A stretch of 38,726 nt of DNA from Thermodesulfobacteriota bacterium (GCA_040757775.1 JBFLWQ010000027.1:1-38726); one strand, 5' to 3'. Numbered from the stretch's first letter, positions 1 through 38,726 are shown. Program-made: numbers and translations. Notes: generated by a model not told the origin, from the sequence alone.

Positions 1-1
1 T

Positions 2-400
2 TTTTTAAATAGAATTATGAAAGAAAAAGATGCCGAGGCAAAAAGTATATCCAGTGAAGCATTGGATTTACTTATAGAGTATAACTGGCCCGGTAATATT
101 CGGGAACTGGAGAACATTATTGCGCGGGTTACACTTTTATCCAAGAACAGCAGGGTGCTCCCAGAGGATTTGCCGTTGAATATCAGAGGCAGTGCTAGAT
201 TAAACTCAATAAGGGATGCCGTACTGGAAGGAAACATATCGTTTGAAAAGGCAGAAGCAGAATTCGAAAGGGATATTATCTTAAATGCATTGGAAAAGAC
301 AAATTATGTTCAAAGCAGAGCTGCTGAAATTTTGGGTATAAGCAGGAGAATTTTAAAGTACAAAATGGATAAATTGGGTATTGAGGGTACAGCAGGCTGA
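2..400 (+). CDS. Sigma-54 dependent NtrC-family activator, C-terminal part (cut by window edge)
   Basis: The reading frame is open to the left edge, so this is the 3' end of a longer gene, not a short complete one. What remains is the end of the AAA+ domain, with the family signature YNWPGNIRELENIIARV around residues 28-44, followed by a Fis-type helix-turn-helix near the C-terminus (RAAEILGISRRILKYKMDKLGI). Proteins of this family remodel sigma-54 RNA polymerase from distant enhancer sites. The ATP-binding and GAFTGA parts lie outside the window. It is followed by two similar dyads, a terminator and a -24/-12 promoter. Control of the next operon is therefore plausible, but this is inferred from position only. 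Confidence 0.93.
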   Translation, partial: FLNRIMKEKDAEAKSISSEALDLLIEYNWPGNIRELENIIARVTLLSKNSRVLPEDLPLNIRGSARLNSIRDAVLEGNISFEKAEAEFERDIILNALEKTNYVQSRAAEILGISRRILKYKMDKLGIEGTAG

Positions 401-415
401 TCTATTCAATCGTAT

Positions 416-435
416 ATTGTTCAAAAATGTACAAT
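416..435. promoter_or_regulatory. Dyad, possible enhancer (UAS) site 1
   Basis: The sequence TTGTTCAAAAATGTACAA forms a dyad with 7-bp arms (one mismatch) around AAAA. A related copy lies 78 bp downstream. Both lie upstream of the -24/-12 promoter at distances usual for enhancer sites. The function is inferred. Confidence 0.4.
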
Positions 436-494
436 ATTGAGAAAGGAGAAATCCCTTCTAAAATTAACTAGTTTCTTTCCATTGCCACGAAAAG

Positions 495-511
495 TTGTAC
501 AAAAATGTTAA
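495..511. promoter_or_regulatory. Dyad-like repeat, possible enhancer site 2
   Basis: TTGTACAAAAATGTTAA repeats the core of the site at 417-434. The left half matches well, while the right half is degenerate. It lies about 120 bp upstream of the -24 element. Confidence 0.35.
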
Positions 512-583
512 TTATTAGCCTGTCTGCATCAATTTCCCCTATTCCCAAATATTAAATTACACCAATAATTATGTTTTATTTTT

Positions 584-614
584 AAGCCACTTACACAACA
601 TAAGTGGCTTTTTT
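584..614 (+). terminator. Intrinsic terminator after the sigma-54 activator
   Basis: A perfect 10-bp stem AAGCCACTTA / TAAGTGGCTT with a 7-nt loop is followed directly by a run of T on the + strand. It should separate transcription of the activator gene from the downstream signalling operon. Confidence 0.9.
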
Positions 615-631
615 GCTTATTTAATGGGGCT

Positions 632-648
632 TTGGCACATTCTATGCT
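632..648 (+). promoter_or_regulatory. Candidate sigma-54 (-24/-12) promoter
   Basis: TTGGCACATTCTATGCT has the invariant GG and GC dinucleotides separated by exactly 10 bp and a full TGGCAC -24 box. The -12 box is ATGCT rather than TTGCT. It lies about 170 bp upstream of the receiver/HD-GYP gene and just past the terminator of a sigma-54 activator gene. Confidence 0.55.
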
Positions 649-819
649 ACCTAGTTCCCTGTAGTATCGGTTCTGGCTGACGTTATCGCATCTGAACGAC
701 GCTGCAATCAGACAAAGATCCAAGACCAAGAAAGAGCTGCTGTGCCATACCATGATGGAGATGTGCTCTGGTATTGAGAATACAGAACTGTTTGCGAAGC
801 GTTATACGGAGGATTTGAT

Positions 820-1785
820 TTGGAAGAGGAAGCAAGCGTTTTGATAGTGGATGATGAGTTGGGCCCCCGGGAATCTTTAAGGATGATTTTGAAGCCTATC
901 TTTAATGTACACACTGTTGAAAATGGGGAAGAGGCATTGAGATTCATAAGACAGGAGACTGTAAATTTAGTAACATTGGATCTCAAGATGCCGGGGATTC
1001 CTGGTATAGAAGTATTAAAGGGGATAAAAGACTATAACCCTGACATTGAGGTAATTGTCCTTACAGGTTATGGAGGCTTAAATACAGCGGTAGAAGCCTT
1101 GAGATATGGTGCCTTAGATTATATCGATAAACCCTTTGATGTACCTCAAATAGAGAGGGTCGTAAGAAAGGGGATTGAAAAGAACAAAACCAATATATCT
1201 GCAATGTTGCGAAAAGCCATGGAGCAAACCATCCATGCTATGGCTTTGGCAGTTGAAACAAAGGATCCTTATACTGCTGGCCACCAACAGCAGGTTGTCA
1301 ATCTTGCCTGTGCCATAGCTCAGGAGATGGGTCTTCCAACAGAGCAGATTAATGGGATCCGAATGGCAGGGATTATTCATGATATCGGCAAGATATATAT
1401 ACCTTTCGAGATTCTAAGTAAGCCTGGCTGGTTGACAGAAATCGAATCCAATCTGATTAAAGCTCATCCTCAAACAGGGTACAACATATTGGATACAATA
1501 GAATTTCCATGGCCGATTGCCAAAATCGTGCTTCAACATCACGAGAGAATAGACGGTTCTGGATATCCTTCAGGGCTTTTGGGCGAAGACATTATCCTTG
1601 AAGCAAGAATATTAGCTGTAGCTGATGTTGTCGAGGCTATGGCATGTAACCGGCCTTACCGACCAGCTCTGGGTATAGACACGGCATTAGAGGAAATCTC
1701 GCGGAATAGAGGGGTCCTTTATTATCCTCCAATAGTAGATGCTTGTTTGAAGCTTTTTAACGAGAAGGGGTTTAAGTTTGAGTGA
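820..1785 (+). CDS. Response regulator with HD-GYP output domain
   Basis: Residues 5-120 are a CheY-like receiver with acidic pair D11/D12, phospho-acceptor D54 (LDLKMPG) and K104. Residues 135-320 are an HD-GYP domain with H155, the HD pair H187-D188 (HDIGK), H216, HH240-241 and GYP at 248-250. HD-GYP proteins typically hydrolyse cyclic di-GMP, so this is probably a phosphorylation-controlled c-di-GMP phosphodiesterase in the cytosol. The TTG start is chosen because GGAGGA lies 6 nt upstream and because the N-terminus then aligns with the paralogous receiver of the next gene. No membrane segment is present. The kinase domain next door could be its partner. Confidence 0.93.
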   Translation: MEEEASVLIVDDELGPRESLRMILKPIFNVHTVENGEEALRFIRQETVNLVTLDLKMPGIPGIEVLKGIKDYNPDIEVIVLTGYGGLNTAVEALRYGALDYIDKPFDVPQIERVVRKGIEKNKTNISAMLRKAMEQTIHAMALAVETKDPYTAGHQQQVVNLACAIAQEMGLPTEQINGIRMAGIIHDIGKIYIPFEILSKPGWLTEIESNLIKAHPQTGYNILDTIEFPWPIAKIVLQHHERIDGSGYPSGLLGEDIILEARILAVADVVEAMACNRPYRPALGIDTALEEISRNRGVLYYPPIVDACLKLFNEKGFKFE

Positions 1786-1852
1786 GATATGAAGGCGCAA
1801 TTACCTGCAAGACGTTTTAGTTAATTCATAACTCTGCTGCAGAAGGATTTAT

Positions 1853-3031
1853 ATGCAGGATGAAGCAAACATTTTAATAGTGGATGATGAGTTGGGCCCC
1901 CGGGAATCTCTGAAGATGATCTTAAAGCCCATTTCTAATGTATATACTGCTGAAAACGGAGAGGAGGCATTGGAATTTATAAAACAAAAGCCTGTAAATT
2001 TGGTGACATTAGATCTAAAGATGCCGGGGATTCCTGGTATAGAAGTCTTAAAGGAGATAAAAGGTTATAACCCTGATATTGAGGTAATTATAATTACAGG
2101 TTATGGAAGCCTGAATACAGCGGTAGAAGCCTTGAAATATGGTGCCTTAGACTACATCAATAAGCCTTTCAATATACCTCAAGTCGAGGGGGCTGTAAAA
2201 AAGGGGGTTAAAAGATACAAAATTAATATCCTGAGCCGTATGCTGACTCAAACGTTAAATATCTCAAAGGAGGAAATGCAAGGGGTTATAAAAATGGGGG
2301 ATACACAATTGGAGATGCAGCTCCTATACACTGAAAAGTTAACAGTTTTAGGCAAATTAACCCCTAAGATTGCCCATGAGATTAACAACCATCTCCAGAT
2401 TATATACGGAATGGCACAACACGGTTTGATGAAAACAAAAAGAGGAGATGTCTTCAATAAATATTTTGAGAGCATTTTTACAGAGGCTGGAAAAATAGAC
2501 CATATTACCCAAGAATTGATGAAATATGGGAGACCACCAGAACGCAAGGAAGATATGATAAATGTACAGAAAATCCTGGATTATTCTCTTAATTTGTTGA
2601 AGGATTTTGGGGAGACTAAAAGGTTCCATGTTCGCAGGTTTTATCGGGATGCTTTGCCTTTAATTAAAGGAAATAAATTTCAATTAGAGCAGGTTTTTAT
2701 AAACATAATCATAAATGCTTCTCATGCTGTAGAGAAGACAACAAATAAGGAATTAATCGTTGAAACAGACCTTAGCTCAGATGGACACTCTATTGAGGTA
2801 ACTATTTCTGATACAGGATGTGGAATAAAAGAGGAAAATTTGGAAAAGATATTTTCTCCTTTTTTTACAACAAAAGAAGGGGAAAAAGGTAAAGGACTTG
2901 GGCTGTCTATTGTTAAAACTTTTGTAGAGAAACATCAGGGGCGTATCGAGGTAAAGAGTAAATTAGATAAGGGTACAAGCTTTAAGATTATTCTGCCTAT
3001 AAACTCGGATAATAAGGCTTGTCTCGAATAA
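1853..3031 (+). CDS. Soluble receiver-histidine kinase hybrid (REC-HisKA-HATPase)
   Basis: The protein has 392 residues and no membrane segment. The receiver (residues 5-120) has D11/D12, D54 and K104 and is nearly identical to that of the preceding gene at both protein and DNA level. A short linker leads to a dimerisation/phosphotransfer helix with H175 (KIAHEINNHLQ). The ATPase domain follows, with the N-box (QVFINIIINASHA), DTGCGI and GKGLGLSIV. The receiver precedes the kinase, so phosphorylation of D54 probably controls kinase activity in a relay. The ATG has AGAAGGA upstream. The output target is unknown. The HD-GYP neighbour and the upstream sigma-54 activator are candidates by proximity. 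Confidence 0.93.
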   Translation: MQDEANILIVDDELGPRESLKMILKPISNVYTAENGEEALEFIKQKPVNLVTLDLKMPGIPGIEVLKEIKGYNPDIEVIIITGYGSLNTAVEALKYGALDYINKPFNIPQVEGAVKKGVKRYKINILSRMLTQTLNISKEEMQGVIKMGDTQLEMQLLYTEKLTVLGKLTPKIAHEINNHLQIIYGMAQHGLMKTKRGDVFNKYFESIFTEAGKIDHITQELMKYGRPPERKEDMINVQKILDYSLNLLKDFGETKRFHVRRFYRDALPLIKGNKFQLEQVFINIIINASHAVEKTTNKELIVETDLSSDGHSIEVTISDTGCGIKEENLEKIFSPFFTTKEGEKGKGLGLSIVKTFVEKHQGRIEVKSKLDKGTSFKIILPINSDNKACLE

Positions 3032-3089
3032 AGTGAGAGAACATAGTAAGAAGAGCCGGAGCCTCAGGCTCAGAAAGAGGGTGTTTTAT

Positions 3090-3851
3090 ATGGAAGGTAG
3101 GCTACTTAGATGTACAGAATGTAATGAAATTATCAAGATGACAGAACATGACTTCTCGGTTGAATACCATTATGATAAGGAAAGGGATTGCTTTATTGAA
3201 CTGGTAAAGAATGATAGAGAGCCATTCATAACGAAGCACAAACGTCACAAAGTAGAAGAGCTGAAGGTAAACAATGCCTCTTTTATCAGCGATCGCCCCT
3301 ATTCCGAACCTTTAAAAACCAGTTATTTTGAGGCAACTAATGGCAGAGAAGATTTTGTAATAAAAAGGTGGAGAGATAAAATTGAGTCTCCGCTGAAATA
3401 TGAGATGGTCAAAGGATGTATTGAAGTAACAAATAAATCAGTGGTAGATGGTGAGAGCATTAGAAAACAAATTCAGGCAGAAATAAATCCCCTCATATCC
3501 CAGGATAAGATAACCCGTTTAATCCAGGTAGTAGAGAGGGTTGTTTCACAGTTAGACCCGGAGATCCTGCTAAAAGACTCTTTAGAATTGGACAACCCCC
3601 TTGTTCTCTATTGTAAACTGAAGAACAGTGCCATAAAGAGTATTGTTGAACTAAGTAAAGATATATTTAAAGGAGAAGAATTCAAAAAGATAAGAGATTT
3701 TATCTATGATAATAGCGATTATGCCGGTGTAATGGCGCCTATGGTTAAACGTCAGTTCACAATAAAGCCCCCTCCACAAACAGGAAAAAGATTGAAAAAA
3801 GAGGTTGTTATTCCAGCAGAGATTGTCCAGGGAGATATTCTTACCCTCTAA
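3090..3851 (+). CDS. Uncharacterised protein with N-terminal CxxC motif
   Basis: I do not recognise the family. From the chosen ATG the product has 253 residues. A CTEC motif at residues 8-11 could be half of a zinc ribbon. A charged segment follows, and then a mostly helical region with a hydrophobic patch at the start of the C-terminal third. There is no signal peptide or membrane segment. An in-frame GTG at 3033 would add 19 basic residues, but it has no ribosome site. The ATG at 3090 follows AGAGGGTG and is preferred. It lies 58 nt after the hybrid kinase and is probably in the same operon, so a role in that signalling pathway is a guess from position only. Confidence 0.75.
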   Translation: MEGRLLRCTECNEIIKMTEHDFSVEYHYDKERDCFIELVKNDREPFITKHKRHKVEELKVNNASFISDRPYSEPLKTSYFEATNGREDFVIKRWRDKIESPLKYEMVKGCIEVTNKSVVDGESIRKQIQAEINPLISQDKITRLIQVVERVVSQLDPEILLKDSLELDNPLVLYCKLKNSAIKSIVELSKDIFKGEEFKKIRDFIYDNSDYAGVMAPMVKRQFTIKPPPQTGKRLKKEVVIPAEIVQGDILTL

Positions 3852-3902
3852 AGGATGTCTTTTCTAAAGGAACAGTTTTTCAGACCCTTCCGCAAAAATT
3901 AC

Positions 3903-3929
3903 TTGACAATACTTTTGCTTTACTATAAT
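3903..3929 (+). promoter_or_regulatory. Sigma-70-type promoter for rho
   Basis: A perfect TTGACA and a perfect TATAAT are separated by 15 bp, which is a little shorter than the usual 16-18. No competing better pair was seen in the leader region. Confidence 0.55.
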
Positions 3930-4143
3930 TTAATGTGTAGTTAAAACTTTGTATACCTTCCTATGAAGTTTTCCAAAAAAGCAGCTATTACATTTGAGGT
4001 CTTACTAGCGACCCATAAACTCGCCTTTTGTGGAGCTAACCCCTCTAAAGATAATACTGCATATTCCATGAAAAGTACATACCATACTAATATGAGTTAT
4101 ATCCGCTAGGGTTTAGTTAATTTAAATCAAGGGTTTTGGGAGT

Positions 4144-4170
4144 AGATTAACCCGCCGGGGAAATTAATCT
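4144..4170 (+). promoter_or_regulatory. Hairpin in rho leader
   Basis: AGATTAA pairs with TTAATCT, with an inner CCC/GGG extension. No T-run follows, so it is not a simple terminator. It may be an element of leader-based control of rho. Confidence 0.35.
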
Positions 4171-4230
4171 GGTATTAAAGGCATTAATAAATATTTTCTG
4201 AGCAGCATAAATTTCAAGAGGGGGAGCAGA

Positions 4231-5484
4231 GTGGGCCTGAATTTAAGAGACCTGAAAGAAAAAAAGATCAGTGAATTGACGAAACTAGCAAAACAACTAC
4301 ATATTGAAGGGGCTAATTTCCTTAGCAGGCAAGAGTTGATCTTCGCCATACTTCAAGCTGAGACTGAAAAAAATGGGTTGATATACGGAGAAGGGGTGCT
4401 TGAAACCCTGCCCGATGGCTTCGGCTTCTTAAGGGCTCCTGACTATAGCTATTTGCCTGGGCCAGATGATATATATGTTTCACCTTCCCAGATTAGAAGA
4501 TTCAATCTTTTGACTGGTGACACAGTCTCAGGACAAATAAGACCACCAAAGGACAGCGAGAGATACTTTGCCCTTCTTAAGGTAGAATCTGTTAATTTTG
4601 AAGACCCTGAAGCATCCAGGGAAAAGATTCTTTTCGACAATCTGGTACCCCTTTATCCCCAGGGTAAAATTAAGTTGGAAACCAATCCTCAAAATCTTTC
4701 CACAAGGATAATGGACTTGTTGACCCCTATAGGAAAAGGACAGAGGGGATTGATTGTTTCACCCCCTAGAGCCGGTAAGACGATGCTTCTTCAGAGCATA
4801 GCCAATGCTATTACAACCAATCACAAAGAGATAATCCTGATAGTCCTTTTAATAGATGAGCGTCCGGAAGAGGTTACGGATATGCAGCGCTCAGTGGATG
4901 GGGAGGTGGTTAGTTCCACTTTTGACGAACCGGCTCAGAGACACGTACAGGTTGCCGAGATGATTATTGAGAAGGCAAAAAGGCTTGTGGAGCATAAGGG
5001 GGATGTTGTTATTCTCCTTGATAGCATTACCAGGTTGGCAAGGGCATATAATGCTGTAGTTCCACCAAGTGGAAAAGTCCTTTCCGGAGGAGTAGATTCC
5101 AGTGCCCTCCATCGTCCAAAGAGGTTCTTTGGGGCGGCAAGAAACATCGAGGATGGAGGAAGTCTTACCATTATTGCTACAGCTTTGATTGATACTGGCA
5201 GCAGAATGGATGAAGTTATATTCGAAGAATTCAAGGGTACAGGCAATATGGAGATACATCTGGACAGAAAGTTGAGTGATAGAAGGATATTCCCTGCCAT
5301 GGATATCAATCGCTCTGGCACAAGAAAAGAGGAACTCCTTATCTCTAAAGAAGATTTGAATAGAATATGGATACTGAGAAAGGTACTTCAGCCTTTGAAC
5401 CCTATTGATGCAATGGAGTTTCTTACAGATAAGATTTCAGGTACCAAGACCAACACGGAGTTTTTAGATTCTATGAATAAGTAG
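4231..5484 (+). CDS. rho: Transcription termination factor Rho
   Basis: This 417-residue protein is the usual Rho length. It is a hexameric RNA helicase that ends transcription at Rho-dependent sites. The N-terminal helical part is followed by the cold-shock-like RNA-binding domain with GFGFLR at 63-68 and the conserved [17 protein letters not shown] stretch. The ATPase domain has Walker A PPRAGKT at 178-184, Walker [11 protein letters not shown] with D264, the Q-loop SGKVLSGG near 280-287 and the R-region GTGNME. The GTG start is preceded by AGAGGGGGAG. It heads a housekeeping block with rpmE and prfA, an order common in Deltaproteobacteria. Confidence 0.98.
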
Positions 5485-5580
5485 TCCCCAATTTTTCTTG
5501 TAAAATAGCTGGAAATATGTTAAAAAACCCTAAAGACTATTAAGGAAAGTGTTAATTTAATATAATCTGGAGGAAGATGA

Positions 5581-5781
5581 ATGAAAAAAGGAATTCACCC
5601 CGATTATTCTCAAACAAACATCAGATGTGCTTGTGGGAATACCATTGAGACAAGGTCAACAAAAAAGGACATAGTGGTAGAGATTTGCTCAAAATGCCAC
5701 CCCTTTTTCACAGGGAAGCAAAAGCTAATAGATTCTGCTGGGCGAGTGGAGAGGTTTAGAAGGAAGTATGGTATTAAATGA
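5581..5781 (+). CDS. rpmE: 50S ribosomal protein L31, zinc-binding type
   Basis: The 66-residue protein matches the family length. The start MKKGIHPDY and the cysteines in CACG and CSKCHPF give the C+ (zinc-coordinating) form of L31, which sits on the central protuberance of the large ribosomal subunit. The typical C-terminal part [11 protein letters not shown] is present. GGAGGA lies 6 nt before the ATG. It follows rho after a 96-bp gap and is 45 bp ahead of prfA, as in many Deltaproteobacteria. Confidence 0.97.
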
Positions 5782-5826
5782 AACATACATGAGATTGCCC
5801 AGATTTTCTATAGGAATTACAGAGCT

Positions 5827-6891
5827 ATGTTGCAGGAACTCGAAACAGCTGAGATAAGATACCTAGAATTAGATAGTCTCTTGAGTAGTCCTGAAATAAT
5901 CAGGGATCAAAAGAGGTATCAACAGATTGCCAGGGAACATTCAGACCTGACTGAAATAGTCGAGTCATATCGTAATTATAGGAAAATAAATGATCAGATA
6001 GAAGAAAACAAGATATTACTTGATGAGGACGACGAAGAGATTAGAGAACTTGCAAAATCGGAGATACATGTATTACAGCAAAAATTTTCTGAATTTGAAA
6101 AGCGGTTGAGGACTCTCCTCATCCCTAAAGATCCAAATGATAACAAAAACATATTCCTGGAGATTAGAGCCGGTACAGGAGGTGAGGAAGCCAGCCTATT
6201 TGCTGCCGTTTTGTTTAAAATGTATTGTAAATATGCGGAGGTGAATAACTGGAAGATTGATATTATAGATCGAAATGTTACTGGAATGGGTGGCTTCAAG
6301 GAAATAATTACACTTATAGAAGGAAAAGGGGTATACAGTAAGTTAAAATATGAAAGCGGTGTTCACCGTGTCCAGAGAGTTCCTTCTACCGAGGCACAAG
6401 GGAGGATTCACACCTCTACCGTAACGGTAGCCATCCTGCCAGAAGCTGATGAGGTAGAAGCCCAGATAGACCCAAATGATTTAAAGATCGATGTCTTTCG
6501 TTCTTCGGGGCCAGGAGGGCAGAGTGTAAATACTACTGATTCTGCAGTTCGAATAACCCATCTTCCAACTGGCTTGGTGGTTACCTGCCAGGATGAAAAA
6601 TCACAGCATAAGAATAAAGCAAAGGCATTAAGGGTACTCAATGCCCGACTTATAGATAAGTTGAATGAAGAGCAAAAGTCAGAGATTTCTGAGAACCGAA
6701 AAAACCAGGTGGGTACTGGAGAACGAAGCGAAAGGATTAGAACCTATAATTTCCCTCAAGGAAGAGTTACTGACCACAGAATTGGGTTGACCCTATACAA
6801 ATTAGATAAAGTCCTGGAGGGGGATATTGACGAGATTATTGATGCCTTAACAGCCCACTATCAAGCTGAAGCCATAAAGTCCAGACAATAA
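5827..6891 (+). CDS. prfA: Peptide chain release factor 1
   Basis: This 354-residue class I release factor recognises UAA and UAG and triggers peptide release. The decoding tripeptide is of PxT type (P186-S187-T188 within [10 protein letters not shown]), which marks RF1 rather than RF2. The catalytic GGQ is at 230-232 in [12 protein letters not shown], and its glutamine is the methylation target of PrmC encoded just downstream. The start [15 protein letters not shown] aligns with the usual RF1 N-terminus. A GTGGEEA stretch at about 116-122 is also typical. The sequence gives no sign of decay. Confidence 0.97.
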
Positions 6892-6927
6892 GACCCCTTG
6901 AACCAATTCTCTCCCCCTCAAATAATT

Positions 6928-6946
6928 ATGAACTCGTAAAAAATCG
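6928..6946. repeat. Half-arm of a dispersed CGTAAAAA repeat
   Basis: ATGAACTCGTAAAAAATCG resembles one arm of the complete palindromic repeat found between two genes at about 25.1-25.2 kb. Only one arm is present here. Confidence 0.35.
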
Positions 6947-7030
6947 TTTTTCCCTCCATTGGCGGGAGGAAATAAAAGGGAGGAGGGGATTCTAACGCAT
7001 AGAAATCATTATGTATATCCACCCTCACCC

Positions 7031-7082
7031 CCTGCTTCCGTGCGGACACGCACAGGCAGGAAGCTCTCTCCCGTCGAGAGAG
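7031..7082. repeat. Intergenic double-hairpin (REP-like) element
   Basis: Two adjacent hairpins lie in the gap between prfA and prmC. The first is nested: GCTTCC/GGAAGC outside and GTGCG-GACA-CGCAC inside. The second is CTCTCTC-CCGTC-GAGAGAG. This GC-rich patch in an AT-rich gap has the look of a REP-type element. A GGGAGTTTT tail gives the second hairpin weak terminator character. Confidence 0.5.
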
Positions 7083-7125
7083 GGAGTTTTAACTTTTGAG
7101 ACCATCAAGGATAGGGATATAGTTT

Positions 7126-8010
7126 TTGAATGATAAGACATGGACAGTCCTGCGACTGCTCAATTGGACTGCTCAATATTTTAACGAAAACGGCATTGAA
7201 AATCCCAGACTGGATGCTGAGGTTCTATTGGCACACTCATTGGGAACTAATCGGCTCAGTTTGTACCTAAATTATGATAAGCCTGTTCATAAAGGTGAAC
7301 TAAGAGAATATAAAAAGCTTATTAAAAGAAGGATAAGAAGAGAGCCTTTACAGTATATTACAGGGTACCAGGAGTTCTGGTCTTTAAATCTCAAAGTTGC
7401 CAGAGGGGTATTGATCCCTCGCCCGGAAACTGAGATCTTGGTAGAAGAGGCCCTCAGGACATTTCCTCAAGATAAATCATCTGATAAAACAATCAATATA
7501 TTAGAACTCGGTACGGGGAGTGGGGCTATAGCCATTGCCCTGGCAAAAGAACTCCGCAAAGGATCGATTGTTGCAACAGACATATCAGACATAGCTATAA
7601 AAACTGCCAGTGAAAATGCCAGATTCCATGGGGTGGAAGAATACATAACTTTTTTACAGGGCAGTCTCTTTAAACCTGTAAGGGAAAGAGCTGGTGCCTT
7701 TAATCTTGTTATATCCAATCCTCCATATATTCCCATAGAAGATTTCAAGGATCTTCAACCAGAAGTGAGGGGTTTTGAACCGAGAATCACCTTGAATGGT
7801 GGGAAAGAAGGACTAAGATTCTATCGACAGATATTATCTCAAGCAGGAAGATATTTGGCCAGAGATGGCTGGCTAATGCTGGAGCTGGGGAAAGGACAGG
7901 CAGAAAAGGTAACCAGACTTATAGAATTAACGGGAGAATTTAATCCAGCATCGATTGTAAAGGATTTTTCAGGGATTGAAAGGGTAGTAAAGGCCCAAAA
8001 GAAGGGATAG
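7126..8010 (+). CDS. prmC: Release factor glutamine methyltransferase PrmC/HemK
   Basis: This 294-residue SAM-dependent methyltransferase modifies the GGQ glutamine of release factors. The N-terminal helical domain (to about residue 75) is followed by a Rossmann fold with the SAM loop [10 protein letters not shown] at 127-136 and the catalytic NPPY at 198-201, both diagnostic. The IPRPETE motif before the SAM loop is also typical. The proposed start is TTG with an AGGGAT-like site upstream, and no better in-frame start is visible. It lies downstream of prfA, its substrate gene, and ends 5 nt before murA, so prmC-murA are surely cotranscribed. Confidence 0.95.
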
Positions 8011-8015
8011 ATAGA

Positions 8016-9266
8016 TTGGAAAAGATAATAATAAACGGCGGAAAGAGACTGGCGGGTGAAGTTAAGATTAGCGGTGCCAAGAATGCTGCCCTTCCAATAC
8101 TTGCAGCTTCCATACTTACAGAGGGTTGGAATACCTTTTCAAATGTTCCAAACCTGAGGGATATAGAGACCATAAAAAAATTGCTTCTAGGACTGGGTGT
8201 AAAGGTTGAAGAAGAAGAGGATATAAAGATCAATGCTGCTGGTTTAAACAATTATGAGGCTCCGTATGATCTGGTTAAGACAATGCGGGCCTCAGTCTTA
8301 GTACTGGGTCCGCTGATCGCCAGATTAAAGAAGGCAAAGGTAGCTCTGCCAGGGGGATGTGCTATTGGAGCAAGGCCTATTAATCTTCATCTAAATGGAT
8401 TGACTGCCCTGGGGGCAAAGGTAGACCTTAAGCATGGTTATGTGGAAGCGGAAGCAAAAAGTCTCAAAGGGGTTCCTATCTTTTTCGACATCCCAACCGT
8501 TACCGGCACAGAAAATCTAATGATGGCGGCAACCTTAGCTGACGGTGTAACGACCCTGGAGAATGCTGCCTGTGAACCTGAAGTGGTGGAGCTGGCTAAT
8601 GTCTTGAAGAAGATGGGAGCAAATATAAGAGGAGAAGGAACAGAGGTTATAACCATTGAAGGGGTGAAGGAATTAAAGCCTATTAATCATACAATTATTC
8701 CGGATCGGATAGAAGCAGGGACATTTATGATTGCTGCTGGAATAACTGCCGGCAATATTAAAGTCCATAACTGCAATATAGAACACATGGATGCCGTATT
8801 CAGCAAGCTTAAAGAAGCAGGACTTAAGTTAACCTGTGAGAGTGATGGGGTCAGAGTAATTGGAACCAAACCAATACGAAGTGTTGATATAAAGACATTG
8901 CCCTATCCCGGGTTCCCAACGGACATGCAGGCTCAGATGATGGTATTGATGTGTTTTGCAAATGGGACAAGTGTAATTTCTGAGACAGTCTTTGAAAACA
9001 GATTCATGCATGTTAGTGAACTTAGAAGGATGGGAGCAGATGTCAGGATTGAGGGGCGCAGTGCTATTGTAAAGGGTGTTTCTGGTTTAAATGGAGCCCC
9101 TGTTATGGCAACCGATCTGAGGGCAAGCGCCTCCCTCATTTTAGCCGGTCTTGCCGCAGAAGGAAAAACAGAGATATCAAGAATCTATCATATAGACAGG
9201 GGATATGAACGTATAGTAGAAAAACTTTCGAATTTAGGTGCCGACATAAAAAGAGTTAAAGATTGA
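8016..9266 (+). CDS. murA: UDP-N-acetylglucosamine 1-carboxyvinyltransferase MurA
   Basis: This 416-residue enzyme transfers enolpyruvate from PEP to UDP-GlcNAc, the first committed step of peptidoglycan synthesis in the cytosol. The catalytic loop [11 protein letters not shown] places the active-site cysteine at residue 115, the same number as in E. coli. That predicts ordinary fosfomycin sensitivity of the enzyme. K22-N23 of the substrate site are present in [10 protein letters not shown]. The TTG start is preceded by AAGGGATAG. The stop codon lies inside a short sequence related to the dispersed CGTAAAA repeat. Confidence 0.97.
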
Positions 9267-9282
9267 TGAAGTCGTAAAAGTC
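9263..9282. repeat. Half-arm of the CGTAAAA repeat overlapping the murA stop
   Basis: TTGATGAAGTCGTAAAAGTC resembles the left arm of the complete palindrome at 25.1 kb. The murA stop codon TGA lies within it, so the repeat may have supplied the gene's end. Confidence 0.35.
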
Positions 9283-9301
9283 AAATTTAAGGAACTCATT
9301 A

Positions 9302-10699
9302 ATGGCAAATATACTGGTAGTTGATGATGAACCAAGTATGCTTGAATTTTTAAAGATTATGCTGAAAAAAGAGGGGTATGATGTTGACTGTACCACTAAT
9401 GGCAAAGAAGCAATAGAACTTTGCAAGGAACTTTCATATGACATGGTGATAACGGACATAAAGATGCCACAGGTTACTGGTCTGGATGTTCTGCATAGGA
9501 TCAAAGAGATAGCTCCTGAAACTGTTATCATTTTAATTACTGCTTATGCTACTATGAAAACCGCTATTGAAGCTATGAAAGAGGGTGCCTATGACTATGT
9601 TACCAAACCGTTCAAGGTTGATGAGATAAAATCAATCATTAAAAATGCGTTAGAAAGTAAAAAGCAGTATAGGGAAAACACGTTAGTTCCGGGTGAATTT
9701 GATAATAGTTATAAATTTGGCAGTATTAACCTGGTTGGTAAAAGCAAAGAAATGATGAGGGTTTATAACCTTATCCAAAAGGTCTCTCAGACCAAGTCAA
9801 ATGTATTGATATGTGGAGAGAGTGGGACAGGTAAAGAATTAGTAGCAAAAGCTATTCACTATGACAGTTCTCGAAAAGACCACCCACTTTTAACTATTAA
9901 CTGCGGCGGTGTCCCTGAGAGTTTACTTGAAAGTGAACTATTTGGTCACAAAAAAGGCTCCTTTACCGGGGCATTATACAATAAAGCTGGATTGTTCGAG
10001 GCAGCTGATGGAGGGACAATTTTCCTGGATGAGGTGGGTGATCTTCCTTTACCAATACAGATTAAGCTGTTGAGAGTAGTCCAGGACAAAACCTTTAAGC
10101 CAATCGGAGAAACTGAGGAGAGTTCTGTAGATGTCAGGATAATCTCAGCAACAAACAAGGATTTGGAGGACAAGGTTATTCAAGGAGAGTTTAGGGAAGA
10201 TCTGTTTTATCGTTTAAATGTAATCCAGATCAGGATACCACCTTTAAGAGATAGAAAAGAGGATATCCCAATCCTGACCCGTTATTTTTTAGAAAAGTAC
10301 TCAAACGAACTGGGCAAAGATATAAGAAGAATATCCTCTTATGCAATGGAATCCCTTTTAAACTACAAGTTCCCAGGAAATGTTAGAGAACTTGAAACAA
10401 TCATAGAAAGAAGTGTTGCTTTAGAGACTCCGAGCATTGTCCTGCCCGAGAGTTTAGCCCTTGCTGAATCCAAAAACGGTTACGAAAAACCCGCCAAAGA
10501 GATAAAGATAGAAGTTCCCCATGAAGGGCTGGATATGGAAGCAGTTTTAAGAAATCTGGAGAAGAACATACTGCTGGACACCCTTAAAAAGACCCATGGA
10601 GTTAAGAAGGAGGCGGCGGAATTGCTAAATATCAATTTGAGGTCTCTCCGTTATAAATTGGAAAAACATGGGATCATGGATAGCGAAGATGACTATTAA
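9302..10699 (+). CDS. PilR-like sigma-54 response regulator
   Basis: The 465-residue protein has the order receiver (1-120, D8/D9, phospho-acceptor D52, K102), AAA+ (140-375) and Fis-type helix-turn-helix (about 435-460). Walker A is GESGTGKE at 172-179 and Walker B is [11 protein letters not shown] at 237-247. The sigma-54 contact loop reads GSFTGA at 219-224 instead of GAFTGA, a natural variant I associate with PilR proteins. The next gene, overlapping its 3' end, encodes a PilS-like kinase, which supports a PilR/PilS-type pair. No pilin genes are in the window, so the target is not shown. AAGGAAC precedes the ATG. Confidence 0.93.
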   Translation: MANILVVDDEPSMLEFLKIMLKKEGYDVDCTTNGKEAIELCKELSYDMVITDIKMPQVTGLDVLHRIKEIAPETVIILITAYATMKTAIEAMKEGAYDYVTKPFKVDEIKSIIKNALESKKQYRENTLVPGEFDNSYKFGSINLVGKSKEMMRVYNLIQKVSQTKSNVLICGESGTGKELVAKAIHYDSSRKDHPLLTINCGGVPESLLESELFGHKKGSFTGALYNKAGLFEAADGGTIFLDEVGDLPLPIQIKLLRVVQDKTFKPIGETEESSVDVRIISATNKDLEDKVIQGEFREDLFYRLNVIQIRIPPLRDRKEDIPILTRYFLEKYSNELGKDIRRISSYAMESLLNYKFPGNVRELETIIERSVALETPSIVLPESLALAESKNGYEKPAKEIKIEVPHEGLDMEAVLRNLEKNILLDTLKKTHGVKKEAAELLNINLRSLRYKLEKHGIMDSEDDY

Positions 10700-12389
10700 G
10701 CAGTATTCAGACACCAGGGACTCCCAACCAGAAGATGTCCAAAGAGAATTCCTGAAGAAGCTTCATTGGTTGATGTTCCTGAGGGTATTGGTTATCACCT
10801 TTCTCCTTGGCATCACTATACTGATCCAGCTTAAACAAACCCCATCGTATCTCGCCCCTTTTTTAATATATCTATATACAGTTATCGTAATAGTCTACTT
10901 TTTGACCTTCATTTATGCCTTTATAGTAAACAGGATTAAGAATCTCCCAGTCTTTGCCTACCTGCAGATTATACTGGATATATTTCTTATTACATTCCTA
11001 ATCTATTCCACCGGAGGAAAAGGAAGTGTCTTCACTTTCATGTATAGTATTTCCATCATTACAGCCAGTATTCTTGTATATAGAAAGGGAGGGATTTTTG
11101 TTGCCTCTTTATGCAGTATACTATACGGGGGGCTTTTAGACCTGGAATTTTATGGGATAATCCATCCTGTTTCGAGTAAGGTATTGGGACCAAAAGATTA
11201 TCAGACTACAGACGTATTTTACTCTATATTGATAAATATTACTGCTTTTTACCTGGTTGCATTTTTAAGCAGCTTGCTTTCAGAGCAGACACGAAGATCG
11301 AAAAGGGAGTTACAAAAAAAACAGGTTGACTTTGATCAATTGGAAGCGCTGAATAGAAATATAATCCAGAGTATTAACAGTGGCTTATTAACCACCGATT
11401 TAAAGGGTAAGGTTACCTTTTTCAATAAGACGGCTGAAGAGATTACCGGGTATAGTTCTCTTCAGGTTTGCAATTCAGGGGTTGAAGATATCTTTCCGTG
11501 CTTAAAAGACTCCTTAAATCCTGGCCATTCTCCCTCTCGATTAGAAATCGAATTTAAAAGAGAGGATGGAGATACTCTGCACCTGGGTTTTTCAATCTCT
11601 TCTTTAAGGGATTCCAGAGGAGAAGAGCTGGGAGATATCCTGATATTTCAGGATTTAACTAAGCTTAGGGCAATGGAAGAACATATTAGAATGGTTGATA
11701 GATTAGCCGCTGTAGGCCGTTTGGCAGCGGGGATAGCCCATGAGATGAGAAACCCCCTTGCCTCTGTGAGTGGTTCCATTCAGGTTTTGAAGGGTGAATT
11801 GCAACTGGATAACGGAAATAAACGCTTAATGGAGATTGCTATAAGGGAGACAGAAAGGCTAAACGCTCTGATCGCCGATTTCTTGCTGTTTGCTAAACCA
11901 GGCCTGGAAGGAAAAGAGGTTGTCGATATTGCAAAAGTTATTAATGATACACTGGGGGAATTTGTTAACAGCCCTGAGTGGAATAAAGACATCGAGGTGT
12001 ATAAGAACCTGCTTAGAGACGGTATGGTAGAAGCTAACCCAAGACAGTTAAAGCAGGTATTCTGGAACCTGTTTATAAACGCCGTTCAGGCAATGCCAGA
12101 GGGCGGAAAGTTAAAGATAGAAGTCAGAAATCCCAAATATATGAGTAACAGCCAAAAAGCAGAAGATAATCTTTTAGAGATTATTATAACCGATACCGGC
12201 TGTGGAATACCCAAAAAGAACCTGGACAAGATATTCGATCCCTTCTTCACTACAAAGGAAAAAGGCGCAGGAATGGGTTTGGCTATTGCATACAGGATAA
12301 TAGAGAGTTATAAGGGAAAAACAGTAGTTAGAAGTAGGCCAGGACAAGGTACCACTTTTACCATTTATCTGCCGCTTGCTTCTCTTTAG
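10689..12389 (+). CDS. PilS-like membrane sensor histidine kinase
   Basis: The N-terminal part (to about residue 200) has about six membrane segments with short loops, as in PilS. A PAS domain (about 220-330) follows. The phosphotransfer histidine is H351 in GIAHEMRNPL, counted from the chosen ATG. The ATPase domain has an N-box (FWNLFINAVQAMP), DTGCGIP and GAGMGLAIA. The chosen start overlaps the regulator gene by 11 nt. An ATG 21 nt earlier is in frame and equally possible, and neither has a strong ribosome site. The protein is expected to phosphorylate the regulator encoded just before it. The signal is unknown, and the membrane-buried sensor suggests an intramembrane cue. Confidence 0.93.
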   Translation: MTIKQYSDTRDSQPEDVQREFLKKLHWLMFLRVLVITFLLGITILIQLKQTPSYLAPFLIYLYTVIVIVYFLTFIYAFIVNRIKNLPVFAYLQIILDIFLITFLIYSTGGKGSVFTFMYSISIITASILVYRKGGIFVASLCSILYGGLLDLEFYGIIHPVSSKVLGPKDYQTTDVFYSILINITAFYLVAFLSSLLSEQTRRSKRELQKKQVDFDQLEALNRNIIQSINSGLLTTDLKGKVTFFNKTAEEITGYSSLQVCNSGVEDIFPCLKDSLNPGHSPSRLEIEFKREDGDTLHLGFSISSLRDSRGEELGDILIFQDLTKLRAMEEHIRMVDRLAAVGRLAAGIAHEMRNPLASVSGSIQVLKGELQLDNGNKRLMEIAIRETERLNALIADFLLFAKPGLEGKEVVDIAKVINDTLGEFVNSPEWNKDIEVYKNLLRDGMVEANPRQLKQVFWNLFINAVQAMPEGGKLKIEVRNPKYMSNSQKAEDNLLEIIITDTGCGIPKKNLDKIFDPFFTTKEKGAGMGLAIAYRIIESYKGKTVVRSRPGQGTTFTIYLPLASL

Positions 12390-12441
12390 GGCCATTTAGC
12401 CGATAAACCTTAAATTCTAATATCAAAATCCTAAACAAACC

Positions 12442-14469
12442 ATGACTGAAATGGGATTTTATTCCCTGCTAATTGCATTCGTACTTGCTGGCTATTCGGC
12501 ATTAACCTCTATTTTGGGGGTTAGATGCCTAAAAGAAAGGACAATAGACAGATCTCAGAATGCTGCCATCGCCGTATTTGGATTTCTGACTTTAGCCTCT
12601 GTAGCTATGGTATATGCTTTGGTGACAAGAGATTTTCAAGTCGAATACGTAGCAAGATACACAAGTCGCAGCCTCCCGATGAGTTATACATTGACGGCAT
12701 TTTATGCAGGGCAGGAAGGCTCTCTCCTCTTCTGGACATGGCTTCTTTCTGTTTTTGCCGTGATAGTAATTTTCCAGAACAGAAAGAAGAACCGGGAGCT
12801 TTTACCCTATGTTCTTTCAGTGTTAATGATAATTACGCTTTTTTTCACACTCCTGATGGTCTTTGTAACCAATCCATTTAAGAGTCTCAGCCATGTACCA
12901 TATGATGGTCAGGGCTTAAACCCTATGCTCCAAAACCCGGGCATGATATTTCATCCCCCTGCTTTATTCATGGGATATGTCGGATTTTCCGTACCCTTCG
13001 CGTTTGCAATAGCAGCCCTCATTACCGGACAACTGGGAGACGTATGGATAAGAACTACCAGAAAATGGACAATCTTTTCATGGTTATTCTTGACAGTGGG
13101 AAACGTGTTGGGTGCTCAGTGGGCTTATGTAGAGCTGGGATGGGGTGGCTACTGGGCATGGGATCCGGTAGAAAATGCCTCGTTAATACCCTGGCTTACT
13201 GGAACAGCGTACCTGCACTCGGTAATGGTTCAGGAAAAACGAGGCATGCTAAAGGTATGGAATATCTTATTGATCATCTTCACATTTCTCCTGACCATTT
13301 TTGGAACCTTTATCACCAGAAGCGGGGTCCTTTCTTCTGTCCATTCCTTCGGGCAATCATCGCTGGGCTGGCTCTTTCTGTTATTTTTAGGCATTGTAAC
13401 TGTGGTATCTTTTAATTTTCTAATCTATCGACTGCCTGAGCTAAAAAGCAAAAACCAGCTGAAATCAATGCTATCCAGAGAAAGCAGCTTCCTGTACAAT
13501 AATCTGCTACTTGTCGGAATGGCATTTGCAATACTATGGGGAACACTCTTCCCTATTATATCTGAGTCAATTCGTGGAGTAAAGATTATGGTGGGCCCCC
13601 TTTTTTTTAATACCGTTGTTACGCCTGTTGCTTTAGTATTATTACTGCTCGCAGGAGTATGTCCCTTAATTACATGGAGCAAAGCATCTGTCAAGAACTT
13701 CCTTAAGAAATTGCTTTTGCCTTCTATCTTCTCCATAACAGGGGCTACTGTTCTCTATGTTTTGGGAATCGGTTCTCTTTATGTACTGGTATCATTTACC
13801 CTGTCTATTTTTGCTCTGGTTACCATTTCCCTTGAGTTTCTTAACTGCACCAGAGCTCGACACACATCATCAGGCGAAAAGTACCCAAGGGCATTATGGA
13901 ATGTGGTAGCAAGGAATAAAAGAAGATACGGCGGCTATATTGTTCACCTTGGAGTTATTTTGATATTTGTGGCTGTAACTGGCAGTGCCTTTAATATTGA
14001 AAAACAGATAACATTAAAAAAGGGAGAATCCTTCAACATTAAGGGGTACACATTGAGATACGATGACCTCTCCAGCTATCTTTCAGCCAATAAACACACA
14101 GTTGCTGCGATTCTAACACTTTTTAATGGGGCCTATAAAGTGGGGATTTTAGCTCCTGAAAAGAGCTTATACAAAGGCCAGGATCAGCTAACCACAGATG
14201 TGGCACTTCATACAAACTTAATGGAAGACTTTTACGTCATCTTGGCTGGATATGACGAAGATGGAGCAACTTTTAAAGTTATGATAAATCCTCTTGTTCT
14301 CTGGCTCTGGATCGGTGGAGGAGTCATAGCTTGTGGGGCTGCTATTGTAATGTTACCGGATCGCAGAAAAAGAAGGGAAACGGCTTTGGCCGAAGCAGAT
14401 ATTGAAAAAGAAATTGAAGGGGAAATTTTTGCGATACGGATGAGTCGCTCCACAAGAAAAGTGAAATAG
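12442..14469 (+). CDS. ccmF: Cytochrome c maturation heme lyase CcmF
   Basis: This 675-residue polytopic membrane protein forms the haem-to-apocytochrome ligation site of System I. The WWD domain is at 234-251 (WGGYWAWDPVENASLIPW). The four conserved histidines of the family are present as H171 (HPP), H259, H301 and H502, close to E. coli numbering. No clear Shine-Dalgarno is seen before the ATG, but the N-terminus (MGFYSLL) is normal for the family. It is the first gene of a tightly spaced ccm cluster on the same strand. The presence of this set implies periplasmic c-type cytochromes, in keeping with respiratory anaerobe physiology. Confidence 0.96.
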   Translation: MTEMGFYSLLIAFVLAGYSALTSILGVRCLKERTIDRSQNAAIAVFGFLTLASVAMVYALVTRDFQVEYVARYTSRSLPMSYTLTAFYAGQEGSLLFWTWLLSVFAVIVIFQNRKKNRELLPYVLSVLMIITLFFTLLMVFVTNPFKSLSHVPYDGQGLNPMLQNPGMIFHPPALFMGYVGFSVPFAFAIAALITGQLGDVWIRTTRKWTIFSWLFLTVGNVLGAQWAYVELGWGGYWAWDPVENASLIPWLTGTAYLHSVMVQEKRGMLKVWNILLIIFTFLLTIFGTFITRSGVLSSVHSFGQSSLGWLFLLFLGIVTVVSFNFLIYRLPELKSKNQLKSMLSRESSFLYNNLLLVGMAFAILWGTLFPIISESIRGVKIMVGPLFFNTVVTPVALVLLLLAGVCPLITWSKASVKNFLKKLLLPSIFSITGATVLYVLGIGSLYVLVSFTLSIFALVTISLEFLNCTRARHTSSGEKYPRALWNVVARNKRRYGGYIVHLGVILIFVAVTGSAFNIEKQITLKKGESFNIKGYTLRYDDLSSYLSANKHTVAAILTLFNGAYKVGILAPEKSLYKGQDQLTTDVALHTNLMEDFYVILAGYDEDGATFKVMINPLVLWLWIGGGVIACGAAIVMLPDRRKRRETALAEADIEKEIEGEIFAIRMSRSTRKVK

Positions 14470-14500
14470 ATAAGAGGAACAGATAGGAGAAAGTATCCTA

Positions 14501-15673
14501 ATGAGGCTAATTCGGAATTTAATGTACATATCGATCTTTATGCTTTTGCTCCTTCCGTTCCCTATTATCTCGATAGCCGGAGATTCGTCATCAGGCATTA
14601 TCAAAGGAAGGGTTATCAATAATACATTGGGTGGAAAAGGTATGAAAGGTCTTGAAATCATACTTTACAGGTTTGCCGACGGAAAAGAGTCGGAAGTTGG
14701 GCGCACAAGAGCCAACCCCGCTGGTTCATTTTCATTCCATGGTATAAGTGTTGACAAAAAAATAGTATATTTCCTTACAACTAACTATAAGCAAGTAGAA
14801 TATTTCAGCCGGCCCGTTGGTTTTGAGAACAAAAATACTCTTATTCTTAATCTAATCGTTTACGAAACTACAGATAAGGACACAGGCATATATGTCAAAA
14901 TGCATCATATATTTTCGGAAATTAAAGGGGAATCTCTCTGGATAAAGGAACTTATGGTAGTTGAAAACCAAAGTGACATTGTATATGTTGGGCAAAAAGA
15001 ACTGAAGCCAGGAAAGAAGGAAACGCTCCGAATTTATTTGCCAAAAGAGGCAACCAATATTAAGTATATAGACGGTTTAATGACATGGTTTGTTGTTAAG
15101 ACAGAAGAAGGGTTTTCTGACACCATGGATATTAAGCCGGGCATGAAGAAAATCCTGTTTTCTTATACAGTTGATTACAGGGGCTCAGGTTATCAATTTA
15201 AAAAAGGTATCTCCCTTAAGACGGACAATATTGATTTCTTCTTTCCCGATAAAGGGATTAAGGTTAAAAGTGATCAACTGGAATTCGAAGGAACCGTGGG
15301 AGATACAGCGGGGCGTTTTTCTCGCCTCTCAGGGAAGAATTTCGCTAAAGGGTCTCAGGTTGTTATAAAATTTCACAATCTCCCCGGGAAGAAAGACTTT
15401 TTCAAGTGGGTTATTGCTGGACTGGTGGTACTCTTATTCGGAGCAGGGTTTGCCATTCCATTTGTAAAGAGTAGGCAACATCAGTATGAAAGGGATGAAC
15501 AGACTTCCTCGCCAAACTTAACAGACCTGCATGAACAAAAGCAGGCAGTTTTGCAGGCTATAGCCGAATTGGACGATCTGTCAGAATCAGGTGGAGTCAA
15601 TTCTGAAGGGTATCAGATAAAGCGGACTGAGTTATTAAAAAAGGCAAAAGAAATAACAAAACAATTGAATTGA
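14501..15673 (+). CDS. Exported membrane protein with CcmI-like C-terminal tail
   Basis: The 390-residue protein has a signal peptide (residues 1-26), then an extracytoplasmic part beginning with a Cna-B/carboxypeptidase-regulatory-like beta domain (about 33-115). A second beta-rich region follows to about residue 300. One membrane segment (about 308-328) precedes a cytoplasmic tail of about 60 residues. The tail (AVLQAIAELDD...YQIKRTELLKKAKEI) resembles the segment after the first helix of CcmH/CcmI proteins. It lies between ccmF and ccmE and overlaps ccmE by 4 nt, so a role in cytochrome c assembly is likely, perhaps as the apocytochrome-handling part. The exact function is not established. 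Confidence 0.8.
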   Translation: MRLIRNLMYISIFMLLLLPFPIISIAGDSSSGIIKGRVINNTLGGKGMKGLEIILYRFADGKESEVGRTRANPAGSFSFHGISVDKKIVYFLTTNYKQVEYFSRPVGFENKNTLILNLIVYETTDKDTGIYVKMHHIFSEIKGESLWIKELMVVENQSDIVYVGQKELKPGKKETLRIYLPKEATNIKYIDGLMTWFVVKTEEGFSDTMDIKPGMKKILFSYTVDYRGSGYQFKKGISLKTDNIDFFFPDKGIKVKSDQLEFEGTVGDTAGRFSRLSGKNFAKGSQVVIKFHNLPGKKDFFKWVIAGLVVLLFGAGFAIPFVKSRQHQYERDEQTSSPNLTDLHEQKQAVLQAIAELDDLSESGGVNSEGYQIKRTELLKKAKEITKQLN

Positions 15674-16065
15674 GAGTTTTGGAAAAGAGAAGAAGGCTTA
15701 AACCCATTATAATTTCATTTATTATCGTGTCTGTAATCGGGTATCTCATCTATACTGGCTTGAGGGATACCATGACTTACTATTTAACGGTAAGCGAGGT
15801 ATTGGCAAAATCATCAGAAATCCAGAATCAAACAGTACGGGTAGGAGGAAACGTATCCCCGAATTCTGTAAAATGGGACCCCAAGGATTTAAGGCTGCTT
15901 TTTAAAATGGAGGATAGCAAATCCAGCCTTAACGTTGATTACAGAGGGGTTGTTCCTGATTCTTTTAAGCCCGGAAGGGAAGTTGTGGTAGAGGGGATAT
16001 ACAAGGATAACGGACTGTTCATTGCAACGACAATCATGCCAAAGTGTGCATCAAAGTATGAGTAA
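15670..16065 (+). CDS. ccmE: Haem chaperone CcmE, cysteine (CxxxY) type
   Basis: The 131-residue protein carries one N-terminal membrane anchor (about 10-30) and an OB-fold periplasmic domain (YYLTVSEVLA, VRVGGNV, VVVEGIY). CcmE receives haem from the CcmABCD complex and hands it to CcmF. In classical CcmE the haem ligand is a histidine in HxxxY. Here the C-terminus reads CASKYE, with C126 and Y130, which is the CxxxY variant known from some sulfate reducers and archaea. The protein ends right after this motif, without the flexible tail of the E. coli form. Its TTG start overlaps the preceding stop. Confidence 0.93.
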   Translation: MRVLEKRRRLKPIIISFIIVSVIGYLIYTGLRDTMTYYLTVSEVLAKSSEIQNQTVRVGGNVSPNSVKWDPKDLRLLFKMEDSKSSLNVDYRGVVPDSFKPGREVVVEGIYKDNGLFIATTIMPKCASKYE

Positions 16066-16771
16066 AGATAACTACATAATTGAAACCAGGGGGCTGGTAA
16101 AGAAATTCGGGGTTAAGACAGTCCTGCGGAAGATCGACCTTTCTTTAAAAAAGGGGGATTTTCTTGCGCTGTTTGGCCCAAATGGAGTGGGTAAGACAAC
16201 ATTAATTCAAATACTGTGTTTCCTAATGCGACCAACCTCAGGCAGTGTTTGGTTTGCAGGGTTTGATGCCGGATACGATAGAGAAACTCTCCATAAAATC
16301 ATCGGGGTTGTTTCGCACAATACATTTCTGTACAATAACCTATCTGCCTGTGAAAACCTGAAATTCTACGGTAGAATGTATGAGGTAATAAATCTGGAAG
16401 AGAGAATTGAAGAGGTTATGGGACTGGTAGGATTGAGAGAATATATGAAGGATCATGTCCAGACCTTTTCCCGTGGGATGCAGCAGCGCCTTTCTGTAGC
16501 CCGGGCGATTATACACGACCCATTGATACTCTTTCTGGATGAACCCTTTACTGGCCTTGACCAACACGGTGTTGAGGATTTCAAACAAATCCTGAAAAAA
16601 TTTCGGGAGCAGGGGAAAACTATCGTCATGACATCTCATGATTTGGACAGAGGGTTTGAGCTGTGCACTCAGGCAGCGATCTTAAAATCAGGAAATCTTG
16701 TTTACAAGGAAGATGTATCGAAGATAATTCAGGATGATTTTAAAGATATCTATTTTAAACTCACAGAGTAA
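16058..16771 (+). CDS. ccmA: Haem exporter ATP-binding protein CcmA
   Basis: The ABC ATPase of the CcmABCD complex releases haem-loaded CcmE. Counted from the ATG chosen here (237 residues), Walker A is GPNGVGKTT at 40-48. The signature is FSRGMQQR near 137-144, Walker B is LILFLDEP at 156-163, and the H-loop is SHD. The start overlaps the ccmE stop by 8 nt. An ATG 36 nt upstream is in frame but would add residues not seen in the family. The order ccmE-A-B-C supports this assignment over other ABC ATPases. Confidence 0.94.
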   Translation: MSKDNYIIETRGLVKKFGVKTVLRKIDLSLKKGDFLALFGPNGVGKTTLIQILCFLMRPTSGSVWFAGFDAGYDRETLHKIIGVVSHNTFLYNNLSACENLKFYGRMYEVINLEERIEEVMGLVGLREYMKDHVQTFSRGMQQRLSVARAIIHDPLILFLDEPFTGLDQHGVEDFKQILKKFREQGKTIVMTSHDLDRGFELCTQAAILKSGNLVYKEDVSKIIQDDFKDIYFKLTE

Positions 16772-16797
16772 CAGACATTGCCTGTATAGGTGTCTCT

Positions 16798-17475
16798 ATG
16801 ACCTTTCTTCAAAAAGTGTGGTCCATCGTGTTGAAAGACATAACATCTGAACTCCGCACCAAAGAGATGCTCCTCTCAATGTGCCTCTTTTCCTTCCTGG
16901 TCTTGATTATCTTTAACTTTGCCTTCGATACAGGATCAAAAAATTTAAGGGAAAATATCTCAGGAATTCTCTGGGTAGCATTCATATTTTCAGGCTTAAC
17001 TGGATTAGGCAGGTCCTTTGGTGTGGAACGGGACAAGGGGACTCTTCATGGTTTACTACTCTGTCCGATAAGCCCATGGGGGATATATCTGGGTAAAATG
17101 ATAGGGCCTTTCATATTTATGGCCATTATGGAGATATTTACTTTATCCATATTTACCGTTCTGTATAACATAAATATCGTACCGTTTCTATTGCCCCTGA
17201 CGCTGATTGTTTTTTTGGGGACATTGGGTTTTGCGACTATAGGTACAATCTTTTCCGCTATGTCTGCAACGACAAAAGCAAGGGATGTTATGCTGTCGAT
17301 CCTCGTATTTCCGATCTCCGTTCCCATGATTATTGCTCTGGTTAAGTCAACCGGCATAATTCTCCAAGGAGGAGCGATACAGGAGATATATTCGTGGCTA
17401 AAGATTTTGATTGCATTTGATCTGGTCTTTCTTCTGCTTGCCTATTTAACATTTGGTTTTATCTTAGAGGAATAA
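16798..17475 (+). CDS. ccmB: Haem exporter membrane subunit CcmB
   Basis: The 225-residue protein has about six membrane segments and the CcmB hallmark near residues 82-90 (ERDKGTLHGL, followed by LLCPISPWGIYLGK). It partners with CcmA in the ABC complex of System I. AGGTG precedes the ATG, and the stop overlaps the next start by one base (TAATG), so coupled translation with ccmC is expected. The length is normal for the family and no anomaly is seen. Confidence 0.95.
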   Translation: MTFLQKVWSIVLKDITSELRTKEMLLSMCLFSFLVLIIFNFAFDTGSKNLRENISGILWVAFIFSGLTGLGRSFGVERDKGTLHGLLLCPISPWGIYLGKMIGPFIFMAIMEIFTLSIFTVLYNINIVPFLLPLTLIVFLGTLGFATIGTIFSAMSATTKARDVMLSILVFPISVPMIIALVKSTGIILQGGAIQEIYSWLKILIAFDLVFLLLAYLTFGFILEE

Positions 17476-18188
17476 TGTTGACGAACAATCGAACCCTTCT
17501 TAAGACGTTTCAGCTTATCACCTTTTTTATGATGCTTCTGGCTCTTTATGCCATATTTGTTTATGCCCCTGTTGAAAAAAGCATGGGCATTGTGCAGAAG
17601 ATTTTCTACTTACATGTACCTTCTGCTTTTTTAGCTTTTTTTGCCTTTTTTATGACCTTTATAGCCAGCATTCTTTACCTCTATAAAAGAAATCATCGGT
17701 GGGATATAATAGCATCTTCTTCTGCGGAAATAGGGGTAATATTCTGTACCGTTGTTTTGATAACCGGCCCCATATGGGCAAAACCCATCTGGAACGTATG
17801 GTGGACGTGGGATCCAAGATTAACGACGACATTGATTCTCTGGTTTATTTATGTTGCCTATCTCATGCTTCGAAGGGTAGCAGGTGAAAGTCAGCGGTCA
17901 ACCTTTTCTGCCGTATTCGGGATTTTTGGATTCATTAATGTTCCTATTACTTTCCTGGCTATCAGGCTATGGAGGACTATACATCCTTTAGTTATCACAG
18001 GGAAGGGTATCAATATTTCGATTCCGATGCAACATACATTAATAATTTCATTTGTCGCTTTTCTTCTTCTTTTCTTGTTGCTTCTCATAAACAGAATCGG
18101 GTTGGAGAATATGAGATACAAGGTCGGGGAGATGAGGGACCTCATAGAAGACAAAATTCATCTCCAGCACGAAAAACATGGAGGATAA
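17475..18188 (+). CDS. ccmC: Haem-handling protein CcmC (CcsA-like)
   Basis: The 237-residue membrane protein of the haem-handling family delivers haem to CcmE. The WWD motif is at 109-113 (WWTWDPRLTTTLILW). The flanking haem-ligand histidines are H47 (YLHVPSAF) and H170 (RTIHP), as in CcmC. Six membrane segments are predicted by eye. AGAGGAAT precedes the ATG. The downstream small ccmD gene begins 5 nt after its stop. Confidence 0.95.
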   Translation: MLTNNRTLLKTFQLITFFMMLLALYAIFVYAPVEKSMGIVQKIFYLHVPSAFLAFFAFFMTFIASILYLYKRNHRWDIIASSSAEIGVIFCTVVLITGPIWAKPIWNVWWTWDPRLTTTLILWFIYVAYLMLRRVAGESQRSTFSAVFGIFGFINVPITFLAIRLWRTIHPLVITGKGINISIPMQHTLIISFVAFLLLFLLLLINRIGLENMRYKVGEMRDLIEDKIHLQHEKHGG

Positions 18189-18193
18189 TTACA

Positions 18194-18337
18194 ATGACTG
18201 GTACCCTTTATCTCTTTGCTGCCTTTAGTATTACGTGGTTAATTATCTTTCTTTACATCTTCAGCATCTCCAGAAGGCAGAAAACGCTGGAAAGGGAGAT
18301 CGAGAAAATAAGTAAGGTGTTGGGAGAACGTTCTTAA
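18194..18337 (+). CDS. ccmD: Small CcmD-like membrane protein
   Basis: A 47-residue product has a single N-terminal membrane segment (residues 3-24: TGTLYLFAAFSITWLIIFLY) and a charged helical tail (RRQKTLEREIEKI). That is the design of CcmD, the small subunit that holds CcmE and CcmABC together. GGAGG lies 9 nt before the ATG. The position directly after ccmC supports the call, since short CcmD proteins are hard to identify by sequence alone. Confidence 0.82.
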   Translation: MTGTLYLFAAFSITWLIIFLYIFSISRRQKTLEREIEKISKVLGERS

Positions 18338-18369
18338 GCCGTCTTTCTTGAAAGGGGGTGTAGGAAAAT

Positions 18370-20646
18370 ATGGCAGAAGGTTCGGTAGGCAATGTGGAAA
18401 GAATAACGCTTTCCATTCAGGGGATGACCTGCGCCTCGTGTGTAGCCAGAGTAGAAAAGGCACTGAACAACGAGAAGGGGGTCGTTAAAGCAACCGTAAA
18501 TCTTGCCACAGAGAAAGCCACCGTTGAATATTCCCCGGGAATAGTATCTGTAAGAGAACTGAAAAGGACCGTTACGGATTCGGGTTACAAGGTACTGGAC
18601 GTGGAAGAGAAGGATCTTGTCGAAAAGGAGAAGACTGCCCGGGAAGCAGAATTCAAAAAGTTAAGAAACAAGCTCCTGGTCGGTGTGATTCTGGTGATCC
18701 CCATCCTTCTACTTGCCTATTGGCAACCCCTTGGCATGGGCAAATTGTGGGAATGGGACAGACAGACCAACTTTATCCTCCAACTTTTCTTTCAAACCCC
18801 TATACAGTTCTGGGTGGGCTGGCAGTTTTATGTAGGTATGTGGAAAACTGCAAAGCTTAGAACCACAGACATGAATACCCTGGTTGCTGTGGGAACCTCG
18901 TCAGCGTATGCATACAGTGTAGTAGCCATTTTTTTACCGGAATTGTTTAGCGCAAAGGGATTGATAGCTACGGTTTACTTCGATACTGCTGGTGCCATCA
19001 TTGTGCTGATTCTCCTGGGCCGTTTGTTGGAGGCCAGGGCTAAGGGGCAGACCTCCGAAGCTATAAAGAAACTCGTGGGACTCCAGGCAAAAACGGCAAG
19101 GGTATTACAGGATGGAAAAGAAATAGATATCCCTATCGAAGAGGTTGAAGTTGGTGACACTGTAATTGTCAGGCCTGGAGAAAAGGTCCCTGTGGACGGT
19201 ATTATCAAAGAGGGCCATTCCTCTTTAGATGAATCCATGATTACCGGAGAGTCCATCCCAGTGGAGAAAAAGGTTGGAGATAAAGTAATAGGGGCTACTG
19301 TCAATAAAACGGGTACCTTTCAATTCGAGGCTAAAAAGGTAGGGAAAGATACTATGCTCGCCCAGATTATAAACATGGTTGAAGAGGCTCAAGGTTCAAA
19401 GCCCCCCATTGCCCGTATGGCAGATATCATTGCCAGTTACTTCGTGCCCGCTGTCATTGGGATCGCTATACTAACCTTCACCATCTGGTATCTCTTTGGC
19501 CCGGATCCAGCCTTAACCTATGCCATGCTTAACTTTGTGGCAGTTCTCATCATTGCCTGTCCATGCGCTCTCGGACTGGCAACCCCTACATCCATCATGG
19601 TAGGAACAGGTAAAGGGGCGGAGAATGGTGTGCTTATCAGAAGCGGAGAGGCACTGGAAACTGCCCATAAGTTGAACGCTATCATCCTTGACAAAACAGG
19701 CACCCTGACAAAAGGGGAGCCATCCGTTACTGATGTATTGACCAGCAAAGGTTTTAATCCCGAAACAATCCTCATGCTATCAGCATCAGCAGAAAGGGGA
19801 TCGGAGCATCCTCTTGGCGAGGCAATTGTTACTAAAGCAAGAGAACAAAAGCTAACCCTGGAGACACCATCGGATTTTAATGCCATTCCAGGCTATGGTA
19901 TCGAGGCTGCCATAAACGGCAAAAATGTTCTGCTTGGTAATATAAAGCTTATGCGAGACAGGAAAATCGATATCGGAAACCTAGAGAAAAAGGCAGAGGG
20001 ACTCTCCAGCCAGGGGAAGACCCCTATGTATGTGGCTGTTGATGGAAGCCCTGGAGGAGTTATTGCGGTAGCAGATACCCTGAAGGATAATTCAAAGGAG
20101 GCTGTTGCCATATTGTATAACCTGGGGCTTGAAGTAATCATGATCACAGGAGACAACCAACGAACCGCCAGCGCCATAGCCGAACAGATAGGTATAAAGA
20201 GGGTGCTAGCAGAAGTACTTCCGGAAGTTAAGGCCAGTGAAGTTAAAAAATTACAGAAAGAAGGGAAAAAAGTGGCAATGGTTGGGGACGGGATTAATGA
20301 CGCCCCTGCTTTGGCACAGGCAGATGTAGGCATTGCCATTGGCACAGGTACAGATGTTGCCATGGAAGCGGCGGATATAACTCTTATCAGTGGAGATTTG
20401 CAAGGTGTGGTTACAGCGATTGCCTTGAGTAAAGCCACTATAAGGAACGTCAAGCAGAACCTTTTCTGGGCATTTGCTTACAACACCATTCTGATTCCCG
20501 TTGCCGCCGGTGTTCTTTTCCCCTTTTTCGGAATACTACTCAACCCCATCTTTGCAGCCGCCGCTATGGGGCTCTCCTCTGTGACCGTAGTTTCAAATGC
20601 CCTGAGATTGAGGAGGTTTAAGTCGCCGATTGCTACAACAATTTAG
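18370..20646 (+). CDS. copA: Copper-translocating P1B-type ATPase CopA
   Basis: This 758-residue ATPase should export Cu+ from the cytosol. One N-terminal metal-binding domain carries GMTCASC (C21, C24). The membrane metal site is CPC at 397-399. The phosphorylation site is DKTGT with D441, the nucleotide-binding domain has SEHPLGEAI, and GDGINDAP is present in the hinge. The last two helices contain AYN and MGLSS, the signature of the Cu+ subgroup rather than Zn/Cd pumps. AGGGGGTG lies upstream. The downstream Met/His-rich sensor kinase and Met-rich secreted protein fit a metal-homeostasis module. Copper supply to cytochrome maturation is an alternative role. Confidence 0.96.
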
Positions 20647-20735
20647 TACTATAATCGTTGATTTTATTTTAACGGTAATTATTGTGATATGCACTAACAG
20701 TTATCGCTTCTCTAAACGGACTATTCGGGGTAAAT

Positions 20736-20847
20736 AGGGGGGACGTCCTTAAGATTTTAAGTTGGCAGTAGGGTGACAAATGGATTGCGAGAGAAAATGA
20801 TTATCTGCTATTGGGTTAGTAACTTAGAAACTTAAGGGCGTCCCCCT
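20736..20847. repeat. MITE-like palindromic element, 112 bp
   Basis: Terminal inverted repeats of about 28 bp bound the element. The outer 17-18 bp are almost perfect (AGGGGGGACGTCCTTAAG against CTTAAGGGCGTCCCCCT), and the inner part continues with about 13 of 16 matches. The middle has no open frame of note. No obvious target duplication was seen. It occupies the gap between copA and the sensor kinase gene. Confidence 0.65.
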
Positions 20848-20896
20848 CAGTTAAGTTAGTTGTTTTGCAACAAGCTTGAACCTTCAGAGGTAACTA

Positions 20897-22636
20897 ATGC
20901 AGAAGAAAAGGCTTTACCTTCCTTCTATCACAATACTGACAACAGTCCTTACCCTTATTGTTTTACTGAGTATCTCAACCTTCAGGAACCTCCATCGGGA
21001 AAGGGTCAGGATGGAGGAATCGCTTTTAAGGGATGGTACCATTGTTCTCAGGAGCATGGAGGCATCCTTCCGTTCTGGTATGATGGGGATGATGGGAAGG
21101 GGAGGAAATCTTCAGTGGCTTATGTCCGAAATTTCGACCCTGACGGACATTCGCTTTATAAGCATCATAGAGGAAGACGGTCTCATAATCGCTCACAGTG
21201 ATGATGAATTGGCAGGTACCTCATATCCCCAAATGGAGAAGCTGAAGGAACTGAAGGAGCAGAAGGTGCCCAAGAGTTGGTTCGATACGGATGGACAATT
21301 CCTTGTTGCCAAGAGATTTCAGCCTCTGGTTGCATTCAGGGGAATGAGGGGTGCCATGCATGGTCCCAGACATTCGATGATGCATTCCATGATGGTTTCC
21401 AGGGGGGGAGTCTTCGATTCTATTCTATCTGGAAAGGCATATACCATAGTGGGTTTGGATACCCGTACATTCGATGAGGCGCAAAGGAGCGATATCCGGC
21501 ATGCCATAATGATGGCGCTGATCCTGCTTGTTATGGGGTCGGCAAGCCTGTATTTCATCTTTCTTGCCCAAAATTATTACATCGTCAACAGAACCCTCGA
21601 TTCTATGACTACTTATACAACAAATATAGTGGGTAACATGCCAGACGGGGTTATTTCCATTGATGATAAAGGAGAGATTGTTACAGTTAATAACAGGGCA
21701 AGGGAGATTTTTAGCTTAGAAGGGATACCAGATGAGCGTAAAGAGCTGAAAAGGACCTTCCTCACATTTGCAACCCCGCTTCTCCAGTCATTAAAGGATA
21801 GGAAGAGAGTCCTTGAGAGGGAGATCGAATATCCCTGTGGCAATGGAGAATCCATTCCTCTTTCGGTCAGTGCTGCCAGGCTTATCTCTGAAGATGGAGA
21901 GGACCTTGGAGCGGTATTCATACTGAGGGATCTGAGAGAAATAAAGGAATTGGAAGAGAGGATTAAGAGAAGCGAAAGACTTGCGAGTCTGGGAAGTCTG
22001 GCTGCAGGGATGGCACATGAAATCAGAAACCCACTGAGTTCTATAAAGGGGTTTGCCCAGTTTTTCCTTAAGAAGACCATTCCAGGAACCGAAGATCACA
22101 AATACGGTGGAGTCATGATCAAGGAGGTGGAGAGGCTCAATAGGGTAATATCGAACCTGCTGGACTTTGCCAGACCTAGGGAACTTGTAAAAGAAAAGGT
22201 CTCCCTTGCTGACCTCATTCATCATAGCATTGAACTTATCCAGGACGATGCCAGATCTAAGAGCATACAGGTAATTATAGATATAGAAGAAGGTATTCCT
22301 GACCTGGAATTAGACAGGGATCAGATCACCCAGGTACTGCTCAACATAGAACTGAATGGTCTAAATGCCATGCAAAAGGGAGGAAACCTGTGGATTCGTT
22401 GTTTCAGAGGAGAAGACGCCGATGCTTTCTTTGTAGAAATCGAGGATACAGGACCCGGCATACCCGAAGATGAGCTGTCAAAGATATTTGACCCTTTCTA
22501 CACCACAAAGAAGGAAGGTACAGGACTGGGACTTGCCATCGCCCACAGAATTGTGGAAAATCACAGTGGAACCTTATCAGTAAAAAGCAAAAAAGGCTCG
22601 GGAACGGTATTTCGTATCGAGTTACCCGTCTCATAG
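20897..22636 (+). CDS. Sensor histidine kinase with Met/His-rich periplasmic loop
   Basis: The 579-residue membrane kinase has TM1 at about 8-28, a periplasmic domain to about 200 and TM2 at about 203-225. A PAS domain (about 240-350), HisKA with H374 (GMAHEIRNPLSS) and an ATPase domain (DTGPGIP, GTGLGLAIA) follow. The layout is that of ZraS/HydH-type kinases. The periplasmic part has MMGMM at 62-66 and a cluster of Met and His residues at 150-166, suited to binding Cu+ or Ag+. With copA before it and a Met-rich secreted protein after its regulator, copper sensing is likely but inferred. AGAGGT precedes the ATG. Confidence 0.93.
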   Translation: MQKKRLYLPSITILTTVLTLIVLLSISTFRNLHRERVRMEESLLRDGTIVLRSMEASFRSGMMGMMGRGGNLQWLMSEISTLTDIRFISIIEEDGLIIAHSDDELAGTSYPQMEKLKELKEQKVPKSWFDTDGQFLVAKRFQPLVAFRGMRGAMHGPRHSMMHSMMVSRGGVFDSILSGKAYTIVGLDTRTFDEAQRSDIRHAIMMALILLVMGSASLYFIFLAQNYYIVNRTLDSMTTYTTNIVGNMPDGVISIDDKGEIVTVNNRAREIFSLEGIPDERKELKRTFLTFATPLLQSLKDRKRVLEREIEYPCGNGESIPLSVSAARLISEDGEDLGAVFILRDLREIKELEERIKRSERLASLGSLAAGMAHEIRNPLSSIKGFAQFFLKKTIPGTEDHKYGGVMIKEVERLNRVISNLLDFARPRELVKEKVSLADLIHHSIELIQDDARSKSIQVIIDIEEGIPDLELDRDQITQVLLNIELNGLNAMQKGGNLWIRCFRGEDADAFFVEIEDTGPGIPEDELSKIFDPFYTTKKEGTGLGLAIAHRIVENHSGTLSVKSKKGSGTVFRIELPVS

Positions 22637-22646
22637 AGGAAAAGGT

Positions 22647-24002
22647 ATGGTTAAAAAGAGTATCCTTGTTGTTGACGATGAAGAAAGCCATAGAATGATG
22701 CTTGGTGCCCACCTGAAGGGGGAAGGCTTTGAACTGGTGGAGGCGTCGGATGGCAAGGAAGCCGTAGATAGAGTCTCTGAAAGGTTTTTTGATCTTGTCC
22801 TTATGGATGTACGAATGCCAAAGATGGATGGGATAGATGCTCTCAAACAGATAAGACAGATAAACCCCACCATCCCTGTTCTCATAATGACAGCATACGG
22901 CTCCATCAATTCAGCGGTGCAGGCACTCAAATCAGGTGCTGAGGACTATCTTACTAAACCACTGGATATGGATGAACTCATTATCAAGGTTAATAAGGTT
23001 CTTCGTTACAGGCAACTGGAAGAGGAAAACTTATTGAATAGAGAAAGGCTTGGAATAAGATTCGACTTCTCCAGCATTATCGGTAACAGCCCAAAGATGA
23101 AAGAGCTTTTCGAAACCCTCTCCATGGTTTCGCCGACAAATGCTACTGTACTTCTCCTTGGAGAGAGTGGGACGGGCAAAGAGATTGTGGCCAACGCTAT
23201 TCATCAGAACAGCCCTAAAAAGGAGAATCCATATATCAAGGTCAACTGTGCAGCACTTCCAGAAACACTTCTTGAGAGTGAACTCTTCGGTCATGAAAAG
23301 GGGGCATTTACTGGTGCTATATACAAAAAAAAGGGAAGATTCGAACTTGCCGACGGTGGAACGATATTTCTTGATGAAATAGGAGAGATGTCCATTCCAA
23401 CCCAGGCTAAGATTCTCAGAGTCCTTCAGGAGAGGGAATTCGAGGCAGTAGGGGGAACCAGGACAATCCAGGTGAACGTCAGGATCATTACAGCCACCAA
23501 CAAGGATCTCGAGGAAGAGGTTAAAAAGAGAAAGTTCCGAGAAGATCTCTACTACAGGCTCAATGTTGTACCCATTACTATACCACCACTCAGGGAGAGA
23601 AAAGAGGACATCCCAATCCTTGCAGAGCATTTTCTTTGTATATACAATGAAAAGAACAAAAGAAGTATAAGAGGATTTGAACCAAGAGTAATTGATGTAT
23701 TAATTCGTTACACATGGCCTGGAAATGTCAGGGAGCTTGAGAACATCGTGGAAAGGATGGTAATCATGTGTAGAGGGGAGATAATCTCCCTGAACGATCT
23801 TCCCTCCGCTATCGGTGGGTCTCAGCAGGAAGAAGAACAGTCTGAAATTATCATGGGTCATACTCTTCGAGATACAGAGAGGGAGGTTATACGGAGGACA
23901 CTTGAAAAGACAGGTGGAAACAGAACAAAAGCATCTGCTATCCTTGGAATAACAAGAAAGACACTACAAAATAAGATAAAAGAATACGGGTTAGAGATAT
24001 AG
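22647..24002 (+). CDS. ZraR/HydG-like sigma-54 response regulator
   Basis: The 451-residue protein contains a receiver (D10/D11, phospho-acceptor D54, K104), an AAA+ domain and a Fis-type helix-turn-helix (about 420-448, [20 protein letters not shown]). Walker A is GESGTGKE at 172-179. The sigma-54 contact loop is the canonical GAFTGA at 219-224. It starts 10 nt after the kinase stop with AGAGGAAAAGG upstream, so the two form an operon. The next gene downstream has a separate, well-formed -24/-12 promoter with a dyad about 110 bp upstream, the expected target of this activator. Confidence 0.95.
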
Positions 24003-24055
24003 TTGCATTCCGTATCCGTATAAAAACTACTCAATCTTTCCCATCTACGAATGCT

Positions 24056-24081
24056 CCTATGTGAAAAAATTATGCAATAGG
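24056..24081. promoter_or_regulatory. Candidate enhancer dyad for the sigma-54 promoter
   Basis: CCTATGTG and TGCAATAGG form an imperfect inverted repeat (CCTAT/ATAGG arms) whose centre lies about 110 bp upstream of the -24 box. That distance is typical for binding sites of NtrC-type activators. Confidence 0.3.
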
Positions 24082-24173
24082 GGTCTTCAGCGTATAAATT
24101 CCCCTTATCTTAATCTTCTAAAAAATATTTTAAATTCAATAGGTTATATAATTTCTCACATCTTTTTCTCCTT

Positions 24174-24190
24174 GTGGCACAGCCATTGCA
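24174..24190 (+). promoter_or_regulatory. Sigma-54 (-24/-12) promoter
   Basis: GTGGCACAGCCATTGCA matches the sigma-54 consensus, with TGGCAC at -24, TTGCA at -12 and exactly 10 bp between GG and GC. Transcription would start near 24201, about 40 nt before the start codon of the Met/Gly-rich secreted protein. It directly follows a gene for a sigma-54 activator. Confidence 0.8.
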
Positions 24191-24241
24191 TTTACCTTAT
24201 TACAAATATTACAAAAAATATAAAGAAAGGAGGTGTCAGAC

Positions 24242-24664
24242 ATGAAGAAGGGATTGGCTTTATTGGTCGTATTGGCTGTGGTATTAGGAATATGGATGGG
24301 GGGCGTTGCATTTGCCCGTGGTGGTTATGGGGGGCGCATGAACATGATGTGCCCTGGTTATGGTGGCAATAATGGCCGCATGATGGGTCCAGGCTATGGT
24401 GGCTACGGGGGCAATATGATAGTCCCGGGTTACGGTGGCTATTGCCGGAACGCTCCTGGTACCTATGGAGAGACTAAAGCCATAACTGAGAAAGAAGCAA
24501 AGTCTATTCTCGGTAATTATGTCGGTACAAACCCCAATCTCAAGGTGGGAAAAATCACTGATAAAGATACCTACTTTGAGGCAGAGATCCGTACAAAAGA
24601 GGATTCTCTGGTAGCTAAGCTTGCCATTGACAAAACAACTGGATGGGTCCGACCTCTCTACTAA
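24242..24664 (+). CDS. Secreted Met/Gly-rich protein with PepSY-like C-terminus
   Basis: The 140-residue protein has a signal peptide (residues 1-25, ending AFA). A low-complexity region to about 70 contains repeats around PGYGG, with methionines at 33, 35, 36, 47, 48 and 59 and cysteines at 37 and 68. The C-terminal region (about 80-140: ITEKEAKSILGNYV, FEAEIRTKED, LAIDKTTGWVRPLY) resembles a PepSY-type fold. The ATG at 24242 has GGAGGTG upstream, and an in-frame GTG inside that site is rejected. Methionine-rich secreted proteins often bind copper or silver. Its sigma-54 promoter and place behind the sensor pair suggest a metal-induced periplasmic binding protein. The function is inferred. 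Confidence 0.85.
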   Translation: MKKGLALLVVLAVVLGIWMGGVAFARGGYGGRMNMMCPGYGGNNGRMMGPGYGGYGGNMIVPGYGGYCRNAPGTYGETKAITEKEAKSILGNYVGTNPNLKVGKITDKDTYFEAEIRTKEDSLVAKLAIDKTTGWVRPLY

Positions 24665-24704
24665 GATAGGGCAAAAGGTCAGGGGACAACCCCTGACCTC
24701 TATC
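24665..24704. terminator. Bidirectional terminator between convergent genes
   Basis: A perfect 10-bp stem AGGTCAGGGG / CCCCTGACCT with an ACAA loop is extended by outer GATAG/CTATC. It lies between two genes that converge. On the - strand the stem is followed by TTTT, while the + strand lacks a T-run. It should therefore work best for the - strand gene. Confidence 0.7.
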
Positions 24705-24726
24705 TTGAAATTCTACGTATACAAAC

Positions 24727-25095
24727 TCACTTTCCATCATCAACGCGTTCTTTGACCCTTCCTGGAGTCGGGGGAGCCTCTTCACTAAGAAATTCTTTAT
24801 AATTATGGGGTGATAATTTTATAAAAGCACCTGGAACATCCTCAATAAGAAAACTTTTATAATTCTGAGGCGAGAATTTTATAAATTTATAGGGTATGGC
24901 AACGGGTTCCCGTCCCGTGGGAAGGGTACGATAGGTAAGAACCCAGACTGCCCCCGTTGTTGTATTAACGAGGTAGGCATTGTCATCTTTGCCAGGAACA
25001 ATCTGATATGTTCCAATTTCAGCGGCAAAGGATACAGTACAGAGAAAAAACACAATAAGACATACCAATAGAATCCGCCCCCCTCTATATCGCAT
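24727..25095 (-). CDS. Small exported protein with a tandem 20-residue repeat
   Basis: No family is recognised. The 122-residue product has a signal peptide (about 1-25, ending SFAAE). A short beta-type segment (AYLVNTTTGAVWVL) follows, and then two tandem copies of a 20-residue unit beginning FIKxSPxNYKxFL at residues 71 and 91. The tail is proline-rich and charged. AAGGAGGG precedes the start, and a GTG one codon earlier is also possible. It is the last gene of the long - strand series, separated from the next gene by a palindromic repeat, so its link to the envelope cluster is uncertain. Confidence 0.75.
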   Translation of the reverse strand: MRYRGGRILLVCLIVFFLCTVSFAAEIGTYQIVPGKDDNAYLVNTTTGAVWVLTYRTLPTGREPVAIPYKFIKFSPQNYKSFLIEDVPGAFIKLSPHNYKEFLSEEAPPTPGRVKERVDDGK

Positions 25096-25126
25096 CACTA
25101 AACCCTCCTTAGTTTAAAAATAAAGT

Positions 25127-25210
25127 TTGATGGCTTCGTAAAAAGTCCATCTGTCCGCCTCTGGCGGATTACTTTGCCATCCCAATTTTGACTTTTTACG
25201 AGTTCGTCAA
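25127..25210. repeat. Palindromic intergenic repeat (CGTAAAAAGTC family)
   Basis: Two outer arms of about 20 bp, ending in CGTAAAAAGTC and starting GACTTTTTACG, flank an inner hairpin TCCGCC-TCT-GGCGGA. The element is about 84 bp, without a gene. Single arms of the same family occur after prfA and at the murA stop, so it is a dispersed family in this genome. Confidence 0.65.
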
Positions 25211-25236
25211 GTTTGTATTTGGGAAATCATATCCCT

Positions 25237-27528
25237 CTATTTTCTCATGATGGTTACTTCTTCGCTGGGCTCACTTTCAAGACCGTCCTTATCAACAGAG
25301 ATAACGACATATGCCTTTTCCTTCCCCTTCGGAAGACTTTCCCCGGTAAAACCTGGTATTTTAACGGTGGCAATCTTTGCGAGTCCTAAAAACCGTTTTT
25401 CGTAAATATCATAATGTGAAATGTCAGGTTCGCTCCCAGGGTTCCAGTTGAGTACGACCTTTCCCTTAGTCAGGTTGCCGTTAAGTCCCTCAGGACGTTT
25501 CGGTTTAGGTTTAGTCTGAACACTGATGGTTTCCGAAAAATCACTTAGCAGTGCATCCCTGTCTTCTGCCTGGATACGGTAACGATAACCACAGCCATCT
25601 TTGAGACCCTTATCAATGTATGCGGTTTCACTACGAATATCCGCAATGCGGGTAAATTCTTCCTTCTCAGGACCAGCGCGCCAGACATGATAAACGACGA
25701 TATCGTTTTCTGGATTTGATAGCCAGGCAAGAGGCACCTCCTTTACTTTCCCTTCTTCTCCTTTAAGTCCTGATGGTTTCGTCGGTCTAGCCTTTGTCGT
25801 GGCAAAGGCTGTTTCAGAAAAATCACTCTCCACATCCACCTTGTTGAAGGATCTGATTATGTAATAATAAGTGGTGTTATCATCGAGCTTTTCTTCCCCT
25901 CCCCCGTCGTGGGTAAACTTATTAGTCGTCCGTCCCTTTAATCTTGAGAGCAACATATATTTACCTACCTTTTCTCTGGACCAGTAGATCTTGTAACCCT
26001 CAATGTCTTCATTGGAACTCGCCGTCCACGTAAGTTCCACCTTTTTTACCATGCCACTTACAGCTTTTACCCCCTCCGGAGCAGGTGGTTTACCCTTTGT
26101 TACGGCTGATACCGCCACTGATGGTGACGTTTCCCTATCCTCATCCTCAAAAGCAGTAATTCTATAGTAATAGGAAAGATTATCGCCAAGTTCTTCCCTA
26201 TCATTATACTCCATCTTCTCCCTGGTACCGGTACCTGAAATGTTAGAAACCTCAACTTTCTTAATCTTGGTAAAATTTCCGGTTTCTCCAGTGCTTCGAT
26301 AGATGTAGTATCCCTTGACGAAAGGAGAATCAACAGGAACCCACGTCAGTTTAGCTTCCCTTATCATTCCGTGGGCGGAGACACCACTGACAACCGATGT
26401 GGTTGTAGCCTTAACAGAGCTGGAAAATTCACTTTCCAAACTCTTTTCATTATATGCCGTCAGTTTATAGTAATAGCCTTCCCCATCGCCGAGTCCCCGA
26501 TCTACACGGACCACCTTAAGCAACTTGTCGAGAGTAGTTGTGACATTTACACCAATACCCAGATCCCGGCCGAGGATATTGACCACCTCTTTGTATGGAC
26601 CATCTTCTGCTTTTGCCCGATAGAGTTTATACCCCTTCAATTCCAGGGGATCATCGCTCTTTGCTGGATTGGGGGACCATGTCAACTCAACACTCTTTAT
26701 GTGGCCTATTGCCTTTAAAATAACAGGGGGGTTAGGAACAGGGACTGTCTCAGCACGAATAACTGATGAAAAATTACTGCGAAGCCCACTACTAGCAGAT
26801 GCCCTGACCTGATAATAATAAGTGGTATTCTTCTCTAAATTCCGATCAAGATACTCTGGTTGTGCTACCTGAGAAATCCAGGCAAAAGGACCGGATTCGG
26901 AAGTACTGCGAAACACCTCATAACTGACGGCAGTGTTACCGGGTGCATTTTCCCAGCTCAAATATATGCTCCTGCTACCCGATCGTTTCTGTATATTAGT
27001 GGGGCCTCCCCAAGTAGGCGTAGGCTTTTCTTCACTCACTTTTTTGGTATAGGCATCTGCTATTGCTTTGCTGATCAAGGTACTCAGCCTTTTGATTTCA
27101 CCCCCCAGAGCTGTATCACCGAAGGATACCAACTGGGTATCAAAAATAGACGTCTTCTGTTTGATATGAATAGCCTTACAGTTGACCACAATTGTAGCTC
27201 CCTTTTTTTCAACGTTGCCGACAACTATGACGTCAACCCCCAGTTGTGTACCGATATTAACCACATTTGCCGGATTATCATCCTGCTGGAGATCATGGAG
27301 GTTCAAAAAAGCCTCAAGCTCCCTACGGCCAATCATGATCAGTTCACCTTTCTCTTTAAGGGAATCTATAAGCAGATTGGTAACCGAGGTACCATAACCC
27401 GAAGCCTCCATATTTACAGTTCTGAAGTTAAAAACAGCAATCTTGGCCTGCAGGGGAGTATCGGCTAAGACAATGACTGGATAAAATATCAGTATCATCA
27501 AAAAAATCAAGCACCACTTTTTGCCCAT
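25237..27528 (-). CDS. Exported CsgG-like protein with six fibronectin type III domains
   Basis: The 763-residue protein has a signal peptide (1-22). An N-terminal domain (about 27-170) has CsgG/TolB-N-like features: KIAVFNF, an IGRRELEAFL helix, and VDVIVVGNV. Six fibronectin type III domains follow from about 175 to the end. Each shows a V/LxLxW strand, a GY..YR/YW strand and a YYY-type tyrosine corner. FN3 arrays usually mediate binding at the cell surface or in the periplasm. The ATG at 27528 has GGAGGAGAGA upstream and is preferred to an ATG 12 nt earlier. It lies 45 bp after the TPR-CsgG lipoprotein gene and is probably cotranscribed. The exact role is unknown. Confidence 0.88.
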   Translation of the reverse strand: MGKKWCLIFLMILIFYPVIVLADTPLQAKIAVFNFRTVNMEASGYGTSVTNLLIDSLKEKGELIMIGRRELEAFLNLHDLQQDDNPANVVNIGTQLGVDVIVVGNVEKKGATIVVNCKAIHIKQKTSIFDTQLVSFGDTALGGEIKRLSTLISKAIADAYTKKVSEEKPTPTWGGPTNIQKRSGSRSIYLSWENAPGNTAVSYEVFRSTSESGPFAWISQVAQPEYLDRNLEKNTTYYYQVRASASSGLRSNFSSVIRAETVPVPNPPVILKAIGHIKSVELTWSPNPAKSDDPLELKGYKLYRAKAEDGPYKEVVNILGRDLGIGVNVTTTLDKLLKVVRVDRGLGDGEGYYYKLTAYNEKSLESEFSSSVKATTTSVVSGVSAHGMIREAKLTWVPVDSPFVKGYYIYRSTGETGNFTKIKKVEVSNISGTGTREKMEYNDREELGDNLSYYYRITAFEDEDRETSPSVAVSAVTKGKPPAPEGVKAVSGMVKKVELTWTASSNEDIEGYKIYWSREKVGKYMLLSRLKGRTTNKFTHDGGGEEKLDDNTTYYYIIRSFNKVDVESDFSETAFATTKARPTKPSGLKGEEGKVKEVPLAWLSNPENDIVVYHVWRAGPEKEEFTRIADIRSETAYIDKGLKDGCGYRYRIQAEDRDALLSDFSETISVQTKPKPKRPEGLNGNLTKGKVVLNWNPGSEPDISHYDIYEKRFLGLAKIATVKIPGFTGESLPKGKEKAYVVISVDKDGLESEPSEEVTIMRK

Positions 27529-27573
27529 TCTCTCCTCCATCCTAAATCTACTGGATAATTATTAGTTAATTAT

Positions 27574-29562
27574 TTAATCATTTTGAACAAGTTCGACAAT
27601 CATGTCCATGGACTTCTGGGAAATCGGAGTGGATATGCCCTTTAATTTTTCATCAAAAATGGCATCTGTAAATCTTTCAATGGAAAGTTCCGGATTCCGT
27701 CGTTTCTGGTATTGCTGACCCTGGTTAAAGTACTCAACCTCAAGGCTCTGAAAATTCTTGAGGATAGTCTGCCCCATCACCGACACCTTCTCGTTGGTTA
27801 ATTCATCCATTACCTCTACCTCTGTCGGAAGCTCTAACGGGTCATAGGGGATACCGGCAGCCGGTACGGCATCCTGGTATTTATCCTCCTTAAACATCTT
27901 TCCCGAGATTGTATTGGTAAAAATGTTCTCTCCTGTAAGGGTATCCACAAGCTTATAGGAGACCTCTATTATGGAGCTGATTTTTGTTGTTCCCTGCCTG
28001 TAGGAAATGAATTGATAAATCTTCTTCTTAATCGTAGGAGGAGGAGCGGACTTAAGCTGTTCTGGGGTTGGCCTTGGATTTGCCATGCTCCATAATAAGA
28101 ATTGCTGATTGGGTTCATCTGTTTCGTCAACAAGGGCTTTAACCTGACTGATACTTGGGGTATCAGTTTTCGTAGCCGCGAAGTGGAGAACATCACCCAT
28201 AATAAATGTATCAATCCCTCTCATCTTTGCGGTTTGTGCCGCCTTGATGTCAACGAGACCGGTTTGTCCGAGCTGCATTTCCCTTAAAATAGACTGCAGA
28301 TTTTCACGCTCGATGATACGCAGATCACCACTGGCGTTCCTGTGTAGGTAAGCAATCAGTTTGTTTGCCGCTATTTTACCTGCATCTCTATCGTTACTGG
28401 GACTGCTAAAATCAAAAACGGCGATGGACTTTCTAATACGCTTGTTAATCTGGTCTTTAACCTCGAGGGTCCTTTGAAACAGCCCCGGGTAATTACGATT
28501 CAATGCCTCAGCTCTCTGCAGCCAGACCAAGCTATTGCCCCACATCTCACGCCCGGAAAATTTTTCTGCCCTCTCCATCAGCTTTGCACAAAAGTTGTTA
28601 ACAAATTCTCTATAAATAGGACTGTCTAATAGAGAAGGTGAAGATGCAGCGGCAAGTTCTAATCTTTTGAATGCCTTATAAAACTTGCTCTGACTGACCA
28701 ATCTGGTAGCTTCCTGAAAATATATCTGCCCCACATGTATTTTAATGTCCTCCAGCTTTTTCACAATATCACGATTGTCAGGCTGGTATTTGCTTGCCTT
28801 TTCGAGTAGCCGAATAGCCCTTTCCCAGTCCTGTCCCTGCCTTGCTTTTTCACCTTCACTAACGTAATAATCAACATTATCCCTTGACATAGCATCCTTA
28901 TGCAGTTTGGCCACATCCAGGTAATTAGGATTAATATCCATAGCAGACTTAAAAGCCTGGACCGCCAACCCCCATTCTTCCTGTTTACTGAAGGCTAAAC
29001 CTCGCTGATATAACATCCTTGTCCCTTCTTGCTCCGCTTTGAGGAGTCTATTGTCTGCATTTTCATAGCTGGCAGAAATCTTAACTATCTGTCTTAATTT
29101 TACCACGGCAGCCATCCAATCTTCCTTTTGCATGTCCAATTCTGCCTGGCTGGACAACGACTTAAGATTATTCATAAGGGTACCGATCTTTCCTCTGATA
29201 TCACTGTCTAAAGCCTTAATAGTGCTGTTTCCAGGATCCAGGTTATAGGCAAGACCAGCTTCCTTCGCTACCTGCTCGAGCACAGAGAGGTTCCCCTCAG
29301 GAGCAGAAGCAAGTATCTGTTTTGCCTTCTCATAACGGACCTTAGCCGCCTCCCGCTTTGTCCGGTTCAGTGCATCTATGTACTCCTGCTTGTTGGGATC
29401 CTCCTTCACTGCCTGCTCAAAAAAAGGAATTGCTTCTTCCCAGCGGTTCGCCTGAATCAACTCCTGTCCTGTTTTGTAACTCTCGGTTACGGCACAGGCA
29501 GAAACAAGAACCAGGATAAATAAAGCGATTAGAATCATCGGATAATTTCTTGGCTTAATCAT
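27574..29562 (-). CDS. Lipoprotein with TPR-like repeats and a CsgG-like domain
   Basis: The 662-residue lipoprotein has lipobox LVSAC with C23. From about 30 to 370 it carries helical repeats of TPR type, with motifs such as ANRWEEAIPFFEQAVKEDPN and EEWGLAVQAFKSAMDINPN. From about 385 on, a CsgG-like domain shows IAVFDFSSPS, ERENLQSILREMQLGQTG and IDTFIMGDV. The ERxxLQxIL...LGQxG pattern is shared with the separate CsgG gene of this cluster. AGGGAGG precedes the ATG. A TPR part anchored to a pore-family domain suggests a scaffold or assembly factor at the outer membrane. This is inferred. Confidence 0.9.
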   Translation of the reverse strand: MIKPRNYPMILIALFILVLVSACAVTESYKTGQELIQANRWEEAIPFFEQAVKEDPNKQEYIDALNRTKREAAKVRYEKAKQILASAPEGNLSVLEQVAKEAGLAYNLDPGNSTIKALDSDIRGKIGTLMNNLKSLSSQAELDMQKEDWMAAVVKLRQIVKISASYENADNRLLKAEQEGTRMLYQRGLAFSKQEEWGLAVQAFKSAMDINPNYLDVAKLHKDAMSRDNVDYYVSEGEKARQGQDWERAIRLLEKASKYQPDNRDIVKKLEDIKIHVGQIYFQEATRLVSQSKFYKAFKRLELAAASSPSLLDSPIYREFVNNFCAKLMERAEKFSGREMWGNSLVWLQRAEALNRNYPGLFQRTLEVKDQINKRIRKSIAVFDFSSPSNDRDAGKIAANKLIAYLHRNASGDLRIIERENLQSILREMQLGQTGLVDIKAAQTAKMRGIDTFIMGDVLHFAATKTDTPSISQVKALVDETDEPNQQFLLWSMANPRPTPEQLKSAPPPTIKKKIYQFISYRQGTTKISSIIEVSYKLVDTLTGENIFTNTISGKMFKEDKYQDAVPAAGIPYDPLELPTEVEVMDELTNEKVSVMGQTILKNFQSLEVEYFNQGQQYQKRRNPELSIERFTDAIFDEKLKGISTPISQKSMDMIVELVQND

Positions 29563-29655
29563 TAGATACCTCCCTTAATATTTATAAAATTTTTGGCAAA
29601 GCGATCATCCTTAAGTATAGATTGAATCTGTCAAATACTGATAGGTACGTTGCCC

Positions 29656-30771
29656 TCAATGTAAGAGCATCGCTTCAATCTGGTTTTGGGTTATCTTTAC
29701 TATCTTAACTTTCCCGCCATTTACGTTAATTGCCGCAATATCATCGGCTAAGCCCTGAGTGTTTCCCTTAATTTCTAAATCCAGGTCAACCCTTCCCTGA
29801 ACATAAGAACGCTGGTACATCTCTTTGAACCCCTTCACTGCCATCGACAGAAGATTCTTGAACCGCATTAAATCCTCGTAGGAATCAATGCCTGACACTA
29901 ATAGTTTGACTGTAACTGTATTTGTTAGCTCAGAAGACCAGCGATCCAGTGTCTCTTCCATCATTTTCTTTGCCAGTTTTACAACTACTTCTTCCGTTAT
30001 CAGTTTAAAATCCCCCTTCATACCTGGTGCCGATTTGCTTTCACTATCCGTCGAGATTATCTCTCCCGTATCACCATTCATGACCTTAACAGAAACAGTA
30101 ACCTTGTTTGAGCTCACTTCAACACCAGCCACTGTAAAGGAGTTAACTGCGGCATCAACACTGCCGATAATCACGACCTCTGCACCGAACTGATGGCTCA
30201 TCTCAGCCAGCATCTTCTGATCCCCGGTAAGGGTTTGGAGATGTTCGTACTTCCTGTTCTTTCTGACAACCTCAGCATCAACGAGTTTAAATCCCTTAGA
30301 CATAAAATATCTGGCCATTGCCGCTTCAGCAATTGCATCCTTTTGGGCTTGCCCACCGAAAATAATCATCAGGCGTGGTTTGGACTTTTTCATCATAATA
30401 AGATTGATAGCTTCCATGCGATCCTTCAGCTTTCCCTTCCCAACATCGGCTTCAATAGTGACCCTGTACATATCGCCTTCTCTCTTTTCCGAGGTAACCC
30501 TGTAAGTATTGATAAAACCTCTGGATTCAGAAAGAATCTGGTCGAGTTTTAATTGGAAATTCTCGACTTCTGTACTACTCGTAATCATAACGCCCACAAC
30601 TCTTTCTACTGCACTACGCTGGGCATTGTCAATAGCCTTGTCTCTGGCGATATCCACTAAATTACTATGAATGGCTGCCATACCTTCTGCGAGAATCTTC
30701 TCCTGAGCAGGGGCAGTGCCGTACATAAACCCCAAACCAATTAAAATAATAAAAAAAACTGTTTTCTTCAT
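29656..30771 (-). CDS. FlgT-like exported protein, copy A
   Basis: The protein has 371 residues from the chosen start, with a signal peptide (1-22). A FlgT N-terminal-like domain (about 27-115) shows ARDKAIDNAQRSAVERVVG, VENFQ and YRVTIEADV. A central CsgG/TolB-N-like domain has KPRLMIIF and AEVVIIGSVDA. A third conserved part contains GIDSYEDLMRFKNLL and LEIKGNTQGLADDI. In vibrios, FlgT builds the H-ring of the flagellar motor, but no flagellar gene is present here. The ATG at 30771 has GGAGA 5 nt upstream. ATGs at 30783 and 30837 are in frame. A sigma-70-type promoter and a run of nine G on the sense strand lie just upstream. It is a paralogue of the gene at 35.1-36.3 kb. Confidence 0.85.
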   Translation of the reverse strand: MKKTVFFIILIGLGFMYGTAPAQEKILAEGMAAIHSNLVDIARDKAIDNAQRSAVERVVGVMITSSTEVENFQLKLDQILSESRGFINTYRVTSEKREGDMYRVTIEADVGKGKLKDRMEAINLIMMKKSKPRLMIIFGGQAQKDAIAEAAMARYFMSKGFKLVDAEVVRKNRKYEHLQTLTGDQKMLAEMSHQFGAEVVIIGSVDAAVNSFTVAGVEVSSNKVTVSVKVMNGDTGEIISTDSESKSAPGMKGDFKLITEEVVVKLAKKMMEETLDRWSSELTNTVTVKLLVSGIDSYEDLMRFKNLLSMAVKGFKEMYQRSYVQGRVDLDLEIKGNTQGLADDIAAINVNGGKVKIVKITQNQIEAMLLH

Positions 30772-30845
30772 TACTGTCTCCATAGGGTTTTCCCCCCATT
30801 TTAGAAGGATTCTGGTGCCCGCAACCTCAATATGCATTAGGATAT

Positions 30846-30854
30846 CCCCCCCCC
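30846..30854 (-). repeat. Nine-base G tract in the leader of the FlgT-like gene
   Basis: Nine consecutive C on the + strand (G in the transcript) lie between the proposed promoter and the start of the FlgT-like gene. Homopolymer G tracts of this length can change length by slippage. Confidence 0.8.
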
Positions 30855-30878
30855 AAGTATACGGTTAGATTAGTAGGA

Positions 30879-30907
30879 ATTTTAGATTATGTATGGTATA
30901 AAGTCAA
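30879..30907 (-). promoter_or_regulatory. Sigma-70-type promoter for the FlgT-like / TPR-CsgG / FN3 unit
   Basis: On the - strand TTGACT and TAAAAT are separated by exactly 17 bp. It lies just past the stop of the nucleotidyltransferase gene and reads towards the FlgT-like gene, giving a start near 30872. Confidence 0.65.
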
Positions 30908-30923
30908 ATAAATTGTAACTAAC

Positions 30924-31928
30924 TCAGGGGTTTGTTGACGAATTAGGGTGCACCGCCTTAGCATTATTTAGCATAGCTGTTATTTCTCGATATTCTGCAT
31001 CAGTGCCATCATAATCATAAGTTGCATCTTCGCCTATCATGGGTATAATTGTAAATCTGCCCTGAAAAAACTGTGAAGTGATGTTTTCGCATTCTTTTAT
31101 ACTCAGATCCCTTCTAATGAAGTATTTTGTATATACATTTGAATATCCCAGGTTATGAGTGATCCTGAATAATTCCATCTGAACTTTTGGATTGAGCGAT
31201 TTGCGAAGACTATATGCGGTATTTATGTTATTCACATTTATAAGGTTTGGGTTTGCAAATACTAGAGAAGAAAACCTGAACCCCTGCCTGCCGTATTCAT
31301 CTTTTATATTAGAGACTTGATAAGTTGTGTCATTAATAAGATTGAGAGGTCTTCTGCCAAGCTTATCCTGATTTTCCCCAATAAATACAGCAGGAAATAT
31401 TGCAGCGGAATGATGCTGGTAATCTTGCGCGATATGGAGAAAGTATTCGATAAACTCCTTTGTAGTTAGCGGCGAATCGGAGGCAACAAATAATGCATGC
31501 TTTTTGTGATTGTAAGCAGCACTGGCAGCGTATCCTTTGATTATGTTTCCTGCAAAAGAATTATGCTTGACCTTTTTAGGTGTTACCCTAAAACGCTTAA
31601 TTGCATGATGAGGAATTTTAGAATTCTGGTTTTCAATTCGGAACGGTTTGGCGAATTTCCCGAGAAATTTACCAAGCCGTTGCTCAAGAAGCATCTTATG
31701 TCCTACAATGACTATCTCATCAATTAAGTCACTGTCAAAAAGCTTTTCAAGTATGAACTGAATCACAGGTTTGTTTATTTCATGCCCATCCTGAACAATC
31801 TTAAATTCCCTTAAAGGTTTGTATCCTGCCTCTATGAACTTTTCACCGTAATGTTCTGCAACTATTCTGCTATACTTTTTTACTGTCCGCTTGTTGTTGT
31901 ATCCGGCCATTAATATGGCACTAACCAT
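30924..31928 (-). CDS. Nucleotidyltransferase (MobA-like NTP transferase fold)
   Basis: The 334-residue protein begins MVSAILMAGYNNKR, a form of the nucleotide-binding L-x-A-G loop of NTP transferases. It has EIVIVGHKMLLEQRLG and LFVASDSPLTTKEFIEYF, which resembles the metal-binding aspartate strand of this fold. There is no signal peptide, so the enzyme is cytosolic. Substrates could be a sugar phosphate or a cofactor and cannot be told from sequence. The long-form loop lacks the GGxGxR of sugar nucleotidyltransferases, so the chemistry is uncertain. AAGGTGA precedes the ATG. It is the only non-exported protein in the - strand envelope region and is flanked by gaps with their own signals, so it may be an unrelated insertion. 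Confidence 0.75.
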   Translation of the reverse strand: MVSAILMAGYNNKRTVKKYSRIVAEHYGEKFIEAGYKPLREFKIVQDGHEINKPVIQFILEKLFDSDLIDEIVIVGHKMLLEQRLGKFLGKFAKPFRIENQNSKIPHHAIKRFRVTPKKVKHNSFAGNIIKGYAASAAYNHKKHALFVASDSPLTTKEFIEYFLHIAQDYQHHSAAIFPAVFIGENQDKLGRRPLNLINDTTYQVSNIKDEYGRQGFRFSSLVFANPNLINVNNINTAYSLRKSLNPKVQMELFRITHNLGYSNVYTKYFIRRDLSIKECENITSQFFQGRFTIIPMIGEDATYDYDGTDAEYREITAMLNNAKAVHPNSSTNP

Positions 31929-32033
31929 TTTATCACCTTATTAGGTAAGAGATAGTAGAGGGGCTTGCAGATAAACAACGATTGTATTTCAAACAGCATG
32001 CCCATTATATGGCGAGTGAGGGATAGGGTATTG

Positions 32034-32048
32034 TTTATCGACGATAAA
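32034..32048. promoter_or_regulatory. Perfect 15-bp palindrome, possible operator
   Basis: TTTATCGACGATAAA has perfect 7-bp arms around a single central base. Another ACGATAA lies 7 nt after it. It is located between the nucleotidyltransferase and FecR-domain genes. The regulator is unknown. Confidence 0.4.
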
Positions 32049-32076
32049 GGCAACGATAAGATATTGGAGTGTTAAG

Positions 32077-32832
32077 TTATTTTGTCAATTCGTCTCTCTT
32101 TTTATTCCAGAGAACCCAATCACTTATATCTTCTTCTCGCGAGAAAGAGACAGGTTTCAAGGCTTTACCCTCAGGGGTAATCACGATCTGTTGCATTTCT
32201 TTTACTATGTGTTCCCACTCCTTCAAGGTAACTTCACGAGGTCCGCGAACCTCTTTTGGCCCCGGGACTTCCTTGGGTGCACCTATTTCAAATACAGGTT
32301 TAGGAATCTCTTTTGGCGGACTTGTCACATATACATTCCCACCGTAAACTCTAATCAACACGGATTTATCTTTGCTAACGTCCATTCTATAGATAGTACC
32401 CTTAACCCCTGCTACAGCATTTTCACTGGAAATCTCAAATCTTTTTCCTTTTCCTAGAAATCCTTTAGCATTAGCCCAGGTTCTGCCCAGAAACAGTTTA
32501 ACACTGAAATTTTTATCTCCGCTTTCCCTGTCATAACCCAGGTCACTAACCGTAAAGCTTGTATTATCTGCGAATCGAACAAAGCTTCCATCCGGCAGTT
32601 TTATCTCTATTAAGGTTTTTTCACCTGTATTTATCCTATCCTCTTTATGGAGGAGATTATGCACCTTCAATGGGGTCCCTTTTGCTTCCCCTTTTGGCAA
32701 AACATATGCCTTCCCCTGGAGGAAGGTAACAACAGCCTGGTCTTTAGGGGATTTTACCTCTTTAGAAAAGGAAACGGCGGCAAGAAAAAAAGTTAGTCCT
32801 ATTAAACAGATTGCAGATTTACATATTTTCAT
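32077..32832 (-). CDS. Exported FecR-domain protein
   Basis: The 251-residue protein has a signal peptide (about 1-23) and then a FecR-type beta domain from about 33 to 170. Its typical motifs are EDRINTGEKTLIEIKLPDGSF, WANAKG, ENAVAGVKGTIYRMDV and GGNVYV. A Pro/Lys/Glu-rich linker with PKEVPGPKEVRGP repeats leads to a charged C-terminus. FecR domains without a membrane anti-sigma part are common in exported structural or signal proteins, and no anti-sigma N-terminus is present here. It lies 36 bp after the PEGA lipoprotein gene, so the two are likely cotranscribed. The precise role is unknown. Confidence 0.88.
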   Translation of the reverse strand: MKICKSAICLIGLTFFLAAVSFSKEVKSPKDQAVVTFLQGKAYVLPKGEAKGTPLKVHNLLHKEDRINTGEKTLIEIKLPDGSFVRFADNTSFTVSDLGYDRESGDKNFSVKLFLGRTWANAKGFLGKGKRFEISSENAVAGVKGTIYRMDVSKDKSVLIRVYGGNVYVTSPPKEIPKPVFEIGAPKEVPGPKEVRGPREVTLKEWEHIVKEMQQIVITPEGKALKPVSFSREEDISDWVLWNKKRDELTK

Positions 32833-32868
32833 AGGCGATCTCTCTTAGAGTAGTTTCATTTATGTTTA

Positions 32869-33192
32869 TTATCTATTCAATTTTTTTAATGTTACCTCTA
32901 TTGTTTGAAGCGACTTACTGGAATAAACATCCCGGCTATAGGGAGCATAACCCTCTTTTTTTATCTCTATCTTGTGGGTTCCACTGCTTAGCTTTATATA
33001 GCCAGGGTTGCCATCATATCTGTTTGCCTCTCCCATGGAAGCTCCGTCTACAAAAACCTCTGCATCACTGGGATTACAGACGACCCTTATTGCTCCTTCA
33101 TTGCCTACACCTATAGTGGCTTCCTTCGGAGTACCACACCCCATCAGGATAATAATGAAAAGCAGAGAAAACAGTATAGTATTCTTCATCAT
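32869..33192 (-). CDS. PEGA-domain lipoprotein
   Basis: This small lipoprotein (107 residues) has lipobox ILMGC with C19. A single PEGA domain (about 33-105) shows IRVVCNPSDAEVFVDG, LSSGTHKIEIKKEGYAPYSRDV and a final VTLKKL strand. PEGA domains are found in many envelope and S-layer-associated proteins and are thought to bind other proteins or glycans. GAGGAG lies before the double ATG, and the first of the pair is used. An ATG 15 nt upstream is unlikely. It sits between the CsgG gene and the FecR gene. Confidence 0.87.
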   Translation of the reverse strand: MMKNTILFSLLFIIILMGCGTPKEATIGVGNEGAIRVVCNPSDAEVFVDGASMGEANRYDGNPGYIKLSSGTHKIEIKKEGYAPYSRDVYSSKSLQTIEVTLKKLNR

Positions 33193-33289
33193 AAACTCCT
33201 CGTTCATAGTAATTGTAAATACTAAACCCTAAACTTAGTGTCGGTGTCAGGAATCAGTGTCGATATAAGGGTACAAAGCCTCGCTTGCA

Positions 33290-34231
33290 TCACTGCACCT
33301 TAAGTTTAACCACATCATTGACAGTTAATCCTGTGCCTGATTTAATAGTAGCCTTGGTTAGATTGGCATCAACGTAACCTGTAACAAGCAATTCAGCCTT
33401 TAACGGGCCTTCTTCCCTGCCCAATAAGACATGGGTCTGGGGGTCATATATCTCTTCGCCAAGCGAGTAAACCATCAGGATATTTCCTATCTCTAGTCCC
33501 ACATCCTTGCCTGCATTTATATATACGGTTGAGCCACTCACCTTAGCAATCCTTCCGCTCCACTCTGTTGATTGTAACTGCTGGATAAGATTGTCCATAA
33601 ATTTAGTAATGGCAGCCCTTAATGCATTTTGTCCCATGGTTTCATCATAACCGCCGCGCTGTCCAAACCCCAATATCTCGGATATCTTCTTTTCGAAAAC
33701 ACCAGAGCCAGAGTCAGCAAAGAGTACCTGCCCTGTAGTGGTATCCACTACCCTGACATCCACAGTACACTCCGCCTTCTGTATCTTCTGTTTGTAAACT
33801 CCGTAATCCTTTCCCTCTGTCTTGACACCAAATTGAGATATAGAGCCTGTTACGATAGCATTAAGCCCCAGTATCTTACCTGCTTCAGCAGCCGTAGCAG
33901 GATTAATTACACCTGATTGACCTAAAGCCTGTTCTCCAAGGATTTTCTGTAATTGAGCACGTTCAACCACAATAAATGCCCCTGTTTTAAAGAGTTCGGT
34001 TGTCAGGATATCAGATGCTGAAGACCCTAATCTTCCTTTACCATAAGTTGTCTTGTTCTCAAAATCCACTATTCCTACTCTCTTCTTGGGTCCTTTGGAG
34101 ACAATCTTGGGTGCTTCTTTTTCAACTGCCTTTTCCGAAGGAGCAGCTTTTGTTACCGTTGGTATGCCGGCACAGACGAGAGTAAACAAAAATGATATAA
34201 TAAGACCTGCCCTCATTTTCTTGCTTAACAT
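33290..34231 (-). CDS. CsgG/HfaB family outer-membrane secretion or anchoring protein
   Basis: The 313-residue protein has a signal peptide (about 1-29). The CsgG fold follows: KRVGIVDFENKTTYGKGRLG, ERAQLQKILGEQALGQSGVINP, LGLNAIVTGSISQFG and DVRVVDTTTGQVLFADS. The C-terminal part (about 225-313) looks like an added beta domain (GRIAKVSGSTVYINAGKDVGLEIGN). CsgG forms the curli secretion pore, while HfaB anchors the holdfast. The cysteine at 20 is not in a good lipobox, so anchoring by lipid is doubtful. No CsgA/B-type substrate is seen in the window. AGGAGG precedes the ATG. Confidence 0.92.
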   Translation of the reverse strand: MLSKKMRAGLIISFLFTLVCAGIPTVTKAAPSEKAVEKEAPKIVSKGPKKRVGIVDFENKTTYGKGRLGSSASDILTTELFKTGAFIVVERAQLQKILGEQALGQSGVINPATAAEAGKILGLNAIVTGSISQFGVKTEGKDYGVYKQKIQKAECTVDVRVVDTTTGQVLFADSGSGVFEKKISEILGFGQRGGYDETMGQNALRAAITKFMDNLIQQLQSTEWSGRIAKVSGSTVYINAGKDVGLEIGNILMVYSLGEEIYDPQTHVLLGREEGPLKAELLVTGYVDANLTKATIKSGTGLTVNDVVKLKVQ

Positions 34232-34293
34232 TAGTTAATCCTCCTGTTAATTTAACTTGATAATTCCCTGTAGCTTGCTATAGGGTTTCAATA

Positions 34294-34383
34294 GTCATTC
34301 CTGCGAAAGCAAGAATCCAGAAAACTAAAAGACTAGATTCTGTGCCCGCCCCGTACTCGATACGGGGTCAAGCACAGAATGAC
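34294..34383. repeat. Palindromic repeat with GTCATTC/GAATGAC ends
   Basis: A 90-bp element is bounded by GTCATTC and GAATGAC. Inside are ATTCTGTGC/GCACAGAAT with an inner CCCCGTA/TACGGGG, and AGAATCCAG/CTAGATTCT. The latter overlaps the former, so two mutually exclusive hairpins are possible. It is a REP/MITE-like element of a type widespread in environmental proteobacteria. Confidence 0.65.
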
Positions 34384-34425
34384 AGAATACAGAATGGCGA
34401 AAATTTATAATATTTTGTAAAGACA

Positions 34426-35058
34426 TTAAGGGGTTAAACAACCACCCTTTGCAGGTGGAATATACTTGGGCCCAGGGGGTAATGTAGATAATGCCGTATT
34501 GATTACAGTCTGGACATAGGGATCATATCTCTTTAAGGCAGCAAAACCCACATTCTCTATTAAGGAGTCCCTATCCAACCCAAATTTCCTTTCAGCAACC
34601 ATATGCTCCGATTCCCAGAGTTGTTCCCCTGTTTTGGTATCTATGAGTTGAAATTTAGCCCCCACTTTAACTGAGGCATAGACCACCAGGTAAGTAGTAC
34701 TCCACTCTGTTACTGTACCATATAGCACTGCATCAACATTGAGGAGCTTTCCTATTTCCTGGGGGGTCATGGAATTAAGCTGACCTGCGTCCCTTATATC
34801 CTTTTCAGCAAGTTTTGAATCAATTTCAGTAATAGGAGGGGATACGTAACCTTTATAGGAAATAATATTAAAGAGCTTTGGCCTGAATAGCTGGGGTGCA
34901 TCCATGTCTACGGTTTCATTTTGGACGGGGACTACAGCAACTGATGTTGGAGTCTTGGATTTATAGTCAGGAACTAAGGTATGAGGGATCCCAGGTATAC
35001 AACCACTGGAGATAAGGATAAGCGTAACCCCGATAAGGATAAGTTTTAAATGTTTCAT
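34426..35058 (-). CDS. GNA1162/DUF799-type lipoprotein
   Basis: The 210-residue lipoprotein has lipobox ISSGC with C20. The sequence PTSVAVVPVQNETVDMDAPQLFRP, then LNSMTPQEIGKLLNVDAVLYGTVTEW, fits the GNA1162/DUF799 family, first described as a meningococcal surface antigen. That family has a TolB-N-like fold and is often encoded next to a CsgG gene. Here CsgG is the next gene downstream, which supports the assignment. The C-terminus ends in a Pro/Gly-rich segment with a cysteine. The SD sequence AAGGAGA lies before the ATG. A role in an outer-membrane complex together with CsgG is inferred. Confidence 0.87.
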   Translation of the reverse strand: MKHLKLILIGVTLILISSGCIPGIPHTLVPDYKSKTPTSVAVVPVQNETVDMDAPQLFRPKLFNIISYKGYVSPPITEIDSKLAEKDIRDAGQLNSMTPQEIGKLLNVDAVLYGTVTEWSTTYLVVYASVKVGAKFQLIDTKTGEQLWESEHMVAERKFGLDRDSLIENVGFAALKRYDPYVQTVINTALSTLPPGPKYIPPAKGGCLTP

Positions 35059-35080
35059 GTATATCTCCTTTCAACAGAGA

Positions 35081-36277
35081 CTATCGATTTTTAGGTAGAA
35101 TGGTCAGGTCAAGAGAATTCTGGGAAAGAGAGTTTATATTAATTGAAAAATTCTGGAAGTTCTTAGTTGTCAATTCATCAGCAAGAGACTGGGAGTCGCC
35201 CTTTATATCTATGTCGATCTTGGCTACCCCAGCGTTTATACTCCGCTGATAGACTCCTTTAACACCACGAACCTGTTCTTGCAATACGTTCTTGAATTTC
35301 ATAAAATCGTGATAGCTGGAGATTCCGTTTATAGTCAGCTGAACCATAGTAGTTCCACTAATCTCTTTGCCCCATGTAGTTATGATCTGATCTATGAGTT
35401 TAGAAGCCAAATCAGATGCTGCCTTTTTGAGGGCATTAGATCCCCCTGTAACCTCATCTATGTGAACTGCTGCCCCATGAGTGTTTGCAGACGCAATGAT
35501 TGCTCCGTTATCAGTACGGATAGCCCGTGCCGACATATTCGCCTGGGCTGATTTCATAGAGGTGCCCATGACACTTCCTACAAGTTTTGCCAATGCCTTG
35601 CCAACTATTACCACCTCAGCATCGTACTGATTACCAAGAGAGACAGCCGTATTATCATCCAGATTTGCTACCTTGTATGGTTTCCCTATCTTTATATCCC
35701 TGGCCTTGGCTGCATGGTCAACAACATTAAAATCCTTCTCCCTGAATTTTTCAACCAGGACGCTCTCGGTAATCGATAGGTTTGTTTCAGATGCCTGATG
35801 CCCCCACCAGAAGCTGAGGTATTGTTGACCGATATTCTGCTCAGCAATCAGGACCATGACCCTGGGTTTATGCTTTCTTGCCATCAAAAGACCTATGGCA
35901 GCCAGGTCATTCTTCAGGTTCCCCAGAGTCACTGTTGCCTCTAAAGTAACCTTATAGATATTTTCTGCCGGGGCTTCTGATATAATTTTGTATTGCTGTA
36001 CATATCCTTCAGTTTTAGTATAAATACGGTCGCTTAGAAGTTGAAAGTTTTCAACCATGGTCTCTGAGGAGACAAGAGTCCCCACAGCTTGTTCTACCGC
36101 TTTTCTAAGGGCATCTTCGATAGCGTTATCCCTGGCTATAGCCTTGTCATTATTTACAATTGCTCCTACCCCCTCAGCCTTGATAACCTGTGATTGAAGA
36201 AGTTGCTCTCCATGGGCATAATGGGCTGAAACAAGGATTGTTAAAAAGCAGAGTAGTACCTTACTTAATGTTTTCAA
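35081..36277 (-). CDS. FlgT-like exported protein, copy B
   Basis: The 398-residue protein starts at TTG with AAGGAGGG 6 nt upstream. It begins with a clean signal peptide (1-23). An upstream in-frame start would add about 20 residues and hide the signal. The FlgT N-terminal-like domain shows ARDNAIEDALRKAVEQAVG, VENFQ and YKVTLEATV. The middle part has KPRVMVLIAEQ and AEVVIVGKA. The end has GISSYHDFMKFKNVL, VYQRS and DIKGDSQSLADEL. It is clearly a paralogue of the gene at 29.7-30.8 kb, with the same domain order. It is 22 bp upstream of the GNA1162-like gene, so the two are cotranscribed. Confidence 0.88.
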   Translation of the reverse strand: MKTLSKVLLCFLTILVSAHYAHGEQLLQSQVIKAEGVGAIVNNDKAIARDNAIEDALRKAVEQAVGTLVSSETMVENFQLLSDRIYTKTEGYVQQYKIISEAPAENIYKVTLEATVTLGNLKNDLAAIGLLMARKHKPRVMVLIAEQNIGQQYLSFWWGHQASETNLSITESVLVEKFREKDFNVVDHAAKARDIKIGKPYKVANLDDNTAVSLGNQYDAEVVIVGKALAKLVGSVMGTSMKSAQANMSARAIRTDNGAIIASANTHGAAVHIDEVTGGSNALKKAASDLASKLIDQIITTWGKEISGTTMVQLTINGISSYHDFMKFKNVLQEQVRGVKGVYQRSINAGVAKIDIDIKGDSQSLADELTTKNFQNFSININSLSQNSLDLTILPKNR

Positions 36278-36331
36278 GATATTCCCTCCTTGTATAATAT
36301 GGGAACGAGAGCTTTGGAAATCCATACAAAC

Positions 36332-36369
36332 TGTCACTTATAAGATTTCTCCTTCCAGTCGAAATGACA
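36332..36369. repeat. Short degenerate palindromic repeat
   Basis: TGTCA and TGACA bound a 38-bp segment, with GATTTCTCC and GTCGAAATGACA inside. It resembles a worn copy of the common genomic GTCAT...ATGAC repeat class. It is weak evidence alone. Confidence 0.25.
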
Positions 36370-36406
36370 AAGTGCGTATTTTTCAAGGTCTTGGAACATA
36401 TCTTTT

Positions 36407-37582
36407 CTAGAAGAACCTTAATTCATCCTTGAGTTTCCTTATAATCAGCAGAGCATCAGCCCCGGAAACTGGCTTCATTGGGGCAAATTCGCCAGTAGTC
36501 AAATCTACTGCCTCCATAATCCCTCTGGTAGTTGCGACCATTACTGCATTAAAGTAGGGAAGATCGCTCCTCAAATCGGGGAAGGGAGATTTGTTGCCAA
36601 TGTATTTTGTGGCAAGCTTATCGTCTCCAGTAACCTTTATTAGAATGTCTTCAACCATTATAGCATAAGATGCCCTGGTTATAACATCATCGGGACGATA
36701 GGTATGGTCGGGATAAGGTTCCAATCCTTTTACCCCAATATTTAAAACCGTTTGAATATCTGTCCTTAATACATGATTAGAGATGTCTGTAGCAGCTTCA
36801 GTCTTTTCAATACGATCGGCTTCAAAGGCTTTTGACGGGGCTTTATAACTGGTATCGAATTTTTTAGGAGATCGTTTTTCATAGAGCTTTTCTAATTTCA
36901 GTTCCTGAACGAACAATGCAGCAATATCTGCCCTGGTTATCTTCTCTATCAGGGCTATCTTTTTACCTATCATGCTTCCAGGTGCGGCCCTCTGAATCTT
37001 TTGAACCAGCTTCCACTGATTGTCTGCTTCAATCAGATATTTATCATTTATATCCAGGACTTTCTTAAACATTTCTCCTGATTTATCGAAATTATAAGAC
37101 AGTTTATATGCTTCGCCCATATAGTAATGAGCGGCTGACGATTTAGGGTCTATATCAATCGCATCTTTAAAGGTACTCTCCACTTCATCAATCCAGCCGT
37201 CTTTTCTTTCCATGGAGTAAATTCTCATCAGGCCAACCCGGGCGTTGACCTTATCATCATTCGTTTTGGCGAGTTCCCGCCCTTTCTTGGCATTATCAAA
37301 TGCCTCTTTAAAGTTTCCTTTATAACCATTTACTAAGCCAATGCCTGTATAAGCAGAAGAGAATTTTGGGTCTAACTGGATAGCCAGGTTAAATTCACGT
37401 ATAGCGTCATCATAATTTTCTTTCTCCAGAAGCTTCATTCCACTAAATACATGGTGTTCTGGAGTATCAAGGGCGCTTACCGCTTTCCTGGCCTGGGGGG
37501 CACATGCACCAATAAAAAGCAGGGAGAATATTAAAATAGACGGAAAAATCCAGTTTATGGGCTGTATTGTTTTTATCTTCAT
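36407..37582 (-). CDS. Lipoprotein with TPR repeats and C-terminal SLH domains
   Basis: The 391-residue lipoprotein has lipobox FIGAC with C27. TPR repeats span about 45-195 (ENYDDAIREFNLAIQLDPKFSSAYTGIG and IDPKSSAAHYYMGEAYKLS among them). From about 275 to the end, two SLH-type units are seen (VKGLEPYPDHTYRPDDVITRA and SPFPDLRSDLPYFNAVMVA, then TTGEFAPMKPVSGADAL). SLH domains usually bind cell-wall polymers. With a lipid anchor at one end, such a protein could bridge the outer membrane and the wall while its TPR part holds partner proteins. It lies 46 bp after the LPP20-like gene, likely in one operon. Confidence 0.9.
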   Translation of the reverse strand: MKIKTIQPINWIFPSILIFSLLFIGACAPQARKAVSALDTPEHHVFSGMKLLEKENYDDAIREFNLAIQLDPKFSSAYTGIGLVNGYKGNFKEAFDNAKKGRELAKTNDDKVNARVGLMRIYSMERKDGWIDEVESTFKDAIDIDPKSSAAHYYMGEAYKLSYNFDKSGEMFKKVLDINDKYLIEADNQWKLVQKIQRAAPGSMIGKKIALIEKITRADIAALFVQELKLEKLYEKRSPKKFDTSYKAPSKAFEADRIEKTEAATDISNHVLRTDIQTVLNIGVKGLEPYPDHTYRPDDVITRASYAIMVEDILIKVTGDDKLATKYIGNKSPFPDLRSDLPYFNAVMVATTRGIMEAVDLTTGEFAPMKPVSGADALLIIRKLKDELRFF

Positions 37583-37628
37583 CTTTCGCCTCCGACTGAT
37601 TAGTTATTAAATAATTTAGGTTTGGTAT

Positions 37629-38453
37629 TCAATCGACAACAAACAACACCCGACATTGAGATAAAAAGCTGAGGTTTTTAGAGGTATCTCTCAGGATGTT
37701 TGCATCAGAATTTTTGATAACCACGTTACTGTTCCCCCGCCCTTCAGTTTTTATCCCTTTGATTATAATAGGGTTGTTTGTTACTCGGTCATTTTGTCTG
37801 GCTGTTCCTATGTCTTTCATATAGCCCACTATTCCCTGCTCGATGGCGAACTCTTTAGACACATAGGCAGAACCGTAAACTTCTTTTCCATCTTCATCAA
37901 TAACCTTTGGGGACATAGCAGGACGAAGCTCTAAACCTTTTGTATCAATAATCAGTCCGGTATATACTGGACTGCCGGTAGAGGGTACCCTATGTCCACC
38001 CATAGGAGGCAATAGAGCTTCAGCAAAGGAACCAGTAATGGGAACTTCTATAACAACCTCCACGCCACCGTCGGAAAAATACTTTTTGTCAACTACCCTA
38101 GCTCCCCGAACAAAGCCTTCAACCTTAGCCTGTATTACGTCACTTTGAGTCATGGCATTTACCACCGTGGTTTCTGAATCGATTCTTACACCCTTAACGG
38201 TTTCAAGAAGGTTTCTTAAGGCATCTACCTTGGCAGCCCTTTCTGCCCCCAACCTTGCAACTGCTATGTTGGGTGCAGACGGATTCGGAGCTCCACTTCC
38301 GGTGGCCCTTATTACATTCTGAGTCCAGTTAACCTCACCCTGACCCATAGTTTCAATAACTTGATCTGTACTACCTCCAAACACTCCCCAAGAAGTAAAG
38401 AAGATGAGTAGAAAAGATAATGATACGCTCACCATGATTGCCTTTATTTTCAT
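37629..38453 (-). CDS. LPP20-like exported protein
   Basis: The 274-residue protein has a signal peptide (about 1-26, ending GVFG). The LPP20-type region (about 62-150) shows ARLGAERAAKVDALRNLLETVKG, DVIQAKVEGFVRGARVV and GGVEVVIEVPI. There is no lipobox, unlike LPP20 and FlgP proteins. The second half is a beta-type region (YTGLIIDTKGLELRPAMSPKV) with a conserved look but unknown function. It is the first gene of the - strand envelope series and has a good promoter about 100 bp upstream. Homologous FlgP proteins in vibrios form an outer-membrane disc with FlgT. Here the setting is non-flagellar. Confidence 0.85.
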   Translation of the reverse strand: MKIKAIMVSVSLSFLLIFFTSWGVFGGSTDQVIETMGQGEVNWTQNVIRATGSGAPNPSAPNIAVARLGAERAAKVDALRNLLETVKGVRIDSETTVVNAMTQSDVIQAKVEGFVRGARVVDKKYFSDGGVEVVIEVPITGSFAEALLPPMGGHRVPSTGSPVYTGLIIDTKGLELRPAMSPKVIDEDGKEVYGSAYVSKEFAIEQGIVGYMKDIGTARQNDRVTNNPIIIKGIKTEGRGNSNVVIKNSDANILRDTSKNLSFLSQCRVLFVVD

Positions 38454-38525
38454 TTTAACCTCCTCTTACAATATGTGGTTTAATCATGAGTCTCTTGGTT
38501 AAAAAATCTTAATCTGGAATGCCTT

Positions 38526-38553
38526 AAGCCCTATGAGAACCCTATAAGGGCTT
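38526..38553 (-). promoter_or_regulatory. Hairpin at the start of the envelope operon transcript
   Basis: AAGCCC pairs with GGGCTT, with a CCCTAT/ATAAGGG extension, immediately after the proposed start site on the - strand. It has no following T-run. It may stabilise or regulate the leader. Confidence 0.3.
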
Positions 38554-38555
38554 AT

Positions 38556-38583
38556 ATTCTATAATAGATTCGGTGTTTGTCAA
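38556..38583 (-). promoter_or_regulatory. Sigma-70-type promoter of the envelope cluster
   Basis: On the - strand a perfect TTGACA is followed after 16 bp by TAGAAT (5 of 6 matches). Transcription would start near 38549 and run into the LPP20-like gene. Confidence 0.7.
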
Positions 38584-38587
38584 GCAA

Positions 38588-38726
38588 AAAACAGTGCCGT
38601 GTCAGAAACAAATAAACTGTCCTGTATTGTAGCACATAATCTGTCCGGTTTACAATGGTCACCAGTGGAGGTGACGTATGGGACGGACAGAGATATTACA
38701 GGAGGTTCGGAAGATGCGATTTGAAG
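38588..38726 (+). mobile_element. Left end of an insertion sequence (probably ISNCY-type), cut by window edge
   Basis: The sequence changes character just upstream of the envelope promoter. It contains two CTGTCC boxes 24 bp apart and then the start of a transposase-like gene. The far end lies outside the window, so the terminal repeats and the exact left boundary cannot be shown. The family call rests on the first transposase residues. Confidence 0.5.
38678..38726 (+). CDS. Transposase N-terminus (partial)
   Basis: Only 16 codons are visible (MGRTEILQEVRKMRFE). This start resembles the N-terminus of ISNCY-family transposases, in which MRFEE... precedes a helix-turn-helix. GGAGGTGAC lies just upstream of the ATG. 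It is divergent from the envelope operon. With so few residues, the assignment is tentative. Confidence 0.55.
   Translation, partial: MGRTEILQEVRKMRFE

Follow-up and report, generated by a model that had tools for sequence, protein, structure and literature searches.

A flagellum-independent operon of FlgT_N, LPP20 and CsgG-like proteins with a predicted role as an envelope ring or scaffold

A contig of 38,726 nucleotides from a Thermodesulfobacteriota bacterium (GCA_040757775.1, JBFLWQ010000027.1; hereafter, the window) carries a conserved operon in which two genes for FlgT_N-domain proteins and one for an LPP20-domain protein lie beside CsgG-family and lipoprotein genes, and a Pfam search found no flagellar genes among the window proteins. 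This arrangement, noticed in a preliminary description, was confirmed by Pfam matches above the curated cut-off. Its occurrence is not tied to that of a flagellum, and a non-flagellar role for it is well supported; we consider it somewhat probable that the products of its genes build a periplasmic ring or scaffold that is anchored in the outer membrane and is not part of a flagellum. In vibrios, proteins of the FlgT and FlgP types belong to rings that encircle the flagellar motor.

The genes form two modules on a single (minus) strand, with intergenic gaps of 22–194 bases. Module A comprises genes for an LPP20-domain periplasmic protein (37629..38453; 274 aa; LPP20 E-value 7.2e-7), with an SHS2 domain and a C-terminal domain resembling D2 of Tp0624; a lipoprotein with TPR repeats and a C-terminal SLH domain (36407..37582; TPR_2 2e-10, SLH 9e-7; motif LLFIGAC, found by eye); FlgT-A (35081..36337; FlgT_N 3.3e-11), with a FlgT_N (SHS2) domain, a middle domain of CsgG/LpoB fold and a C-terminal alpha/beta domain; a GNA1162-like lipoprotein (34426..35058; PF05643 2e-21, PDB 4hrv E-value 3.6e-23; motif ISSGC, by eye); a CsgG-family protein with a C-terminal FlgT_C/TsaP-like domain (33290..34231; CsgG 2.9e-34); a PEGA-domain lipoprotein (32869..33207; PEGA 2.5e-9); and a FecR-domain periplasmic protein (32077..32832; FecR 6.4e-12), which also matches the NCBIfam models of Leptospira Lsa33/LipL45. 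Module B contains FlgT-B, the second FlgT_N protein (29656..30837; FlgT_N 3.8e-9), a lipoprotein with TPR repeats and a CsgG-like domain (27574..29562; CsgG 2.2e-8; motif VSAC, by eye) and a protein with fibronectin III repeats and a weakly CsgG-like N-terminus (25237..27540; fn3 8.8e-20; CsgG 0.0065, under the cut-off). Between the modules lies a gene, conserved within the genus, for a MobA-like nucleotidyltransferase (30924..31928, minus strand; NTP_transf_3 0.0017, under the Pfam cut-off). A promoter-like sequence, TTGACA-16-TAGAAT, occurs upstream of the LPP20 gene, as a match to the consensus only. The remaining window holds housekeeping genes: two-component systems, rho, a peptide release factor, prmC, an EPSP-synthase-family gene, ccm genes and a P-type ATPase.

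As the preliminary description had expected of a search of the whole genome, the host (3.1 Mb in 50 contigs, 100% complete) contains neither FlhA nor Flg_bb_rod (rod/hook) proteins, both of which were detected in the E. coli control. Its proposal that the proteins serve another machine is well supported by the lack of a flagellum, by the conservation of the operon across several phyla and by the lack of a positive association with FlhA (see below).

FlgT-A and FlgT-B had been described as FlgT-type paralogues, which holds for the FlgT_N domain only; FlgT_M/FlgT_C-like sequence resides instead in the neighbouring CsgG-family gene. The AF2 model of FlgT-A (pLDDT 77) contained the SHS2 domain at residues 1–98, with a low-confidence insert at 43–67, followed by the middle and the C-terminal alpha/beta domains. 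Its top PDB matches in Foldseek were chain 0 of the LPHT ring (8z5n_0; 4.5e-11) and FlgT (3w1e; 3.6e-10), and then CsgG, GNA1162, PelC and LptE, all of them ring or outer-membrane-assembly proteins, which favours a ring or scaffold; global TM to these matches was only 0.3, indicating that the domain arrangement differs or is uncertain. Using Aeromonas plasmid records identified by Pfam (L143) as flagellar references, hhalign aligned FlgT-A with the N-domain of FlgT (1.1e-8). The over-cut-off Pfam matches, the presence of FlgT_N in 50 of the 51 FlgT-A relatives and FlgT as top fold match rule out that these are chance domain matches. FlgT-A also matched over its full length the NCBIfam model of LipL46 (NF033164; 9.8e-23, and 1.5e-11 for FlgT-B), although its score, 80.5 bits, falls short of the 400 required for an equivalog. 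In Leptospira, LipL46 is a surface-exposed outer-membrane lipoprotein (PMC2698987), whereas FlgT-A has no lipobox.

Cysteine is absent from the N-terminal 40 residues of the LPP20 protein, its signal region included, which indicates that this protein, in contrast to FlgP, is no lipoprotein. Its best whole-length match was Tp0624 of Treponema pallidum (5jir), with which it shares the D1-D2 tandem; it ends after D2, without a Pfam match to OmpA, and so is missing the OmpA-like peptidoglycan-binding domain of Tp0624. The AF2 model (pLDDT 92.8) gave Tp0624 as first Foldseek match (TM 0.78), followed by Lpp20 and the C. jejuni scaffold 9hmf. Likewise, a profile search with its relatives retrieved 9hmf (2e-17), Tp0624 (5jir, 2.2e-17) and FlgP (8z5n, 1.5e-11), and the LPP20 alignment (A4) matched Aeromonas FlgP by hhalign (3.5e-11). 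The structure described in PMC12222027, a periplasmic scaffold of C. jejuni, is entry 9HMF; its 171-residue chain named 'lipoprotein' is, we infer, FlgP.

In profile searches, the first half of the CsgG-like family matched CsgG from the PDB and the C-terminal part matched TsaP chains (6ve2, 6.3e-7; 3jc8, 2.8e-5). FlgT_C was found in 12, and FlgT_M in seven, of the 31 relatives, and hhalign paired the CsgG-like family with residues 196–382 of Aeromonas FlgT (1.7e-5, probability 78%), which is moderate evidence because the Aeromonas side is a single sequence. One could suppose that the CsgG-like protein is an outer-membrane pore exporting a surface protein, with the other proteins as its periplasmic vestibule. 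Its strong family match (2.9e-34) and the PDB match to CsgG agree with such a secretion system; however, the latter spans only about the first half of the protein, which has an additional C-terminal domain compared with the curli pore, the window copy lacks a canonical lipobox, and the stretch corresponding to the first membrane hairpin is, judging from the sequence, lysine-rich. Additionally, curlin repeats are absent from the host genome, and no window protein matched CsgE or CsgF. We thus regard CsgG-type secretion as quite unlikely.

TsaP forms a ring around the secretin PilQ. The CsgG-like protein shares its C-terminal FlgT_C-like domain, joined here to a CsgG domain in place of the N-terminal LysM of TsaP, and might replace TsaP in a collar that encircles the secretin of type IV pili, with the FlgT and LPP20 proteins adding further rings. 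Compatible with this, sequence inspection of the host genome revealed a PilMNOPQ-type locus with its only secretin and three LysM proteins, none of them TsaP-like, and prepilin-like genes lie upstream of FlgT in four loci (L117, L122, L124 and L126). Nevertheless, most neighbourhoods have no visible pil genes, the match to TsaP is limited to one small domain, and Pfam detected no LysM domain in the CsgG-like protein or elsewhere in the operon, making a PilQ collar an unlikely explanation.

Compared with the H-ring of the flagellum (FlgO, FlgP and FlgT), module A is a split counterpart, domain by domain. The LPP20 protein corresponds to FlgP, the FlgT_N domain to FlgT-N, and the CsgG-like protein to FlgT-M plus FlgT-C of Vibrio and Aeromonas. 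In H-ring FlgT a single chain carries the N, M and C domains, whereas the region resembling M and C is here encoded by a separate CsgG-family gene; nonetheless, the whole chain of FlgT-A ranks FlgT first in Foldseek. Both systems have SHS2 domains with the same 26-residue insert and counterparts that are encoded together, and they differ in that the present one has no flagellum, a non-lipoprotein LPP20 protein and additional lipoproteins. A counterpart of FlgO within the operon was unsupported: no window protein matched it in Pfam, hhalign against Aeromonas FlgO was negative, and the FlgO Pfam model touched 14 of the 51 FlgT-A relatives, weakly.

According to PMC12222027, the hairpin from which FlgP builds its rings is inserted between the helix and strand 2 of the SHS2 domain, and in this family the formation of rings is associated with an insertion at that place, FlgT being the example cited. 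In our alignments, an insert of equal length, 26 residues, was present in all 49 FlgT-A, all three FlgT-B and 33 of 35 LPP20 sequences, as well as in flagellar FlgT and FlgP. Against a ring, the monomer model of the LPP20 protein shows this insert as helices, not as a beta-hairpin, and that of FlgT-A has low confidence. In a FastTree phylogeny of SHS2 domains, flagellar FlgT grouped with the FlgT_N proteins and FlgP with LPP20 (39 tips, support 0.995; 0.54 for the FlgT_N side), in an unrooted tree of a domain of around 90 residues, with few flagellar sequences and two FlgP rows that are fragments from profile-search alignments. The separation of the FlgT and FlgP sides suggests that the two had diverged from each other before the flagellar copies split from the non-flagellar ones. 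The tree is compatible with recruitment in either direction, and the alternative raised in the preliminary description, an ancestral use outside flagella, may or may not hold. Flagellar FlgP and FlgT could conceivably descend from, or together with, a stand-alone outer-membrane ring machine, with the accessory ring being recruited from a pre-existing envelope complex, a scenario that we hold only tentatively and consider rather doubtful.

In the ring or scaffold that we favour, the GNA1162-like, TPR/SLH and PEGA lipoproteins would be seated in the outer membrane. FlgT-A, FlgT-B and the LPP20 protein might oligomerise via their SHS2 domains and the 26-residue insert, and the CsgG-fold domains of FlgT-A, of the GNA1162-like lipoprotein and of the CsgG-like protein could be stacked as additional ring layers. 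The C-terminal FlgT_C/TsaP-like and SLH domains would connect these layers with peptidoglycan or with a partner, for which the candidates are the type IV pilus secretin, MCE lipid transport and a CsgG-type secretion substrate; the operon itself names no partner machine and its domains are widespread in other contexts, such as FlgT_N with DUF4384, which weighs against a ring or scaffold.

To examine the distribution of the operon, we scanned named genomes with a FlgT-A profile, obtaining 78 loci labelled as Deltaproteobacteria/Thermodesulfobacteriota, Nitrospinota, Nitrospirota, Myxococcota MAGs and one Zixiibacteriota. Neighbour clustering recovered FlgT at 75 of these loci, GNA1162 at 50, CsgG at 49, LPP20 at 47, TPR/SLH at 37, FecR at 24 and PEGA at 12, counts that include many contigs ending early. 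The dominant gene orders were L-S-T-G-C-P-F and T-G-C-S-L. Other recurrent neighbours, examined by sequence, were housekeeping genes, except for MlaE/MlaF/MlaD. In one locus set, the operon runs straight into a gene for an outer-membrane-barrel-like protein and MlaE-MlaF-MlaD (Pfam MlaE 1.6e-63 and MlaD 4.6e-15 in L124), as would fit a complex for outer-membrane lipid homeostasis working with MCE/Mla lipid transport; this occurs, however, in only around nine loci, and in the window's own lineage Mla genes do not adjoin the operon, so we judge this role improbable.

Modules A and B are contiguous in the same-genus genome G004, with 87–94% identity. Conversely, module B is apart from module A in G073 (L058), where it is also headed by FlgT-B, and module A occurs without module B in several families. 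Within the genus, FlhA is present in G001, G002 and G004 and absent from G000, and module A is intact in members with and without flagella, indicating that even among members of one genus the operon does not depend on a flagellum. This variation in FlhA is what a leftover of a lost flagellum would predict; yet many genomes that lack FlhA retain an intact operon, and in the flagellated G004 it lies far from flagellar genes, with FlhA on the same contig at around 80 kb from the modules. Retention across non-flagellated families thus largely refutes a relic, which we consider extremely unlikely. Among the named genomes, 24 of 50 carriers had FlhA. Likewise, in 296 genomes of the phylum, FlgT-like proteins (E ≤ 1e-60) were carried by 24 genomes with and 22 without FlhA, compared with 163 and 87 non-carriers, respectively (odds ratio 0.58, p 0.10); at E ≤ 1e-100 there were 10 carriers with and 15 without FlhA (p 0.016), the p values being only indicative because the genomes are related.

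Literature searches found no papers on the operon of modules A and B. Earlier BLAST surveys reported FlgP, FlgQ, FlgO, PflA and PflB as all absent from delta-proteobacteria (PMC5758724), and FlgO/FlgP/FlgT have been tied to sodium-driven motors of gammaproteobacteria (PMC6375700). A conserved operon that uses these ring-forming components away from flagella offers a concrete comparison set for asking how high-torque flagella acquired their additional rings, and it predicts an undescribed envelope ring, which cryo-tomography might reveal, in a number of phyla with few cultured members.

FlgT_N is found in further contexts as well, paired with DUF4384 downstream of a caspase-like frame in G001, with a similar gene in the host genome (L147), or alone, adjoining dapA. 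These occurrences, and full-length relatives that are not known to belong to flagella, LipL46 and Tp0624, indicate that the names 'FlgT' and 'LPP20' are not to be taken as flagellar. A third FlgT_N gene of G002 and G004 (257 aa) was at first placed, by gene sizes, in a flagellar rod/ring cluster, but Pfam identified its neighbours as dapA, a TsaD-family gene and an M50 protease.

The Myxococcus model for TraC, a lipoprotein of outer-membrane exchange, matched the N-terminal TPR part of the TPR/CsgG lipoprotein of module B (27574-29562) with an E-value of 1.2e-11, far below the cut-off, and this match probably reflects TPR similarity. A MobA-like nucleotidyltransferase gene (30924-31928), conserved across the genus, separates modules A and B.

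FlgT_N also occurs outside the two modules. A protein combining it with DUF4384 was identified by Pfam in L053 (9647-10498), where a caspase-like frame lies upstream of the gene, and by sequence similarity in the contig's own genome (C21; L147:5590-6444). The own genome carries a third FlgT_N-like gene (C16; L052:9766-10731), with a weak 3-keto-disaccharide hydrolase-like domain, and a stand-alone FlgT_N protein of 257 aa, adjoined by dapA, is encoded at L035:3295-4068 and L037:722-1495, both from genus members with flagella.

In ten loci (L093, L096, L106, L108, L110, L115, L117, L121, L122 and L124), module A is followed by an outer-membrane-barrel-like gene, accompanied in nine by an MlaE-type gene and in several by MlaF/MlaD. 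A prepilin-like gene lies immediately 5' of FlgT in L117, L122, L124 and L126, preceded in most of them by a small membrane protein.

Among the flagellar references, two Aeromonas plasmid records (L142 and L143) carry the H-ring genes as FlgP-FlgO plus a divergent FlgT, with no other flagellar genes beside them; in plasmid pE31A, the conjugation gene traN lies a few kb from the H-ring genes.
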